A stretch of DNA of 64,000 nucleotides, from contig CP026511.1 in assembly GCA_004010935.1 (NCBI GenBank), positions 1,674,001-1,738,000 of the forward strand, given 5' to 3'. This document shows positions 1-64,000 of the stretch, piece after piece. Source of the stretch: Pseudomonadaceae bacterium SI-3 (GTDB taxonomy: Bacteria > Pseudomonadota > Gammaproteobacteria > Pseudomonadales > Pseudomonadaceae). Within the stretch, counting starts at the first letter, position 1, and the number at the start of each line of letters is the position of its first letter. Below the pieces are notes generated by a model. It was not told the origin of the DNA and made no database searches. It saw only the letters and a program-made list of their open reading frames with translations. Position numbers and translations under genes: made by a program.

Positions 1-26
1 GCTGAGCGCGGTATTTAGCTAATGCA

Positions 27-57
27 CATGACAGCTGGCGGTCGGCCAGCTGTCATG
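27..57 (-). terminator. Hairpin downstream of gdx/sugE
   Basis: A perfect 13-bp inverted repeat with a 5-base loop (arms 27-39 and 45-57) starts six bases past the exporter stop codon. There is no clear U tract on the minus strand, so it may stabilise the 3' end or act as a factor-assisted terminator rather than a classical intrinsic one. Confidence 0.45.
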
Positions 58-62
58 CTGCT

Positions 63-377
63 TCAATGACTGAGCTTCAGGCCAAGCAGCCCGGTGCAAA
101 TCAATAGCACGCTGCCGAGGCGAAACAGGCTCATCGATTCCCCGAACAGGATGATGCCGGCGATCACCGTTCCCACTGCACCGACTCCAGTCCAGACGGC
201 GTAGGCGGTGCCCAGCGGCAAATCCTTCATGGCAAGCCCCAGCAGGCCCAGGCTGGCGGCCATCGCAGCGACAGTAAGCAATGTGGGAAGAGGGCGGGTG
301 AATCCCTCGGTGAACTTCAGCCCAACGGCCCAGCCAATCTCGAACAGACCGGCAAAAAACAGAATGACCCAGGACAT
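63..377 (-). CDS. gdx: Guanidinium exporter, SMR family (Gdx/SugE)
   Basis: 104-residue small multidrug resistance protein of the Gdx (formerly SugE) subclass, an inner-membrane guanidinium/H+ antiporter that works as a dual-topology dimer. Four hydrophobic segments fill the protein. The family glutamate is in the first helix ([12 protein letters not shown], about residue 13), followed by the Gdx signature [14 protein letters not shown] near residues 58-71. I chose the ATG at 377 (protein starts MSW as in E. coli SugE). A GAGG lies 7 bases upstream, whereas a GTG two codons earlier would overlap it. The guanidine-II riboswitch immediately upstream supports guanidinium rather than drugs as the substrate. 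Confidence 0.93.
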
Positions 378-405
378 ACGCACCTCGACAGGACGGTAAT
401 CAGGT

Positions 406-449
406 GGGGCCGTCCCCGGTGAGTGTGTACAGCCTGAGGTCGTCCTCAG
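406..449 (-). promoter_or_regulatory. Guanidine-II riboswitch (mini-ykkC)
   Basis: On the minus strand, between the BASS gene and gdx, there are two short hairpins with ACGR tetraloops, the defining architecture of the guanidine-II (mini-ykkC) class. The first is CTGAGG-ACGA-CCTCAG (449 to 434) and the second is GGGG-ACGG-CCCC (417 to 406). The second hairpin ends about 18 bases before the GAGG ribosome-binding site of gdx. That is consistent with translational control in which guanidinium binding stabilises both hairpins and frees the ribosome-binding site. Loop sequence, spacing and the downstream gene all agree. Confidence 0.9.
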
Positions 450-507
450 CGGGCGTTATTGTCCACAGCGAGCCGGTCCGGGCAAGAGCGCCGGACCGGC
501 GGCCGCG

Positions 508-1452
508 TCAGCCCGCGTCCGGGCCGTCGTCTTTCATCCTCCGATAGACCGTCGCCAGCAGTGCACCGGACAGGTTGTGCCAGACGCTGAACAGCGCGCT
601 GGGCACTGCTGCAAGTGGTGAGAAGTGCGCACTGGCCAGAGCTGCACCGAGGCCCGAGTTCTGCATGCCTACTTCGATCGAAAGGGTTTTGCGCTGCGCC
701 AGAGGCAGGCCGAACAGTCGTCCGACCAGGTAGCCGATGCCGAGGCCAAGGCTGTTGTGCAGCACCACGACCGCCATGATCAACAAACCAGACTCGGCGA
801 TCTTCGCCTGGCTGGCGGCAACCACGGCGGCGACGATGATCACGATGCTGACTACCGAAACCAGCGGCAGGATATCGACAACCTGATGCACCCGGTTGCC
901 CAGCAAACGGCGTGCGATCAGGCCAAGAGCAATAGGCAGTAGAACAATCTGCACGATGGACATGAACAGCGCGCCAAAGTTGACCGGCAGCCAGGCCGAT
1001 GCCAGCAGCCAGATCAAAGCAGGCGTTACCAACGGGGCGAGCAGTGTAGTCACGGCGGTGATTGCGACTGACAGCGCGACGTCACCGCGGGAAAACCAGG
1101 CGATCACGTTCGAGGCGGTACCCCCCGGACAGCAGCCGACGAGAATCACGCCGACAGCGATTTCCGCCGGCAAGCCCAGCAATGTGCAGAGTGCCCAGGC
1201 GAGAGCTGGCATGATCAGAAATTGCGCGCCGACACCCAGCGCGACCCAGAGTGGACGTCGGGCAACTTCAGCGAAATCGGCGGCTTTCAGTGTTAGGCCC
1301 ATGCCGAACATGATCAGCCCCAGCAGGGGCACGATCCAGGCGGTGGCGGGCAGGAACCAGCTGGGCTGGAAGAAGGCAAGAACGGCGAACAGCAGGACCC
1401 AGAGGGCGAAGGTATTGCCGACAAAGCGGCTGAGGGAGGCGAGGGCGCGCAT
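508..1452 (-). CDS. BASS-family (bile acid:Na+ symporter-like) transporter
   Basis: 314-residue polytopic inner-membrane protein with about nine to ten hydrophobic helices. It carries family landmarks: GMGLTLKAADF near residue 52, the polar stretch VGCCPGGTASNVIAW near 105-120, and EVGMQNSGLGAALA near 260-275, which correspond to the crossing-helix and Na+-site regions of bile acid:sodium symporter homologues. Bacterial members of this type carry small organic anions such as pantoate or pyruvate-like acids. The substrate cannot be read from the sequence. It starts at the ATG at 1452. It is upstream of gdx on the same strand, but the riboswitch in between suggests separate control. Confidence 0.85.
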   Translation of the reverse strand: MRALASLSRFVGNTFALWVLLFAVLAFFQPSWFLPATAWIVPLLGLIMFGMGLTLKAADFAEVARRPLWVALGVGAQFLIMPALAWALCTLLGLPAEIAVGVILVGCCPGGTASNVIAWFSRGDVALSVAITAVTTLLAPLVTPALIWLLASAWLPVNFGALFMSIVQIVLLPIALGLIARRLLGNRVHQVVDILPLVSVVSIVIIVAAVVAASQAKIAESGLLIMAVVVLHNSLGLGIGYLVGRLFGLPLAQRKTLSIEVGMQNSGLGAALASAHFSPLAAVPSALFSVWHNLSGALLATVYRRMKDDGPDAG

Positions 1453-1514
1453 CGGACTTACCTTGTAGTTATGGAAGGAGCGCCGTCAGCATCAACTGCC
1501 GGCGCTGAGGCAGT

Positions 1515-2435
1515 TTAGATACCTTGCGGGATCTCCTCTCCACCCAGGGCTTCGAACAGTGCGGGAAGAAACTCTTTAAAGGTCAGCATCATCAGCAGGA
1601 AGCTGGCGTCTTGCTGGCCGAGGTCGTCATCACCTCCGTCCTGTTCGGCCTGGTCCTGCAACAGCTCTTCAAAGCGCAGGCGCTTGATCACCATCTTGTC
1701 ATCAAGCAAGAAGGACAGCTTGTCCTGCCAGCCCAGCGACAGTTGCGTGACCTGCTTGCCGACTTCCAGGTGCTGCTGGATTTCGTCGCTGGTCAGGTCC
1801 TGGCGCTTGCAGCGCACGACGCCGCCGTCTTCATGGGTGTCGCGCAGCTCGCACTCGTCGAGGACGAAGAAGTCGTCCGCGGCTTTCTGCGTCTTGACCC
1901 AGTCGGTCATGGTGGCCGAAGGGGCAATTTTCACGGTCAGCGGGCGAACCGGCAGCGAACCAATGGCTTCACGCAGTGTGGAAAGAAGGTCTTCGGCGCG
2001 CTTGGGGCTGGAAGCGTCGACCAGGATCAGGCCTTGTTCCGGCGCGATGGCGGCGAAGGTGCCGGACTTGCGGATGAAGGCGCGCGGCAGGAAGGCCTGG
2101 ATGATGTCGTCCTTCAACTGTTCGCGCTCTTTCTTGTAGACCTTGCGCATTTGCTCGTTTTCGATCTCGTCGACCTTTTCCTTCAGTGCGTCCTTAACCA
2201 CGCTGCCGGGTAGGATGCGCTCTTCCTTGCGCGTGGAGATCAGCAAGAAGCCCTGGCTGGCATGCACCAGCGGCGCATCTTCGCCTTTGCCAAAGGGGGC
2301 AACGAAACCGTAGGTGCTCAGTTCCTGGCTGGCGCAGGGGCGCGCGGGCTTGGCGGCCAATGCAGCTTCAAGTGTCTCGACATCGAAAGGGACGTTCTGG
2401 GTGAGACGGTAGACGAGCAGGTTGCGAAACCACAT
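1515..2435 (-). CDS. rdgC: Recombination-associated protein RdgC
   Basis: 306 residues, close to the 303 of E. coli RdgC, a nucleoid-associated protein that forms a dimeric ring around duplex DNA and restrains RecA-dependent recombination. The N-terminus [13 protein letters not shown] is the conserved family start, so translation begins at 2435 rather than at the upstream in-frame codons, and a GGAG lies about a dozen bases ahead of it. The protein is acidic, as usual for the family, with a conserved C-terminal region [20 protein letters not shown]. Single gene; the neighbours do not suggest an operon. Confidence 0.95.
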
Positions 2436-2599
2436 GGCGATTTGAAACTCCGGTAAAAGCAAAGCGCGCATTATTCCCCTCCGGCGAACGCAGGCCAACC
2501 CTGCGCAAGGGCAATGCCGATGGAAACCACAAAAACAGGGCTTAAACAGAGGGTTTCCTAAGTCTTTGTAAGTTCTTCAATTTTTTTTTCAAAAGGGGG

Positions 2600-2628
2600 T
2601 TGCCAAGGTCCAGATCCCTCTCTAGAAT
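2600..2628 (+). promoter_or_regulatory. sigma-70 promoter of the tRNA-Val/tRNA-Asp unit
   Basis: TTGCCA at 2600-2605 and TAGAAT at 2623-2628 are separated by 17 bases, with a GC-rich discriminator just after the -10, as expected for a stringently controlled stable-RNA promoter. It lies 22 bases upstream of tRNA-Val. Confidence 0.7.
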
Positions 2629-2650
2629 GCGCCCCACTTCGAGAGCAAAC

Positions 2651-2726
2651 GGGTGATTAGCTCAGCTGGGAGAGCATCTGCCTTACAAGCAGAGGGTCGG
2701 CGGTTCGATCCCGTCATCACCCACCA
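2651..2726 (+). tRNA. tRNA-Val (anticodon TAC)
   Basis: 76-nt cloverleaf. The acceptor arms GGGTGAT and ATCACCC pair, the anticodon loop CTTACAA gives TAC, the T-loop GGTTCGATCC is present, and the 3' CCA is encoded. It is co-transcribed with tRNA-Asp 13 bases downstream. Confidence 0.97.
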
Positions 2727-2739
2727 CTCGAGGTTTAGC

Positions 2740-2816
2740 GCAGCGGTAGTTCAGTCGGTTAGAATACCGGCCTGTCACGCCGGGGGTCGCGGGTTCGAGT
2801 CCCGTCCGCTGCGCCA
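2740..2816 (+). tRNA. tRNA-Asp (anticodon GTC)
   Basis: 77-nt cloverleaf closely resembling E. coli tRNA-Asp. Acceptor GCAGCGG pairs with CCGCTGC, the anticodon loop CTGTCAC gives GTC, and G plus CCA is encoded at the 3' end. Second gene of the tRNA-Val/tRNA-Asp unit. Confidence 0.97.
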
Positions 2817-2860
2817 TATTTGTCATCAAGGACCACTGAACGCCTTGATGGCCCGAAAAA

Positions 2861-2887
2861 AGCGACCTTAGGGTCGCTTTTTTTTTG
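2861..2887 (+). terminator. Intrinsic terminator after tRNA-Asp
   Basis: Stem AGCGACC/GGTCGCT with a four-base loop, followed by an uninterrupted T run of about nine and preceded by A residues. It closes the tRNA-Val/tRNA-Asp unit. Confidence 0.88.
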
Positions 2888-3049
2888 CCCTCGAATTTCA
2901 CTTCCGCCTGTTTCTCCGTTTCGTGCGGCACTTCTGTACTTTTCACTGTCTTTACCTATTAGCGCGGTGTGCTCGGTAGCCACTGTCCGAGCTCGCTGCT
3001 AAGCTCCGGCAATGTTTTTGCACCACTTCTTGGGTAATAAGGAAACAGA

Positions 3050-3802
3050 ATGAGACCTCAACGTTTGGCGTCGGCGATAGCTCTGGTTGGCCTGGTCCTG
3101 GCGGGCTGTGATTCGGAAACCAGCGCTAAGCTGGAAACGCCAGCGCAGAAAGCCTCCTATGGCATTGGCCTGAACATGGGCAAGAGCCTGGCGCAGGAAG
3201 GCTTGGCTGATCTGGATTCGACGGCCGTCGCGCAAGGCATCGATGATGCCATCGGCAAGAAAGATCAGAAGCTGACCGATGAAGAACTGATGGAAGCCTT
3301 CGCTTATCTGCAGACTCGTGCCGAAGAGCGCATGGTCGAGATGAACAAGGAATCCGTTGCCGCTGGCAAGAAATTCTTGGAAGAGAACGCCAAGCGTGAA
3401 GGCGTTAAGACCACCGAATCTGGCCTGCAATACGAAGTGATCAAAGAGGCCGACGGCGCCCAGCCGGGTCCGGACGATGTCGTCACTGTCCACTACGAAG
3501 GCAGCCTGACTGACGGCACGGTCTTCGATAGCTCGATCAAGCGTGGCACCCCAATCGATCTTCCTGTCAGCGGCGTAATTCCAGGCTGGGTCGAAGGGCT
3601 GCAACTGATGCATGTCGGCGAAAAGTACAAGCTGTATATCCCGAGCGAACTCGCCTATGGCGAGCAGAGCCCGAGCCCGCTGATTCCTGCCAACTCCGTT
3701 CTGGTCTTCGACCTTGAGCTCCTAGGCATCAAGGGTGAAGAGGGCGAGGCGACGCCTCCACCGGAAGCTGTCGAAGAGGCTGTCGAGGCTGCCAAGAAAT
3801 AA
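3050..3802 (+). CDS. FKBP-type peptidyl-prolyl isomerase, lipoprotein (FkpA/Mip-like)
   Basis: 250 residues. It begins with a lipoprotein signal (LVLAGC lipobox, Cys 20), so the mature protein is probably anchored in the envelope. An FKBP_N dimerisation region (residues about 30-125, helical, QKASYGIGLNMGKSL) precedes an FKBP domain (about 130-230). That domain contains VHYEGSLTDGTVFDSS, VIPGWVEGLQLM and IPSELAYGEQ, the usual drug and substrate pocket residues. It would speed proline cis/trans isomerisation and chaperone envelope proteins. The C-terminal tail is low-complexity Glu/Ala/Lys. AAGGA precedes the ATG by six bases. Stands alone, with its own terminator downstream. Confidence 0.93.
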   Translation: MRPQRLASAIALVGLVLAGCDSETSAKLETPAQKASYGIGLNMGKSLAQEGLADLDSTAVAQGIDDAIGKKDQKLTDEELMEAFAYLQTRAEERMVEMNKESVAAGKKFLEENAKREGVKTTESGLQYEVIKEADGAQPGPDDVVTVHYEGSLTDGTVFDSSIKRGTPIDLPVSGVIPGWVEGLQLMHVGEKYKLYIPSELAYGEQSPSPLIPANSVLVFDLELLGIKGEEGEATPPPEAVEEAVEAAKK

Positions 3803-3820
3803 CAAGTCCTTGCGTTCCAA

Positions 3821-3846
3821 ACGCCCCGCATATGCGGGGCGTTTTA
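3821..3846 (+). terminator. Intrinsic terminator after the FKBP gene
   Basis: Stem ACGCCCCGCA/TGCGGGGCGT with a tight loop followed by TTTTAGTTT, 18 bases after the stop codon. Confidence 0.88.
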
Positions 3847-3893
3847 GTTTCCAGTGTCAGCTTTGTGTGAGAATTGGTTCGCCGAGTACGCAT

Positions 3894-3978
3894 TGTAGGA
3901 GCGAGCTTGCTCGCGATCAGTGGTGATGCGGTTCGGCAAACGGCTGTGTTTGGTTCGCCAGCAAGCGAGCTCCTACAG
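3894..3978 (+). repeat. Inverted pair of REP sequences (REPIN-like)
   Basis: A REP palindrome (GTAGGAGCGAGCTTGCTCGC, from 3895) is followed about 55 bases later by an inverted partner (CCAGCAAGCGAGCTCCTAC, ending 3976). This head-to-head pairing is the REPIN arrangement common in pseudomonads, mobilised by RAYT transposases. No RAYT gene is in the window. Confidence 0.8.
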
Positions 3979-4036
3979 ACCGTTGTTGTTGGGGCGTGGG
4001 AGGTTAGCGGCTACAAAGTAAAGCTCGGGCACTGGT

Positions 4037-4500
4037 CTGAGGCTTTGAAGTTGGCTCCGCGACCTTGACTCGACTGCGCAGCAGAACGCGCTTCAGTGCG
4101 GCCCCGAAGGGGTGAGCGAAGCGAATCACCTGGGACAGCGTCCCTGGTGAGAGTCCGACGGAAACAAAAAAGCCCCAGGTTTTCACCTGAGGCTTTGAAG
4201 TTGGCTCCGCGACCTGGGCTCGACTGCGCAGCAGAACGCGCTTCAGCGCGGCCTCGAAGGGGTGAGCGAAGCGAATCACCTGGGACAGGGTCCCTGGTGA
4301 GAGTCCGACGGAAACAAAAAAGCCCCAGATTTTCACCTGAGGCTTTGAAGTTGGCTCCGCGACCTGGACTCGACTGCGCAGCAGAACGCGCTTCAGCGCG
4401 GCCCCGAAGGGGTGAGCGAAGCGAATCACCTGGGACAGGTCCCTGGTGAGAGTCCGACGGAAACAAAAAAAGCCCCAGATTTTCACCTGAGGCTTTGAAG
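4037..4500 (-). repeat. Tandem array of three 150-bp units carrying tRNA-Asn 3' ends
   Basis: The string TTGGCTCCGCGACC recurs at 4051, 4201, 4351 and 4501, so the period is exactly 150 bases. The last occurrence belongs to the intact tRNA-Asn. Each of the three units repeats the 3'-terminal 22 bases of that tRNA gene (T-stem part, acceptor strand, discriminator and CCA), then about 128 bases that include a copy of the tRNA terminator hairpin. Units differ by only a few substitutions and compensating single-base indels. Because 150 is a multiple of three, stop-free frames of 117-179 codons run through the array on both strands. The arrangement resembles the 178-bp repeats downstream of E. coli tyrT. 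Confidence 0.92.
4465..4494 (-). terminator. tRNA-Asn terminator, repeated in each 150-bp unit
   Basis: Minus-strand stem AGCCTCAG/CTGGGGCT (one G-U pair) with an 8-base loop and a T7 tail, just past the mature tRNA-Asn 3' end. Near-identical copies sit at about 4315-4344 and 4165-4194 inside the array, so readthrough would meet serial terminators. Confidence 0.75.
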
Positions 4501-4501
4501 T

Positions 4502-4577
4502 TGGCTCCGCGACCTGGACTCGAACCAGGGACCCAATGATTAACAGTCATTTGCTCTACCGACTGAGCTATCGCGGA
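4502..4577 (-). tRNA. tRNA-Asn (anticodon GTT)
   Basis: 76-nt cloverleaf on the minus strand. Acceptor TCCGCGA pairs with TCGCGGA, the anticodon loop CTGTTAA gives GTT, a T-loop GGTTCGAGTCC is present, and CCA is encoded. Its 3' end is the sequence repeated in the downstream 150-bp array. Confidence 0.97.
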
Positions 4578-4628
4578 ACAGCGGTGCGTATCCTAATGAT
4601 AACTAAGGGGAAGTCAACCCTCGGCAGC

Positions 4629-5825
4629 TCAGAGAACCTGCACGATCGCGTCAGTCACGTGGTCCAGATTGCTGTGGTTCAATGCTGCGGCACAGATGCG
4701 CCCGGTGCCGATCGCATAGACGCCGAACTCGACGCGCAGGCGCTCGACCTGGGCGGCGGTCAGGCCTGAGTAGGAGAACATCCCGCGTTGCTTGGCGACA
4801 AAGCTGAAATCCTGCTTGGCGCCTTTTTCAGCCAGCTGTCGAACCATGGTCAGACGCATGTCCTGGATGCGGGTGCGCATCTCGCCCAGCTCGGTTTCCC
4901 ACATGGCGCGCAGCTCAGGGCTGTTGAGCACAGCAGACACCACGGTCGCGCCATGGGTTGGCGGGTTGGAATAGTTGGTGCGGATCACGCGCTTGATCTG
5001 TGACAGGACTCGGGCCGACTCGTCGCGGTTCTGGGTCACCATCGACAGCGCGCCGACGCGCTCGCCATATAGTGAGAATGACTTGGAGAAGGAGCTCGAT
5101 ACAAAGAAGCTCATGCCTGAGTCGGCGAACAGGCGCACAGCAGCGGCATCCTCCTCGATGTTGTCACCGAAGCCCTGATAGGCGATGTCGATAAACGGCA
5201 CGTGATCATTGGCGCGCAGCACTTCGAGGATCTGCTTCCAGTCCTCCGGCTGCAGGTCGACGCCGGTCGGGTTGTGGCAGCAGGCGTGCAGCACAACGAT
5301 CGAGCGGGGCGGCAGGTTTTTCAGGTCTTCAAGCATGCCGGCGCGGTCGATGCCATGGCTGGCTGCGTCGTAATAGCTATAGTTCTGCACGGGAAAGCCG
5401 GCAGCCTCGAACAGTGCGCGGTGGTTTTCCCAGCTTGGATTGGTGATGGCGACGACCGCATCGGGCAGCATGCGCTTGAGGAAATCCGCGCCGATCTTCA
5501 ACGCGCCAGTGCCGCCCAACGCCTGCGTAGTAACCACGCGGCCATCGGCAACCAGCGACGAGTCGGCACCGAATAGCAAGCCCTGTACAGCCATGTCATA
5601 ACTGGCGATGCCCTCGATGGGCAGATAGCCGCGCGGTGCATTCAGCTCCAGACGCGCCATCTCGGCGGCGGCCACCGCGCGCAGCAGGGGAATTCGGCCT
5701 TCTTCGTTGTAGTAGACGCCCACCCCCAGGTTGACCTTGTTCTGCCGACTGTCGGCATTGAAGGCTTCATTGAGGCCGAGGATCGGATCGCGCGGCGCCA
5801 TTTCGACAGCGGAGAACAAACTCAT
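4629..5825 (-). CDS. Aromatic amino acid aminotransferase (class I, TyrB/AspC family)
   Basis: 398-residue PLP enzyme of the AspC/TyrB family, transferring amino groups between aromatic amino acids or aspartate and 2-oxoglutarate. Visible landmarks are the substrate-loop region NLGVGVYYNEEGRIPLL, NPSWENH, ACCHNPTGVD (Asn binds PLP), DIAYQGFG, and the Schiff-base lysine in SSSFSKSFSLYGERVG near residue 250. The start at 5825 (MSLFSAVEM) matches family length, while the frame is open 72 codons further upstream. It is divergent from uvrB, as in P. aeruginosa PA3139/PA3138. Aromatic preference is inferred from synteny and similarity. Confidence 0.9.
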   Translation of the reverse strand: MSLFSAVEMAPRDPILGLNEAFNADSRQNKVNLGVGVYYNEEGRIPLLRAVAAAEMARLELNAPRGYLPIEGIASYDMAVQGLLFGADSSLVADGRVVTTQALGGTGALKIGADFLKRMLPDAVVAITNPSWENHRALFEAAGFPVQNYSYYDAASHGIDRAGMLEDLKNLPPRSIVVLHACCHNPTGVDLQPEDWKQILEVLRANDHVPFIDIAYQGFGDNIEEDAAAVRLFADSGMSFFVSSSFSKSFSLYGERVGALSMVTQNRDESARVLSQIKRVIRTNYSNPPTHGATVVSAVLNSPELRAMWETELGEMRTRIQDMRLTMVRQLAEKGAKQDFSFVAKQRGMFSYSGLTAAQVERLRVEFGVYAIGTGRICAAALNHSNLDHVTDAIVQVL

Positions 5826-6160
5826 GATGGGGAGGCTCGAAGAGAGGAGGTGACTGATGCAGCACCCTCGCTTCGCGCTGAGGGCGGTGCGCAAACGGGG
5901 CAAGAGTATAACGGGACTGGCCCTGTGCCGCGATATGCTAGGGCGGTTTTTCTGTCGGTTTAAGCCCAGCGGAGGCCGCGAGTTTTCCTGGCTTTGCCTG
6001 CTCGTCGCCCGAGCACTTGATATCGCTGGGCGAGCCCGCATTGAAAGGGGTTGTGGTTGCTGCGCGCCGCGTCGCCAGCAGCACGTTGCACGTCTGGAAA
6101 CATCGCCATAGCGGCTCGAATATTCATTTTCGAGTCGTCTCGCTATCTGAAGAGGTCGAT

Positions 6161-8176
6161 ATGTCGCAGTTCGAATTGGTCACGCGCTTCAAGCCAGCCG
6201 GAGACCAGCCTGAAGCCATTCGGCAGATGATCGAAGGCATCGAGGCCGGCTTGTCGCACCAGACGTTGCTGGGTGTAACGGGGTCGGGCAAGACCTTCAG
6301 CATCGCCAACGTGATCGCCCACGTGCAGCGGCCCACGCTGGTGCTTGCGCCAAACAAGACGCTTGCAGCTCAGCTCTATGGGGAGTTCAAGGCGTTCTTC
6401 CCGAACAACGCGGTTGAGTATTTCGTCTCCTACTACGATTACTACCAGCCGGAAGCCTATGTGCCGTCCTCCGATACCTTCATCGAGAAGGATGCTTCGA
6501 TCAACGATCACATCGAGCAGATGCGGCTGTCGGCGACCAAGGCTTTGCTGGAGCGGTCGGACGCGATCATCGTCACCACTGTTTCGTGCATCTACGGCTT
6601 GGGTAGCCCCGAAACCTACCTGAAGATGGTGCTCCACATCGATCGAGGCGATCGCCTGGACCAGCGCGAGCTGCTGCGCAGACTCACCGGGCTGCAGTAC
6701 ACCCGCAATGAAATGGATTTCGCCCGTGCGACCTTTCGCGTGCGTGGCGATGTGATCGATGTCTATCCGGCCGAATCGGACCTGGAAGCGGTGCGCATCG
6801 AGCTGTTCGATGACGAAGTGGAAAGCCTGTCTGCCTTCGATCCCCTGACCGGCGAGGTAATCCGCAAGCTGCCGCGCTTCACCTTCTATCCCAAGAGCCA
6901 CTACGTGACGCCGCGCGAGACCCTGCTGGATGCCATCGAGAACATCAAGGTGGAGCTCAAGGATCGCCTCGATTACCTGCGCGGTAACAACAAGCTGGTG
7001 GAGGCTCAGCGACTCGAGCAGCGCACCCGTTTCGATCTGGAAATGATCATGGAGCTGGGCTATTGCAACGGCATCGAGAACTACTCGCGCTATTTGTCCG
7101 GGCGCGATTCTGGCGAGGCCCCACCGACGCTTTATGACTACCTGCCAGCCGATGCGCTGTTGGTGATCGACGAGTCCCACGTGAGCGTTCCGCAGGTCGG
7201 TGCCATGTACAAAGGCGACCGCTCACGCAAGGAGACGCTGGTCGAGTACGGCTTCCGTCTGCCATCGGCGCTGGATAACCGGCCGATGCGTTTCGATGAG
7301 TGGGAGGCCATCAGCCCACAGACGATCTTCGTCTCGGCGACGCCTGGACCTTACGAGGCTGAGCATGCGGGGCGAGTGATCGAACAGCTGGTAAGGCCTA
7401 CCGGGCTGGTCGACCCTCAGATCGAGATACGCCCAGCGCTGACGCAGGTCGACGATCTGCTTTCGGAAATCAACAAGTGCGTGGTCAAGGAAGAGCGTGT
7501 GCTGGTCACGACGCTGACCAAGCGGATGGCTGAGGACCTCACCGACTATCTTGGCGATCACGGCGCGCGGGTGCGCTACCTGCACTCGGACATCGATACC
7601 GTGGAGCGGGTCGAGATCATTCGTGATCTGCGCCTGGGCGTGTTCGACGTCCTGGTAGGCATCAACCTGCTGCGTGAGGGCCTGGACATGCCCGAGGTGT
7701 CGCTGGTGGCGATCCTCGATGCGGACAAGGAAGGCTTCCTGCGGTCCGAGCGCTCGCTGATCCAGACCATCGGCCGCGCGGCGCGTAATCTCAACGGCCG
7801 GGCCATTCTGTATGCCGACAGAATAACCGGCTCGATGGAGCGGGCCATCGGCGAAACCGAGCGCCGGCGTAACAAGCAAATCGCCTTCAACGAAGCCAAC
7901 GGCATCGTCCCGCAGGGTGTGTTCAAGGATGTTCAGGACATCCTGGAAGGCGCCACTGTGCCGGGTTCGCGCAGCAAGAAGCGTCGCGGCGAAGCCAAAG
8001 CGGCGGAAGAAGCGGCGCGCTACGAGAACGAACTCCGCTCACCGAGCGAGATCACCAAACGGATTCGCCAGCTGGAAGAAAAGATGCTCGCCTATGCGCG
8101 CGATTTGGAATTCGAAGCCGCCGCGCAGACGCGCGACGAGATCCACAAGCTACGCGAGAGGTTGCTGCAAGTTTGA
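6161..8176 (+). CDS. uvrB: Excinuclease ABC subunit B
   Basis: 671 residues, full length for UvrB, the helicase-like damage-verification subunit of nucleotide excision repair that takes DNA from UvrA and recruits UvrC. It has Walker A GVTGSGKT near residue 41 and the beta-hairpin region [15 protein letters not shown] near 90-105. Further on come the DEAD-like motif VIDESH, helicase motif [11 protein letters not shown], and a C-terminal UvrC-binding UVR motif ([22 protein letters not shown]). The ATG at 6161 has a GAGG 6 bases upstream and gives the conserved start [11 protein letters not shown]. No convincing LexA box was seen in the 335-base divergent region upstream. Confidence 0.97.
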
Positions 8177-8304
8177 TGCTTTCGGTGCGTCGCATCGCGA
8201 CTCGGGCGAATAAATCGCCTCTACATTGCGGGACGCGTAAGACGCTCGGTCCTGTAAGGGCGACTTTTCACCCGTGACGCTTGGCGAAATACCACCTTCC
8301 GGCC

Positions 8305-9855
8305 TCAGTGGGCTGCGCCACCTTTGATGTCGTCAGGCAGGCGCCGCGTCAGCAGCACTGCAACCATGCTGACTGCTAGCGCGATGCCGACGAAGTGGAA
8401 GGCATCGTTGTACGCCATGATCATCGCTTGCTGATGGGTGATCTCGCTGATTCGCCCCAGTGCGACCTGTTCGCTGCCCAGCTGCTGAGTTAGCGCGCTC
8501 AGCCGCTCCGCAACAGCAGGGTTGCTCGGCACCACCGACTCGCGCAGATAGTCGAAATAGATCTTCGCGCGACTGTCCAGCAGCGTCGCCAGCAAAGCGA
8601 TGCCAATCGCGCCGCCGAGGTTGCGCAGAATGTTGAACAGGCTGGACGCTGAGCCGGCATCCTGCGGCTGGATGTAGGCCGTAGCGATCAACGAGATGGT
8701 GACCATGATCATTGGTTGGCCGAGCGCTCGGATGATCTGGATCGGATGGAACTGGTCGCCGCCAAAGTCCGGATTGAGTGCGCCGGAGGCAAAGCTGGAG
8801 ATGCCGAACAGCGCGAAGCCTGCCGCGCATAACAGCTTTGGCGGAATAATCTTCATCAGCTTGGGCACTAGTGGAATCAGGAACAGCTGCGGAATGCCCA
8901 TCCACATGATGACCTGGCCGATCTGCAGCGCGTTGTAGTTCTGAATCTGCGCCAGGTACAGCGGTAGCAGATAGATCGATCCATAAAGCCCGAGTCCCAT
9001 GCCCAGGCTGGCGATGCTGGTCAGGCCAAAGTTGCGCTCACGCAGGATTCCCAGGTTGATTAGCGGGTTAGGCCGCGACAGCTGCAGGATCACGAAAAGA
9101 ACCAGACTGACCACTGCCACCGAGCCCAGCTGGACGATCAGGGTCGATTCTAGCCAGTCCTTGCGATGTCCTTCTTCGAGAAATACCTGTAGGCATCCCA
9201 GCCCCATCGCCAGCGTGACGATGCCCGCGTAGTCGGTGCTTTTCAGCAGCTCCCAGTGCGGCGGCTTTTTCTCCAGACCGTACAGCAGGCCCGCGATCAT
9301 CAGCAGCCCGGGCGGCACGTTGATGTAGAAAATGTATTCCCAACCCCAGCTCTCGGTGAGCCAGCCGCCCAGTGTGGGCCCGATCGAGGGTGCGAAGGTC
9401 GCGGTGATGGCGAACAGCGCCATGCCCTTGGCGCGATGATGGTCCGGCAGCTTGATCAGCGTCAGGGTGAAGGCCAGCGGGATCAGCGCGCCGCCGGTGA
9501 AGCCCTGCAGTGCGCGAAACACGATCATGCTTTCCAAGTTCCAGGCAAAGGAACAGAGCAATGACGAGATCAGAAAACCGATCGATACCCAGACCGCCAG
9601 GCGCCGCGCAGAGAGCAGCTGCACCAGCCAGGCGGTGAGCGGAATCATGATGATTTCCGCTACCAGATAGGAGGTGGAGATCCAGGAGCCTTCCTCCAGC
9701 GTGGCGGACAACGCGCCCTGGATGTCCTTCAGCGAAGAGTTGGTGATCTGGATATCCAGTACCGCCATGAAGGCGCCAAGCATGGCGCTCATCACAGCAA
9801 TCCAGTCGCGTCGGCTAGGCTCGCCGACCGGACGGATCAGGGCATCAGCGGCCAC
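8305..9855 (-). CDS. DHA2-family drug:H+ antiporter (EmrB-like)
   Basis: 516-residue major facilitator of the 14-helix DHA2 group, the inner-membrane part of an EmrAB-type tripartite efflux pump. Motif A/C-like segments are visible (FMAVLDIQITNSSLKDI near 30, WISTSYLVAEIIMIPLTAWL, and ATFAPSIGPTLGGWLTESWGW with the antiporter GP dipeptide). It starts with GTG at 9855 and overlaps the upstream adaptor gene by 11 bases, so the two are translationally coupled. Context matches P. aeruginosa PA3137. The compounds exported cannot be deduced. Confidence 0.9.
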   Translation of the reverse strand: MAADALIRPVGEPSRRDWIAVMSAMLGAFMAVLDIQITNSSLKDIQGALSATLEEGSWISTSYLVAEIIMIPLTAWLVQLLSARRLAVWVSIGFLISSLLCSFAWNLESMIVFRALQGFTGGALIPLAFTLTLIKLPDHHRAKGMALFAITATFAPSIGPTLGGWLTESWGWEYIFYINVPPGLLMIAGLLYGLEKKPPHWELLKSTDYAGIVTLAMGLGCLQVFLEEGHRKDWLESTLIVQLGSVAVVSLVLFVILQLSRPNPLINLGILRERNFGLTSIASLGMGLGLYGSIYLLPLYLAQIQNYNALQIGQVIMWMGIPQLFLIPLVPKLMKIIPPKLLCAAGFALFGISSFASGALNPDFGGDQFHPIQIIRALGQPMIMVTISLIATAYIQPQDAGSASSLFNILRNLGGAIGIALLATLLDSRAKIYFDYLRESVVPSNPAVAERLSALTQQLGSEQVALGRISEITHQQAMIMAYNDAFHFVGIALAVSMVAVLLTRRLPDDIKGGAAH

Positions 9856-10879
9856 GGATGACGATCTTCACGTCCACCGACATGCCGGGGCGGATACGGC
9901 CCTTGAGCGGGTTATCGCTGGCAAAGGTCAGCTTGACCGGAATGCGCTGCACCACCTTGGTGAAGTTACCGGTGGCATTGTCCGGGGGCAGCAGGCTGAA
10001 CTGCGCGCCGGAGGCGGGGAACAGGCTTTCGACGCGGGCATCGATGGGCGTGTCAGGGTAGGTGTCGAAGGTCAGTTCGGCGTTTTGTCCAACCTGCATC
10101 CGGCCGATCTGGGTTTCCTTGAAATTGGCCTGCACCCAGATTTCCTCGTCGGGAACGATCGACATCAGGTAGGCACCGACCGGCACGTATTGGCCGTTGC
10201 GCGCCGAACGCTGCCCGACGATCCCGCTGATCGGCGAGCGAATTTCCGTACGGCCCAGGTTCAGCTCGGCTTGCTCGATTTCGGCTCGAGCGCTGCCAAT
10301 TTGCGCGTCCAGACGTTTGACGTCCGCTTCCAACGCGTCGACCTGCTGGCGTTGCGCTGCCAGGTCGGCTTCGGCTTTCTGTCGCTGCGAGCGGGCGACC
10401 TTTGCGTCGGCAGACAGCGTGGTGACGCGTTCTTCCGAGATGAAGCCGGGCTTTCGTAGCGCTTCGACGCGCGACAGGTCCGTCTGGCTGCGTTCGAGAT
10501 TTGCCTGAGCCGCGCCAACCGAAGCCTGGCTGGCAGCGATCAGGCTGCTCTGCTGCGCCAGGCGGCTGCGTGCCTGGGTGAGTTCAGCTTCACGAATCGC
10601 CAGGTTGGCCCTGGCCTGTTCCAAGGCGAGGCGGAAGTCGCCTGGCTCAAGGCTGACCAACAAATCACCTGGTTGCACATGCTGATTATCCTGCACGTGG
10701 ACCTGTTCGACACGCGCGGCGAGCTGGCTGGAAATCCGTGTGATTTCACCTTGTACATAGGCGTTGTCGGTGTGTTCGTAATGACGACCAACGAAATACC
10801 ACTGAGCGAAGAACCCGGCTGCAATCAGCAGTACAAGGGCAACGAAGATGATCAATCGGCGTTTCAGCTGGGCGGGCAT
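9845..10879 (-). CDS. HlyD/EmrA-family membrane fusion protein
   Basis: 344-residue periplasmic adaptor. It has one N-terminal membrane anchor (residues about 9-26) and the family signature HTDNAYVQGEITRISSQLAARV, followed by a lipoyl-like half-motif. A long coiled-coil hairpin (residues about 85-200, rich in Ala/Gln/Glu/Arg) follows, then the second lipoyl half and a beta-barrel with GAYLMSIVPDEEIWVQANFKE. It would bridge the EmrB-like pump to an outer-membrane channel. No TolC-like gene is adjacent, so a channel encoded elsewhere is implied. First gene of the two-gene operon, divergent from the LysR regulator. Confidence 0.92.
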   Translation of the reverse strand: MPAQLKRRLIIFVALVLLIAAGFFAQWYFVGRHYEHTDNAYVQGEITRISSQLAARVEQVHVQDNQHVQPGDLLVSLEPGDFRLALEQARANLAIREAELTQARSRLAQQSSLIAASQASVGAAQANLERSQTDLSRVEALRKPGFISEERVTTLSADAKVARSQRQKAEADLAAQRQQVDALEADVKRLDAQIGSARAEIEQAELNLGRTEIRSPISGIVGQRSARNGQYVPVGAYLMSIVPDEEIWVQANFKETQIGRMQVGQNAELTFDTYPDTPIDARVESLFPASGAQFSLLPPDNATGNFTKVVQRIPVKLTFASDNPLKGRIRPGMSVDVKIVIRGR

Positions 10880-10948
10880 GGGGTCGCTCGTTGGCGGAGT
10901 TAGCCGGGCAATCTAGCAGCGTTCCGCTTGAGTAATAACCCGTTACAA

Positions 10949-10967
10949 TTGCGAAACTTTGTTGCAA
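10949..10967. promoter_or_regulatory. Perfect T-N11-A dyad, likely LysR-type operator
   Basis: TTGC, 11 bases, then GCAA forms a perfect inverted repeat of LysR-type box geometry in the 103-base divergent region between the efflux operon and the regulator. It lies 16 bases ahead of the regulator ATG and about 70 from the adaptor start, so bound protein could repress its own gene and control the pump. Confidence 0.55.
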
Positions 10968-10982
10968 ATACGGAACAATGCG

Positions 10983-11912
10983 ATGGGTCTGGATGACGCG
11001 CTGATCTTCACTCGTGTGGTCGAGTGCCACAGTTTTACCCAGGCGGCCTCGAGCCTGGCCATGCAGAAGTCAACGGTAAGCCGTCGTATCGTCCAGCTCG
11101 AAGAGCGGTTAGGCGTGCGGTTGATCAACCGCACCACGCGCCGCTTGCGGCTGACCGAAGTGGGGCAGGCCTACTACGAGCGCTGTCGGCAGATCATGGT
11201 CGATTTCGCCGAAGCCGAGCAGGCCGTCATGCAATTGCAGCAGGCGCCGGCCGGGCTGCTGCGAATCTCCGCGCCAATCGAATTCGGTCAGTGGATCCTG
11301 GGTCGAGTGCTGGGCGATTTCATGCGCTTGTATCCGGAGATCAATGCCGAAGTCGAGCTGGCATCGAGGCATATCGACCCGGTAGAAGAGGGTGTCGACA
11401 TCGTCATCTCGGTGGGACAACCCCAGGACTCCAGTTTGATCGGGCGCAAGCTCTTCGAGACCCGGCGGCGACTCTGCGCCAGTCCGGAATATCTGGCCCA
11501 GCATGGCGTGCCCACGCGGGCGGAGGATCTCGCCAGCCACCGCGCGATCACTCTGTCGCGCGACCCGGTGCGCTACTGGCCGATCCTCGAACAGAACGTC
11601 AGTTGCCGCCGGGTGCTGACCTGCAACAACATCACCTTTGCCCGCGAGGCTGCACTGGCCGGAGCAGGCATCGCGGCGCTACCGACCATGATCACCGACC
11701 AGGAGGTGCGTGAAGGTCATCTGGTCGAGCTTCTCCCAGATGTCGATCTGCCGATCGGCGAGGTGTATGCGGTGTATCCCTCGCGACGTTTTCAGGCGAT
11801 GAAGGTCAAGGCGTTTCTTGATTTTTTGATGCAGTCGTTGCCAGTTGCGGAAGGCCGTCTGGTGGAGCCGGTGGATGCGCGCCTGTTAACATCGCGCCTT
11901 TACACGCGCTGA
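10983..11912 (+). CDS. LysR-family transcriptional regulator
   Basis: 309 residues. The N-terminal winged helix-turn-helix (FTRVVECHSFTQAASSLAMQ through STVSRRIVQLEERLGVRLINR, residues 9-60) is of the CrgA/YafC-like LysR subgroup. An effector-binding domain follows from about residue 90 (LLRISAPIEFGQWILG). The ATG at 10983 gives the standard family start MGLDDALIF; earlier in-frame codons lack support. It is divergent from the EmrAB-like genes, as in P. aeruginosa PA3135, so it most likely regulates the pump in response to a substrate. The inducer is unknown. Confidence 0.92.
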   Translation: MGLDDALIFTRVVECHSFTQAASSLAMQKSTVSRRIVQLEERLGVRLINRTTRRLRLTEVGQAYYERCRQIMVDFAEAEQAVMQLQQAPAGLLRISAPIEFGQWILGRVLGDFMRLYPEINAEVELASRHIDPVEEGVDIVISVGQPQDSSLIGRKLFETRRRLCASPEYLAQHGVPTRAEDLASHRAITLSRDPVRYWPILEQNVSCRRVLTCNNITFAREAALAGAGIAALPTMITDQEVREGHLVELLPDVDLPIGEVYAVYPSRRFQAMKVKAFLDFLMQSLPVAEGRLVEPVDARLLTSRLYTR

Positions 11913-11975
11913 CCCAGCCGGCCGAACCGGCTATCGCAGCTGCCGTGTCTTCCTGTGCCTTGATTCGAGAACATC

Positions 11976-13457
11976 ATGACCACCGTTCGCACCCGTATCG
12001 CACCATCCCCTACCGGCGATCCGCATGTCGGCACCGCGTATATCGCGCTGTTCAATCTCTGCTTCGCACGCCAGCACGGCGGCCAGTTCATCCTGCGCAT
12101 TGAGGACACCGACCAGTTGCGCTCCACGCGCGAGTCGGAACAGCAGATCTATGACGCGCTGCGTTGGTTGGGCATCGAGTGGGACGAAGGCCCGGATGTG
12201 GGCGGTCCACACGGCCCGTATCGGCAGAGCGAGCGCGGCGAGATCTACAAGAAGTATTCGGACGAGCTGGTCACCAAGGGACATGCGTTCCCGTGTTTCT
12301 GCAGCGCTGAGCGCCTGGATCAGGTGCGTGCCGAGCAGATGGCCAACAAGGAAACGCCGCGCTACGACGGGCATTGCATGCACATCCCGGCCGAAACCGC
12401 GCAGCAGCGCATTGCGGCGGGGGAGTCGCACGTGATCCGCATGAAGGTGCCAAGCGAGGGCATATGCCAGGTCAACGACATGCTCCGCGGCACGGTCGAA
12501 ATCGGCTGGGATCGCATGGACATGCAGGTGCTGATGAAGGCTGATGGCCTGCCGACCTACTTCCTGGCCAACGTCGTCGACGACCATCTGATGGGCATCA
12601 CCCACGTGCTGCGCGGCGAGGAATGGCTGCCGTCGGCGCCAAAGCTGATCAAACTCTACGAATATTTCGGGTGGGAACAGCCGCAGCTCTGCTACATGCC
12701 ACTGCTGCGCAACCCGGACAAGAGCAAGCTTTCCAAGCGCAAGAATCCCACGTCGGTGACCTTCTACGAGCGCATGGGTTTTATGCCCGAGGCGATGCTC
12801 AACTACCTGGGCCGCATGGGCTGGTCGATGCCGGACGAGCGCGAAAAATTCACGCTGGCGGAAATGATCGAACACTTCGACATCAATCGCGTCTCGCTGG
12901 GTGGACCGATCTTCGATGTCGAAAAGCTGTCCTGGCTCAACGGCCAGTGGCTGCGCGAGCTACCAGTCGAGCAGTTCGCAGCCGAGGTGCAGAGGTGGGC
13001 GTTCAACCCCGAGTACATGATGAAGATCGCGCCCCACGTGCAGCAGCGCGTCGAGACCTTCAGCCAGATCGCCCCATTGGCTGGCTTCTTCTTTTCCGGC
13101 GCGCTGAACCTTGATCCGGCATTGTTCGAGCACAAGAAGCTCGACGCCACTCAGGTCCGTCAGGTATTGCAGCTGACGCTGTGGAAGCTGGAAGCCTTGC
13201 GTCAGTGGGACAAAGAGCGCATTACCGAGTGTATCCAGATGGTTGGGACGCGTCTCGAATTGAAGCTGCGCGATGTCATGCCCTTGATATTCGCCTCGAT
13301 CACCGGCCAGGCCAGCTCCGTGTCGGTGCTCGACGCCATGGAGATCATCGGGCCCGACCTGACACGCTTCCGTCTGCGCCAGGCGTTGGAGCTGTTGGGC
13401 GGCGCTTCGAAGAAAGAAGTGAAAGAGTGGGAAAAGCTCTTCGCCGCGATGGCTTGA
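11976..13457 (+). CDS. gltX: Glutamyl-tRNA synthetase
   Basis: 493 residues, a class I aminoacyl-tRNA synthetase charging tRNA-Glu. The HIGH-equivalent motif is in [14 protein letters not shown] (residues 9-22), and the KMSKS-equivalent KLSKRKN is near 253. The zinc-type insertion [10 protein letters not shown] is near 108. The C-terminal helical anticodon-binding region follows (residues about 340-493). Two tRNA-Glu genes lie 294 and 538 bases downstream, the same order as in P. aeruginosa. Confidence 0.97.
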
Positions 13458-13578
13458 TCCGCGATGGCTTCTCGGGACGCGGTTGGCGCCGTCCCGCAGC
13501 TGTTCAGCGATTGCCACTCGTCGCCGGTAAGTATTTGTTCTGATGCCAAAAAATCTTCGGGGTCAGGAAAAAATATCG

Positions 13579-13607
13579 TTGACACTCCGAGAGGCCGCAC
13601 CTAATAT
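13579..13607 (+). promoter_or_regulatory. Strong sigma-70 promoter of the tRNA-Ala/Glu cluster
   Basis: Consensus TTGACA at 13579-13584, a 17-base spacer and TAATAT at 13602-13607, followed by a GC-rich discriminator, 18 bases before the first tRNA-Ala. Typical of a growth-rate controlled stable RNA promoter. Confidence 0.85.
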
Positions 13608-13625
13608 GCGCCCCGTCCTCGAGAT

Positions 13626-13701
<76 letters not shown>

Positions 13702-13750
13702 ATCTCGATTGCCACACCGGTTCACGCCGGTTGCCTTTGAAGGGCTTTGC

Positions 13751-13826
13751 GTCCCCTTCGTCTAGTGGCCTAGGACACCGCCCTTTCACGGCGGTAACAG
13801 GGGTTCGAGTCCCCTAGGGGACGCCA
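13751..13826 (+). tRNA. tRNA-Glu (anticodon TTC), copy 1
   Basis: 76-nt cloverleaf. Acceptor GTCCCCT pairs with AGGGGAC, the anticodon loop CTTTCAC gives TTC, and GCCA is encoded at the end. Lies 49 bases after tRNA-Ala copy 1 and is identical to the copy at 13995. Confidence 0.97.
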
Positions 13827-13872
13827 TTATTCAAAATCGCAACGCGAGAGCGGGGCGAGAGACATTAGATCC

Positions 13873-13948
<76 letters not shown>

Positions 13949-13994
13949 ATCCACGACAGGTCGTAGCGGTTACGGTCTGTTCATCGAAGGTTTC

Positions 13995-14070
13995 GTCCCC
14001 TTCGTCTAGTGGCCTAGGACACCGCCCTTTCACGGCGGTAACAGGGGTTCGAGTCCCCTAGGGGACGCCA
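13995..14070 (+). tRNA. tRNA-Glu (anticodon TTC), copy 2
   Basis: Same 76-nt sequence as copy 1 at 13751; last gene of the four-tRNA cluster. A T9 run and a hairpin follow. Confidence 0.97.
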
Positions 14071-14095
14071 TTTTTTTTTGCCCGTTTTGGGCATC

Positions 14096-14128
14096 AAAGG
14101 GTCATTTCTCACGAAATGGCCCTTTTTG
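14096..14128 (+). terminator. Intrinsic terminator of the tRNA-Ala/Glu cluster
   Basis: Stem AAAGGGTCATTT/AAATGGCCCTTT (one mismatch) with a short loop and T-rich tail. The T9 stretch at 14071-14079 directly after tRNA-Glu may also assist termination. Confidence 0.8.
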
Positions 14129-14286
14129 TTTTGCCCGCAATTTGAGCGTCGTCATCAGGGCGACATGGTCTGGCATGCTGAATGGTGGGCCATAGATGCG
14201 GCCCGCATGCGTGACAATCGAGCGGTGGGTGGCTTCCAATAGGCGATTCGGCCGCATCTGCGGCGCACTGCACAGCGAGGGTACGC

Positions 14287-14736
14287 ATGATCTGGGACCA
14301 GGCCGACTCATTCGTCATCGATATTGACGTGCAATCCGAGCATATCGACGAGCTCGGCCACGCAAACAATGCGGTTTATGTGACTTGGCTGGAAACTTGC
14401 GCCTGGCGGCATTCGCAGCATTTGGGGCTTGGGCTGGGCGACTACCGTAGGCTTGATCGAGCGATGGCGGTACTGCGACACGAAATCGATTACTTGGCTG
14501 CTGCGTATCAGGGCGATCAATTGCAACTCGGCACTTGGATCGTGGACTCCGATCAGCGACTGAAGATGAAACGTAATTTCCAGCTGATCCGGCCGGCGGA
14601 CGGGGTGACGCTGTTACGTGCGCAAACCACCTTCGTCTGCATTCAGTTGTCTACCGGCAAGCCCAAGCGCATGCCGGGCGAGTTTGTCGAGGGGTATGGC
14701 AAGGCGCTGGTGCAGCCTTATCCCCTCGAACTCTGA
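14287..14736 (+). CDS. Hotdog-fold acyl-CoA thioesterase (4HBT family)
   Basis: 149 residues, the usual size of single-domain 4-hydroxybenzoyl-CoA thioesterase-like enzymes, which hydrolyse acyl-CoA thioesters in the cytoplasm. The active-site region is HIDELGHANNAVYVTWLE (residues 19-36), equivalent to the family D-x-x-GHVNNxxY motif, although the first catalytic acid position is shifted (HIDELGH). The rest follows the beta-strand pattern of a hotdog fold. ATG at 14287 has GAGGG upstream. The substrate is not deducible; no metabolic genes are adjacent. Confidence 0.82.
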   Translation: MIWDQADSFVIDIDVQSEHIDELGHANNAVYVTWLETCAWRHSQHLGLGLGDYRRLDRAMAVLRHEIDYLAAAYQGDQLQLGTWIVDSDQRLKMKRNFQLIRPADGVTLLRAQTTFVCIQLSTGKPKRMPGEFVEGYGKALVQPYPLEL

Positions 14737-14748
14737 CCCCATTTATGA

Positions 14749-15027
14749 TCAGCGCTGTTCCGGCTTGCTGACGTCTGCCTCGCGGCGTTCCTCGGCATCG
14801 CCGCGCCAGTCGTCCTGCACCTCGTTTTCCATCTTCTGCTTGAGGGTCTTAGGGTCATTATTGATGTTCGCCGTATTGGCGCGCTGGTGGTTTTCATTCA
14901 TTGCGCTGCCCTGGGCGGTGCTTGACAAGCCAAGGTCTTCGTCGTCCTGCATGGCTTCCTGATTGGCCATTGCTCCAGTCGCAAGCAGGCTGGTGAAAAG
15001 GGCAGTGGCAATACTCAAGGTCTTCAT
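14749..15027 (-). CDS. Small exported acidic protein, unknown function
   Basis: 92 residues. A clear Sec signal peptide (MKTLSIATALFTSLLATGAMA) would be cleaved to release an about 70-residue hydrophilic, Asp/Glu/Asn/Gln-rich periplasmic protein with no cysteines and no recognised domain. The ATG at 15027 has a GGAGG six bases upstream, so the longer open frame from 15144 is not used. Convergent with the thioesterase gene. I do not recognise the family. Composition suggests an intrinsically disordered or stress-type small periplasmic protein, but that is only inference. Confidence 0.7.
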   Translation of the reverse strand: MKTLSIATALFTSLLATGAMANQEAMQDDEDLGLSSTAQGSAMNENHQRANTANINNDPKTLKQKMENEVQDDWRGDAEERREADVSKPEQR

Positions 15028-15422
15028 CGGTAATCCTCCGGGTAGCTTGGAAGTGTTTGCTGCTCTACCTCTTAAATTCCGACTCGGTGGCCCGGGAATT
15101 GTTCGTGGGAAGCCGCATTGGCCCAGGCTTGCAAGCGTTGGCACGGCCTCTAGCGCCGCGCTTTCGTTCGTTTTACCTCTGGTCGGTTTGCCGCCCGACT
15201 GGTTCGTTCAGTTGAGTAAATGCAGCGAATTTCAGCTAGGCGCCGGTTCCAAGAGGTTCCGGAAAAGTGACCGCCTTGAGTCGTCGGCTCCCTTATCCAT
15301 TCATCCTCGCAATATCCTCGGGACGACCCGGATCGGCCATAATGTCGCGCGGCCCGCTTCGCTCTTGATGGAGTTGTTCAAGGGGAGCGGCGGTTTAGTC
15401 CAGTCACGAGTTTCTTACCGTT
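15028..15422. other. Intergenic region between the small exported protein and dinB
   Basis: About 395 bases without a supported gene. It holds the ribosome-binding site and presumably the promoter of the minus-strand small protein, and must hold the dinB promoter. I searched for CTGT-N8-ACAG LexA boxes and found none. Confidence 0.5.
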
Positions 15423-16478
15423 ATCCCGTCCAGAAAAATCATCCATGTCGATTGCGATTGCTTCTATGCCGCGATCGAGATGCGCGACGATCCCAGTCTT
15501 GCCAACCGGCCCATTGCGGTTGGTGGCTTGGCTGATCGACGCGGCGTTATTGCCACCTGCAACTACGAAGCTCGCGCATACGGCGTGCGCTCCGCGATGG
15601 CCTCCGGTCATGCTTTGAAGCTCTGCCCGGATCTGCTGATCGTGCGGCCGCGGATGGATGCCTACAAGGAAGCTTCACGCGAAATCCACGGGATTTTCCG
15701 AACCTACACCGATCTGATCGAACCCTTGTCGCTCGACGAGGCTTTTCTCGATGTGAGTGGCTGCGAGCATTTTGCCGGCAGCGCCACGCGCATTGCACAG
15801 GACATCCGTCGGCGAGTCTGGCAGCAGCTGCGCATCACGGTTTCAGCAGGCGTTGCGCCTAACAAGTTTCTGGCAAAGATCGCCAGCGACTGGAACAAGC
15901 CGGATGGTCTGTTCGTGATCACCCCGGATCAGGTGGATGATTTCGTACTCGCTCTGCCGGTCACCAAACTCCATGGTGTCGGCCGGGTGACGGCGGAGAA
16001 GCTGAAGCGCATGGGTATTCACACCTGCGCTGATCTGCGCAGCTGGAGGCGCCTTGATCTGGTTCGGGACTTCGGCTCGTTCGGTGAGCGACTGTGGGGG
16101 CTGGCGCATGGCGTCGACGAGCGCCTGGTTCAGGTCGAGAGCCGGCGCCAGTCGGTCAGTGTCGAGAACACCTACGAGCGCGACTTGCCAGACCTTGCCG
16201 CCTGCCTTGAGCGACTTCCCGAGTTGCTCGAGCAGCTCGCCGGCAGGATGGCGCGACTCGATAACGGCTACCGGCCCGGCAAGCCGTTCGTGAAGTTGAA
16301 GTTCCATGACTTCACCCAGACGACCCTCGAACAGTTCGGCGCTGGGCTTGAGCTTGAAGACTATTCCGACCTCCTGGCGGGCGCCTTTGCCCGTGGCAAG
16401 CGACCGGTGCGGTTGATTGGCGTCGGGGTTCGTTTGATCGACCTGCGAAGCGGCTTCGAGCAGTTGCGGTTGTTCTGA
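15423..16478 (+). CDS. dinB: DNA polymerase IV (DinB), with no canonical start codon
   Basis: Y-family translesion polymerase. The coding frame includes the conserved N-terminus RKIIHVDCDCFYAAIEM from 15432, containing the first metal-binding aspartate, then SLDEAFLDVSG (second Asp/Glu pair), AGVAPNKFLAKIASDW, the HhH region KLHGVGRVTAEKL, and a little-finger domain ending EQLRLF. After the in-frame TAG at 15396 there is no ATG, GTG, TTG or CTG until the ATG at 15480, which would remove the catalytic N-terminus. I placed the start at an ATC (15423) as the best non-canonical candidate. A start-codon mutation or sequence error is equally possible. Confidence 0.8.
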   Translation: MPSRKIIHVDCDCFYAAIEMRDDPSLANRPIAVGGLADRRGVIATCNYEARAYGVRSAMASGHALKLCPDLLIVRPRMDAYKEASREIHGIFRTYTDLIEPLSLDEAFLDVSGCEHFAGSATRIAQDIRRRVWQQLRITVSAGVAPNKFLAKIASDWNKPDGLFVITPDQVDDFVLALPVTKLHGVGRVTAEKLKRMGIHTCADLRSWRRLDLVRDFGSFGERLWGLAHGVDERLVQVESRRQSVSVENTYERDLPDLAACLERLPELLEQLAGRMARLDNGYRPGKPFVKLKFHDFTQTTLEQFGAGLELEDYSDLLAGAFARGKRPVRLIGVGVRLIDLRSGFEQLRLF

Positions 16479-16812
16479 TCGCCGTCCGTTGGTCACCCAT
16501 CAACGTCCACTCTGCTTTTTGGTACGTCTGTTGCTTCAGCTGTTGCGGCGTGGCCAAAGCTGCCACTTTTCCGGCGCGGATTGTTCATACGCGCTGGCGA
16601 CGAGTGGGCTAACTGAAGGGCAGCAGTGGCCGATACGGTTGAAGGTTTTTGACGCCTCATCGTGAAGAGCAGAGGTGTCGGTGATTGGACTAGATAACGC
16701 TTTTTGTTAGGCTTCCTATATAGATGGCAATCTGATATCAGATTAGGCGCGTGTGTTCCGTCTCGTGTTTTAGAGTTGTGCAAGTCGCGAAGCGGCAGGA
16801 GTGCCTTCCCTG
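16479..16812 (+). promoter_or_regulatory. Leader and promoter region of the msh operon
   Basis: 334 bases without a gene between dinB and mshI. An A+T-rich segment with TATATAGAT near 16717-16725 is the best -10 candidate; no good -35 at 17 bases was found, so an activator-dependent or alternative-sigma promoter is possible. It includes the palindrome at 16729-16744 and the AGGAG at 16797-16801. Confidence 0.45.
16729..16744. promoter_or_regulatory. Perfect 16-bp palindrome upstream of msh operon
   Basis: AATCTGAT joined directly to ATCAGATT, a perfect dyad four bases after the putative -10 element and 69 bases before mshI. The position suits a repressor operator. The protein is unknown. Confidence 0.5.
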
Positions 16813-17733
16813 ATGGGGCTATTTTTCAAACGTCGTAAAGCCACCGCAATGGGGCTGCTGGGTCTTGAGTTCGGGCCGCAAGGCGTCGCGCTCGCGCAAG
16901 TCCAGCGTGCTGACGGCGAGACGCCACAGTTGCTGCGTTGCGACTACCTTGAGGGTCAGCCGGAGGCGCAAGCCGAATTGCTCAAGCAAGCCGTTGCCGA
17001 GCATGGCCTCAGCGGTATGTCGGTCAATCTCCTGCTGCACCCTTCGGCTTATCAGATGTTCCTGCTGGAAGCGCCAGAGGTACCGGCTGAAGAGCTGCGT
17101 GACGCCATGCGTTGGCGCGTCAAGGATTTGCTCAGCGAGCCGCTTGAAGACGTTGTCATTGATTGCTTTAGCCTTCCGGAGGACGCTTATCGTGGCCGCA
17201 CGCGCATGGTCTATTGCGTGGTGCTCAAAAAGTCCCGGATGAATGAGTTTCGCTCACTCGTCCAGCATGCCGGCCTGACCTTGGCAAGCATCGACATCAC
17301 TGAAATGTCCTTTCGCAACCTCGGGCTGCTGGCCGGTGCCGATGCCATCAATTTGGCGCTGTTGCGCCTACGTACCAGCGAAGGCTTGATCTGTGTACAG
17401 AACGGTGCCGATCTGTATATGGCACGGCGTATCGAACACGGTCTGGCACGTGCCGAGCAGGATCTGTCCAGCATGACCCTGGAGATCCAGCGCTCGCTCG
17501 ACTACTACGAAAGTCAGTTGGGCAAAGGCTATATCAGCCGCCTGTTGCTGTTGCCGATGAAACAGGACGGTGAGCGGACCCATCAGGCGCTGGCGGCCGG
17601 GCTGGCAGTCAATCTGCAACGGCTGGATTTGCGTGAGCTGTTCCCGGGTCAGCCGGCCAGTGACCTCACCGAATCGAGCCAGGCCTTCTGTATCGGCGCT
17701 GTCGGTGCCGCCCTGCGTCAGGATGCTTGCTGA
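16813..17733 (+). CDS. mshI: MSHA biogenesis protein MshI (PilM-like)
   Basis: 306 residues, actin-like PilM family. In type IV pili PilM docks on the inner face of the membrane and links the PilN/PilO platform to the ATPase. The N-terminus MGLFFKRRKATAMGLLGLEFGPQGVALAQV contains the phosphate-1-like strand-turn. Mid regions (WRVKDLLSEPLEDVVIDCF, ITEMSFRNLGLL) match MshI architecture. The ATG at 16813 lies 11 bases after AGGAG; an in-frame GTG at 16801 would overlap that ribosome-binding site. First gene of a run of closely packed msh genes. Its stop shares a base with the next start (TGATG). Confidence 0.87.
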   Translation: MGLFFKRRKATAMGLLGLEFGPQGVALAQVQRADGETPQLLRCDYLEGQPEAQAELLKQAVAEHGLSGMSVNLLLHPSAYQMFLLEAPEVPAEELRDAMRWRVKDLLSEPLEDVVIDCFSLPEDAYRGRTRMVYCVVLKKSRMNEFRSLVQHAGLTLASIDITEMSFRNLGLLAGADAINLALLRLRTSEGLICVQNGADLYMARRIEHGLARAEQDLSSMTLEIQRSLDYYESQLGKGYISRLLLLPMKQDGERTHQALAAGLAVNLQRLDLRELFPGQPASDLTESSQAFCIGAVGAALRQDAC

Positions 17734-18338
17734 TGCAGAACATCAACCTCTATCAACGCGAACGCCGTAGCGGCGGTGGACCACGCCCCAGGCAGATGCA
17801 GCTGGGCGTCGTGTTGGTTATCGCAGTGCTGGCGATCCATGGCGCATGGCAGGGTTGGAAGCTGCATACCGCCGGCCAAGCTGCCGTACTCGCCGAACAA
17901 CAGGCCGGGCAGGCAGAGGCCAGGCTGGACGTGGTCAAGGCGGATTTTCGCGAGCCGACGCTCGACCCGCGGCTTCCGCTGCAGTTGGCCGAGCGCGAAG
18001 CCGAGAACCGCGAGCTGCAACGACTCGCCGACCACCTCAAATCACTGGATGCGCAGCGCAGCAGCGGCTTCTCGGGGTTGCTGCAGGGCTTGGCTGATCG
18101 CCACCCACCGCAAGGGCTCTGGCTGACCCGGATTCGCCTGCAGGCGGGCGGGGATGAAATGGCACTGCAGGGTCTGACGCAGGATCAGGAACTCCTCCCG
18201 CTTTATTTGCAGAGCTTGGGTCAGAGCAGCGCGTTCAGCGGACGCGAGTTCGCCCGTTTCGATCTTCAGCGCGACGACAGCGATCTGCTGCAGTTTCGCT
18301 TGTCCTCCCAGGCCGTGACGGAGCAGGACGATGAATAA
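17733..18338 (+). CDS. PilN-like MSHA assembly protein (MshI2)
   Basis: 201 residues. A short cytoplasmic N-terminus (MQNINLYQRERR; the INLY motif is what PilN uses to bind PilM) is followed by one membrane helix (residues about 25-42) and a periplasmic coiled-coil plus ferredoxin-like domain. This is the bitopic PilN part of the inner-membrane alignment complex of the MSHA pilus. Start and stop overlap its neighbours (TGATG with mshI, 8 bases with mshJ), indicating coupled translation. Confidence 0.82.
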   Translation: MQNINLYQRERRSGGGPRPRQMQLGVVLVIAVLAIHGAWQGWKLHTAGQAAVLAEQQAGQAEARLDVVKADFREPTLDPRLPLQLAEREAENRELQRLADHLKSLDAQRSSGFSGLLQGLADRHPPQGLWLTRIRLQAGGDEMALQGLTQDQELLPLYLQSLGQSSAFSGREFARFDLQRDDSDLLQFRLSSQAVTEQDDE

Positions 18339-18996
18339 GCTCATCCAGCACTGGCATGGACTGGCGCCGCGCGAGCAATGGCTGACCTACGGTGTGGGGC
18401 TGTCGCTGCTGATCATGCTCTACGTATTGTTGATCGCCGAGCCGCTGGGTCTGCGCATTGCCGCCGAAACCAGTCGGCAACAGGCTGCGCACGCCCGTCT
18501 TCTCGCGGCTGAGAGCAGCCTGCTGGAAATTCAGGCCAAGCTTGCGGCCGATCCGAACCTGAGCTACCGGCAGGCACTGGCGGCCGCACAGGTCAGCCAT
18601 AACGAGCTGCTGCAACGTATCGACTTGGAAACCAGCACCCTGGTATCGCCGACCCGGATGAAGGGGCTGCTGCAGGATCTGTTGCGTAACCAGACCCAGC
18701 TCAAACTGGTCGCCCTTGAAAGTTCGAGCGGGCCGCTCGCGGTGCCCGCTGCGGCAACGGCTGAGGGCAAGGAGCAAAAGACGCCACCGGTGGTGTTCTA
18801 TCGCCATGGCCTGCGTCTGACCCTCGAAGGCGGCTATTTCGACCTACTGGCCTATCTCAACGCCGTCCAGGCGAGTGGCTGGCGCTTGCATTGGGACAGC
18901 CTGAACTACGAAGTCGGTGAGGAGGGCGCGGGCCGGGCTCGCGTCACCCTCGACTTGCATACCTTGAGTCGCGATGCGGGGTGGGTTGGTGTTTAG
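18331..18996 (+). CDS. mshJ: MSHA biogenesis protein MshJ (PilO-like)
   Basis: 221 residues. A cytoplasmic N-terminus (MNKLIQHWHGLAPREQWL), one membrane helix at about 25-45, then a coiled coil and a PilO-type periplasmic domain. It would pair with the PilN-like protein to form the periplasmic alignment complex connecting the motor to the secretin. Overlaps the upstream gene by 8 bases and mshK by 23. Confidence 0.85.
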   Translation: MNKLIQHWHGLAPREQWLTYGVGLSLLIMLYVLLIAEPLGLRIAAETSRQQAAHARLLAAESSLLEIQAKLAADPNLSYRQALAAAQVSHNELLQRIDLETSTLVSPTRMKGLLQDLLRNQTQLKLVALESSSGPLAVPAAATAEGKEQKTPPVVFYRHGLRLTLEGGYFDLLAYLNAVQASGWRLHWDSLNYEVGEEGAGRARVTLDLHTLSRDAGWVGV

Positions 18997-19321
18997 AACT
19001 GCGATCAAACTTCTCTGCCTGGCTTCGCTGTTCGGCGCCGCGCCTGTTGTCGCGCTGGATCCCACGCAACCGCCGGCCGGGCGGGCGGCTGGTGATGCGC
19101 CGGTAGACGCGGCTGCCAGCTTGCACCTGCAGGCGATCCTGCGTGGCCCCGGGCGTGCCAGCGCCGTGATCAACGGAAACAGCCTGCAGGTCGGTGACCG
19201 CGTGGGAGATGCCCGCATCCTTGCAATTCACCGGCACGCCGTCGTCATTGATCGCCAAGGTCAGCAGCAAGAACTGCACCTCAGCGCCCCCATCATCCAA
19301 ACGAGCCGTACCCAGCCATGA
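18974..19321 (+). CDS. mshK: MSHA biogenesis protein MshK (PilP-like)
   Basis: 115 residues. A Sec signal (KLLCLASLFGAAPVVA) is followed by LDPTQPP, the characteristic start of mature MshK, and a small beta-rich domain (LQAILRGPGRASAVINGNSLQVGDRV) like the PilP/GspC homology region that contacts the secretin. The ATG at 18974 overlaps mshJ. A TTG at 18986 or GTG at 18989 would remove the overlap and sits after a GGGGTGGG, so the exact start is uncertain. Its TGA overlaps the mshL ATG. Confidence 0.82.
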   Translation: MRGGLVFRTAIKLLCLASLFGAAPVVALDPTQPPAGRAAGDAPVDAAASLHLQAILRGPGRASAVINGNSLQVGDRVGDARILAIHRHAVVIDRQGQQQELHLSAPIIQTSRTQP

Positions 19322-20916
19322 TGCCGACCCAGATGTCTCGCTTCGGCGTGTTGAGCCTGATCTGCCTGCTTTCTGCCTGTCAGACCTTCGAAGACGGCGA
19401 TCAACGTCTGTACGAGCAGAGCAACCGCCTGTTCGAGGAAAGCCTGGAACAGAACCAGCTGAAGGTGGTTCCGCCAGTTTCGGTGCAGGCGGGACTGATC
19501 CCACCTTTGGCAGCCGACAAGCTCGTCGTCTCGGGGCCTCGTTTCGACGTGGCCGTAAGCGACATGCCGGCCCGCGAGTTTTTCCTCAGCCTGATGAACA
19601 GTGCCGGGGAAAATCTGCTGGTGCACCCCGGCGTGACCGGCAACGTAACCTTCAGCCTGCGTAACGTCACCCTCGAAGAAACCCTGGCGGCGGTCCGGGA
19701 TAGCTACGGCTATGACTACCAGCGTACCGCCTACGGCTATCAGATCCAGCCGAACGAGGCGATTACCCGCACCTACGATCTCGACTACCTGAACGTCCAG
19801 CGCCAGGGTATGACCGACACCCGTGTAAGCTCGGGCCAGGTCACCAGCAGCGATAGCACCGGCGTCGGCGCGGCAGGCACCACGACCAGCAGTACCTCCT
19901 CGACGGTGAATGCCAGCCAGTTGCTGACCACCAGCAACGTGGACTTCTGGAGCGAAGTGCGAGCCGTGATCGAGATGATGATCGGCGGCGAAGAAGGCAA
20001 TCAGGTCGTCGTGAATCCGCAAAGCGGATTGCTTGTGGTGCGAGCCTCCAGCGCGGATCAGCAGGCTGTAGAGCGCTTTCTGATCCTGGCGCAGCGCAAC
20101 CTGCAACGTCAGGTCATCCTCGAAACCAAGATCCTCGAAGTGAATCTGTCCGATGGCTTTCAGTCCGGTATCAACTGGGCTCAGCTCGGCAGCATGGGTA
20201 ATGCCGATTTCAGCCTCGGCGTGCAGGGCGACGCGCTGAGCGGGCCGAACAGCGTCGGCGGTGTGTTCAGTGCTGCCGTGCAGGTCGGTGATTTCAGCGG
20301 CGTGCTGCAACTGCTGGAGACCCAAGGCGAGGTGCGTGTGCTGTCCAGTCCACGGATTTCTACGCTGAACAACCAGAAGGCGGTCATCAAGGTCGGCACG
20401 GACGAGTTCTTCGTGACCGATGTTTCGACTACCACGACGTCGCTCGTGGGCGGCACCACTGCACCGGATCTGGATATCACCCTGACCCCGTTCTTCTCCG
20501 GCATATCGCTGGATGTCACCCCGCAGATCGATGAGAACGGCCAGGTCACGCTGCACGTGCGCCCGACCGTCAGCCGCGTGCAGGACCAGAACAAGACCAT
20601 CCAGCTGGGCGGCTCGGACAATGTCTTCAATCTGCCGCTGGCGCTCTCGACTACACGTCAGTCCGACTCCATCGTGCGTGCCCGCAGCGGTCAGGTGGTG
20701 GTCATCGGCGGCCTGCTGGAAAACCGCAACACCAATACCGATGCAAACATTCCCTGGGCCTCGAAGCTGCCGATAGTGGGCACGCTGTTTCAGCAACAGC
20801 GCAAAGCCCTGCTGCAGACCGAGCTGGTGATCCTCATGCGGCCACAAGTGGTGGACGACCAGGTCTGGTTGGATGATCTGCGTAAATCCGCCGAATCCTT
20901 CCGGTCGACCAGGTAA
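19318..20916 (+). CDS. mshL: MSHA secretin MshL (outer-membrane pore, lipoprotein)
   Basis: 532 residues. A lipobox LLSAC targets it to the outer membrane. A secretin N-terminal short domain is at about 75-140 (FDVAVSDMPAREFFLSLM, VTGNVTFSLRNVTLEETL). A Ser/Thr-rich linker at about 165-200 is followed by the secretin C-domain (about 270-515), with LQLLETQGEVRVLSSPRIST and the family end VVIGGLLENR...LPIVGTLFQQQRKALLQTELVILMRP. It oligomerises to make the outer-membrane gate for the MSHA pilus. Eight bases separate it from mshM. Confidence 0.92.
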   Translation: MMPTQMSRFGVLSLICLLSACQTFEDGDQRLYEQSNRLFEESLEQNQLKVVPPVSVQAGLIPPLAADKLVVSGPRFDVAVSDMPAREFFLSLMNSAGENLLVHPGVTGNVTFSLRNVTLEETLAAVRDSYGYDYQRTAYGYQIQPNEAITRTYDLDYLNVQRQGMTDTRVSSGQVTSSDSTGVGAAGTTTSSTSSTVNASQLLTTSNVDFWSEVRAVIEMMIGGEEGNQVVVNPQSGLLVVRASSADQQAVERFLILAQRNLQRQVILETKILEVNLSDGFQSGINWAQLGSMGNADFSLGVQGDALSGPNSVGGVFSAAVQVGDFSGVLQLLETQGEVRVLSSPRISTLNNQKAVIKVGTDEFFVTDVSTTTTSLVGGTTAPDLDITLTPFFSGISLDVTPQIDENGQVTLHVRPTVSRVQDQNKTIQLGGSDNVFNLPLALSTTRQSDSIVRARSGQVVVIGGLLENRNTNTDANIPWASKLPIVGTLFQQQRKALLQTELVILMRPQVVDDQVWLDDLRKSAESFRSTR

Positions 20917-20924
20917 CCGCCGGT

Positions 20925-21857
20925 ATGTACGAAGCATTTTTCGGCCTGCGCGAGAAGCCATTCGCGCTGACACCGAACACAGGCTTCATGGTTCAGCTGG
21001 CGCCGTATCAGGCCTGCCTCAATCTGCTGCGCGTGGCGCTGGGTGAGGGCGAGGGCTTCATCAAGGTCACCGGCGAAGTGGGCACGGGCAAGACGCTGCT
21101 CTGTCGCGCGCTGCTCAACGAACTGGACGCCGCTCACTACCAGGTCGCCTGGTTGCCGAATCCGACGTTGACGCCAATGGCCTTGCGCCAGGCCCTAGCG
21201 CACGAACTGCATATTGCCGAGGCGAGCGAGCTGGACAACCACGGCTTGCTCAACGCCCTCCACGCACGCTTGATCGAGCTGGCCGCGCAGGGCAAGAGCA
21301 CCGTTCTGCTGATCGACGAAGCCCAGGCGCTGCCGACTGCGACGCTGGAAGCCTTGCGGCTGCTGACCAACCTCGAGACCGAACACAACAAGCTGTTGCA
21401 GGTGGTGCTGTTCGGTCAGCCGGAACTGGACGCGACCCTGGCCCGCGAAGACTTTCGTCAGCTGCGTCAACGCATCACCTTTTCCTACAGCCTTCGCCCG
21501 CTGGATGTGAGCGATGCTACGCGCTACCTGCAGGAACGCCTGGCCGTGGCGGGCTATCGGGGCGAGCCGCTGTTCAAGCCTGCGGCGGTACGTTTGCTGG
21601 TGCGAGGCAGTGGCGGAATTCCGAGGTTGCTCAACATCCTGGCGAACAAATGCCTGATGGTGGCGTTCGGTGAAGGGGCTCGTCAGGTCTTGGCGCGGCA
21701 TGTGCGCCGGGCGTTGGACGATACCGAAGGTACGAAGCCGTTCTGGCGAAACACCTCACGTCTTTTCGGCTGGAAGATGACCGCTGGGTGCCTGTCGCTG
21801 GCACTGATCGCCGGTGCCTGGCCATGGCTGGCGCAACTCACCGAGGTGCTGCCGTGA
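20925..21857 (+). CDS. mshM: MSHA biogenesis ATPase MshM (ExeA-like AAA)
   Basis: 310 residues. The N-terminus MYEAFFGLREKPFALTP is the standard ExeA/GspA-type start. Walker A is GEVGTGKT (about residue 50), Walker B is VLLIDEAQALP (about 128), sensor/arginine regions follow (FGQPELDATLAREDFRQLRQRITF), and a single C-terminal membrane segment is at about 285-300. It probably helps secretin insertion or peptidoglycan passage by analogy with ExeA. Its last bases overlap the GTG start of mshN (GTGA). Confidence 0.88.
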   Translation: MYEAFFGLREKPFALTPNTGFMVQLAPYQACLNLLRVALGEGEGFIKVTGEVGTGKTLLCRALLNELDAAHYQVAWLPNPTLTPMALRQALAHELHIAEASELDNHGLLNALHARLIELAAQGKSTVLLIDEAQALPTATLEALRLLTNLETEHNKLLQVVLFGQPELDATLAREDFRQLRQRITFSYSLRPLDVSDATRYLQERLAVAGYRGEPLFKPAAVRLLVRGSGGIPRLLNILANKCLMVAFGEGARQVLARHVRRALDDTEGTKPFWRNTSRLFGWKMTAGCLSLALIAGAWPWLAQLTEVLP

Positions 21858-23260
21858 GCCTGGTCAACGACATGCTGCGGGATCTTGAGGCGCGCCGCGC
21901 CGCGCCGGCCGAACGTGAGCAGCTGGGTAGCCTTTATGCCGTGGACGAAGCCGCTGCGAAACGGCGTGAGGGCTATGGGCGCTTGCGTCGCGGGTTGCTG
22001 ATCGTTGCCGCAATCGGGGTGCTGGCCGTTGCGCTTTTCCTGCTCTCTGGGCGCCTGCAACCGGCCGCGCAGCCCTTGGCTGCGGTGCCTGTCGCTGTCC
22101 CGCCACCGGTCGAAGAAGTTGCGCCGACGCCAGAGCCTGTCGCGCTGACGCGACTGCTGGAGGTGTTGCCACAGAACGATGGGCGGCGTTTCGTCCTGCA
22201 GCTGCTGCTCGATCAATCCGTCAGCTACCAGCGAATCGATACGAACGGCTCGGTCAGCTTCCGCCTCAGCGATGTGCAGTTCAAGGGCGAGGCCCGCACC
22301 GGGCGCATCGAGAAAGAAGGGCAGACGCTGTCTTGGCGCGTCGAGGCGCAGGACGGCGACGTTAATGTGCTGATCATCGGTTTCGGTGATCAGCTGAACG
22401 TAGCTGATCGCCTCGAATCGATCGGTGATCGTTCGCAGCTATGGTTGGACGTGTCGTTTGGCAGTGCGGCTGATGCCGACCCGCAGACTGAATCTATGCC
22501 GGTTGCCGAGTCGCCGGATATGGACGATGCCCAATTGCCGGACTGGGTGACCCGTGACGTCGAGCCGGCTGAGACGCTCAACGAGCCGGCCCCCGCCAAA
22601 ACGACACTTGAGCCCAAGGCCGTGCCCCGTGCTGCGGTTGCCGCAGAGCCCGTTGTTCCCGCAGGCGCTGGAAATATCACGATCGGTGCGCATCAGCCCG
22701 ATGCACTGGCGCAGGCCCGCGACGCGCTGAGTCGGGGTGATCACCTATCGGCTATTCGGCAGCTGCAGGCACTGCACCAGGCACAACCGGACAGCGCAGA
22801 GATCAGCCGCTGGCTGGCTCGTGCCTACCTCGGCGCGGGCGATACCGCCGCGTTGCTGAAGTGGCTGCCGGCTCAGCTGCAGGCCCGCCCGTTCGATGCC
22901 GAGCTGCGTGAGCTGCTCGCGCGCGGCCAGTTGCAACTCGGCGATCAAGGCGCCGCCATCGCGACGTTGCAGCAGAACGCGCCGGCACTGCAGCGCAACA
23001 CCGCCTATCACGCCTTGCTTGCTGCGCTGTACCAACAGGTCGGCGATTGGTCCGCAAGCGCTGCGACCTACCGTCAGCTAACCGCTATTCAACCAGGGCA
23101 GGGCGCATGGCAGCTCGGCCTGGCCATCGCGCTGGAGCAACTCGATCAGCCGGCACAGGCCGGTCGGCATTATCGCCAGGCATTGCAAGGGCAGGGCCTG
23201 GATGAAAGCGCGCGTCAGTTCGCCACTGAACGTGCCGGTTCCCTCGGAGGGACGCAATGA
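21854..23260 (+). CDS. mshN: MSHA biogenesis protein MshN (TPR protein)
   Basis: 468 residues. It starts at a GTG overlapping the mshM stop (MSLVNDMLRDLEARR). One membrane helix at about 42-60 is followed by a periplasmic AMIN-like beta domain (about 95-200), a Pro/Ala/Glu-rich linker and three or four C-terminal tetratricopeptide repeats (about 275-460, ALAQARDALSRGDHLSAI, WLARAYLGAGDTAALLKWL). It probably scaffolds the secretin-platform complex. Its TGA overlaps the ATG of mshE. Confidence 0.87.
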   Translation: MSLVNDMLRDLEARRAAPAEREQLGSLYAVDEAAAKRREGYGRLRRGLLIVAAIGVLAVALFLLSGRLQPAAQPLAAVPVAVPPPVEEVAPTPEPVALTRLLEVLPQNDGRRFVLQLLLDQSVSYQRIDTNGSVSFRLSDVQFKGEARTGRIEKEGQTLSWRVEAQDGDVNVLIIGFGDQLNVADRLESIGDRSQLWLDVSFGSAADADPQTESMPVAESPDMDDAQLPDWVTRDVEPAETLNEPAPAKTTLEPKAVPRAAVAAEPVVPAGAGNITIGAHQPDALAQARDALSRGDHLSAIRQLQALHQAQPDSAEISRWLARAYLGAGDTAALLKWLPAQLQARPFDAELRELLARGQLQLGDQGAAIATLQQNAPALQRNTAYHALLAALYQQVGDWSASAATYRQLTAIQPGQGAWQLGLAIALEQLDQPAQAGRHYRQALQGQGLDESARQFATERAGSLGGTQ

Positions 23261-24981
23261 CTCAGGACATCCGCCAGCGCAAGATTCGCCTCGGCGACCT
23301 CCTGGTCCAGGCCGGGCTGATCAGTGACGCTCAGTTGCAGCTCGCATTGCAGGACCAGAAGCGGACCGGCTCTAAGCTCGGCCGCACGGTACTGGATCTC
23401 GGTTTTATCGATGAAGGACGCCTGCTTCGGGCGCTTTCCGAGCAGTTGCAGATCCCCTTCGTCGAGCTCAAACACTACAAGTTCGACAATCAGCTGACCC
23501 AGAGCCTGCCCGAGGCAATGGCACGGCGTTTCCGCGTCATCGTGCTGTCGCGCCAGGCTGAGGGTCTGCTGGTCGGCATGACCGATCCACTCGACCTCTT
23601 CGCCCAGGACGAAATGGAGCGTTTGCTGGGCAAACGAGTATTCCCAGCGGTGGTTCGTGAAAGCGAGCTGCTGGGCGCCCTCGATCAGCTCTACCGGCGC
23701 ACCAGCGAAATCGCCTCGCTGGCCGGTGAGCTGGAAGGCGAACTGGAAGACAGCGATTTCGACTTGTCGCGCCTCGGTGCCGAGAGCAACAGCGACGCGC
23801 CCGTGGTGCGGCTGTTGCAGACGCTGTTCGAAGATGCCGTGCAGATGAAAGCCTCCGACATTCATATCGAACCCGACGAAGGCGTGGTGCGGATCCGTCA
23901 GCGCATCGACGGTGTACTCAACGAGCAGGTGATGAAAGAGCACCGCGTCGCGTCGGCGCTGGTCATGCGCTTGAAGATCATGTCCGGCCTGGACATCTCC
24001 GAGAAGCGTTTGCCGCAGGATGGTCGCTTCAATATCCGGGTGAAGGGCCGCAACATTGATGTGCGTGTGTCGACGATGCCGGTGCAGTTCGGCGAATCGG
24101 TGGTGATGCGCTTGCTCGACCAGAGCGGGGCGATGTTCCAGCTCGACGGCACCGGCATGCCGGCGGCGATGCTTGAGCGCTTCCGTCGACTGTTACAACG
24201 TCCTCACGGCATGGTGCTGGTCACCGGGCCGACCGGCTCGGGTAAAACCACCACGCTCTACGCGGGACTTTCCGAGCTGAACAGCCCCGAGAAGAAGATC
24301 ATCACCGTGGAAGATCCGGTGGAATACCGCCTGCCGCGGGTCAATCAGGTGCAGGTCAATGCCAAGATCGAGCTGACCTTTGCGCGCGTATTGCGAGCTG
24401 CGCTGCGTCAGGACCCGGACATCGTGCTGGTCGGCGAGATCCGCGATCAGGAGACCGCCGAGATCGGCCTGCGTGCAGCGTTGACCGGTCACCTGGTGCT
24501 GTCGACGTTGCACACCAACGACGCCCTGACCTCTGCCATGCGCCTCATCGACATGGGCGTGGAGCCCTTCCTCGTCGCCACGGCGCTGAACGCGGTGCTG
24601 GCCCAGCGCCTCATTCGTCGCGTCTGTGAAAACTGCCAGGAAGAGCACCAGCCGGATCCGCGTCAGCTGGTCTGGCTTGAAACGCTGCACGGCGGGTCGC
24701 TGGCCGACAAGCGTTTCCGTCGCGGCAGCGGCTGCCACCAGTGCCACAACAGTGGTTACAGCGGCCGGATCGGTGTCTACGAGTTGCTCGAACTCGACGA
24801 ACCGATGATCGCCGCGCTGCGCCGTGGTGATCCGCAAGGCTTCGCCGAAGCCGCACGCAAGCAACCGCATTACCGGCCGCTGGCCGAATGTGCATTGGAT
24901 TACGCCATTGCTGGCATCACCAGCGTGGATGAAGTGCTCAAGGTGTGCGCCACCCTGGCGGATGACGAGGTGACGGTGTGA
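23257..24981 (+). CDS. mshE: MSHA pilus extension ATPase MshE with c-di-GMP-binding N-domain
   Basis: 574 residues, GspE/PilB-type hexameric ATPase that powers pilus assembly. Residues about 8-60 carry the MshEN c-di-GMP binding pattern in two tandem copies: RLGDLLVQAGLISDAQLQLAL then KLGRTVLDLGFIDEGRLLRAL, each with the LG pair and spaced leucines. The motor domain has Walker A GPTGSGKTT (about 327), the Asp box DIHIEPDEG, and Walker B/His boxes EIRDQETAEIG and STLHTND. A zinc-type tetracysteine motif (CENC about 458, CHQC about 493) follows. Control of pilus extension by c-di-GMP is established for MshE homologues and inferred here. Confidence 0.93.
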   Translation: MTQDIRQRKIRLGDLLVQAGLISDAQLQLALQDQKRTGSKLGRTVLDLGFIDEGRLLRALSEQLQIPFVELKHYKFDNQLTQSLPEAMARRFRVIVLSRQAEGLLVGMTDPLDLFAQDEMERLLGKRVFPAVVRESELLGALDQLYRRTSEIASLAGELEGELEDSDFDLSRLGAESNSDAPVVRLLQTLFEDAVQMKASDIHIEPDEGVVRIRQRIDGVLNEQVMKEHRVASALVMRLKIMSGLDISEKRLPQDGRFNIRVKGRNIDVRVSTMPVQFGESVVMRLLDQSGAMFQLDGTGMPAAMLERFRRLLQRPHGMVLVTGPTGSGKTTTLYAGLSELNSPEKKIITVEDPVEYRLPRVNQVQVNAKIELTFARVLRAALRQDPDIVLVGEIRDQETAEIGLRAALTGHLVLSTLHTNDALTSAMRLIDMGVEPFLVATALNAVLAQRLIRRVCENCQEEHQPDPRQLVWLETLHGGSLADKRFRRGSGCHQCHNSGYSGRIGVYELLELDEPMIAALRRGDPQGFAEAARKQPHYRPLAECALDYAIAGITSVDEVLKVCATLADDEVTV

Positions 24982-25300
24982 ACGCCCGGGCTGCGCCACG
25001 CCGCTACACCGCTACAGTAGGAGCCAGCTTGCTGGCGACCCATGAGCGCGCTGCGGCTAATCACGTTCGTGAGCACGCTCGCGCCTATGGACGCATGCAA
25101 GGCATAGGCGAACCGACCATGACGCACGCGCAACCTGTAGGAGCCAGCTTGCTGGCGAGCCATGAGCGCAGGGCGGCGCATCGCGTCGATGCTTGCTGGC
25201 ATGCGTTGTGCTCGTCATCTCAGGCTGGTGAATGCGTCGATGTGTATGCACCTCGGGGCGGGCGGTCCGCGCGGAGCGGTGCGCTGATCGCAAGACTTGG
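24982..25300. repeat. mshE-mshG gap with two direct REP copies
   Basis: 319 bases inside the operon contain two direct copies of a REP-type palindrome, GTAGGAGCCAGCTTGCTGGC, at 25017 and 25137 (120 bases apart). Each is followed by a related CATGAGCGC segment. A further inverted repeat CGCCTATG/CATAGGCG lies between them. There is no supported gene. Elsewhere the adjoining msh genes overlap or nearly touch, so this is probably an insertion. Confidence 0.8.
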
Positions 25301-26551
25301 ATGGCAAATCTGATGCCTGCCTTCCGTTATACCGGCCGCAACGCCCAAGGCGTCAAGATCAGCGGTGCGCTCGAGGGTGCCAGCGCCGATTCCGTTGCGG
25401 GCGAGTTGTTGTCACGACAGATCACTCCGCTGACCATCGAAGCCCGCGAGAGTCAGGCCGGCAACGGTGATGCGTTGGCGGTGCTGCGCGAAAAGCTCCG
25501 GCGCAAGCGCGTCGATCTGGATGAGCTGATCATCTTCAGCCGCCAGATGTACAGCCTGAGCAAGGCCGGTGTGCCGATCATCCGCGCTATCGGCGGTCTG
25601 GCGGAGTCGAACCGAAACCTGTTCTTTCGGCAGATCCTGCAGGACGTGCGTGCCAGCCTGGAGAGCGGCCAATCCATGGCCGTCGCGCTGAACGCCCACT
25701 CCAAAGTATTCAACAACCTGTTCGTCAGTATGGTCAGCGTTGGCGAGAACACCGGCCAGCTCGACCAGGCCTTCAAACAGCTGTCGGCCTACCTCGAGCT
25801 GGAGCGCGAAACCCGCAAGCGCATCAAGCAGGCGACTCGTTATCCCATCTTCGTCATGGTCGCCATGGGCGTCGCGCTCGCGGTGATCAACCTGCTGGTG
25901 ATCCCGGCTTTCGCCAAGGTGTTCGCCCAGTTCCACGCGCAGCTGCCGTGGGCCACCCGCGTGCTGATCGGCACCTCCAACTTCATGCGCGACTACTGGT
26001 GGCTGTTGCTGCTGGGCATCGTTGGCGGGCTTTACGCCTTCTTCAAATGGATCGAGACCGATGCCGGTCGACTCCAGTGGGATCGCATCAAACTGCGCCT
26101 GCCCATTGTCGGCGGCATCTTCGAACGCATCGCCCTGGCGCGCTTCACCCGTACCTTCGCGATGATGTACCGCGCCGGTGTGCCGTTGCTGCAGACCCTC
26201 TCGATCAACAGCGCCAGTGTCGGCAACCAGCATATCGGCCAGGCGATTCTCGGCATCCGCGAAAGCGTCGAACGCGGCGAAGCCCTGACCCGCTCGGCCC
26301 ATAACTCAGGCCTGTTTACACCGCTTGTCCTGCAAATGATGGCCGTCGGTGAAGAAACCGGCGCGCTGGACGACCTCTTTATCGAAGTGGCTGATTTCTA
26401 CGAACAGGAAGTCGACTACGACCTCAAACAACTGGCCGACGCCATCGAGCCAATCCTGATCGTTTGCATGGGCGTAATGGTGCTGGTGCTGGCATTGGGT
26501 GTGTTCTTGCCGATGTGGGAACTGGGTAGCGCGGCGCAGGGGAGGGGGTGA
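25301..26551 (+). CDS. mshG: MSHA platform protein MshG (PilC/GspF-like)
   Basis: 416 residues. The polytopic inner-membrane platform has two duplicated GspF domains (about 75-200 and 280-405) with three or four membrane helices. Signatures FSRQMYSLSKAGVPIIRAI in the first and FTRTFAMMYRAGVPLLQTL in the second are clear, and the C-terminal helix IEPILIVCMGVMVLVLALGVFLPMWEL is typical. It couples the MshE motor to pilin subunits. The ATG at 25301 (MANLMPAFRYTGR) is taken, though 25313 is possible because both have weak ribosome sites. The open frame upstream runs into the repeat region. Confidence 0.9.
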   Translation: MANLMPAFRYTGRNAQGVKISGALEGASADSVAGELLSRQITPLTIEARESQAGNGDALAVLREKLRRKRVDLDELIIFSRQMYSLSKAGVPIIRAIGGLAESNRNLFFRQILQDVRASLESGQSMAVALNAHSKVFNNLFVSMVSVGENTGQLDQAFKQLSAYLELERETRKRIKQATRYPIFVMVAMGVALAVINLLVIPAFAKVFAQFHAQLPWATRVLIGTSNFMRDYWWLLLLGIVGGLYAFFKWIETDAGRLQWDRIKLRLPIVGGIFERIALARFTRTFAMMYRAGVPLLQTLSINSASVGNQHIGQAILGIRESVERGEALTRSAHNSGLFTPLVLQMMAVGEETGALDDLFIEVADFYEQEVDYDLKQLADAIEPILIVCMGVMVLVLALGVFLPMWELGSAAQGRG

Positions 26552-26628
26552 TGAGCTTCGAAAAACATGATTACAGACGTGATCCGGCAGGCACGGCGGT
26601 TGCAGCGTGCTCACTCACAGGTAAACAG

Positions 26629-27183
26629 ATGACAGAAAACCGACAGCGGACAAGCGGAATGCAGCGAAACAAGGGCTTTACGATGATCGAGCTGGTTGTG
26701 GTCATCGCCATCCTCGGCATCCTAGCTGCAGTGGCCTTGCCGCATTTCATCGACTCGGCCAAGGACGCCCACCGCGCCAGTGTGCGCAGCGCAGGCGGTG
26801 CGCTGACGTCTGCCGTCTCGCTGCTGCGTGGCCAGTACGAACTGAACCGTGGCGGCGGTAGCAATGCCTGCCTGGCCAACAACTGCCAGATCAACGTGCA
26901 GGGTTACGGCAACGGCGCGATGGACGTGAACGCCAACGGCTGGCCCGTTGGCACGGAACGCAGCGGCACCCCGCTCGCTAACACCAGCATGTCTGCCGAT
27001 GAATGTCGCAACCTCTGGAGCAACCTGCTACAGGCGTCCTCCCAGAGCCTGACTGGCACCAATCCGGCATTCACCGCCACGGCCAACGGCACCCGCTGCC
27101 TGTACACCTACAACCTCGATGGCGGTGACGACGTCATCGAATACAACGCCAATACCGGCGAAGTTTTCGTCAACTTCAACTGA
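26629..27183 (+). CDS. mshB: MSHA pilin-like protein MshB
   Basis: 184 residues from 26629. The type IV prepilin site G/FTMIELVVVIAILGILAA, with Glu at +5 of the mature protein, defines a mature pilin of about 165 residues. Three cysteines occur in the globular part (CLANNCQ and a later TRC), allowing a disulfide loop. The start is uncertain: 26659 (six-residue leader), 26629 (weak AGG upstream) and 26551 (strong GGGGAGGGG overlapping the mshG stop, 42-residue leader) are all open. It probably initiates or caps the MSHA pilus. Confidence 0.82.
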   Translation: MTENRQRTSGMQRNKGFTMIELVVVIAILGILAAVALPHFIDSAKDAHRASVRSAGGALTSAVSLLRGQYELNRGGGSNACLANNCQINVQGYGNGAMDVNANGWPVGTERSGTPLANTSMSADECRNLWSNLLQASSQSLTGTNPAFTATANGTRCLYTYNLDGGDDVIEYNANTGEVFVNFN

Positions 27184-27203
27184 GTCAATAAGGAGCGACA
27201 ACT

Positions 27204-27662
27204 ATGAAGAAGCAACAGAGCGGTTTCACCATGATCGAGTTGATTATGGTGATTGTGATTTTGGGGATTTTGGCGGCGTTTGCGTTGCCGAAGTTTGCGG
27301 ATTTGGGTAGTAACGCGCGAGCGGCTGCCGTCCAAGGTCTTGCGGGTTCGATAAAAAGTGCCTCAGCGATTGTTCATTCGGCCTGGCTGGCAGGTGGCGG
27401 TACCGGCACGACTGTAAACGTAGAAGGGGGGAGCGTGACCACTACCACTAACGGCTATGCGCTAGCTACCGCAGTGGGCATCGGTGCTGCTATCGATGAG
27501 GACGGTTTCACTGGGACGCCGGGAACTGGAAGTATTGTGTATGTCCCGGATGGATATACGGGTACAGATTGCTCCGTCACCTTTGCTGAGGCAGACCCAG
27601 CGGCGACAGATTTAGCAGACCAAGTTCCGCAGATTGCCGTTGACGATACCTGTGCGAGCTGA
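27204..27662 (+). CDS. mshA: Major MSHA pilin MshA
   Basis: 152-residue prepilin: leader MKKQQSG, cleavage before FTMIELIMVIVILGILAAFALP, Glu at +5. The mature protein has a Gly/Thr-rich head (GGGTGTTVNVEGGSVTTTTNG) and two C-terminal cysteines (TDCS and DTCAS) that likely form the pilin disulfide loop. A strong AAGGAG lies seven bases before the ATG, the best in the pilin block, as expected for the major subunit. Codons 12-36 use mostly T or G in third position, unlike the C-rich neighbours. Confidence 0.88.
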   Translation: MKKQQSGFTMIELIMVIVILGILAAFALPKFADLGSNARAAAVQGLAGSIKSASAIVHSAWLAGGGTGTTVNVEGGSVTTTTNGYALATAVGIGAAIDEDGFTGTPGTGSIVYVPDGYTGTDCSVTFAEADPAATDLADQVPQIAVDDTCAS

Positions 27663-27695
27663 CCGATTTTCCATGCCACTATAGGTAGGGCTTCG

Positions 27696-28196
27696 ATGAA
27701 GCTGGCTGGACTCAGTTTCCAAACGTCGACTCTGTCTAGTTCGTTACAGCACGGCTTTACCCTCGTCGAGCTAATCATGGTCATCGTGATCATGGGCATC
27801 CTCGCCGCCGTGGTGGGGCCGCGCTTTTTCGATCGTCAGTCATTTGACGAGCGTTTCTACTTCGAAGAAGCGTTCTCGGCCTTTCGCTATGCTCAAAAGC
27901 TGGCAGTGGCCAGTGGTTGCTCGATAGAGATACAGCTGGAGCAAGACGGCTATCGAGCGGTCTATGCCCAGGATTGCGGCGATGCGCCAATTGACCCCAA
28001 GCGTGGCTACCCGGTCGCCGGCCCAGCTGGCGGAGATCTGCAAGGTAACAACCCAAAGAAGGTCAGCATCAATCAGAAGTTGACAGTTACCTTTAACGCT
28101 CTTGGTGCTGTCGATACCCCGGCAAGTGTCAAGTTCGCGGAAGGGAAGTTCGAACTTACCGTACATTCAACCGGCTTTATCGAGGCGCGGCCATGA
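27696..28196 (+). CDS. mshC: MSHA minor pilin MshC
   Basis: 166 residues. An 18-residue leader before HG/FTLVELIMVIVIMGILAAVVGPRFF gives a prepilin with Glu at +5. The globular region includes a C...C pair (SGCSIEIQ and AQDCGDAP) and matches MshC-type minor pseudopilins related to GspH. It sits 33 bases after mshA. The stop TGA overlaps the ATG of a 91-codon open frame that continues into a repeat element. Confidence 0.83.
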   Translation: MKLAGLSFQTSTLSSSLQHGFTLVELIMVIVIMGILAAVVGPRFFDRQSFDERFYFEEAFSAFRYAQKLAVASGCSIEIQLEQDGYRAVYAQDCGDAPIDPKRGYPVAGPAGGDLQGNNPKKVSINQKLTVTFNALGAVDTPASVKFAEGKFELTVHSTGFIEARP

Positions 28197-28464
28197 TCCG
28201 CAGCTCGTTCGAATGGCGAGACAAGCCCTTGATGTCTGGCAGCTGCTGTGATGACGGCGGCACGCGTTGGCCATCGCTGCGATGTACGTTTAGCTTCGAC
28301 GCCATGCGGCCCAACCACAACCTGTCGTACGCAAACGTGAGGTGGATGATGCTTCACCCATCCGCCAATGTGCCTCATGCCACCGGTCACAATCAGAACC
28401 CGCGGTGGAAAACGCTGCGCGGTTTTCCGCCCTACGGGCGCGCCACGGGACCGAGGTATCAGCT
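28193..28464 (+). repeat. Repeat-derived insert between mshC and mshD, with an open frame
   Basis: The 270-base segment between mshC and mshD contains two opposed palindromic elements, 28337-28366 (AGGTGGATGATGCTTCACCC core) and 28404-28439 (GGTGGAAAACGCTGCGCGG core). They resemble the GTAGGGTGGAT repeat at 50169. A 91-codon frame (28193-28468) starts on the mshC stop and ends on the mshD start. It is Trp/Cys/His-rich with no pilin signal and no recognisable domain. I regard the frame as a by-product of an inserted, decayed repeat that keeps translation coupled, rather than a functional gene. Confidence 0.55.
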
Positions 28465-28896
28465 GTGATTCGATCTCAACGGGGCGTGACCCTGGTCGAG
28501 CTGGTCATCACCATCGTGATCATAGGTATTGCTGCTGCCGCACTGTTTTCGGCAGCAGCCGCTATCACTGGTCGTTCAGCCGTTCCACTGCTGCGCCAGC
28601 AGAGCGTGATGATCGCCGAAAGCTATCTGTCGGCGGCGCTGGCACTGCCCTACGACCAGCTGAGCAGCGCGGCGCAATCAGCCGCTGCCCCGCGGAATCT
28701 TACCGGCGAACCGGTTACCGAGCTGGCCGGCTACTCGGTCGCGCTGACGGTCGATGGTGCTGCCAAGCTGAACGGTGTTGACGCCACCCACATCCAGGTG
28801 ACGGTGACCGATCCGCAGAACCAGTCGTTACAGCTATCCGGTTGGCGCACTTGCTACGGCGAGTACGATGCGGCGGGGAATGCCCTATGCCCTTGA
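28465..28896 (+). CDS. mshD: MSHA minor pilin MshD
   Basis: 143 residues from a GTG at 28465, with GAGG about eight bases upstream. The very short leader MIRSQRG is followed by VTLVELVITIVIIGIAAAALFSAA, a type IV pilin helix with Glu at +5. The rest is a small globular domain (QQSVMIAESYLSAALALPYDQL) typical of MshD/GspI-like minor pilins. The upstream frame open to 28342 lacks a ribosome site and is not used. It ends ten bases inside mshO. Confidence 0.83.
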   Translation: MIRSQRGVTLVELVITIVIIGIAAAALFSAAAAITGRSAVPLLRQQSVMIAESYLSAALALPYDQLSSAAQSAAAPRNLTGEPVTELAGYSVALTVDGAAKLNGVDATHIQVTVTDPQNQSLQLSGWRTCYGEYDAAGNALCP

Positions 28897-29795
28897 TACG
28901 AGCGCCGAGGCGCCAGCACAGTCGGCGAGAGGGGACGTTCGCGGGCGCTGGTTCGGCATTCTCCGGTCAGGGCTTCAGGCAAGTCGCGGGCAGTACCGAT
29001 GGGTTCACGCTGGTCGAGCTGATCATGGTGATCGCGCTGGCCGGAACCGTCGCGGTGATGGTCGGTACGGTCATGTCGCGGCCGTTGCAAGGCTTCGCCG
29101 ACAATAGTCAGCGGGCCGAACTGACCGATCGGGCGGCGATCGCGCTCAACCGGATGGCGCGCGATATTCGGCTAGCCGTACCAAACTCCGTCCTTGTAGC
29201 CGACACGGGCGATGAAATCAGGCTCGTCCCGATCGCGGCGGCCGGGCGTTATCGTGCCAATCTGCCGATGCCCGATGGGCCACGTCAGGACCCACCGGCC
29301 TGTACGCAGTCATCCGGCCGCTGCTTGATTGATATCCTCAGCCCGATCGAGCCGGCAGATAGCAAGAAGAACAAGCACTGGCTAATAATCTACAACACCG
29401 GCGCGCTCGTCGGGCGACCCGAGCCCGTCGATGGAGCGGTCTCGCCGGTGTCACCCAAGGCCTTCACTTGGGAAAACGGCGTGCTTGAGGCTGATCTCTC
29501 GGCTTTCCGTTTTGAGTTCGCTTCGCCGCAACATCGGTTTTTTCTGGCCGACCGAGCCGTCGGCTATCAATGCCGAAATGGTGCGCTGGTTCGCGCCGAA
29601 TTTGGCGAACTGGCCGCGTCTGATTATTCCGGTGCCGCCACCGTGGTCGATCGTGTCGATTGCGGCCAGAGCCAGTTCAGCTACGAACCCGGCAACAACA
29701 CGCGCAATGGCCTTGTGACGCTCAAACTGGTACTGGCTGGCGCTGGCGGAACCGTCACCCTCTTGCAGCAGGTCCAGGTCGATAATGCCCCCTGA
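28887..29795 (+). CDS. mshO: MSHA minor pilin MshO
   Basis: 302 residues from the ATG at 28887, with a GGGGA eight bases upstream. An unusually long, basic leader of about 39 residues precedes G/FTLVELIMVIALAGTVAVMV, with Glu at +5. The large globular part (RAAIALNRMARDIRLAVPNSV, cysteines at ACTQSSGRC, YQC, RVDC) resembles GspJ-type minor pseudopilins. Overlaps mshD by 10 bases and mshP by 11. Confidence 0.85.
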   Translation: MPLIRAPRRQHSRREGTFAGAGSAFSGQGFRQVAGSTDGFTLVELIMVIALAGTVAVMVGTVMSRPLQGFADNSQRAELTDRAAIALNRMARDIRLAVPNSVLVADTGDEIRLVPIAAAGRYRANLPMPDGPRQDPPACTQSSGRCLIDILSPIEPADSKKNKHWLIIYNTGALVGRPEPVDGAVSPVSPKAFTWENGVLEADLSAFRFEFASPQHRFFLADRAVGYQCRNGALVRAEFGELAASDYSGAATVVDRVDCGQSQFSYEPGNNTRNGLVTLKLVLAGAGGTVTLLQQVQVDNAP

Positions 29796-30201
29796 TTTTT
29801 CCTTCCTACAGAGTCGCCAGGGCGGCTTCGGGCTAGTCGCCGCGATGTTTGTCATTATCGTCATCGCCGGCGCGATCGCGGCCATGGCGCGGATGTCCGA
29901 AACCCAGAGCGCCACCAGCAGCATGGCGATCCAGCAGGCGCGGGCCTATCAGGCAGCGCGGGCCGGGATTGAGTGGGGGATCCATAGGGCGATGGCAGAT
30001 CTTTCTTGTGAAGATCAATTCACGCTGGAGGGCTTTGAGGTAGAGGTGAAGTGCGACATACCCCCTGATGCCGTTTCCCTGCCCGAGGAAGACCGTAGCC
30101 TGCGCTTCATCTCGCTGCAGGCTAGCGCACAGTACGCCTCGCCGGGCAGCCCGGATCATGTGTACCGGCAGTTGAGTGCCGTGGTGGAAAAGGATGAATG
30201 A
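29785..30201 (+). CDS. mshP: MSHA accessory protein MshP
   Basis: 138 residues. The N-terminus QGGFGLVAAMFVIIVIAGAIAAMARMSETQS is a pilin-like hydrophobic helix but lacks the Glu at +5, as is usual for MshP/PilX-type proteins. The remainder is a small domain with two cysteines (LSCEDQ, VKCDIP). Starts 11 bases inside mshO and ends 8 bases inside mshQ. Confidence 0.83.
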   Translation: MPPDFSFLQSRQGGFGLVAAMFVIIVIAGAIAAMARMSETQSATSSMAIQQARAYQAARAGIEWGIHRAMADLSCEDQFTLEGFEVEVKCDIPPDAVSLPEEDRSLRFISLQASAQYASPGSPDHVYRQLSAVVEKDE

Positions 30202-33200
30202 CATGCCAGAGAAAATACGGGGCAGCTGGCGGATACTGGCGGGCAGGGTGCGGGTGAAGGCATCGTCGCTCGCGGTGCTTTGCCTGCTCGGTATTGTCTG
30301 TCTGGGCAGCCCAACCGCGTCGGCGGCGCTCTGCTCAAATGTCTTTCCCCAGGACGCGACACCGGATACTGGCGCGACACTCGACCTTGCCGTAATGGGT
30401 CGCCAGGTCTACGGTCCCTTTCCCTCCCGCGGTGCGGCGTACGCCGCGGCTGGGGGTTACTTCTACAACGCTGGCAAGCTGAACAATGGCGAGACCATCT
30501 CGGTAACGGCCGGCCGGCCCGTGCGCATATTCGTCAATGGCGACCTAGACCTTGCGTCGCATAGCGAGATCAATCCGGACGGTTCAGCGTCCGACTTGCT
30601 GATTGTCGTGCGCGGCAATCTGAGCATCGGCACCAAGAACGATATCAATGCCTTGGTGTACGTGACCGGCGATGTCACCGCCAATCCCAGCGCTCACATA
30701 GAGGGCGCCGTAACAGCCGAAGGCAGCATCGATACCAAGGTCAAGGACACCATTACGTACGACGAGGTGGCCGCCTCGGCCTTTGCTCAAGGCGACCTTT
30801 GCCAGGATTCGGAGAACATCCCGCTCTACCTGCGCTTCGACGAGGCGAGCTGGGGCGTACCGGCGAACACTGGGCGGGGGGCATTCGACATCCAAGTAAT
30901 TAACGGGGCGGTTACCGCCGGGGTTGACCCAGCCTGGCCCGTGGATCGTCAGGGCGAAGGTACGTGTAGATATGGGCGATTTGATGCGCCCGCAAGCGCG
31001 GTACAGGTACGAGATCACGACTCACTTGATCTCAAGCGTGAATTGAGCGCGAGTTTCTGGCTCAAGGTGGAGGCAACGCCGAGCGGTAACGTCGCCGTGT
31101 TTACTAAGGGAGCTACGTACAGGCTTGAGTTAGATAACCAACGTCGGTTGGTACTAACTTCACGAGCACCTACCTGGTTCGGCGGAAGAGCTTTGACGGT
31201 TGAATCTGGCCCACTCCCGATTGGCAAGTGGGTCCACGTAGGCTTTCACCTCAAACTAGCGGTCGTCTTCTTAGGCATAGACAGGCTAGAAGGGGCACTT
31301 TATTTGGACGGAACTGCCGAGTCGGCAGCCAGTGAGACATTCTTGTTTGGTTCAATTCCGAATGACACTCACCCTCTTATCATCGCAGGTGATTCAAGTG
31401 GTCTGGTCGGATCGATCGACGAGGTTCGGTTAGATCAAGGGCTATGGACAATCGATGACTACAAGAGGCAGATGGCAGCGCGCCATTGGTGTGGCACGCC
31501 AGCAAGCATTGATCATTTCGAATTCACCACTAGTGCCTTGGCACATACCTGTAGTCCCCAAACCGTCACGCTCATGGCTTGTACCAATGCAGCCCCTGAG
31601 GCCTGTCAGCCCTATCCGGGTGAGGTATCGGTCACGCTCGGAGGAGGTGGCTGGCTCGGTGGCAACCAGCAGACGCTCAGGGGCGGCGTCGGGACCTTTA
31701 AGCTCCAGGGACTACAGCTGCAGATGCCCTTGGCCGTCGACGCTTCAGAGCCCGATGCCTTTAGATCGACACTTTGCCGGATTGGCGACGCGCCGCATTC
31801 TTCCGACTGCCTGCTGAACTTCGTACAGAGCGGCTTTATCTTCGATGTTCCGGATATGCAGGCAGGTCGCGGACAATCGGTTGTGCCCATGCGTGCGGTC
31901 ATCGACGTCGGTGACGAAGGAAGCCCTCGCTGCGAGCCGGCGTTCACCGACAGCACGCGTGAGGTGCGTTTCTGGAGCAGCTTCGTCACTCCGTCAGTCA
32001 ACGAGCTGTCGGACAGCTCGAAACCAGTTCAGGTGAATGCCGAATCGGTCGGGCAGAACTTTGCAGAGGCTCGGTCGCTCGCGCTTCGTTTCAATCAGAA
32101 CGGCGCCACCTCGCTCGACGTGAATTACGCTGAAGCCGGACGGATGCTGCTAAACGCCTACTATCCGGGCAGCGCGGAGGAGGGTGACAGTGGGCCGATT
32201 AGCGGCAGCGATGACTTTGTTTCCACGCCGGCGGGCTTCTGCATCGAGCCGTCGCAGACCTGCCCGGCGGGAGACAGCAGCTGCGATGTGTTTCGGCAGG
32301 TTGGCCAGGCGTTTTCGACGGCGATCAGGCCGGTGGTCTGGCGTGCCGATGGCGATCTTTGTGCTGCGGGTACAACCCGGAATTATCGACAGGATCAGGT
32401 GCCGCTGCGCCCGGTTGTATTGGCCCCCTCTCCAGCTATCGGCGGGGTCGCCGGACGTGTGCTCAGACCGGCGGATAGTCGTTATGACCATCTACCTCCG
32501 GGACTGCCGGCAAACTGGGATGGAACGGTTATCCAAGATCTGGCGTTATCGGAGGTTGGCGTGTTTCGTTTGCGCGTCGAGCCGCCTCCCTACCTCGGCG
32601 TGGCTGTACCGGCCAGCGAGTCAGCTCCAGTCGGGCGGTTCATCCCACAGCATCTGAAAGCCCGGATCGACGGCGCGCTGGACGCTGGTTGCGGCGTATT
32701 CAGCTACCAGTATCAGCCGGTCGGTTGGATCACGCCGCCGGCGCTGACTATTGCCGGCTATGGCTTCGCTGATGGGATGGAATACCCCACCGAGAACTAC
32801 GATTTCGATGGCTTCTGGGGCTTCGATAGCAACCCGGCCCCGAGTTGGCTGGCGGCTGACCGGAACTTGGACCTAGCGCCTCGATTGGTTCAGGGAAATG
32901 GCGACCCCGCCGAGCTGGTTTGGCAATCGATCGAGGGCCTCGTGCCCAGCGAGAGCGGGAAAAACGACGGGGACGGGCAGCGGACCTATATCTGGGATGC
33001 GGATTGGCTGCGCTACCAGCGAGCTGCGCAACCAGGCGCCGACGACCATCCATTCCAGCTCCGCTTGCGCTTTGCCGCCGAAACGCTGACAGACAGGGAC
33101 GGTGTTTGTCATGGCAGCGCTTGCGAATCCTTCGGGGCGATCTTGGGGCAGAGCGAGTTTCGCCTGGGCCGGCTACGGATCGGCAACGGCCACGGCTCCG

Positions 33201-33568
33201 AACTGCAGGACCTGAGCCTACCCTGGGTCATCGAGACCTGGCAGGCATCGAGCATCTTTCGCCCTGAAGCCGGTGATACCTGCAGTGCGACGGTTTGGGG
33301 GAATGCCCAGGCAACCGAACAGGTGGGCAATCTGGTGGGCAAGGAACTACAGATTGATGGCGGAAAGGTTGGGTACGAAGGCAGCCTGATCATCAACAAG
33401 CCGGATGCGACCGGTGAAGCCCGGATTGGGTTTCAACAGGTGCCCGAATGGCTCTGGTATGACTGGCAGGGCGAGGGGCGGGAGGCGAGCCTAGGGCTTG
33501 TCAGTTTCGGGATCTACCATGGCCCGAAGCCATTGATCTTCCGTCGCGAGGTTTACCGGGGAATGTGA
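30194..33568 (+). CDS. mshQ: MSHA biogenesis protein MshQ, large exported LamG/DUF6701 protein
   Basis: 1124 residues. A Sec signal (LAVLCLLGIVCLGSPTASA) is followed by a repetitive beta region at about 70-200 (RIFVNGDLDLASHS, VVRGNLSIGTKN, VYVTGDVTANPSAHIEGAV), a LamG-like concanavalin fold at about 205-430 (LYLRFDEASWG), and a long C-terminal DUF6701-type region (about 600-1124) rich in aromatic motifs. MshQ proteins are probable surface or tip adhesins of the MSHA pilus. The start at 30194 overlaps mshP; 30203 is also possible. The LamG part is visibly lower in GC than its flanks. Last gene of the operon. Confidence 0.85.
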   Translation: MNDMPEKIRGSWRILAGRVRVKASSLAVLCLLGIVCLGSPTASAALCSNVFPQDATPDTGATLDLAVMGRQVYGPFPSRGAAYAAAGGYFYNAGKLNNGETISVTAGRPVRIFVNGDLDLASHSEINPDGSASDLLIVVRGNLSIGTKNDINALVYVTGDVTANPSAHIEGAVTAEGSIDTKVKDTITYDEVAASAFAQGDLCQDSENIPLYLRFDEASWGVPANTGRGAFDIQVINGAVTAGVDPAWPVDRQGEGTCRYGRFDAPASAVQVRDHDSLDLKRELSASFWLKVEATPSGNVAVFTKGATYRLELDNQRRLVLTSRAPTWFGGRALTVESGPLPIGKWVHVGFHLKLAVVFLGIDRLEGALYLDGTAESAASETFLFGSIPNDTHPLIIAGDSSGLVGSIDEVRLDQGLWTIDDYKRQMAARHWCGTPASIDHFEFTTSALAHTCSPQTVTLMACTNAAPEACQPYPGEVSVTLGGGGWLGGNQQTLRGGVGTFKLQGLQLQMPLAVDASEPDAFRSTLCRIGDAPHSSDCLLNFVQSGFIFDVPDMQAGRGQSVVPMRAVIDVGDEGSPRCEPAFTDSTREVRFWSSFVTPSVNELSDSSKPVQVNAESVGQNFAEARSLALRFNQNGATSLDVNYAEAGRMLLNAYYPGSAEEGDSGPISGSDDFVSTPAGFCIEPSQTCPAGDSSCDVFRQVGQAFSTAIRPVVWRADGDLCAAGTTRNYRQDQVPLRPVVLAPSPAIGGVAGRVLRPADSRYDHLPPGLPANWDGTVIQDLALSEVGVFRLRVEPPPYLGVAVPASESAPVGRFIPQHLKARIDGALDAGCGVFSYQYQPVGWITPPALTIAGYGFADGMEYPTENYDFDGFWGFDSNPAPSWLAADRNLDLAPRLVQGNGDPAELVWQSIEGLVPSESGKNDGDGQRTYIWDADWLRYQRAAQPGADDHPFQLRLRFAAETLTDRDGVCHGSACESFGAILGQSEFRLGRLRIGNGHGSELQDLSLPWVIETWQASSIFRPEAGDTCSATVWGNAQATEQVGNLVGKELQIDGGKVGYEGSLIINKPDATGEARIGFQQVPEWLWYDWQGEGREASLGLVSFGIYHGPKPLIFRREVYRGM

Positions 33569-33954
33569 GACACCGGCCCTTGGGGAATTGAAATGCCGAA
33601 GGGCCGCTGTTGCCGCCCTTCGGCTGAGAAATAAAAGAGGGAATCCCTGGCCTGCCTGTACCAGGGTCCCCAAAACTGGTTACCTAGGTTATTGCAGAGG
33701 GCGTGCCAATTCCGTCAACTATGGCAGCGGTCGCAACCGGTCACACACAGAACCAGTCCCGAGGTTTTGCTGCGTGCCCTAGGTTGCAGTGGCTATGCGG
33801 GTTTCAGTTGGGTTTGTCGGGGCTGAATGAAAGCGCCCCGAGCGGTACGCCTGATTCCTGAGGCGGGCCGTGGGCTATAGGTGCTGGCTACGGCTGAGGC
33901 TTTACGCTTGCTCAGGGGGCACACCATAGCCGGCGTGCCCATCTTTGGCGCAGT
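33569..33954. other. Region downstream of mshQ with strong hairpin
   Basis: 386 bases without a gene. GCCGAAGGGC (33595-33604) pairs perfectly with GCCCTTCGGC (33615-33624), 26 bases past mshQ. No T run follows, so it may be a 3'-end stabilising hairpin. A second imperfect hairpin (GGGAATCCCTGG/CCAGGGTCCCC) lies at about 33639-33670. Nothing else recognised. Confidence 0.5.
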
Positions 33955-34356
33955 TCAGTTCTGCTCTGGCCAGACTCGCAGCGGTGCGCCTTCGGTGGGC
34001 CAGAAGCGCAGTTGGTCGATCTTGGAGACGTCCCAACGTTCGATTTGCGAGAGCAGTTCGAGGAAGTGCTGTTCCTGCTTCATGATGTGATCGGCGCACA
34101 TCTTGCGCGTGCTGCCGATTTCGCTGAAGCGCAGCTTCTGGCCGTCGAGCTGGTAGCTGGCGAACCAGTGGTTACAACCGGCGTTGCCATAGGCGCGGTC
34201 TTCGCTGAAGGTCAGCGAGACAGGGTTACGGCCTACCACGGGCTCGTCACCGATCCACTCGGCGATATAGGTGACTTCGTTCTGCAGGGTTAAGGGTTCG
34301 ACCGAACATCCCGATAAGAACAAGATGGTCAAGCCGGCCAACACGATCTTCTTCAT
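33955..34356 (-). CDS. META-domain (HslJ-like) lipoprotein
   Basis: 133 residues. Lipobox FLSGC at residues 12-16 marks an outer-membrane-directed lipoprotein. The rest is a META/HslJ domain with the characteristic pattern PVSLTFSEDRAYGNAGCNHWFASYQLDGQKLRFSEIGSTRKMC (about 43-85) and HIMKQEQHFLELLSQ. META proteins are associated with envelope stress and aminocoumarin resistance; the molecular role is unknown. The ATG at 34356 overlaps the stop of the upstream gene (ATGA) and has GAGGG upstream, so the two form an operon. Confidence 0.85.
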   Translation of the reverse strand: MKKIVLAGLTILFLSGCSVEPLTLQNEVTYIAEWIGDEPVVGRNPVSLTFSEDRAYGNAGCNHWFASYQLDGQKLRFSEIGSTRKMCADHIMKQEQHFLELLSQIERWDVSKIDQLRFWPTEGAPLRVWPEQN

Positions 34357-34790
34357 GACTTTGCCCTCTGGCAGACTGGGCAGAGGTGGCGGCCGGTGTC
34401 GTTCGTCCAGCCTAGGTCGGCAATCCTGGCTTCGGCCGCTGGCGCGCGTGCGGCGTCGCCTTTGGCGGCGTCTACGGCGAATTCGAAATCCAGCTGCTTG
34501 CTGCAACCGTCGCAATCGACCTGCCAGTTGATGATTGCCAGTTCCTTGAACACCGGGCCGTTGGCCACGGCCATCCACTGTCCTGGCGGGTTGATCAGGT
34601 GACGAACCTTGTCGACGGTCAGGCGCTGGGAGAGGTCTCGGCTGCCTTTAAGCGTGACGATAAGGACATCGCCTGAGCGAACATTGCCACCGTTGCCGGT
34701 GACCTGGTAACGGCCCGGCGCCAAGGCGCGACATTCGGTCAGGGTGTGTCCGGGGTTGAGCAGGGTGTAGCGAAAATCGTGTTCGGCCAT
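34353..34790 (-). CDS. Unknown cytoplasmic protein with paired CxxC motifs
   Basis: 145 residues, no signal peptide (MAEHDFRYTLLNPGHTL). Two CxxC pairs are present, CDGC (about residue 101) and a C-terminal CPVC (about 139), suggesting a zinc ribbon formed by distant halves. I do not recognise the family. A basic segment and the four cysteines would suit a small metal- or nucleic-acid-binding protein, but this is inference. The start at 34790 matches the shortest sensible protein. The frame is open to 34949 without support. Its stop overlaps the start of the META lipoprotein, so the two are co-translated. Confidence 0.6.
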   Translation of the reverse strand: MAEHDFRYTLLNPGHTLTECRALAPGRYQVTGNGGNVRSGDVLIVTLKGSRDLSQRLTVDKVRHLINPPGQWMAVANGPVFKELAIINWQVDCDGCSKQLDFEFAVDAAKGDAARAPAAEARIADLGWTNDTGRHLCPVCQRAKS

Positions 34791-35130
34791 GACTCGCGAT
34801 CGATTCGGAATGGGGGGAGTTGCGGTGGGCCGTAATGCTAGCACGGGAGCTGGCCAGAGGCTGCTCTGGGAGGCGGAACACCGGAAGAAGTAAAGAAACC
34901 AGCGGCGTGCGCGGGGTGGGCTTGGATGGCGGTGTTCGCCAGCCGTCACCCCAGCCTCTCCCCAAACGGGAGAGGACGGACCGTTAGACAGCTACGGTTG
35001 TTGAGGGGGGACACGAAGGGCGCCCGTCAACGTGAAGCATCAACGAACCCAAGCCACCAAGCGGTTCCATACGCCACAGCACCAAAACACACTGCTTTCG
35101 CAAGCATGACCGGTGCGTCAGGCCGTTGGG
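34791..35130. other. Intergenic region with one hairpin
   Basis: 340 bases with no supported gene. CCTCTCCCC/GGGAGAGG (about 34958-34975) forms a short hairpin of a kind common between pseudomonad genes. It also contains the promoter region for the minus-strand CxxC/META operon. Confidence 0.45.
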
Positions 35131-35928
35131 TTAAGGGCGGCTGCTGTCGAACGTTTCGTCGAGGAAGCGTTGCATGTCATTCCATGAGCGCTCGTCGGCG
35201 GCTTTGTTGTAGGCCACATCGACGCCTTTTTCCTGAAACTTGTCAGCCCCTGGATTGGTGAAGCCGTGTTTGGCGCCTGGCAGGTTGACGAATTGATAGT
35301 CAGCGCCGGCTTTGACCATTTCGGCGCTCAGTGCAGCGACGTCTTCGGCACTGACCATGCTGTCGGCGCTGCCGTGTTCGACCAGTACGCGCGCTTTGAC
35401 ACTCCCCGGCGCTGCGCGGGTTTCGGTGGCCAGGGCGCCGTGGAAGCTGACAACGCCTTCGAGTGGTACGCCCTGACGGGCCATGTCCAACACGACCTTG
35501 CCGCCGAAGCAGTAGCCAACGGCTGCGAGTTTGGCGCCGTTGGTCTGCTGTTGCTGTTTGAGCAGATCCACACCGGCGTTGAAGCGGGCTTTGGCCGCGT
35601 CGGCGTCGGCCAGGGCGGCTTTCATGAAGCTCATCGCGTCCTTCGGATGCTCGGTGTTCTTGCCCTCGCCATACATATCGATTGCCAGGGCGCTGTAACC
35701 CAGTCCGGCCAAGTCACGGGCGCGGCTTTTGGCGTAGTCATTGAGGCCCCACCATTCATGGACCACCACGACGCCAGGGCGCTGGCCTTCGATAGCGTCG
35801 TCGTAGGCGTAGTAGCCAACCATCTTGGTGCCGTCGGCTGCGGTGTAGGGGATTTCCTGAGTCTGGATCTCAGCGTGAGCGGCGGCGCTGGCCGCCATCA
35901 GGGCTGCACCGAACAGTTGATAACGCAT
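35131..35928 (-). CDS. Exported dienelactone hydrolase-family protein
   Basis: 265 residues. A signal peptide (MRYQLFGAALMAASAAAHA) directs it to the periplasm. The alpha/beta-hydrolase DLH domain covers the rest: VVVVHEWWGLN (oxyanion region, about residue 57), nucleophile Cys in GYCFGGK (about 139), acid in HGSADSMV (about 190), and His in GAKHGFTNP (about 221). The Cys-Asp-His triad is intact. The physiological ester or lactone is unknown. AAGGAG lies eight bases before the ATG. Stands alone upstream of napC on the same strand. Confidence 0.87.
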   Translation of the reverse strand: MRYQLFGAALMAASAAAHAEIQTQEIPYTAADGTKMVGYYAYDDAIEGQRPGVVVVHEWWGLNDYAKSRARDLAGLGYSALAIDMYGEGKNTEHPKDAMSFMKAALADADAAKARFNAGVDLLKQQQQTNGAKLAAVGYCFGGKVVLDMARQGVPLEGVVSFHGALATETRAAPGSVKARVLVEHGSADSMVSAEDVAALSAEMVKAGADYQFVNLPGAKHGFTNPGADKFQEKGVDVAYNKAADERSWNDMQRFLDETFDSSRP

Positions 35929-36150
35929 GGTGGACTCCTTGTTGTCGTTGATATCGAGACGTTCCGATACTTAGCCGGAGTTCGACACAGGCGCAACAGG
36001 GTTGTTCAGCGGGTAAAGCGCGGGCAGGAGCCGGAAGCGTTCCGGAGGGGATGTGAATCAAGGCGGTCTGAGTACCTGAGCCCGTCCCTGGGCTCAGGTT
36101 CATCGATGATGATTCGGCGCTGCCCTTCAGGATCAGCGCCGCTCTTATAG

Positions 36151-36747
36151 TTACCAGCCCGGCACGCCGTGCATGTCTGGCAGTCGGTGGGCGATGCCCT
36201 TGTGACAGTCAATGCAGGTCGCTTCGCCTTTACCTAGTGCTTTGGAGTGGAACTCGGCGGCGCGTTTGCTTTGGCGAGTGAAATCCATGAACTCGTAGTT
36301 GTGGCAGTTGCGGCACTCCAGCGAGTCATTGGCCTTCAGACGACGCCATTCACGCTCGGCCATTTCCCGGCGCATGCCGAGGAATTTTTCCCGCGTGCTG
36401 ATGGTGCCGAAGATCTTTCCCCAGACCTCTTTCGAAGCCTGCATCTTGCGCGCGATTTTGTCTGTCCATTCGTGTGGCACGTGGCAATCCGGACAGGTCG
36501 CGCGGACGCCGGAGCGGTTGGTGTAGTGGATGGTGTCCTTGATCTCCATGTACACGTTGTCTTCCATCTCGTGACAGGAAATGCAGAAGGCTTCGGTATT
36601 GGTCGCCTCCAGCGCGGTATTGAACCCGCCCCAGAAGATGATGCCAGCAAGAAACCCCCCGAGCGTCAGGACGCCCAGGCTGTAGTGCACGCTTGGGCGG
36701 CGCAGAACGGTCCAGTAGCGCTTGAGGAACGACAGTATCGACTTCAT
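36151..36747 (-). CDS. napC: Periplasmic nitrate reductase electron donor NapC (tetraheme c)
   Basis: 198 residues. One N-terminal membrane anchor (about 22-42, [20 protein letters not shown]) and a periplasmic domain with four CxxCH heme sites (CISCH, CPDCH, CRNCH, CIDCH). NapC takes electrons from the quinol pool and passes them to NapB/NapA. Last gene of napEDABC, ten bases after napB. Confidence 0.96.
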
Positions 36748-36757
36748 CCAGGCGTCC

Positions 36758-37240
36758 TCACTGTTCGTTCTGCTGGTTTTCGTGATAGAGCAGCTCGTCG
36801 ATGTTCTCGAAGTCGTTCTCTACCAGCGGTTTCACGTCGTGCTGCACCACATGGCACTGGGTGCAAAAGTAGCGACGCGGGGCAACAGCGCCGAGCGTCT
36901 GGCTATCGCGGTCGGTGAAGTGGGTGATGCTGATCATTGGCGCTTGAGTGCGAGCACTGTTGGCACGGCTGTGGCAGGACAAGCACTTGTTGCCGTTTAT
37001 ATCGACCTGATAGCCGCGAATGGTGTGCGGAATAGTCGGTGGCTGCTCCGGATAGTTGCGCTCGCGCTTCAGATCCTTGTTTTCCTCATCCTTGAGCGGA
37101 GGCGGGGTGAACTCCTGGGTGATGGTGCCGCCCGGCCGGCGACCATCCGGGGCGGGCGCATCCAGTGGGTAATCGGGCCCGGCTGCGACGGCCACGCCAA
37201 ACACCGCGAGGAGCATCAAAGGCAGTAAACGGAATTTCAT
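36758..37240 (-). CDS. napB: Nitrate reductase small subunit NapB (diheme c)
   Basis: 160 residues starting at 37240 ([19 protein letters not shown], signal peptide). Two CxxCH sites (CLSCH about residue 85, CTQCH about 126) bind the hemes that feed electrons into NapA. The frame is open to 37288 inside napA, but the signal peptide fixes the start. 11 bases separate it from napA. Confidence 0.95.
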
Positions 37241-37251
37241 GGTGACTCTCC

Positions 37252-39756
37252 TCAGGCGATGCTGACCACTTCGATCTTCACGGCGCACTTCTTGAAATCG
37301 GTTTGCTTGGAGATCGGGTCGGTAGCGTCGAGGGTGACCTTGTTGATCAGTTTGTTGGCATCGAAGAAGGGCACGAAGATCAGCCCCTTCGGTGGCTTGT
37401 TGCGGCCACGGGTTTCGATGCGAGCCTGCATTTCACCGCGTCGACTGATGACCTTGACCACGCTGCCGCGGCGGGCCTTGAGCTCGCGCGCATCGTCCGG
37501 ATGCATGTACACCAGCGCATCCGGCACAGCCTGGTGTAGCTCGTCGACACGCTGGGTCATGCTGCCGGTGTGCCAATGCTCCAGCACGCGGCCGGTACTG
37601 AGCCAGAACGGATATTCTTCATCCGGCATCTCTGCAGGTGCCTCGTAGGGCAGTGCGAAGATAATCGCCCGCTTGTCCGGATAGCCGTAGAACTGCACCT
37701 CTGAGCCTTTCTCGACGTAGGGGTCATGACCTTCACGGTAACGCCAGAGGGTTTCCTTGCCGTCTACAACCGGCCAACGCAGGCCGCGCTCCTGATGGTA
37801 ACGGTCGAAATCGGCGAGGTCGTGACCATGACCGCGACCAAACTGAGCGTATTCCTCGAACAGGCCTTTCTGGACGTAGAAGCCATAGTCCTCTGACTCT
37901 TGGTTCCGGTAGCCTTCTTCGATATCCGAAACGGGGAAGGTGTCGACCTGACCGTTCTTGAAAAGCACCTCGAACAGCGTCTTGCCCTTCAGCTCCGGTG
38001 ATTTGGCCAGCAGCTCAGCAGGCCAGACTTCATCGGTGGTAAAGCGTTTGGAGAATTCCATCAATTGCCAGAGGTCCGAGCGCGCTTCACCTGGCGGGCT
38101 GACCAGCTGGTGCCAGAAATGGGTGCGACGCTCGGCATTGCCGTAGGCACCTTCCTTCTCCACCCACATCGCAGCGGGAAGGATGAGGTCTGCAGCCTGG
38201 GCCGAGACCGTGGGATACACGTCAGAAACAACGATGAAGGTTTCCGGGTTGCGCCAACCGGGCAGCACCTCCTGCATGATGTTGGGGCCGGCCTGCATGT
38301 TGTTTGTCGCCTGGGTCCAGTAGACCCTCAGGCCACCGTCCTTGAGCTCGCGGCTTTGTTGCACGGCATGAAAGCCGGGCTTTTCCGGGATGGTGCCTTC
38401 GGGCAGCTTCCAGATCTTCTCGGTGACGGCCCGATGCTTGGGGTTGGTGACGACCATGTCCGCAGGCAAGCGGTGCGAAAAAGTGCCAACCTCGCGTGCC
38501 GTGCCGCAGGCCGATGGTTGTCCGGTAAGCGAGAAGGGGCTGTTGCCGGGCTCGCTGATTTTTCCGGTAAGCAGATGAATGTTGTAGATCATGTTGTTCG
38601 CCCAGACGCCGCGGGTGTGCTGGTTGAAACCCATGGTCCAGAACGACATTACTTTTGTTTTCGGATCGGCATAGAGCTCCGCCAGCATCTGCAAGCGCTC
38701 TTCCGGAACACCCGACTCGCGAGCCGCTCGCTCCAGGGTGTATGGCTTGAGGAACTCGGCATAGTCTTCAAAACTGATGTCGGTCCAGCCGCCTGCCGCA
38801 GCGGCATTCTCGGCCTTCATCTCGCGCGGGTCGGTCGCTCGCAGGCCGTAGCCGATGTTGGTGTTGCCCTTGGCGAACTTGGTGTGATTCTTGATGAAGT
38901 CCTGGTTGACCGCGCCACTCTCGATGATGTGGTTGGCGATGTAGTTGAGAATCACCAGATCGGTCTGCGGCGTGAACACCATCGGTATGTCCGCAAGATC
39001 GAAGCTGCGGTGCTCGAAGGTCGACATCACAGCGACTTTTACATGCGGCGCGCTAAGGCGACGGTCGGTCACGCGGGTCCAGAGCACGGGATGCATCTCG
39101 GCCATGTTCGAGCCCCAAAGCACGAATGCGTCCGCGGCTTCGATATCGTCGTAGCAGCCCATGGGCTCGTCCATGCCGAAGGTGCGCATGAAGCCGACAG
39201 CGGCAGACGCCATGCAGTGCCGCGCATTTGGGTCGAGGTTGTTGGAACGAAAACCTGCCTTCATTAGCTTGCTGGCCGCATAGCCTTCCCACACGGTCCA
39301 CTGGCCGGAACCGAACATGCCTACGGCAGTGGGGCCGTGGTCTTTCATCGCGGTCTTGTATTTCTCTTCCATGATGTCGAAGGCCTGCTCCCAACTTACA
39401 GGTTGAAACTCGCCCTGTTTGTCGTACTTGCCATCCTTCATCCGCAACAGCGGCTCAGTCAGACGGTCGGAGCCGTACATGATCTTCGACAGAAAATAGC
39501 CTTTGACGCAGTTGATACCGCGATTGACCTCGGCCTTGACATCGCCATGCGTGGCGACCACGCGGTCGCCGCTGGTGGCGACCATCACGCCGCAGCCGGT
39601 GCCACAGAACCGGCACGGCGCCTTGTGCCACTTGAGCGCCGTCGCTTGCGGATCAGTAACGAGATTGCTAGCACTGGTAGCGATAGGCATGCCAGCCACG
39701 CTGGCTGCGATGGCCGCGGCGTTGGCTTTGGCGAATTGACGTCGTGTGAGGCTCAT
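37252..39756 (-). CDS. napA: Periplasmic nitrate reductase catalytic subunit NapA
   Basis: 834 residues, full length. A twin-arginine signal ([13 protein letters not shown]) exports the folded molybdoprotein. A [4Fe-4S] site is near residues 48-85 (CRFCGTGCG and CVKGYF), and the Mo-bis-MGD cysteine is in [12 protein letters not shown] near 180. The C-terminal dinucleotide-binding domain includes [21 protein letters not shown]. It reduces nitrate to nitrite in the periplasm, in denitrifiers often for redox balancing or aerobic denitrification. The ATG at 39756 overlaps the napD stop. Confidence 0.97.
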
Positions 39757-40013
39757 TCCGGCTCTCCTTCGGGGCTGAGGAGTTCGTGGTAAATCAGGGC
39801 AGCGTTGAGGACGCCAGGCAATTGTTGGATGTGGCTGATGGTGTCGAGAATGCGGCTTTCATGCTCCGCCTCAAGAACCACCACCACTTTTCCGGCGGCG
39901 CTTTCCTGATGAAGCTCTGTGCCGGGCAATAGCAGCAGGTTCTGTTTCACCGCGTCGAGTAGCTCGGGGCGGCAGTGCACGAGCAGGCTCGCGATATGCA
40001 AGGCATTGGTCAT
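39753..40013 (-). CDS. napD: NapA-signal-binding chaperone NapD
   Basis: 86 residues. Ferredoxin-like NapD fold with [37 protein letters not shown] and [13 protein letters not shown]. It binds the NapA twin-arginine signal during cofactor insertion. The ATG at 40013 gives the usual start [10 protein letters not shown]; the ribosome site is weak (an A-rich stretch with GGAG further upstream). Overlaps napA by four bases (ATGA). Confidence 0.93.
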
Positions 40014-40087
40014 TTTTTTCTTATGAAGCTCCGCCTGCCCTGAAACGAGCAAGCAATGAATGGAGGGGGTGTTCCGGTATCGAGCAA

Positions 40088-40258
40088 TCAGCTCGGCGGG
40101 CCGGGTGGGCCAAAGAACAGCTGGCTTATCCAGACGATGAAGCCATAGCCGGATACGGTCAGGACGCTTAGAAGGGGGAACAGGAAAACCAGCAGAAAGA
40201 CAAATAGCCGTGTTTCTTCCGGCTTTCCCACAGGTGCGGGATCGGTATGGTGCGGCAC
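40088..40258 (-). CDS. napE: Small membrane protein NapE
   Basis: 56 residues from a GTG at 40258, preceded by AAAGG at an 8-base spacing (a second GTG at 40267 lies almost on that site). The protein begins MPHHTDPAPVGKPEETRLF, then has one transmembrane helix (VFLLVFLFPLLSVLTVSGYGF) and the C-terminus QLFFGPPGPP. That is the NapE pattern. It lies 74 bases upstream of napD on the same strand, where napE is found in other denitrifiers. Its function in Nap is not established. Confidence 0.88.
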   Translation of the reverse strand: MPHHTDPAPVGKPEETRLFVFLLVFLFPLLSVLTVSGYGFIVWISQLFFGPPGPPS

Positions 40259-40369
40259 TACGTTCACCTTTAATCCGAGTGGCGTAGTGGGAGTCTAGTA
40301 AGCGTTCCCAGCTTAATCAAAGCCAGCTGTCTATTTGACTAAGGGCTATAGGGGCTAAAACCACTTATA

Positions 40370-40383
40370 TTGATCTGGCGCAA
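40370..40383. promoter_or_regulatory. Candidate Anr/Dnr (FNR-type) site upstream of napE
   Basis: Read on the minus strand, TTGCG-CCAG-ATCAA matches 8 of 10 specified bases of the FNR/ANR consensus TTGAT-N4-ATCAA. It lies about 112 bases before the napE start, in the divergent region shared with an MFS gene. Confidence 0.35.
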
Positions 40384-40545
40384 TGAACAGGCTCGTGCTG
40401 GATGCGTTTCGTCCATCGCGCTCGATAGCTGATTGCCTGGGTACGAGGCTCTGGGACGGTATGCAGGCAGCTTGCTGATACTAGGGTTGTGCTAGCCTGT
40501 GAGGCTTTTTTGGGCCCGTGTTGCGCGGGCGTAGAGATCGTTTTC

Positions 40546-41730
40546 ATGTCTTGTGACTCGCTTGATTCCCACCTGAAACGCGGCACCGCTGATTACCGTC
40601 GAGCGACGCTGGCATTGTTCTGCGCAGGGTTCGCAACCTTTGCCATGCTCTATTGCGTGCAGCCATTGCTGCCGCTGCTGGCCTCGCATTTTTCAGTGTC
40701 GGCCGCCACCAGCAGCTTGGCCTTGTCGTTGACGACCCTATCGCTAGCGCTTTGCCTGTTGATATCTGGGGGCTTGGCGGAAAGCTGGGGGCGCAAGCAT
40801 GTCATGGGCGTGGCGCTCCTGTTGGCGGGCTTGCTTGGGCTTGCTTGCGCCCTGGTGGAGTCCTGGACGCTGCTGCTTGTGTTGCGGGCCTTGCTGGGTC
40901 TCGCACTCAGCGGGCTGCCGGCACTGGCGATGGCCTACGTGGGGGAGGAGTTCGATCCCGAGTCGTTGCCTGCGGCGATGGGGCTGTATATCGGCGGGAC
41001 GGCGCTCGGTGGCCTCCTGGGCAGACTGTTGTCGGGCCTGCTGAGCGATCTTGGCGGTTGGCAACTGGCGCTTGGCGGAATTGCCGGCTTGGGTCTGGTG
41101 GCGCTGGGCGCCTTTGTCTGGCTGCTACCCCCATCTCGCCATTTCCAGCCACAACCGCTGTCTCTGCGCGGACTGCTGAGCAACTTTGCTGAGCATCTGA
41201 GCAACCCGATCCTGCGCAATCTTTTCCTTCAGGCATTTCTGCTGATGGGTGGCTTCGTCGCGTTGTTCAACTACATCGGCTTTCGTCTGGCCGGCGCGCC
41301 GTTCGGCCTTTCCTCAACGGTTATCGGTCTGCTGTTTACTGTTTACCTGGCCGGCATATTCAGTGCGGGTTGGGCCGGGCGGCTGGTGCCACGCCTGGGT
41401 GCGAGAAGCGTACTGCAAGGCGGTATCGCGCTGATGCTGTTAGGCGTAGGGCTGTGTTCGACGCCCTGGCTGATTGCAATCGTGATCGGACTGGCGTTAT
41501 TCACCTTGGGCTTCTTTGCTGCACACGCCGTGGCCAGCGGGCAGGTCGGCGTGCATGCCAAGGGCGCCAAGGCGCAGGCGTCGGCGCTCTATCTGTGTGC
41601 CTATTATCTCGGGTCGAGTGTGGTCGGCTACGCCGCCGGCTACGTGTGGGAGCATGCGGGATGGCTGCCTTTGATGGGTGCGCTCGCTGCGCTGTTCGTG
41701 ATCGCAGCCTGGCGCGCCAGACGGCTATAG
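40546..41730 (+). CDS. Major facilitator superfamily transporter (YnfM-like)
   Basis: 394 residues with about 12 membrane helices. Residues about 20-45 start the first helix (FCAGFATFAMLYCVQPLLPLL), followed by the MFS loop 2-3 motif GGLAESWGRKHVMG (about 80-93). It belongs to the DHA1-type drug or metabolite exporters, and the signature CVQPLLP is shared with YnfM/arabinose-efflux-like permeases. The substrate is unknown. ATG at 40546 has GAGA upstream; the in-frame codon at 40489 lacks a ribosome site. Divergent from nap and convergent with sprT. Confidence 0.85.
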   Translation: MSCDSLDSHLKRGTADYRRATLALFCAGFATFAMLYCVQPLLPLLASHFSVSAATSSLALSLTTLSLALCLLISGGLAESWGRKHVMGVALLLAGLLGLACALVESWTLLLVLRALLGLALSGLPALAMAYVGEEFDPESLPAAMGLYIGGTALGGLLGRLLSGLLSDLGGWQLALGGIAGLGLVALGAFVWLLPPSRHFQPQPLSLRGLLSNFAEHLSNPILRNLFLQAFLLMGGFVALFNYIGFRLAGAPFGLSSTVIGLLFTVYLAGIFSAGWAGRLVPRLGARSVLQGGIALMLLGVGLCSTPWLIAIVIGLALFTLGFFAAHAVASGQVGVHAKGAKAQASALYLCAYYLGSSVVGYAAGYVWEHAGWLPLMGALAALFVIAAWRARRL

Positions 41731-41746
41731 CGCGGCGGCCAGTCGG

Positions 41747-42241
41747 TCAGTCGATTCGCTGCTCCCCGCTGAAAGCCAGGGTGGCGCGGCAGGTGCGGCA
41801 AAAGTAGCGACGGCCTTTGCGGACCAATGCGTGGCGCTGAGCGGTAAACGGAAAATCTCGCTCGGGACAGGCACACCGATAGATGTAAGCGCTCGTCTGC
41901 CGGCGGGTGATCTCGTAGCTGTGGCAGCGATCAGGGGTCAGCTCGTAAACGCCGCGCATGATCAATTGCCACTCTTCACCATGGGGGCGAATCCGGCCGC
42001 CGAACATTTGGTGAGCGACCAAATGGGCCACCTCGTGAGCCACGGTCTGCTTGAGGAAGTGCTCGCGGTTTTCCTGATACAGCTGCGGGTTGAAGCGCAG
42101 CAGATTGGTGTTCAGATGCGCAACGCCGGCTTTCTGCCCGCGCAGTTTGAAGCTGACTTTCGGTCGTTCGAAGCGCTTGTTGAAAAAAGCCTCGGCCTGT
42201 TCATAGCAGGCCTCGACTCGGGCGTGTAGCTGGTCGGGCAT
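41747..42241 (-). CDS. sprT: SprT-family zinc metalloprotease-like protein
   Basis: 164 residues. HEVAHLVAHQMFGG (about residues 68-81) is the zinc-binding HExxH-type motif of the SprT/Spartan fold. A C-terminal zinc-ribbon pattern has CACPERD (about 138-144) and YFCRTC (about 151-156). Matches E. coli SprT in length. Its role in bacteria is poorly defined; the eukaryotic relative Spartan cleaves DNA-protein crosslinks. Confidence 0.92.
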   Translation of the reverse strand: MPDQLHARVEACYEQAEAFFNKRFERPKVSFKLRGQKAGVAHLNTNLLRFNPQLYQENREHFLKQTVAHEVAHLVAHQMFGGRIRPHGEEWQLIMRGVYELTPDRCHSYEITRRQTSAYIYRCACPERDFPFTAQRHALVRKGRRYFCRTCRATLAFSGEQRID

Positions 42242-42296
42242 AGGGGCCTCCGAAGAAGCCCCGAATTATGCCGCAATCCGCCAGGCTGACAATCGC

Positions 42297-42962
42297 TCAG
42301 AGACCGCCGGGCTCCTCCTGAGGACGTTCTTCCTGGGTGCCGTAGCTCTGGTTCGCTTGTACGGTGCGTTCGTAGTTGGGTTGCAGGAACTGAGACCAGA
42401 ACAGAATCATGGATACCAGCACCGTCACCATCACCAGCAGCGCCACACCCCAGATCGAACTGGCATAGAGAAAGCTTTGCGAGCTGCGCTGGCGCATGAA
42501 GGCTGGTAGGCCAGTGAATAACAGGTAAGTGGAGTAGATGCCTGCTATGAGCAGAACGATCGCTGCGAACCAGCGATTCGGGTACAGCCCGGTCACGCCG
42601 GCGAGGAGGAACGGGGTGATGACGTAAGCGATGAAACCAATGCACTGGTTCAGATTCGGGCGTACCTCAAACGCGCGCGCCATCCACCTTACGAAAAAAC
42701 CCATGATCACTGTGCCGACAATGATGGTGATGTACAGCAACAGGCACAGCTGAAAAGCGCTCGCAAAATCGAGTCGTACACGTTCGGCGTCCACCAAGCT
42801 CCATCCTACGAAGGTGACACCAATGAACAGGCACACGGCAGGAATCAGCGCCAGTAGCAGCAAATGCATCAGGTAATGCAGGCTGTGGGCGTCTTCCTTC
42901 TGGCGGATCGTCTCCCAGGCTCGGTCGGGCCGGGTGAACAAGCTGATGAATTCTGGGGTCAT
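42297..42962 (-). CDS. Yip1-family membrane protein, paralogue 1
   Basis: 221 residues with five predicted membrane helices. It shares with the next gene the N-terminal pattern RPDRAWETIR...HSLHYLMHLLLLALIPAVCLFIGVTFVGWSL and the central VRWMARAFEVRPNLNQCIGFIAYVITPFLLAGV, characteristic of Yip1-domain (PF04893-type) proteins. The C-terminus is a short Gln/Glu-rich tail. Function unknown. Lies 139 bases downstream of its paralogue with a terminator between them. Confidence 0.83.
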   Translation of the reverse strand: MTPEFISLFTRPDRAWETIRQKEDAHSLHYLMHLLLLALIPAVCLFIGVTFVGWSLVDAERVRLDFASAFQLCLLLYITIIVGTVIMGFFVRWMARAFEVRPNLNQCIGFIAYVITPFLLAGVTGLYPNRWFAAIVLLIAGIYSTYLLFTGLPAFMRQRSSQSFLYASSIWGVALLVMVTVLVSMILFWSQFLQPNYERTVQANQSYGTQEERPQEEPGGL

Positions 42963-43051
42963 GGGGGCCTCCTAATGCCGATGCTTGAGCGCAGGTCTTG
43001 CTGGTATAGACGCTCAAGCGCGACAGGGATTCAACGCCACCATGTCGCAGG

Positions 43052-43091
43052 CAAAAACGGGCCGACGCGGAGGCCACCGCATCGGCCCGTA
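43052..43091 (-). terminator. Intrinsic terminator between the two Yip1 genes
   Basis: Minus-strand stem ACGGGCCGATGCGG/CCGCGTCGGCCCGT (one mismatch) with a short loop and a T5 tail, ten bases after the stop of the 43102-43701 gene. Confidence 0.85.
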
Positions 43092-43101
43092 TCGTGGAAG
43101 G

Positions 43102-43701
43102 CTAGCGTACGTAGATTGGGCCGACCCCCATGCCCCACATGATCACTGACAGCGCGAGGATCGCCACCAGCACGACCAGCCCGACAGCCAACACAGAGCT
43201 CGAGAACAGGAAGCCCTCGTCGGAAGGGATGTTCATGAATGTCGGAAGGCCAACGTAGAGCAGGTAGGTCGTGTAGCAGATTGCCGCCGTGCCCACGATC
43301 ATGCCCAGCCAGATGTGCGGGTAGAGCGCGGCCAGGCCGCCGACGAACAGTGGCGTGGCGGTGTACGCTGCGAACACGATGCACTGCACCAGCGTCGGGT
43401 TTGCGTCATAGGTGCGTGACATCCAGTGGATGAAGGCGCCCATCACGGCCACACCACACAGCATGGCGAGGTAGGACAGCAAGGTGAGTTGCAATGCACT
43501 GCTTTCGGTGAGCTTTACCGCCTCGCCACCGCCAATGCTCCAACCGACCTGGGTGGTTCCGATGAACGCCGATATCGCCGGTATCGCTGCGAGTACCAGC
43601 ACCTCTCCCAAGTGCAAATGCCCGACCTCACGCTCCTCTCCAGTGATTTCCTGCCATTCCTGGCCCGGGTGTGCAAACAGTCCCCAAACGTGATTGATCA
43701 T
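43102..43701 (-). CDS. Yip1-family membrane protein, paralogue 2
   Basis: 199 residues, five membrane helices. It begins MINHVWGLFAHPGQEWQEI and has VLVLAAIPAISAFIGTTQVGWSI, FIHWMSRTYDANPTLVQCIVFAAYTATPLFVGGLAALYPH and TYLLYVGLPTFMNI. The last two segments have close counterparts in paralogue 1 (TYLLFTGLPAFM), showing a local duplication. The family is widespread in pseudomonads without a known function. Confidence 0.85.
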   Translation of the reverse strand: MINHVWGLFAHPGQEWQEITGEEREVGHLHLGEVLVLAAIPAISAFIGTTQVGWSIGGGEAVKLTESSALQLTLLSYLAMLCGVAVMGAFIHWMSRTYDANPTLVQCIVFAAYTATPLFVGGLAALYPHIWLGMIVGTAAICYTTYLLYVGLPTFMNIPSDEGFLFSSSVLAVGLVVLVAILALSVIMWGMGVGPIYVR

Positions 43702-43839
43702 GCCAGCGTCTCCTCAGTTTTGGAGGGTCGCTTCGCCTGGCTTTCCGTCGGTGTGACGGGCGTGCGACCTTAAGTCGCAGTATAGGGAGCGGACGGTACG
43801 GCGCACTGGGCTCGATTAGAGCAATTGGAAGCTATGAAC

Positions 43840-44469
43840 CTATCGGTAATAGCGTTGTAGTATTTCCATCGCCAGATTGATTGACTGGAGGCGTGTCGTA
43901 CTGCCGCCACGGTCGGGGTGGTGAATGCTGACTAACTGGCGATAGCGCCGTTTAATGGTGTGCAGGCTGAGCGAAGAGGCCTCCTGGTCCAGCTCGAACA
44001 GCTCCAAGGCTGCGCGTTTCTGCTCCGGATCCCAAGTTTCGTTGCGTTCGCCAAGGTGATCGCCGCGCATGCGCGACCAGAAGCTCGCCAACAGACGTTC
44101 CACCTCCTGTTCGTCGGTATCGCGCAGATTGGTCATGTCCAGGTAGTAGTCGCGCAACGGATCGTTTTCGGCGACTCCGCTGGCACCAGGCACATAGGGT
44201 TGAAGCTGGACGTTTAACGGCGAAATCTGGAGGTTGTAGCGGCTCTCGCCCCAGAGCTGGTCGCGCAGCTGGTACAGCGCGTTGAATACCAGGAAATGGG
44301 TGCGGAACAGCACCAGCTTGTCGAGTAGCGGCAGGTTGGGGATATGAGTGCTGTGCCGGGCCTTGAGCTGTTGGATCAGCTGGTATTCGCTGCAACCTTC
44401 CGGTTGTTCGCGCAGCAGCACGAATATTTGCTCGGCCAGGTCCATTTCGGGTTCGAGATCATCGTTCAT
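43840..44469 (-). CDS. DnaJ-related J-domain protein
   Basis: 209 residues. An N-terminal helical DNAJ-related domain ([23 protein letters not shown] to LQPYVPG, residues 10-90) precedes a C-terminal J-domain with the HPD motif in [24 protein letters not shown] (about 172-195). The J-domain at the C-terminus differs from classical DnaJ. It would stimulate DnaK; its client is unknown. Single gene divergent from ttcA. Confidence 0.85.
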
Positions 44470-44581
44470 GTCGCAAAGCCTAGCACAAGGCCAGCGTTAC
44501 AAACGGCTGGATGGATGGGGTGGGGCGCCGGTACATTTTGCGCGTAAAATGCGCGCCTTTCGCATCTCACCGGACTCTGAA

Positions 44582-45406
44582 ATGGGCAACCTCTCGGTCA
44601 ACCAGAACAAACTGCAGAAGCGTCTGCGTCGCCTTGCTGGCGAGGCAGTCACTGATTTCAACATGATCGAGGAAGGCGACAAGGTGATGGTTTGCCTGTC
44701 TGGCGGCAAAGACAGCTACACCATGCTCGACGTCTTGCTGTATCTGCAGAAAGTGGCTCCGGTCAAATTCGAGATTGTCGCCGTCAACATGGACCAAAAG
44801 CAGCCTGGCTTTCCCGAGCACGTGCTGCCCGAGTACCTGAAGTCCATTGGCGTCGATTACCACATCGTCGAGAAGGACACCTATTCGGTCGTCAAAGAGA
44901 AAATTCCGGAAGGCAAGACCACCTGCTCGCTGTGTTCGCGTCTGCGTCGCGGCACGCTCTACACCTTCGCCGATGAGATCGGTGCAACCAAGATGGCGCT
45001 CGGTCATCATCGCGACGACATCCTCGAGACGTTCTTCCTCAACATGTTTTACGGTGGCACGCTCAAAGCCATGCCGCCCAAGCTGCTGTCTGACGACGGC
45101 CGCAATGTGGTGATCCGGCCGTTGGCCTATTGCAGCGAGGCAGACATCGAAGCCTATTCGCAGATGAAGGGGTTTCCGATCATCCCCTGCAACCTCTGCG
45201 GTTCGCAGGAGAATCTGCAGCGCCAGGTGGTCAAGGAAATGCTGCAGGAATGGGAGCGCAAGTCGCCCGGTCGTACCGAGATCATGTTCCGCGCCTTGCA
45301 GAACGTGGTGCCCTCGCAGCTGGCCGACCGCAACCTGTTCGACTTCACCAGCCTGCGCATCGACAACGACGCCACGCCGCGCTTCCTCGATGTGATGAGT
45401 TTGTAG
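44582..45406 (+). CDS. ttcA: tRNA 2-thiocytidine(32) synthetase TtcA
   Basis: 274 residues. PP-loop ATPase [10 protein letters not shown] (about 39-48) adenylates C32 of certain tRNAs. Two CxxC pairs (CSLC about 120, CNLC about 208) hold the [4Fe-4S] cluster that carries sulfur. The ATG at 44582 ([15 protein letters not shown]) gives the family length; the longer frame back to 44348 overlaps the divergent gene and is not used. A TAAAAT -10-like element lies about 30 bases upstream. Confidence 0.96.
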
Positions 45407-45447
45407 CGGCAGCCGCAAGCTTCAAGCTATAAGTCGGAAGCGAACTC

Positions 45448-45718
45448 TTGTAGGTGGCCTTCAGTTCACCAAAGCAGCGACGGTTGACGGCATCGGTCCG
45501 GGTATTTGCCGGACGATATGCGGTGGGCTAAAGCCCACCCTACGGCTGCGGCCGGACAAGGAAACTGAAGAGATCGCAACACCTGTAGGGTGGGCTTCAG
45601 CCCACCAAAGCAGCGGCGATTGACGGCATCGGTCCGGGTGTTTGCCGGACGATATGCGGTGGGCTAAAGCCCACCCTACGGCTGCGGCCCGGCGAGGGAC
45701 CTGAAGAGATCGCAACAA
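45448..45718. repeat. Two tandem 136-bp units of inverted GGTGGGCT repeats
   Basis: Unit 1 starts at 45448 and unit 2 at 45584. Each holds two opposed hairpins (GGTGGGCTTCAGCCCACC and GGTGGGCTAAAGCCCACC) about 60 bases apart, with a nearly identical inner spacer (ATTGACGGCATCGGTCCGGG). The outer arms complete to GTAGGGTGGGC...GCCCACCCTAC. This is a REPIN-like doublet, tandemly duplicated, filling most of the 372-base gap between ttcA and the DAHP synthase gene. No gene is present. Confidence 0.85.
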
Positions 45719-45778
45719 CTTCCTGAGGTATGCCCCGGCTCGCCAACCGAGCCAGGGCGTAACCCGTCGCAGGTGATA

Positions 45779-47128
45779 TCAGCTCGGCCGAACCTGCTTC
45801 AGTGTTTCAGCGATCATGAACGCCATTTCCAGCGACTGGTCGGCGTTGAGCCGAGGGTCGCAGTGGGTGTGGTAGCGGTCGGAAAGCCCGTCCTCGGTAA
45901 TTGGGCGCGACCCGCCAATGCACTCGGTGACGTTCTGCCCAGTCATTTCAATATGAATGCCGCCGGGGTAGCTGCCTTCGGCACGATGCACATCGAAAAA
46001 CTGCCGCACCTCCGCCAGCACCTTGGCGAAATCGCGGGTTTTATAACCGCTGGAAGCCTTCATGGTGTTGCCGTGCATCGGATCGGAGCTCCACAGGACC
46101 TGACGACCTTCCTGTTGCACGGCCTGGATCAGGCGCGGCAAGCCTTCCTCGACCTTGTCGGCGCCCATGCGCACGATGAGATTCAAACGACCGGGATCGT
46201 TCTCAGGATTGAGGACGTCGATCAGGCGGATCAGCTCGTCGCTGGCCATGCTCGGCCCAACTTTCACGCCGATCGGGTTGCCCACGCCGCGCAGGAATTC
46301 AACGTGTGCCCCGTCCAGCTGTCGCGTGCGGTCGCCAATCCAGAGCATATGGGCAGAGCAGTCGTACCAGCCACCGCTGAGGCTGTCCTGGCGCACGAAT
46401 GCCTGTTCGTAGTTCAGCAGCAGCGCCTCGTGGGCGGTGAAGAAGCTGGTTTCGCGCAACTGCGGCGCGTTGTCCATGCCGCATGCGCGCATGAACCGTA
46501 GCGCCTGGTCGATCCGAGCGCCTAGCTGGTGATACTTCTCAGCCATCTGCGAGTTGGCGATGAAATCCAGATTCCACTGATGCACCTGATGCAGATCGGC
46601 GAACCCGCCCTGGGCGAAAGCGCGCAACAGATTCAGGCTGGATGTGGATTGGTGATAAGCCTGCAGCAGCCGCTCCGGGTCCGGCACGCGGCTTTTTTCA
46701 TCGAAGCCAATGCCATTGACGATATCGCCGCGGTACGCCGGCAGGGTGACGCCATCGATAGTCTCGTCCCCGGAAGAGCGCGGTTTGGCGAACTGCCCGG
46801 CCATGCGGCCGACCTTCACCACAGGACATCCAGCGGCGAAGGTCATCACGATCGCCATCTGCAACAGCACCTTGAAGGTGTCGCGGATCTTCGGTGCGGA
46901 AAACTCGGCGAAGCTTTCTGCGCAGTCACCGCCTTGCAGCAGGAACGCGCGGCCTTGCGTCACCTCGGCGAATTGCCGGCGCAGCTCCCGTGCCTCGCCA
47001 GCGAACACCAGCGGTGGAAGGCTCGCCAATGTGCCCTCGACCCGCTTCAGATGTTCGGCATCGGGGTATTCGGGCTGCTGCTGGATGGGTTTGGCTCTCC
47101 AGCTAGTGGGGCTCCAGGCGTGGCTCAT
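45779..47128 (-). CDS. Class II 3-deoxy-7-phosphoheptulonate synthase
   Basis: 449 residues of the plant-like (type II) DAHP synthase family, condensing PEP and erythrose-4-phosphate in the first step of the shikimate pathway. Recognisable features are [12 protein letters not shown] (metal-binding Cys, about 67-78), [34 protein letters not shown] and [15 protein letters not shown]. The ATG at 47128 gives [10 protein letters not shown], a typical start; upstream in-frame codons lack support. Some pseudomonad homologues make aromatic precursors for phenazines or quinolones. No such cluster is present here, so a general role is likelier. Confidence 0.92.
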
Positions 47129-47245
47129 GGAAATTGATTCCGTCCGCAAAAAAGTGCCCGGATTTTACCTGATGTGCCGGTTCGGCGCTGATAGCCCTTA
47201 CCAATCGGGCTGTTAAGATGCACCGATAGGTTTGGGAGAAGCGCA

Positions 47246-47995
47246 GTGGACAAGCAGGAAGTGTTGCTGGCCGAGGTGCATGATGCGTTCGGTCTGATCC
47301 GTGTGCTGGAAGTGGGGGATTACCGGTTTCTCGAGTTTGGCGCTGCGGTCGAGCAAAGCTGCACGTTCACCCGCGACCCGAGCTGGCTTGAGTATGACTA
47401 CACGCGTGCCATGTTGATGGGCGGTCTGCTGCACGCGGCGCCGGAAACTGCCCTGTTCCTCGGGCTAGGCGCTGGCACCCTGACCCAGGCATGCCTTGAA
47501 TTCTTACCACTGGAAGACGTCGAGGCCATCGAGCTGCGTCCGGACGTGCCTGAGCTGGCGATGCGTTATCTGGGCCTGCAGAACGATTCACGGCTTTACA
47601 TCCGCATTGGCGATGCGGTGGAGCTGCTCGATTCGGCCGAGACCGCTGATCTGATCTTCGTCGACCTCTACACAGATGTGGGCCCGGCCGCCGCGCATCT
47701 GGCGTGGCGTTTTCTTGAGCGCTGCCAGCAGAAGCTGAATCCGGATGGTTGGCTGATCATCAACCAGTGGGGCACCGACGAGGACAAGCCGCTAGGTGCG
47801 GCGCTGCTTCGTGGCCTGTTTCATCGTCACTATTGGGAGTGCCCGGTAAAGGAGGGCAACGTCGTCTTGTTCGTGCCTGCGGATCTGGATCAGCTACTCG
47901 ACGAGGCGACCCTGCGCGAGCGCGCCGCTGCGCTGGCCCCGCGATTGGGCTACACGCTGGACTCGTTGATCAATGCGCTACGGCCGGCGAGCTGA
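47246..47995 (+). CDS. Spermidine synthase-like protein
   Basis: 249 residues, Rossmann fold with the SAM-type glycine loop ALFLGLGAGTLTQACL (about 70-85), EAIELRPDVPELA (adenosyl-ribose acid), and GDAVELLD...DLIFVDLYTD (about 123-145). It looks like the catalytic core of polyamine synthases but is short, and lacks a clear polyamine-binding gatekeeper, so a different acceptor is possible. GTG start at 47246 with GGGAG eight bases upstream. Divergent from the DAHP synthase gene, as in P. aeruginosa PA2842/PA2843. Confidence 0.78.
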   Translation: MDKQEVLLAEVHDAFGLIRVLEVGDYRFLEFGAAVEQSCTFTRDPSWLEYDYTRAMLMGGLLHAAPETALFLGLGAGTLTQACLEFLPLEDVEAIELRPDVPELAMRYLGLQNDSRLYIRIGDAVELLDSAETADLIFVDLYTDVGPAAAHLAWRFLERCQQKLNPDGWLIINQWGTDEDKPLGAALLRGLFHRHYWECPVKEGNVVLFVPADLDQLLDEATLRERAAALAPRLGYTLDSLINALRPAS

Positions 47996-48401
47996 GCACA
48001 GACAATCTCCGGGCGGCCCAACAGCCAAAAGCTTGCCCCGGAGGTCGGGCCTTCGCTGAAAGCCAGGCCAGCCCAAACAGATCCAATCCAGACAGGGTCG
48101 GGCTTCCATATGGCAACGCCTCGCCGCCCTTACGAACCTAACTCCGAAGACAAATTGCACGCACAGCGTCACAGAAATCCGGTATAGTACGCGCCGGCTG
48201 AAACACAGCCTGCGTTCAGGTACTGCAACACACGAAGCGCTGCTTCGGCTGCTGTCCGCTTCTCGCGGCTGTCCTTGACGATTCATCATTCATTACGTTT
48301 TCGCAAACCCCGCCGACCAGGCTGCCAGGGTGACCTTCGGGTTTTGCATGGCATGCGCAGCTTCGGAACATGGGTCTTTGCGGAGCATCAGGAAAAGACC
48401 C
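47996..48401 (+). promoter_or_regulatory. Long leader of the DEAD-box helicase gene
   Basis: About 400 bases without a gene. TATAGT at 48183-48188 is a good -10; a TTGCAC lies 22 bases upstream, too far for a standard -35. If transcription starts near 48195, the mRNA leader is about 205 nt, long as in other cold-shock helicase genes. Confidence 0.5.
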
Positions 48402-48404
48402 ATG
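48369..48404 (+). promoter_or_regulatory. Perfect hairpin enclosing the helicase ribosome site and start codon
   Basis: CATGGGTCTTT (48369-48379) is perfectly complementary to AAAGACCCATG (48394-48404). The 11-bp stem ends in the ATG start codon, and the 14-base loop carries the only purine-rich ribosome-binding sequences (GGAG and AGGA). It could control translation of the helicase by temperature or by the helicase itself. Confidence 0.6.
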
Positions 48405-50063
48405 ACCCAAGAAATCGGCGGCTTTGCCGCACTCGGTATTCATCCCTCCGTACTCGCTGCAGTCATCGCAGTCGGCTACGAAGAGCCTTCGGCCATCCAG
48501 ACCCAGGCTATTCCGGTAATTCTCGGCGGCCACGACATGATCGGTCAGGCCCAGACCGGTACCGGCAAGACCGCAGCCTTCGCGCTGCCCATCCTGTCCA
48601 AGATCGACCCCGCGCGTAAGGAAGTGCAGGCGCTGATTCTCGCGCCAACTCGCGAACTGGCCCTGCAGGTCGCCACCGCCTTCGAAACCTATTCCAAGCA
48701 GATGCCCGGCCTTACCGTCGTTGCAGTTTATGGTGGCGCTCCGATGGGGCCGCAGCTCAAGGCCATTCGCCAGGGTGCGCAGGTCATCGTCGCGACGCCC
48801 GGCCGTCTGGTCGATCATCTGAGCCGCAACAGCGCACTGCTCGGCACCATTCAGTACCTCGTACTCGACGAAGCTGACGAAATGCTGAAGCTCGGCTTCA
48901 TGGACGATCTGGAGGTCATCTTCGAAGCCATGCCGGAAGGTCGCCAGACCGTGCTGTTCTCTGCGACCCTGCCGCATTCCATTCGCGCCATCGCCGAGAA
49001 GCACCTGCGCGAGCCGCAACACATCAAAGTCGCCACCAAGACCCAGACCGTCGCTCGGATCGAGCAGGCGCACCTGATGGTTCATGCCGACCAGAAGATC
49101 GCAGCTGTCCTGCGCCTCCTGGAGGTCGAAGACTTCGACGCGCTGATCGCTTTCGTGCGTACCAAGCAAGCCACCCTCGACCTGGCGGCCGCGCTGGAAG
49201 CCAAGGGCTACAAGGCTGCGGCATTGAACGGCGACATCGCCCAGAACCAGCGTGAGCGCGTGATCGAGTCCCTCAAGGACGGTCGTCTGGACATCGTGGT
49301 CGCCACAGACGTTGCTGCTCGCGGCCTGGACGTATCGCGTATTACTCACGTATTCAACGTGGACATGCCCTACGATCCGGAGTCCTACGTACACCGTATC
49401 GGTCGTACTGGCCGTGCCGGTCGTGAAGGTCGCGCATTGCTGCTGGTCACCCCGCGTGAGCGCCGCATGCTGCAGGTCATCGAGCGTGTAACCAACCAGA
49501 AAGTAGCCGAAGCCCGCCTGCCGAACGGTCAGCAAGTGCTCGAGGCGCGCATCAAGAAGCTCACCAACAGTCTTTCACCGCTGGTAGCGGATGCCGAAGC
49601 CAGTCATGGCGAACTGCTCGACAAGCTGGTCGCGGATATCGGTTGCAGCCCGCGCGCACTCGCCGCTGCGCTGCTGCGCAAGGCCACTAACGGCCAGGCG
49701 TTGACCTTGGCTGAAGTGGAAAAAGAGCAGCCGCTGGTCCCGACCAGTAGCCCGCGTGAGCGCTCCGATCGTCCTGAGCGTAGCGGCGACCGTGAGCGTC
49801 GTGCACCGATTCCCTTGGCCGAAGGTCGCGCCCGCTGCCGTACAGCATTGGGTGCCCGCGACGGCATCGCCGCGCGCAATCTGCTCGGCGCCATCCTCAA
49901 CGAAGGCGGTCTGGCCCGCGAAGACATCGGCCGCATCCAGGTGCGCGACAGCTTCAGCCTGGTCGAGCTGCCGGAAGAGGGTCTGGAGCGCCTGCTTGGC
50001 AAACTCAAGGACACCCGTGTCGGCGGCAAGCAACTCAAGCTGCGCCGCTATCGCGAAGATTGA
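48402..50063 (+). CDS. deaD: DEAD-box ATP-dependent RNA helicase (DeaD/CsdA-like)
   Basis: 553 residues. Helicase core: Q-motif region PSAIQTQAIPVIL, Walker A AQTGTGKTAAF (about 50-60), motif Ia PTRELALQ, DEAD in VLDEADEMLKLGF (about 152), SAT in FSATLP, and motif VI HRIGRTGRAGREG (about 330). A helical dimerisation stretch is followed by an Arg/Glu/Asp/Pro linker at about 450-475 and a DbpA-type RNA-binding domain (about 480-550, GARDGIAARNLLGAIL to LKLRRY). Likely acts in ribosome assembly and mRNA decay, especially in the cold. The start at 48402 is set by family alignment and the hairpin-borne ribosome site. Confidence 0.93.
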   Translation: MTQEIGGFAALGIHPSVLAAVIAVGYEEPSAIQTQAIPVILGGHDMIGQAQTGTGKTAAFALPILSKIDPARKEVQALILAPTRELALQVATAFETYSKQMPGLTVVAVYGGAPMGPQLKAIRQGAQVIVATPGRLVDHLSRNSALLGTIQYLVLDEADEMLKLGFMDDLEVIFEAMPEGRQTVLFSATLPHSIRAIAEKHLREPQHIKVATKTQTVARIEQAHLMVHADQKIAAVLRLLEVEDFDALIAFVRTKQATLDLAAALEAKGYKAAALNGDIAQNQRERVIESLKDGRLDIVVATDVAARGLDVSRITHVFNVDMPYDPESYVHRIGRTGRAGREGRALLLVTPRERRMLQVIERVTNQKVAEARLPNGQQVLEARIKKLTNSLSPLVADAEASHGELLDKLVADIGCSPRALAAALLRKATNGQALTLAEVEKEQPLVPTSSPRERSDRPERSGDRERRAPIPLAEGRARCRTALGARDGIAARNLLGAILNEGGLAREDIGRIQVRDSFSLVELPEEGLERLLGKLKDTRVGGKQLKLRRYRED

Positions 50064-50111
50064 TGCTTGGATCTAGCGGCACGCGATGAGGCTAGGCCTC
50101 GTCAGAAATAG

Positions 50112-50142
50112 AAAGGGTGGACTTCGGTCCACCCTTTTTTTT
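50112..50142 (+). terminator. Intrinsic terminator after the helicase gene
   Basis: AAAGGGTGGAC/GTCCACCCTTT around a TTCG-type loop, with a T8 tail, 48 bases past the stop. A very stable UUCG-capped hairpin. Confidence 0.92.
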
Positions 50143-50168
50143 GGCGTTCAGCTCGTTGAAGCGAGAAC

Positions 50169-50261
50169 GGTAGGGTGGATCACGCTTCACGGATCCACCA
50201 AGCAAGTCGACGCCACCGCAGTGGCTTACGGTGAATTAAAAAAGCGTCATCCACCCTACGG
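50169..50261. repeat. REPIN-like GTAGGGTGGAT repeat pair
   Basis: GTAGGGTGGATCACGCTTC...GGATCCACC at the left and AGCGTCATCCACCCTAC in inverse orientation at the right form a 93-base head-to-head element. It is related to the decayed one between mshC and mshD. Confidence 0.75.
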
Positions 50262-50341
50262 TAATTGCCCGGTTTTCGGCTGGATTGTGCCACGCGAATG
50301 AAACCCGTCGCCCCCGGAACGACTCGTACCGCTGGCGGAAG

Positions 50342-50369
50342 GGTAGGGTGAATCGCGCTTCACCCTACC
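50342..50369. repeat. Solo palindrome of the GTAGGGTG repeat family
   Basis: GGTAGGGTGAA and TTCACCCTACC flank a 6-base loop, a single-hairpin relative of the adjoining REPIN. Together these repeats and the terminator fill most of the 447 bases between the helicase and ihfB genes. Confidence 0.7.
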
Positions 50370-50434
50370 GCGAGCCAAAAGCTAAACGTCCCAACCCTGC
50401 ACTACATTCAAAAACCTGACCCAAACGTTCAGGC

Positions 50435-50451
50435 TGTTCAAACTCTGAACA
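50435..50451. promoter_or_regulatory. Inverted repeat upstream of ihfB, possible operator
   Basis: TGTTCA-AACTC-TGAACA, a perfect 6-bp dyad with a 5-base spacer, 60 bases before the ihfB start. No matching regulator is recognised. Confidence 0.4.
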
Positions 50452-50510
50452 ACATGCTACAAACGAGCGCAACCTAATTGATCTAGCCGCTTGAAAACGA
50501 AGGGAAAACC

Positions 50511-50795
50511 ATGACCAAGTCGGAGTTGATCGAACGTATCGTCACCCAACAAGGCCTTCTTTCGTCCAAGGATGTTGAGCTGGCCATCAAGACCATGCTC
50601 GAACAGATGGCCCAGGCACTGGCCACCGGCGACCGCATCGAAATTCGCGGCTTTGGCAGTTTTTCCCTCCACTACCGCGCCCCCCGCGTCGGCCGAAACC
50701 CCAAAACAGGCCAGTCCGTCCCGCTTGATGGCAAATTCGTCCCGCATTTCAAACCGGGGAAGGAGTTGCGTGATCGGGTTAATGAAGACGAGTAG
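50511..50795 (+). CDS. ihfB: Integration host factor beta subunit
   Basis: 94 residues, the length of IHF-beta. [10 protein letters not shown] at the start, [26 protein letters not shown] (about 43-68, including the intercalating proline arm) and [16 protein letters not shown] at the end match E. coli IhfB almost residue for residue. With IhfA it bends DNA at specific sites. A GAAGGGA precedes the ATG by about six bases. IhfB is normally encoded just after rpsA; here it stands alone between repeats and a CoA-transferase gene, so it could be a relocated or second copy. Confidence 0.93.
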
Positions 50796-50928
50796 CCAAG
50801 GTAGTCGTCGCAGGTAGCTGTGGCCCGACGTGAATGTTTGCGGGCTTCGAGCTTTGCTATAAGCCCGCCCCCCCGACAGCCACGCCATGAGCTGCTGCAG
50901 GAGGCACGCACCATGGCGAAGGGCGAGC

Positions 50929-52131
50929 TCAGATGACTCCCCGCTCGCGCAGCCCTCGGACTTGTTCGTCGGATAGACCGAGCCCAGCCAGTACGTCCTC
51001 GGTGTGCTCGCCAAGCTGCGGGCCGCCAGCTCCGATGCGGCCAGGGGTGCGGCTGAGTTTGGGGAGCACGCCCGGCACTTTTAGCGGCCCGGCGAAAGTC
51101 TGTACCTGCTCGATCATCTGCCGGGCCAGGTAATGTGGATCCTTGACGATATCGGCGGCCGTGTAGGGATAGCCGGCCGGGACGCGGGCTTCCTTCAATG
51201 CTTCGATGACCTCATCGCGACTGTGTTGAACGGTCCACTCGCCAATCGCCGCGTCGATCAGCTCAGCGTGCAAGGCGCGACCATCGTTGTGGGCGAAGCG
51301 TGGGTCGTCGGCCAGGTCCTGACGGCCCATCAGTGTCATCAGGCGCTTGTAGATGCTGTCGCCATTGCCGGCAATCAGGACGTATGCGCCGTCCTTGCAC
51401 AGATAGGAGTTGGATGGCGTGATGCCCGGCAGAGCGCTGCCGGCCGGCTCGCGGACATACCCAAAGGCGTCGTATTCGGGCACTAGGCTTTCCATCATGG
51501 CGAATACCGATTCGTAGAGCGCCACGTCGATTTCCTGGCCTTTACCGCTGCGGGTTCGCTCCTGCAGGGCGAGTAGCACCCCGATCACGCCATACAGCGA
51601 GGACAGCGAGTCGCCAATGCTGACGCCCACTCGCACTGGGGGCTGACCGGGATAGCCGGTGAGGTGGCGCAGGCCGCCCATGGCTTCGCCAATGACGCCA
51701 AAGCCGGGCAGGTCACGGTAGGGGCCGGTCTGGCCGTAGCCTGAGATGCGCAACATTATGAGGCGGGGATTGAGCTTCGACAGTTCATCCCAGCCCAGAC
51801 CCCAACCTTCGAGCGTGCCGGGGCGGAAGTTCTCTACCACCACATCGGCTTCGGCGACTAGCTGACGGACGATCTCCTGGCCTTCGGCGGCTTTCAGATC
51901 CAGCGTCAGGGACTGTTTGTTGCGCGATTGGACGTGCCACCAGAGTGACGTCCCGTCCTTGAGCTTGCGCCATTTGCGCAGCGGGTCGCCAATGCCCGGC
52001 GGCTCGATCTTGATCACCTCGGCACCGAACTCGCCGAGCATCTTGCTGGCAAAGGGGCCGGCAATCAGCTGGCCCATTTCTATGACCTTAAGGCCATGAA
52101 GGGGCAAGCTGTTCTCATTCTGTTCGTTCAT
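50929..52131 (-). CDS. Family III (CaiB/BaiF) CoA-transferase
   Basis: 400 residues. N-terminal LPLHGLKVIEMGQLIAGPFASKMLGEFGAEVIKIEPPGIGDPLRKW (about 9-54), VVVENFRPGTLEGWGL (catalytic-Asp region follows, about residue 98-113) and GYGQTGPYRDLPGFGVIGEAMGGL are class III CoA-transferase hallmarks. It would move CoA between carboxylic acids; donor and acceptor are unknown. No other CoA-metabolism partner is directly adjacent, although acetyl-CoA synthetase lies 2 kb away. It starts at 52131. Confidence 0.88.
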   Translation of the reverse strand: MNEQNENSLPLHGLKVIEMGQLIAGPFASKMLGEFGAEVIKIEPPGIGDPLRKWRKLKDGTSLWWHVQSRNKQSLTLDLKAAEGQEIVRQLVAEADVVVENFRPGTLEGWGLGWDELSKLNPRLIMLRISGYGQTGPYRDLPGFGVIGEAMGGLRHLTGYPGQPPVRVGVSIGDSLSSLYGVIGVLLALQERTRSGKGQEIDVALYESVFAMMESLVPEYDAFGYVREPAGSALPGITPSNSYLCKDGAYVLIAGNGDSIYKRLMTLMGRQDLADDPRFAHNDGRALHAELIDAAIGEWTVQHSRDEVIEALKEARVPAGYPYTAADIVKDPHYLARQMIEQVQTFAGPLKVPGVLPKLSRTPGRIGAGGPQLGEHTEDVLAGLGLSDEQVRGLRERGVI

Positions 52132-52419
52132 CGCAACACCTTATGCCCGGCCGTTTTGTCTTCGAAGGATGACCGAGCGGCACCCTGGGGGCAATTACGG
52201 AATAGCCATGGAAGGCTTTCGAAACGGAGGAGAGACGATCGAAACATCGCGTCGCTTGCAGACCGGCAAAAGGGCAAGTCGGTCCGATCTGACTAGGCAG
52301 CCGAAGAGGCCAACCAGGCGCAGTGACTACCCCGCCTGCCGCACCGGCCACTCGCTCAGTTCGCGGAGCTCCAATACCAGCCTTTGAAAGAGGCGCCCGC
52401 CGAGCCGAACCAGGCTGTG
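52132..52419. other. Intergenic region between CoA-transferase and DUF2254 genes
   Basis: 288 bases on which I see no gene, terminator with T run, or repeat. It presumably contains the CoA-transferase promoter. Confidence 0.4.
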
Positions 52420-53764
52420 CTAGTCAGTTGGTCTTGTTTGGCGCTCCCGGTCGATCGGCAGAAGCGCTACGGCCGGCTGTCTGATCTGAAGTTCCGCCAC
52501 GCGCTCGATCACTTCGTTTATCGCTTGACGGTCAAGCGGGTTTCCCACCTTGGCATCGGCGTCGTCGCGCAGGGCTCGAATTTCGTCATGAAGCGCTTCC
52601 CGCTGCGCGTCGCTCGGGTTGCCATGCAGCGCGTTCTTAAGACACTGCAACAACGTGACTAACACCTGCGGGTCATGGCCACCGTAGATGCGGATCGGCG
52701 CGATGATGGTTTGCAGCATGCGGGGCATCTCGAGCTGCGGATAGAAAAGCCGTGGACGACCTCCATCGCAGCAACCGACGTCAAACGGGGGTACGCCGCC
52801 AAGCCGTTTTAGCAATACGCCGAGCAGATTGATCGCCCGCATCGCCGTGCCCGGATCGTTGATCGCTGGGCTGATCGCTTTGACCGCGATTTCCGAAATC
52901 TGCCGCATGCCGTAGGAGACGTTGGCGCCGGCGAATTCATTGTCGTGAAAGTCGAAGCAATCGAGCACTTCGTTTGCCTCTGTGTCGCTTAGCCGGGTGC
53001 TGAGCTTGATCAGCGGATGCCCTTCGATCAGGAAGAAACCCGGTTCTACCTGAATCATTGCAGTCTGGTTGTGCTTGCACAGCACCTTTCCCAGGCGGCG
53101 TTCGTTTACCTCGCGCAGGTAACCCGGTCGAGCTGCGGGCAGGCACCACCAGTCGGTGGCGTCGGGAATGTCAGCGACGCCCGCGATGCGGTTTTTGCGC
53201 TTCTTTAGATTGGCCGATGCGTCGTTGTAGAGCTGGCTGAGGATCCATTCGACTTGAATTGATTGCGAGACCGAGCGAATGAAAACGACGAATAGCGCCA
53301 TGCAAAACATGCCGAACACCAGTGCCAGCAGTAGCCCGAGTGCAGGCACGCTTGCTGGAGCTTTGCCGTTCAGCGTGCCGATCATCATCAGGCAATAGAC
53401 GATGCTGCCCAGATAGATGCCCAGTATCACTTGGTTGCGCAGATCGCTAACGAGGCCGGGCAGCACTCGGGGTGACAGGCGCGCCGCGGCACCATTGAGC
53501 ACGACCATCACCATGGAGAAGCTGAAGACGGTAAGGGAAATGATGCCGGTAATGAGCGTGCTTAGAACCTCCCGGCTGTTGTCTGCATCGACCAACCCGG
53601 GGGGGCAGCCTGTCGCGAAGGGCGGGGGCAAGGCTGGTCGACTCGAACGCCAAGACCAACATGGCCAGCACCGCATAAACTGCGGGAATCAGGACTGGGT
53701 AAAAGGCGATGCTTTCGGTTACGCGTTTGACCGCACGAAAGAACACATTAGCTGGCGCAGACAT
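52420..53764 (-). pseudogene. DUF2254 membrane protein gene, frameshifted in a C7 run
   Basis: The N-terminus MSAPANVFFRAVKRVTESIAFYPVLIPAVYAVLAMLVLAF (from 53764) continues as DUF2254 only in another frame from about 53600 down to 52420 (STLITGIISLTVFSFSMVMVVL, ARLSPRVLPGLV, LGIYLGSIVYCLMMIG). The switch falls exactly on a C7 run (G7 on the plus strand, 53599-53605). Removing one C restores a continuous 447-residue protein with four N-terminal membrane helices and a large soluble domain. It is either a recent inactivation, a phase-variable tract, or a sequencing error. DUF2254 proteins have no established function. Confidence 0.82.
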
Positions 53765-54018
53765 GACTAAGACCTGGCGTGACGGGCGTTTGGCCCTGGC
53801 AGGTATATGACCACGGAGCGGGAGGGAGTACGCCTTGGCCGAAGCGTCTATGCTCTATAGCAGCGATGTGTTCCGCGACGGCTTAACGTCTTTGGAACGC
53901 TATTAGCCCCGTGTAGCTCGAACGTGAAGTCGCTCAGGCGCTTGGTTTGGTTCGTATGGTTCGCCTGTGAGGCAGGTTATTCGAGACGATAACAAGACCG
54001 ACGAATGAGGTGTTCGCC

Positions 54019-55977
54019 ATGAGTGCTGCGTCCCTGTATCCGGTAAGTCCAGAGGTGGCGGCCCAGTCGCTGACCGATGAAGCCACCTACAAAGCCATGT
54101 ATCAACAGTCGGTGGTCAATCCTGACGGCTTCTGGCGCGAGCAGGCCGAGCGTATCGACTGGATCAGGCCGTTTACCCGAGTCAAACAGACGTCCTTTGA
54201 CGACCACCATGTCGATATCAAATGGTTCGCCGACGGCACCCTGAACGTTTCGGCCAATTGCCTGGACCGCCATCTCGAAACCCGGGGCGATGAGATTGCG
54301 ATCATCTGGGAGGGCGACGATCCGGCAGATCACCGCGAAATCACCTACCGCGAGCTGCATCACGAGGTGAGCAAGTTTGCTAACGCGTTGCGCGGACAGG
54401 ACGTGCATCGGGGCGACGTGGTCACCCTCTACATGCCGATGGTTCCCGAGGTCGCCGTGGCGATGCTGGCTTGCGCGCGTATCGGCGCTATCCACTCCGT
54501 GGTCTTTGGTGGTTTCTCGCCGGAAGCCCTAGCCGGAAGGATTATCGACGGCAATTCCAAAGTAGTGATCACGGCCGATGAAGGGCTCCGTGGTGGGAAA
54601 AAGGTGCCGCTGAAGGCCAATGTGGATGAGGCGTTGACCAACCCGCAGACGCACTGCGTGCAGAAGATCATTGTGGTGCGGCGTACTGGCGGCGACATCC
54701 GCTGGCACCCGCATCGCGACATCTGGTACGAAGACCTGATGCGCGTGGCTGGGGATGTTTGTGCACCGAAGGAAATGGGCGCGGAAGAACCCCTGTTCAT
54801 CCTGTACACCTCGGGTTCCACCGGTAAGCCAAAGGGCGTGCTGCATACCTCCGGTGGTTATTTGCTCTACGCGGCCCTGACCCACGAGCGGGTATTCGAT
54901 TACCGCCCTGGTGAGGTCTATTGGTGTACCGCCGACGTCGGTTGGATCACCGGGCACAGTTACATCATCTACGGTCCACTGGCCAACGGCGCCACCACCC
55001 TGATCTACGAGGGTGTACCCAACTATCCGGATGTCACGCGAATCGCCAGGATCATCGACAAGCATCAGGTGAATATCCTCTACACCGCGCCGACTGCGAT
55101 TCGTTCGATGATGGCCGAAGGTCCGGCTGCGATGGAGGGGGCTGATGGGTCTAGTCTGCGCTTGCTCGGTACTGTGGGGGAACCGATCAACCCTGAGGCC
55201 TGGCATTGGTATTACGAGACGGTCGGCAAATCGCGTTGCCCGATCGTCGATACCTGGTGGCAAACCGAGACGGGCGGCATTCTGATCAGCCCGTTGCCAG
55301 GCGCGACCGCACTCAAGCCAGGCTCCGCAACGCGCCCCTTCTTCGGCGTAGTGCCCGGCCTGGTGGACAATCTCGGCAACCTGCTCGAAGGGGCAACGGA
55401 GGGCAATCTGGTCATCCTTGATTCCTGGCCTGGGCAGATGCGCAGCATCTATCGAGACCATGATCGCTTCGTCGATACCTACTTCAAGACCTTTCGCGGC
55501 ATGTATTTCACTGGCGATGGCGCCCGCCGTGATGAGGACGGCTACTACTGGATCACCGGGCGGGTCGATGATGTGTTGAACGTTTCCGGACATCGCATGG
55601 GCACCGCGGAAATCGAAAGCGCGATGGTCGCCCACCGCAAAGTGGCCGAGGCAGCGGTGGTTGGCGTGCCGCATCCGCTCAAGGGGCAAGGCATCTATGT
55701 GTACGTGACGCTAGTGGCGGGTGAGGAGGCTTCGGATCAGTTGCGCCAGGAATTACAACAATGGGTCCGTAAGGAAATCGGGCCGATTGCGGTGCCCGAT
55801 GTCATCCAGTGGGCGCCGGGCTTACCCAAGACGCGTTCAGGCAAGATCATGCGCCGCATTCTGCGCAAGATCGCCACAGACGAACACGACGCACTGGGGG
55901 ATATTTCGACCTTGGCTGATCCGGGCGTAGTGCCGCAGCTGATCGAAACCCACAAGCAAATGCGTCCGATGAGTTGA
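54019..55977 (+). CDS. acsA: Acetyl-CoA synthetase
   Basis: 652 residues, full-length AMP-forming acetate:CoA ligase, activating acetate through acetyl-AMP. ANL motifs: [19 protein letters not shown] (about 265-283), [11 protein letters not shown] (about 412-422), [31 protein letters not shown] (hinge Asp, about 497-527), and the acetylatable lysine in [15 protein letters not shown] (about 608). ATG at 54019 has a GAGG nine bases upstream. The Trp-containing acetate pocket supports acetate over propionate. Single gene. Confidence 0.94.
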
Positions 55978-56022
55978 GCGGTCGGCGGTGATCGGCTCTC
56001 GGCCGGTCGCCGCCACCGACTG

Positions 56023-57144
56023 TCAGCCATTTGTCAGCGAGCGTTCCGACTCCTCGTTGGCGGCGGGTTTTTCCTTCGGGACACCGGCAACCGTCACCTC
56101 GGGAAAGCTGCCACCGATGAACTCGACACTGCGGGTCGGGAAGGCGAATTGCAGGCCCATCTCACGGATGCCGTCGAGCAGCTGCAGGTTGATCTCTTGC
56201 TGGGCGTCCATGTAGGCGTTGTAGTCCGAAACCTGCATGATGTACACGACTTCGAACGTCAGCTGGCTGTCATCGAAGGCAAGGAAATGCGCCCGGTCAA
56301 AGTTCGCATTCTCCACACCATCAACGATCCGCCTCACCAGCGCCGAGACTTCGCGCACCTTGTCCGACGGTGTGTTGTAGGTAATGCCAAACTTGAACAC
56401 GATACGGCGCGTGTTCATGCGCTTGTAGTTGTGCAGGGTCTGCTTGAGCAGCTCGGCATTGGAACAGACGATCTGTTCGCCGCTGAGGGCGCGAATTCGT
56501 GTCGTCTTCAGCCCGATGTGCTCGATATTCCCCGCGACTGCACCAAAGACGACGAAGTCGCCGATCTCGAAGGGCTTGTCGACGCCGATCGACAGCGAAG
56601 CGAAGATATCGCTGAGCAGCGTCTGTACCGCAAGGGCAATGGCGATACCGCCTACGCCAAGACTGGCGACCATAGCCGTGATGTCGACGCCCAGGTTCGC
56701 CAAGATCGAGAGCAGCATCATCGTCCAGATCACGATCCGGATCATGATCCCGATGATCGTCGTAGTGACTGGGTTTCGAGCTTTGCCGTCGTGAGTCAGG
56801 CTTTCCATCCACAGGCGAACGGCCGTATCCATCCACAGTGCAATCTGGAACGCCAGCGCGATGAACCAGCCATGGGACATCGCCGTTTCCCACCGTTCTG
56901 GCAGCTCAACGACCTTGAGGGCGATCAGCAGCGATAGGGCAATCAGCAGTATGTGGCTGGTGCGGCTGAGCATCTCCGCGGCAAGGCCAACGAAACCGCT
57001 TCTGGAGCCCTTTGCCATCTTGCGAAGGCGGTTGGTTATGATCCGCAGGATGGTCTGCAGGATGAGATAGCTGGCAATCGTGATGCCAGCAATTATGGCG
57101 ATGTTGATCCAAAGACCTTCGTTCAACACCACATCCCAATTCAT
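56023..57144 (-). CDS. MscS-family mechanosensitive channel
   Basis: 373 residues. Four or more membrane helices: about 12-32, 60-80, 95-112 and 130-150. Then comes the pore-lining MscS helix ITAMVASLGVGGIAIALAVQTLLSDIFASLSI (about 155-186), the beta domain DKPFEIGDFVVFGAVAGNIEHIGLKTTRIRALSGEQIVCSNAEL, and the vestibule. It opens under membrane tension to release solutes in osmotic downshock. The size resembles YbdG/YnaI-type members rather than minimal MscS. GGAGG lies about ten bases before the ATG at 57144. Confidence 0.92.
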   Translation of the reverse strand: MNWDVVLNEGLWINIAIIAGITIASYLILQTILRIITNRLRKMAKGSRSGFVGLAAEMLSRTSHILLIALSLLIALKVVELPERWETAMSHGWFIALAFQIALWMDTAVRLWMESLTHDGKARNPVTTTIIGIMIRIVIWTMMLLSILANLGVDITAMVASLGVGGIAIALAVQTLLSDIFASLSIGVDKPFEIGDFVVFGAVAGNIEHIGLKTTRIRALSGEQIVCSNAELLKQTLHNYKRMNTRRIVFKFGITYNTPSDKVREVSALVRRIVDGVENANFDRAHFLAFDDSQLTFEVVYIMQVSDYNAYMDAQQEINLQLLDGIREMGLQFAFPTRSVEFIGGSFPEVTVAGVPKEKPAANEESERSLTNG

Positions 57145-57277
57145 CAAGTGGTTTCCTCCCGGTATGCGTGACCAAGCGCTTAAGCAGTGGCTCCTTTTTC
57201 AGTAGCCACTGCGGCGCATTAGTTCCCACGATAAGGGTAGGCGAAACGAGGATGGGGCGCGGTGAGGGCGCGTGCTC

Positions 57278-57646
57278 TCAGCGAAGCGGCACGAGCCCGT
57301 TCAGATCCTGATAACCGCCAGCGTTGATCACTTGGCTATAGCCCAGCTCCTGAAGCAGATCCTGCGCGGCTTCCGCTCGGCGGCCGCTACGGCAGTAGAG
57401 GACTACGGGAGCATCTCTGTCCGGAGCAATCGCGGCGATGCGCTCGGCAAGATTCTCCGTCTCGATACGTGTTGCTCCGGGTAGGGCGCCTTCGGCGAAC
57501 TCCTGTTCGGTGCGCACGTCGATCAAGACGGTGTTCGTGCGCTGCAAGGCTTTCAACGCGGCAGACTGATCGACCTGGGCAGCATTGGCTGCAGTGGCCG
57601 TTACCGTTGCCATCATTACAATCAACAGTCGGTACAGATTTTTCAT
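57278..57646 (-). CDS. Periplasmic rhodanese-domain protein
   Basis: 122 residues. A Sec signal (MKNLYRLLIVMMATVTATAANA) precedes one rhodanese domain, with TVLIDVRTEQEFAEGALPGA and the active-site loop YCRSGRRAE (Cys about residue 85). PspE-like size and location; likely handles sulfane sulfur in the periplasm. GAGGGA lies just ahead of the ATG at 57646. A possible 31-codon membrane peptide is encoded 22 bases upstream on the same strand. Confidence 0.88.
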   Translation of the reverse strand: MKNLYRLLIVMMATVTATAANAAQVDQSAALKALQRTNTVLIDVRTEQEFAEGALPGATRIETENLAERIAAIAPDRDAPVVLYCRSGRRAEAAQDLLQELGYSQVINAGGYQDLNGLVPLR

Positions 57647-57668
57647 TGGTTCCCTCATTCTTGCAGTC

Positions 57669-57764
57669 TTAGCTGATCAGTCGAGTGAGGTTCGGCAGGA
57701 TCAGAATCACCGCGGTGGCGAACAGGATCATCGTAGCCTGCCTGACCTTTTTGTGTTTAAACAT
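57669..57764 (-). CDS. Possible 31-residue single-pass membrane peptide
   Basis: A short frame reads MFKHKKVRQATMILFATAVI followed by more hydrophobic residues and ends NLTRLIS. It has a basic N-terminus followed by one membrane helix of about 15 residues. AAAAGG lies nine bases upstream of the ATG, and the rhodanese gene follows after 22 bases on the same strand, so it could be its operon partner. The evidence is pattern and position only. Confidence 0.4.
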   Translation of the reverse strand: MFKHKKVRQATMILFATAVILILPNLTRLIS

Positions 57765-58298
57765 GATGGCGGCCTTTTGATTTTTCTGATTGTTCTGGCG
57801 GAGCAATTTAGCCGTTACAGAGCGGTCGCTAGCTTGGCGAGTTCTGGTCTAAGCTTCAGCTTAAACAAAGCAATATGCGGGCCATGAAAAAATGATGAGG
57901 ATGTTCCGAACTTTGTCGTTCGGGCGACGGTTCGCGGGCGAGCGGGCAGGTGGCCTGGTTTCGCCGCGGGGCACTCTGCCTGTCAGGGCGGTTCGGTTTA
58001 GAGCGCTGGTGCACCTGGTCTGCCGCTGACGCTGGTTTTATTCGGGGCGTCGTCGGGACGAGGCTTTTGCTCCATGGCCTGGCAGAAGCCACTCGGGATG
58101 TTCGCTTGCCGCATCGCCAACTCAAATGGCTACTGACTCGATTGGAAACGTCTATTTTTTTGCAGCTTCAAATACGGGTGGAATCGAAACACTAAGGTAG
58201 CGGTGGGGCCGTTCAGCGCTGCGCTCATCCTGGTGAAGGACGTGGCCTATGACCGGCAGCTGAGCGCGATTCTGGACGGATTCTTTGCGGTAGAAACG
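57765..58298. other. Intergenic region between rhodanese operon and tRNA-Ser
   Basis: About 530 bases. Two weak overlapping frames (81-89 codons) exist on opposite strands but have Arg/Pro/Ser-rich products and no ribosome site; I do not support them. A dyad TAAGCTTCAGCTTA lies near 57851-57864. Nothing else recognised. Confidence 0.45.
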
Positions 58299-58325
58299 AC
58301 AAAGCCCCGACAGGCGGGGCTTTGT
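58299..58325. terminator. Bidirectional intrinsic terminator next to tRNA-Ser
   Basis: ACAAAGCCCCG and CGGGGCTTTGT with a four- to five-base loop. It lies eight bases beyond the tRNA-Ser 3' end (minus strand) and has T-rich or A-rich flanks on both sides. Confidence 0.85.
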
Positions 58326-58333
58326 GTTTGATC

Positions 58334-58423
58334 TGGCGGTGAGGGTGGGATTCGAACCCACGATACGATTTCTCGTATACACACTTTCCAGGCGTGCTCC
58401 TTCAACCGCTCGGACACCTCACC
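58334..58423 (-). tRNA. tRNA-Ser (anticodon GGA)
   Basis: 90-nt type II cloverleaf on the minus strand. Acceptor GGTGAGG pairs with CCTCACC, the anticodon loop CTGGAAA gives GGA, a long variable arm (TATACGA/TCGTATC) is present, the T-loop is GGTTCGAATCC, and GCCA is encoded at the end. Confidence 0.97.
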
Positions 58424-58648
58424 GGGTCTCGAAAGACGCGATGTCCTTCGAGGCGCGCTAATGTAGCGGAAGAGCATGCGGATGGCAAAAACTTTTTTAG
58501 TTTTTTCATGCGCTTAAGGGTTTGTTGGAAATCCCGACAGGCGCGCGTGGCAATGAACCTATCGTTGCTCTAGGGTTCGAACTACAAAGAAATGCTGTGC
58601 CTGTGCGCAATCATGCGTGGTGAATATTGAGAGCCAGGAAAGGCTTTG

Positions 58649-59953
58649 ATGAAGTTATTCAAAACAAAGCGTAAACGGCCGGAGGTGGTAGAGATCGCCA
58701 CCAAGCGTCGTCTGCACGTCAGCCACTTAGAGCTTGGGATGTATATCTGCGAGCTGGATCGCCCGTGGCGGCAGACAGACTTTCTCTTTCAAGGGTTCCC
58801 CCTGCTTAAGCTGGAGCATATCCACGCGGTGCGCGAACGCTGTGATTACGTGTTCGTTGACGACACACGGCGCGTGCTGATCGATCAGGGCCAAATGATT
58901 GTGCCAACGGCGACTCCGCTGCGCGTGACGCGCAAGATGACCCGCATTCCGCTCTCGCTTGAGGTGCAGGAAGCACGGGAGGCCTATCTCAGCAGCAGCT
59001 TGGTTCTGGACCAGGTGCTACTGGACGTCCAGCAAGGGCGGGCGATCGATACTAAGGCCTGTCAGGCACTGGTTAAGCGAAACCTCGAAAGCATGCTTCG
59101 TAACGAAAGCGCCATGCTCTGGCTGACGCGCCTGAAGTCACAAGATCTCTATACAAGTCTGCATTGCCTTTCTGTATCCATTCTTGCCATGGGATTTGGC
59201 ACGCACCTTGGGTTGGCCGACGATAAGATCGAGCTATTGGGCATCGCTGGGCTGCTGCACGACGTGGGCAAGATGAAAATCGACCCGACGATCCTGAACA
59301 AGCCAGGCAAGCTGACCGAGGAAGAATTTCAGCACATCAAGTTGCACCCGACGTTTGGTTATCAGGCCTTGTGCAGCCAGGAAGACATTCCTGCCGCTGC
59401 GATTCAGGCGGCGCACGGCCATCACGAACGGTTGGATGGAAAGGGTTATCCGCAAGGGCTCGCGCATTACCAAATCCCGTTCACGACCCGGGTGATCACC
59501 ATTGTTGATGCCTTCGATGCGATTACCAGTCATCGAGCTTACGACGACGCACGCCCGATCCAGACGGCGTATGACGTGTTGCGCAGCAGTGCCGGGCAGC
59601 AGTTTGACGAAGCATTGGTGCATGAATTTATCCGCTGGCTCGGCGTGTTTCCGGTCGGAACTTTGGTGGAACTGCACACGGGTGAGGTCGGGTTGGTGCT
59701 CGAGAAACACCCACATTTGCACCTCAGGCCGAAGGTGGTCGTGTTACGGAGTTCGAACAAGACGCCTTGCGAGCCTCGTTATCTGGATCTGTCCCAGTTG
59801 ACTGTCGATGCCGATGGGACGCCATATCGGATCAGTAGCGGGATCCCGGATGGGTCCTACGGACTGTTTATTGCTGATCCGCAATTGCAGAGGATCCTGC
59901 ATCCCGAACTGCTTGCTGTCCTTGAGCTCGAGCCGGAGCCTGTCGACGACTGA
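58649..59953 (+). CDS. HD-GYP domain protein, probable c-di-GMP phosphodiesterase
   Basis: 434 residues. An N-terminal DUF3391-type domain (RLHVSHLELGMYICELDRPWRQTDFLFQGF, about 20-50) precedes an HD-GYP domain (about 165-330) with LLHDVGKMKIDPTILNKPGKL, IKLHPTFGYQAL, HGHHERLDGKGYPQGL and VDAFDAITSHRAY. All metal and GYP residues are present, so it should hydrolyse c-di-GMP. The C-terminal about 90 residues form a small beta-rich domain. ATG at 58649 (a TTG precedes it) with AGGAAAGG upstream. It could oppose c-di-GMP-dependent activation of MshE; that link is inference. Confidence 0.9.
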   Translation: MKLFKTKRKRPEVVEIATKRRLHVSHLELGMYICELDRPWRQTDFLFQGFPLLKLEHIHAVRERCDYVFVDDTRRVLIDQGQMIVPTATPLRVTRKMTRIPLSLEVQEAREAYLSSSLVLDQVLLDVQQGRAIDTKACQALVKRNLESMLRNESAMLWLTRLKSQDLYTSLHCLSVSILAMGFGTHLGLADDKIELLGIAGLLHDVGKMKIDPTILNKPGKLTEEEFQHIKLHPTFGYQALCSQEDIPAAAIQAAHGHHERLDGKGYPQGLAHYQIPFTTRVITIVDAFDAITSHRAYDDARPIQTAYDVLRSSAGQQFDEALVHEFIRWLGVFPVGTLVELHTGEVGLVLEKHPHLHLRPKVVVLRSSNKTPCEPRYLDLSQLTVDADGTPYRISSGIPDGSYGLFIADPQLQRILHPELLAVLELEPEPVDD

Positions 59954-60084
59954 CCGTGCTCGCTTTTCCCGCTGACGCCCGTCCAGCGAAGGTTGCGAAC
60001 CATGACTTGTCGGTCAGTCACGATGCTTTACCTCTTGGGTTCTGCTGGGTAACGTCTGCGAACTTTTAACAAGGAATATTCATC

Positions 60085-60780
60085 ATGAGTGATCTGGTTT
60101 CCTACGAACTCGAAGACGGTATCGCCACGCTGACGCTGAATAACGGCAAGGTCAACGCTCTGTCTCCGGCCATGTTCGACGCGCTCAATGCGGCTTTCGA
60201 CCGCGCCGAGCAGGACCGCGCCGTGGTGATCCTCACTGGCCAGCCGGGCATCCTGTCCGGTGGCTATGATCTCAAGGTCATGACCTCCGGGCCGGAGAAC
60301 GCCATTGCGCTGGTGACGACGGGCTCGAAGTTCACGCTGCGAATGCTGGCTCATCCTTTCCCGATCGTCGCGGCCTGTCCGGGGCACGCGATTGCCAAAG
60401 GCGCCTTCCTGCTGCTCTCGTCTGATTACCGCATTGGTGTCGAAGGCGCGTTCAATATCGGCCTCAATGAGGTACAGATCGGTATGACCATGCACCATTC
60501 GGGTATCGAACTGGCTCGAGACCGTTTAACCAAGCCTGCCTTTCAGCGATCGGTGATCAACGGTGAGATCTTTAGTCCGCAAGCTGCAGTCGAGGCGGGT
60601 TTCCTCGACAAGATAGTCCCGGCCAGTGAGCTGATGGATGCCGCCAAAGCGGCGGCGGCCCAGTTGAAGAAGATCAACATGACCGCGCACAAGAACACCA
60701 AGCTCAAGGCACGCAAGGCCTTGCTCGAAACCTTGGAACGGGCCATTGAACTCGACCAGCAGCATTCAGTCGTGTCCTGA
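60085..60780 (+). CDS. Crotonase-family protein (enoyl-CoA hydratase-like)
   Basis: 231 residues, the single-domain crotonase fold. The oxyanion-hole segment is GILSGGYDLKVM (about 53-64) and the second region is PGHAIAKGAFLLLSSDYRIG (about 96-115). In hydratases this second region carries a Glu in GGGCEL; here the aligned position is Phe. The second catalytic Glu (LNEVQIG, about 126) is kept. So the chemistry may be hydrolysis, isomerisation or another CoA reaction rather than classic hydration. Homologous in position and sequence to P. aeruginosa PA2841. ATG at 60085 with AAGGA upstream. Confidence 0.87.
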   Translation: MSDLVSYELEDGIATLTLNNGKVNALSPAMFDALNAAFDRAEQDRAVVILTGQPGILSGGYDLKVMTSGPENAIALVTTGSKFTLRMLAHPFPIVAACPGHAIAKGAFLLLSSDYRIGVEGAFNIGLNEVQIGMTMHHSGIELARDRLTKPAFQRSVINGEIFSPQAAVEAGFLDKIVPASELMDAAKAAAAQLKKINMTAHKNTKLKARKALLETLERAIELDQQHSVVS

Positions 60781-60826
60781 AGAGAATTTTCGCCGGGCCG
60801 CCCATTGCTGGCGGGCCTGCGTTTAA

Positions 60827-62119
<1,293 letters not shown>

Positions 62120-62137
62120 GGCATAGGCTTTGAAACC

Positions 62138-62168
62138 GGCAGGGCAGAGATTTGTCCTGCCTTTTTTT
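62138..62168 (+). terminator. Intrinsic terminator after aruC
   Basis: GGCAGG/CCTGCC plus extra pairs in the stem, a loop of about 10 bases, and a T7 tail, 18 bases past the aruC stop. It separates aruC from the downstream pair. Confidence 0.8.
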
Positions 62169-62188
62169 CCTTATCGAGAGTGTTGAGT

Positions 62189-62476
62189 ATGAGCGACAGC
62201 CTGCAATTGATCCTTGAAGACGTAGACGGCACCCAGCTTGAGACGTCGTGCACCCGTTTTGCCGTGATGTGGCAGGGTCGGGAGGTCTGGATTCAGCAAG
62301 TCGGCAACAACCAGCTGATGATCGGTGTCGACGTGGAGGACGGCGACACTGAGTACGCCAATCTGCTGCTGCGTCCGCTGGCGACCAACTTGGTCAGCCT
62401 TGAGCTTGAGATGGAGCCGGTTGAGTCCGGCGAGGATGAGCACGTTCATGGTCCAGACTGTAACCACGACCACTGA
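62189..62476 (+). CDS. Small conserved protein with His/Asp-rich tail, unknown function
   Basis: 95 residues, cytoplasmic. MSDSLQLILEDVDGTQLETSCTRF is followed by beta-strand-like segments (VMWQGREVWIQQV, LLRPLATNLVSLELEM) and a C-terminal tail EDEHVHGPDCNHDH that looks able to bind a metal ion (four His, one Cys, three Asp). It is the counterpart of the small gene that precedes aruE in P. aeruginosa (PA0900 position). ATG at 62189. The function is not known. Together with aruE it appears to form a unit (10-base gap). Confidence 0.78.
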   Translation: MSDSLQLILEDVDGTQLETSCTRFAVMWQGREVWIQQVGNNQLMIGVDVEDGDTEYANLLLRPLATNLVSLELEMEPVESGEDEHVHGPDCNHDH

Positions 62477-62486
62477 CGGCTCCGAA

Positions 62487-63479
62487 ATGCCGACGCTGGG
62501 TCGGCTATTGGCGCTGACGGTTTCGGGTGAGGTGCCGGCGGAGAGCGTCCAGTTCACTGATGGCGGGGCCCGGCTGCAATGGCTGGGAGAGGGTGCCTTA
62601 GAGGTCACTCCGGCGCGCGGTCAGGATCTGGGGCTTGATCTGGTGCTATCGGCGGGCGTGCATGGCTGTGAAGTGATTCCGATTGAGCTACTGGATCTCT
62701 TGATACGGGCGATCGCGCGCAACGAGATTCGCCCCCGCGCGCGGCTGTTGTTGCTGTTCTGCAACCCGCCCGCGATGCGGCAGGGCGTGCGTCGTTTAGG
62801 TCAGGATCTGAATCGGCTTTTTTGTGGCAAGCACGCGGCGAGCGAACCTGGCGACGAGACGCGCCGCGCGGCGCAGCTGGAGGAGTGGGTTGCAGCGTTT
62901 TTCCAAGAGCCTGGCCGTCGGCGCTGGCATTACGACCTGCACTCGGCCATGCGTGCATCGGTGCTGCCGCAGTTCGCCGTCTGCCCTTGGGTAGACGGTC
63001 GCGAAGTCGCCCCGCAAAGCCTGACACGTCTTCAGCACGCTGCGGTCGATGCAGTGCTATTTCAGGAAAAGCCTTCCGGAACCTTCAGTGCTTACACGGC
63101 GACGCGACATGGAGCTGAGGCTTTTACGCTGGAAATGGCCGAAGCCCCAGAGGGCGTATGGCCTCAGTGTCTAGACGAATTCCTGCAGACCGCTCGGGGC
63201 TGGATCGAAGCGGTTGAACCGGTACGGGACGAGTCGCACCATCGGCCCTTGCTGAAGTTTCGGCTGGCGCGTGAAATCATCAAGCAGAGTGATCAGTTCG
63301 TTCTGCGGCTCCCTGCTGATATCCAGAACTTTGCCCCGCTGTCGCCCGGCACTCTGCTGGCGGAGGACGAGAAAGGTGTGCGCTGGCTGGCAGAGGAGCA
63401 GGATGCGAGGATCCTGTTTCCGTTATCGGATGTTGCGATCGGCGAACGTGCCGGGCTGATCGTCGTTCCACGTGACTGA
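62487..63479 (+). CDS. aruE: Succinylglutamate desuccinylase (AruE/AstE)
   Basis: 330 residues, M14-family zinc hydrolase catalysing the last step of the arginine succinyltransferase pathway (succinylglutamate to glutamate and succinate). Zinc ligands: His and Glu in SAGVHGCEVIPIE (about 50-62) and His in HYDLHSAMR (about 150). DLNRLF and catalytic Glu region AFTLEMAEAPEG (about 212-223) are also present. The usual HGNET motif reads HGCEV here, keeping the ligands but altering two neighbours. The start at 62487 (MPTLGRLLALTVSGEVP) matches AstE starts; an ATG at 62448 is open but overlaps the previous gene. Confidence 0.88.
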   Translation: MPTLGRLLALTVSGEVPAESVQFTDGGARLQWLGEGALEVTPARGQDLGLDLVLSAGVHGCEVIPIELLDLLIRAIARNEIRPRARLLLLFCNPPAMRQGVRRLGQDLNRLFCGKHAASEPGDETRRAAQLEEWVAAFFQEPGRRRWHYDLHSAMRASVLPQFAVCPWVDGREVAPQSLTRLQHAAVDAVLFQEKPSGTFSAYTATRHGAEAFTLEMAEAPEGVWPQCLDEFLQTARGWIEAVEPVRDESHHRPLLKFRLAREIIKQSDQFVLRLPADIQNFAPLSPGTLLAEDEKGVRWLAEEQDARILFPLSDVAIGERAGLIVVPRD

Positions 63480-63760
63480 GCTGCGATCTATTTGATCGCT
63501 TTACGGCACACCTGTCTCAACGCGAAGAAGATTTGGCTTTCGCTTCGATTCGGCGGGAGCCGCTCTGAAAGACCTACCGCCCCAAGGCGCGCCTTTTACA
63601 CAGGGCTCGGGAGCGGTTCTGCTTTTTGATTAGTGTGGGGATGCTGGCTCGGGGCGCCGCTTTCGTTTTTGGCCAGCAAGACGGCCCGCTTTCGCTGGCG
63701 GGGCGAGCTTTCCATGCGAGCGGGTTTGGAGCAATTACCGCTCGCGTAGCAGAAGCCCGA
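63480..63760. other. Intergenic region at the right end
   Basis: 281 bases between aruE and the end-truncated gene. The CGCTCGCGGATTGTCGAGCGAG palindrome-like stretch near 63770 reaches into the neighbouring frame. No terminator with a T run was identified. Confidence 0.35.
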
Positions 63761-64000
63761 TCAGACGCCCGCTCGCGGATTGTCGAGCGAGTCGTTGCCG
63801 GTCACCGTCGCAGTGCCGGTGGCCGCCTGGGCATTGGTTTTCAGGCGCACGTCATCTGCCTCACTGCGCTCGAGCGGCATGCTTCGTGAATTGCCCTCGG
63901 CCATTCTGGCTTGTTCGTTCACCTCACTGAGCATGCGCTTGGCTTCGCACTGGCCGGAAACGCCTCGCGCCAATGCCATCCCGCCTACCGCCAGCTGCAG
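63761..64000 (-). CDS. Partial gene for a small exported protein, 5' end outside the window
   Basis: The minus-strand frame is open to the window edge and ends at 63761. It reads LQLAVGGMALARGVSGQCEA at the window edge, which looks like the end of a signal peptide, then a hydrophilic stretch of about 60 residues (LSEVNEQARMAEGN to DNPRAGV). The upstream part and true start are missing. No family recognised. Confidence 0.5.
   Translation of the reverse strand: MQLAVGGMALARGVSGQCEAKRMLSEVNEQARMAEGNSRSMPLERSEADDVRLKTNAQAATGTATVTGNDSLDNPRAGV

Follow-up and report, generated by a model that had tools for sequence, protein, structure and literature searches.

A tandem array behind a tRNA-Asn gene, best read as a Pseudomonadaceae member of the tRNA-linked repeats

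Here we describe a tandem array of three 150-nt units directly behind an asparagine tRNA gene in a 64-kb window of pseudomonad DNA (the window being the whole stretch that was analysed). The array is real and conserved; it is ordinary in kind, and its use lies in its testability. To judge from its sequence it is best read as a Pseudomonadaceae member of the tRNA-linked repeats (TLRs), a known but poorly understood class, and we put at roughly 0.6 the probability that it is transcribed from the tRNA promoter and that read-through, with cuts at the tRNA-like 3' ends, yields RNAs of about 150 nt. According to PMC8144298 (2021), cited here and below from excerpts of its text, TLRs date to 1978 and had no known function before that paper, and a role in the stringent response claimed for the tyrT repeat has since been retracted. 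We found no earlier description of this pseudomonad array in the open-access literature searched, which is not proof of novelty.

ARAGORN places the tRNA gene (GTT anticodon; Rfam tRNA model, 71.3 bits), the parent of the repeats, at 4502-4577 on the minus strand, and its coordinates together with those of TRF put the array downstream of the gene once that strand is read. TRF called the array at 4037-4523 with a period of 150, a copy number of 3.2 and 97% matches. Read 5' to 3', each unit opens with an AU-rich trailer, ACTTCAAAG, which is followed by an intrinsic terminator, the 17-nt anti-T-arm segment GGACTCTCACCAGGGAC, in the core, a succession of GC hairpins and, downstream of these, 22 nt that repeat the tRNA 3' end (TCGAGTCCAGGTCGCGGAGCCA, or the same with one base different); the trailer is 76% A+T versus 33% for the core. 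All units lie on the minus strand and are 150 nt long. Unit 1 (4352-4501; 133.4 bits with the covariance model R1 described below) has its terminator at 4469-4496, its anti-T-arm segment at 4439-4455 and its tRNA 3'-end copy at 4352-4373 (22/22 positions); the corresponding parts are at 4319-4346, 4290-4306 and 4202-4223 (21/22) in unit 2 (4202-4351; 132 bits) and at 4169-4196, 4140-4156 and 4052-4073 (21/22) in unit 3 (4052-4201; 129.5 bits). A truncated fourth unit of 15 nt (4037-4051, minus strand), recognised by sequence and ending at the TRF boundary at 4037, holds no more than the trailer and the terminator hairpin's first arm. An earlier note on this DNA had described three exact 150-bp units, each repeating the last 22 bases of the tRNA. 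The three units and their period stand, but the units are identical at 147, 146 and 145 of 151 aligned columns in pairwise comparison rather than throughout, and the tRNA end, though present in each, differs from the gene at 0, 1 and 1 positions and is thus exact in unit 1 only. An assembly artefact is unlikely, because the host genome is one contig of 4.84 Mb and multi-unit arrays recur in other one-contig genomes, for example G045, G003 and G030. Among the matches listed, the nearest named loci belong to Stutzerimonas or Pseudomonas sp.

Near-exact copies of a tRNA 3' end downstream of the tRNA itself are the hallmark of TLRs in the E. coli definition given in the excerpts of PMC8144298, which bears out the parallel with E. 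coli tyrT drawn in the earlier note. According to the same source, a TLR locus belongs to the transcription unit of a tRNA or rRNA and holds one to five units; three units stand here, and membership in the transcription unit was judged from these and from one conserved predicted promoter before tRNA-Asn. Among the 44 distinct ARAGORN tRNA sequences of the genome (58 tRNA matches covered), 3'-end copies (18 nt, at most 3 mismatches, within 600 nt) occur behind tRNA-Asn only, and none were found downstream of the four 5S genes. As a control, the copy search on 13 stretches of MG1655 recovered 13 tRNA TLRs, and its 5S version 3 more, of the 22 reported for E. coli (PMC8144298).

The tRNA-Asn promoter (TTGACT, 16 nt, TAGGAT; 4590-4617, minus strand) is the sole promoter-like site found by consensus scan in 3700-4800, and such a promoter (score at least 9/12) precedes tRNA-Asn in 73/73 named loci, at a distance of 12 nt in 72 and 13 nt in one. 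The three terminators stand behind the tRNA, copy 1 and copy 2, with only the first hairpin arm behind copy 3; together with one unrelated site they make up a scan total of four against a shuffle mean of 1.4, in keeping with the terminator-like hairpins that had been noticed with the units. In 67 of 68 distinct units a T-run adjoins a hairpin of 6 bp or more, the exception (L086_2), in which a C interrupts the T-run, being excluded from the fold test. Stem sequences vary by lineage and are of AAGCC type in 61/67 units and of GAACCC type in 5/67.

According to the reading that we favour, RNA polymerase would initiate at the tRNA-Asn promoter and most transcripts would stop at the terminator directly behind the tRNA, while the minority reading through would encounter two further terminators, so that the series would set the amount of unit RNA. 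A tRNA-trimming enzyme, of RNase E type by analogy with E. coli, would cleave behind the tRNA and also behind each copy, because the same AU-rich trailer follows the copies as follows the tRNA. The product would be a structured RNA of about 150 nt per unit, its amount coupled to tRNA transcription. We infer read-through, cleavage, stability of the product and any RNA target by analogy. In E. coli, as PMC8144298 reports in the excerpted text, three 5S-linked TLRs yield RNAs of 173 nt and 113-115 nt that are bound by Hfq and CsrA; those of rrB, where two terminators flank an 18-bp repeat spaced at 150 bp, arise by read-through, the authors explain the ends of the RNAs by RNase E, which would cut both at the 3' end of the parent and at the repeat, and deletion of the 5S-linked TLRs has modest effects. 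The end of E. coli RttR, annotated as 171 nt, coincides exactly with the end of the first tyrV copy.

The terminators would equally suit serial fail-safe termination, in which the units only halt transcription from a strong tRNA promoter and a stable RNA is neither made nor needed. Their retention in 67 of 68 distinct units with stems that differ by lineage speaks for such a role, as does the convergent gene at 3050-3802 that the array faces. We nevertheless regard it as rather unlikely, since it leaves unexplained the conserved core and the tRNA 3'-end copy that lie between the terminators, and the last terminator here is truncated. In addition, the gene downstream is variable, with 31 families represented among the first ORFs behind the array in 68 loci (ORFs called mechanically, minimum 110 aa), and there is therefore no fixed neighbour to shield.

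Conservation of the array in related strains, a check named in the earlier note, was confirmed. A DNA search with unit 2 matched 54/56 genomes of the genus, some of the matches being confined to the tRNA end or to a dispersed module. The covariance model R1 of the unit core, built from 46 non-redundant cores out of 67, matched 48/56 genus genomes and 123/398 Pseudomonadaceae genomes, in 9/19 genera, of which g5 is represented by a single match at E 0.006 and g14 by a single match at 1e-4. The terminal 18 nt of the tRNA recur as suitably spaced exact copies in 74/398 family genomes and 7/19 genera. A class-wide sample of 369 genomes gave the own genome and one weak match of 28.6 bits, which we judge to be chance. 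The exact-copy pattern, which covers this tRNA-Asn end only, was run on 341 genomes from the order and matched 7, all within the 15 Pseudomonadaceae of that sample. Among plasmids 332 records matched, none over more than 80% of the query, the best of those listed covering 15-21% at its tRNA end.

A tRNA scan of 12 of the 30 fetched model-match loci found tRNA-Asn in 11, the twelfth beginning at a contig end, and the gene was present in 73/80 named loci with the neighbouring aminotransferase. One or more 3'-end copies (at most 4 mismatches) lie in 40 of these 73 (one in 27, two in 11, three in 2), so that the comparison of copy number between strains proposed at the outset gives a range of 0 to 3; genome G050 has four matches to the unit model. 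The array is therefore dispensable, as 33 of the 73 loci are without a copy, these zeros including contig ends and decayed remnants. The 67 distinct units are 142 to 160 nt long. Behind tRNA-Asn in L042, L077 and L082 we see apparent decayed remnants of the TLR core, with no 3'-end copy found, from which loss of TLRs appears to be ongoing. At L043, CRISPR-like repeats (GGTTCATCCCCGCGGGCGCGGGGAACGC) stand directly behind tRNA-Asn in place of TLR units.

We also considered the array as a dispersed repeat and rejected this: a core piece of about 45 nt is found elsewhere in some genus members, but as a module only and not as TLR units. Nine of 20 such stretches were fetched; a tRNA was found in none, and the core piece was located in 8/9, in a setting that by eye resembles a MITE. 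The module shared by the TLR core and this MITE-like dispersed element is GATTCGCTTCGCTCACCCCTTCGGGGCCGCGCTGAAGCGCGTT (L114-L121, in genomes G051, G009, G044, G054, G037 and G011), and by eye suggests exchange of a hairpin module in either direction.

Rfam reports above its cut-offs only tRNAs and one guanidine-II riboswitch in the window, and relaxing the E-value around the array brought up no convincing match. The riboswitch (405-451, minus strand; 41.7 bits) lies directly upstream of an ORF (63-383, minus strand) that by eye is small-multidrug-resistance-like and is plausibly a guanidinium exporter. Two further tandem repeats were noted in the window: a tRNA-Ala(GGC)/tRNA-Glu(TTC) pair duplicated with a 247-bp period at 13626-14070, and a 136 bp repeat in two copies with 91% matches at 45449-45717, the consensus of which has inverted arms of GGTGGGCT/AGCCCACC type.

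Comparison among relatives indicates that the unit cores are under constraint and evolve in concert, because they lie below fourfold divergence and because a T-stem variant recurs in the adjacent copy. Without its 22-nt copy, the core is less diverged than the fourfold sites of the aminotransferase gene in 662/666 pairs. These pairs are non-independent and come from 37 loci, entered because their first unit is intact, meaning that it measures 110-190 nt, retains its T-run and has no more than 3 mismatches in the copy. Core divergence is 8.5% at 15% fourfold divergence and then stays at 14-15% as fourfold divergence rises from 27% to 44%. The compensated tRNA-Asn T-stem variant is common to L013 and L103 and recurs in the tRNA-adjacent copy of both; in L103 this copy has a one-base deletion and the second copy is without the variant. 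In 16 genomes with at least two distinct units, the nearest relative of 29/36 units lies within the same genome, a count in which ties were scored as own and which is favoured by the prior merging of identical units between loci.

Recombination, which the earlier note had suggested, is thus supported in the form of exchange among the units and between them and the tRNA, together with varied downstream neighbours. Taken further, the whole array could be a recombination product: its 22-nt direct repeats would let units multiply and convert one another, and the resulting by-product at the 3' end of a tRNA would be neutral or selfish, perhaps the relic of an integrated element or a reserve attachment site. 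The kinship of units within genomes, the T-stem variants of L013 and L103, the variation in copy number (with four model matches in G050) and the changing neighbours would all be expected of such a product. We consider it improbable all the same, since both the plateau of core divergence near 14% and the retention of terminators are unlike neutral sequence, although transfer or conversion between species could also give such a pattern.

The segment GGACTCTCACCAGGGAC matches the reverse complement of the T-arm region of tRNA-Asn itself at 15/17 positions. When nine units, drawn from the 68 distinct units collected, were scored for antisense matches against the 3'-terminal 40 nt of each of the 44 distinct tRNAs of the present genome, tRNA-Asn ranked first for 9/9. 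The tRNA-matching A in the anti-T-arm hairpin is kept in 44/46 aligned units, and its hairpin partner is also an A in 39/44. Base-pair support for the structure of the unit core is mixed. Paired cells in the 46 aligned cores reach 94.4%, versus 92.5% in shuffles (0/500 shuffles reach this value), and 24 cells are changed on both sides, against 8.7 in shuffles, 21 of them from one pair of the last hairpin (U-A 24, A-U 11, G-C 10); the number of base pairs with double changes in these cores, three, is not above the control (93/500 shuffles reach it). The closing helix GGACTC:GAGTCC of the window unit, a 6-nt complement with the 3'-end copy, is not above shuffled cores (p 0.50) and has no compensatory change in the 46 aligned cores; versions of 8 and 9 nt in two relatives beat shuffled cores (p 0.04 and 0.01). 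We also tried and dropped, as not specific, a refolding of the read-through RNA in which the 5' end of the tRNA pairs with the copy rather than with its own 3' end. This pairing is the best fold in 18/18 species, by 4.7-12.4 kcal/mol over the enforced cloverleaf. In eight species with 60 shuffles each, the mode persists in 59-60/60 shuffles of the anti-T-arm segment and in 56-60/60 of the core; the energy gain is matched or exceeded by no more than one anti-T-arm shuffle in 3/8 species and by more in the other five.

As the earlier note had observed, three frames stay open in the array of the strain analysed here, over 117, 160 and 179 codons, but they are not kept in relatives. The peptide suggested there, a repetitive basic product like E. 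coli Tpr, could point to these frames and to the annotation of tpr inside RttR in E. coli K-12. Only 18 of 67 distinct units have a length divisible by three (25 and 24 leave remainders of 1 and 2), and frames therefore shift between units in most relatives; core indels in the alignment are not multiples of three, the frame is not kept through units and relatives as in a Tpr-like coding repeat, and Pfam gave no match over cut-off on the three frames (best sub-threshold score 22 vs 24 bits). A coding role thus seems unlikely on sequence grounds, and a Tpr-like peptide in particular we hardly credit.

More tentatively, and with less confidence than we have in transcription of the array, TLRs may form a wider gammaproteobacterial class, each with an antisense T-arm segment matched to its parent, GC hairpins and a sense 3'-end copy, that reports the rate of tRNA or rRNA transcription. 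The sense copy would re-create a tRNA-processing site, TLR RNAs would be by-products signalling transcription rate to a regulator, and in pseudomonads, with units behind one tRNA-Asn gene, a terminator in each unit would act as dosage control. Should the units yield RNAs, transcription of tRNA-Asn would come with a small-RNA read-out built in. The array extends the TLR class beyond Enterobacterales, and as a multi-unit array at a single locus, which many Pseudomonadaceae conserve and some relatives lack or hold in decayed form, it offers natural knock-outs and a clean target for deletion.

Of the known systems, the E. coli rrA, rrB and rrF TLRs (PMC8144298, excerpted) share with the array a copy of the parent 3' end, 150-bp spacing, serial terminators, a place within a stable-RNA transcription unit and GC hairpins in the core. 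They differ in having 5S rRNA as parent, one unit per locus, a dissimilar core sequence and, in our scan, no anti-parent segment above noise; RNA and its binding by Hfq and CsrA have been shown for them. 3'ETS-leuZ, also annotated in MG1655, is an RNase E-dependent small RNA from the 3' part of a tRNA transcript (PMC8144298, excerpted), to which the predicted RNA of the array would be similar; unlike the array, leuZ has no 3'-end copy behind it in our scan, and the sponge function belongs to 3'ETS-leuZ.

The TLRs of the E. coli lys and arg operons resemble the array in their hairpin chain and in a tRNA-end copy, there 98-156 nt downstream, but are mostly single units between tRNA genes. Scoring of the antisense segment in E. 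coli ranked the parent tRNA first of 22 for 7/13 tRNA TLRs (four tyr, lysQ, lysV and lysW) and 2 to 9 of 22 for the other six, so that in the lysT, lysY, lysZ and arg units the segment is not specific as it is in the array; lysQ and lysV share with the array both an anti-T-arm segment and a T-run terminator hairpin at the start of the unit. We noticed no mention of an inverted T-arm segment in the excerpts of PMC8144298 and claim no priority for it. The E. coli tyrT/tyrV repeats (RttR, Rfam RF00391; tpr) differ in their parent, tRNA-Tyr, in units of 178 nt and in having no visible T-run terminator in each unit; the excerpted text of PMC12306157 lists rttR as holding a REP and says nothing further. 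The RtT model RF00391 found no match in the own genome at E 0.001, with E. coli the sole positive of 14 controls, and over 3800-4700 of the window it is missing from the matches listed even with E relaxed to 5. In architecture, the tyrT/tyrV repeats and the array are alike: in both, tandem units stand behind a tRNA, each ends in the tRNA 3' end, a parent-matched anti-T-arm segment lies upstream of the hairpins and the last unit is partial.
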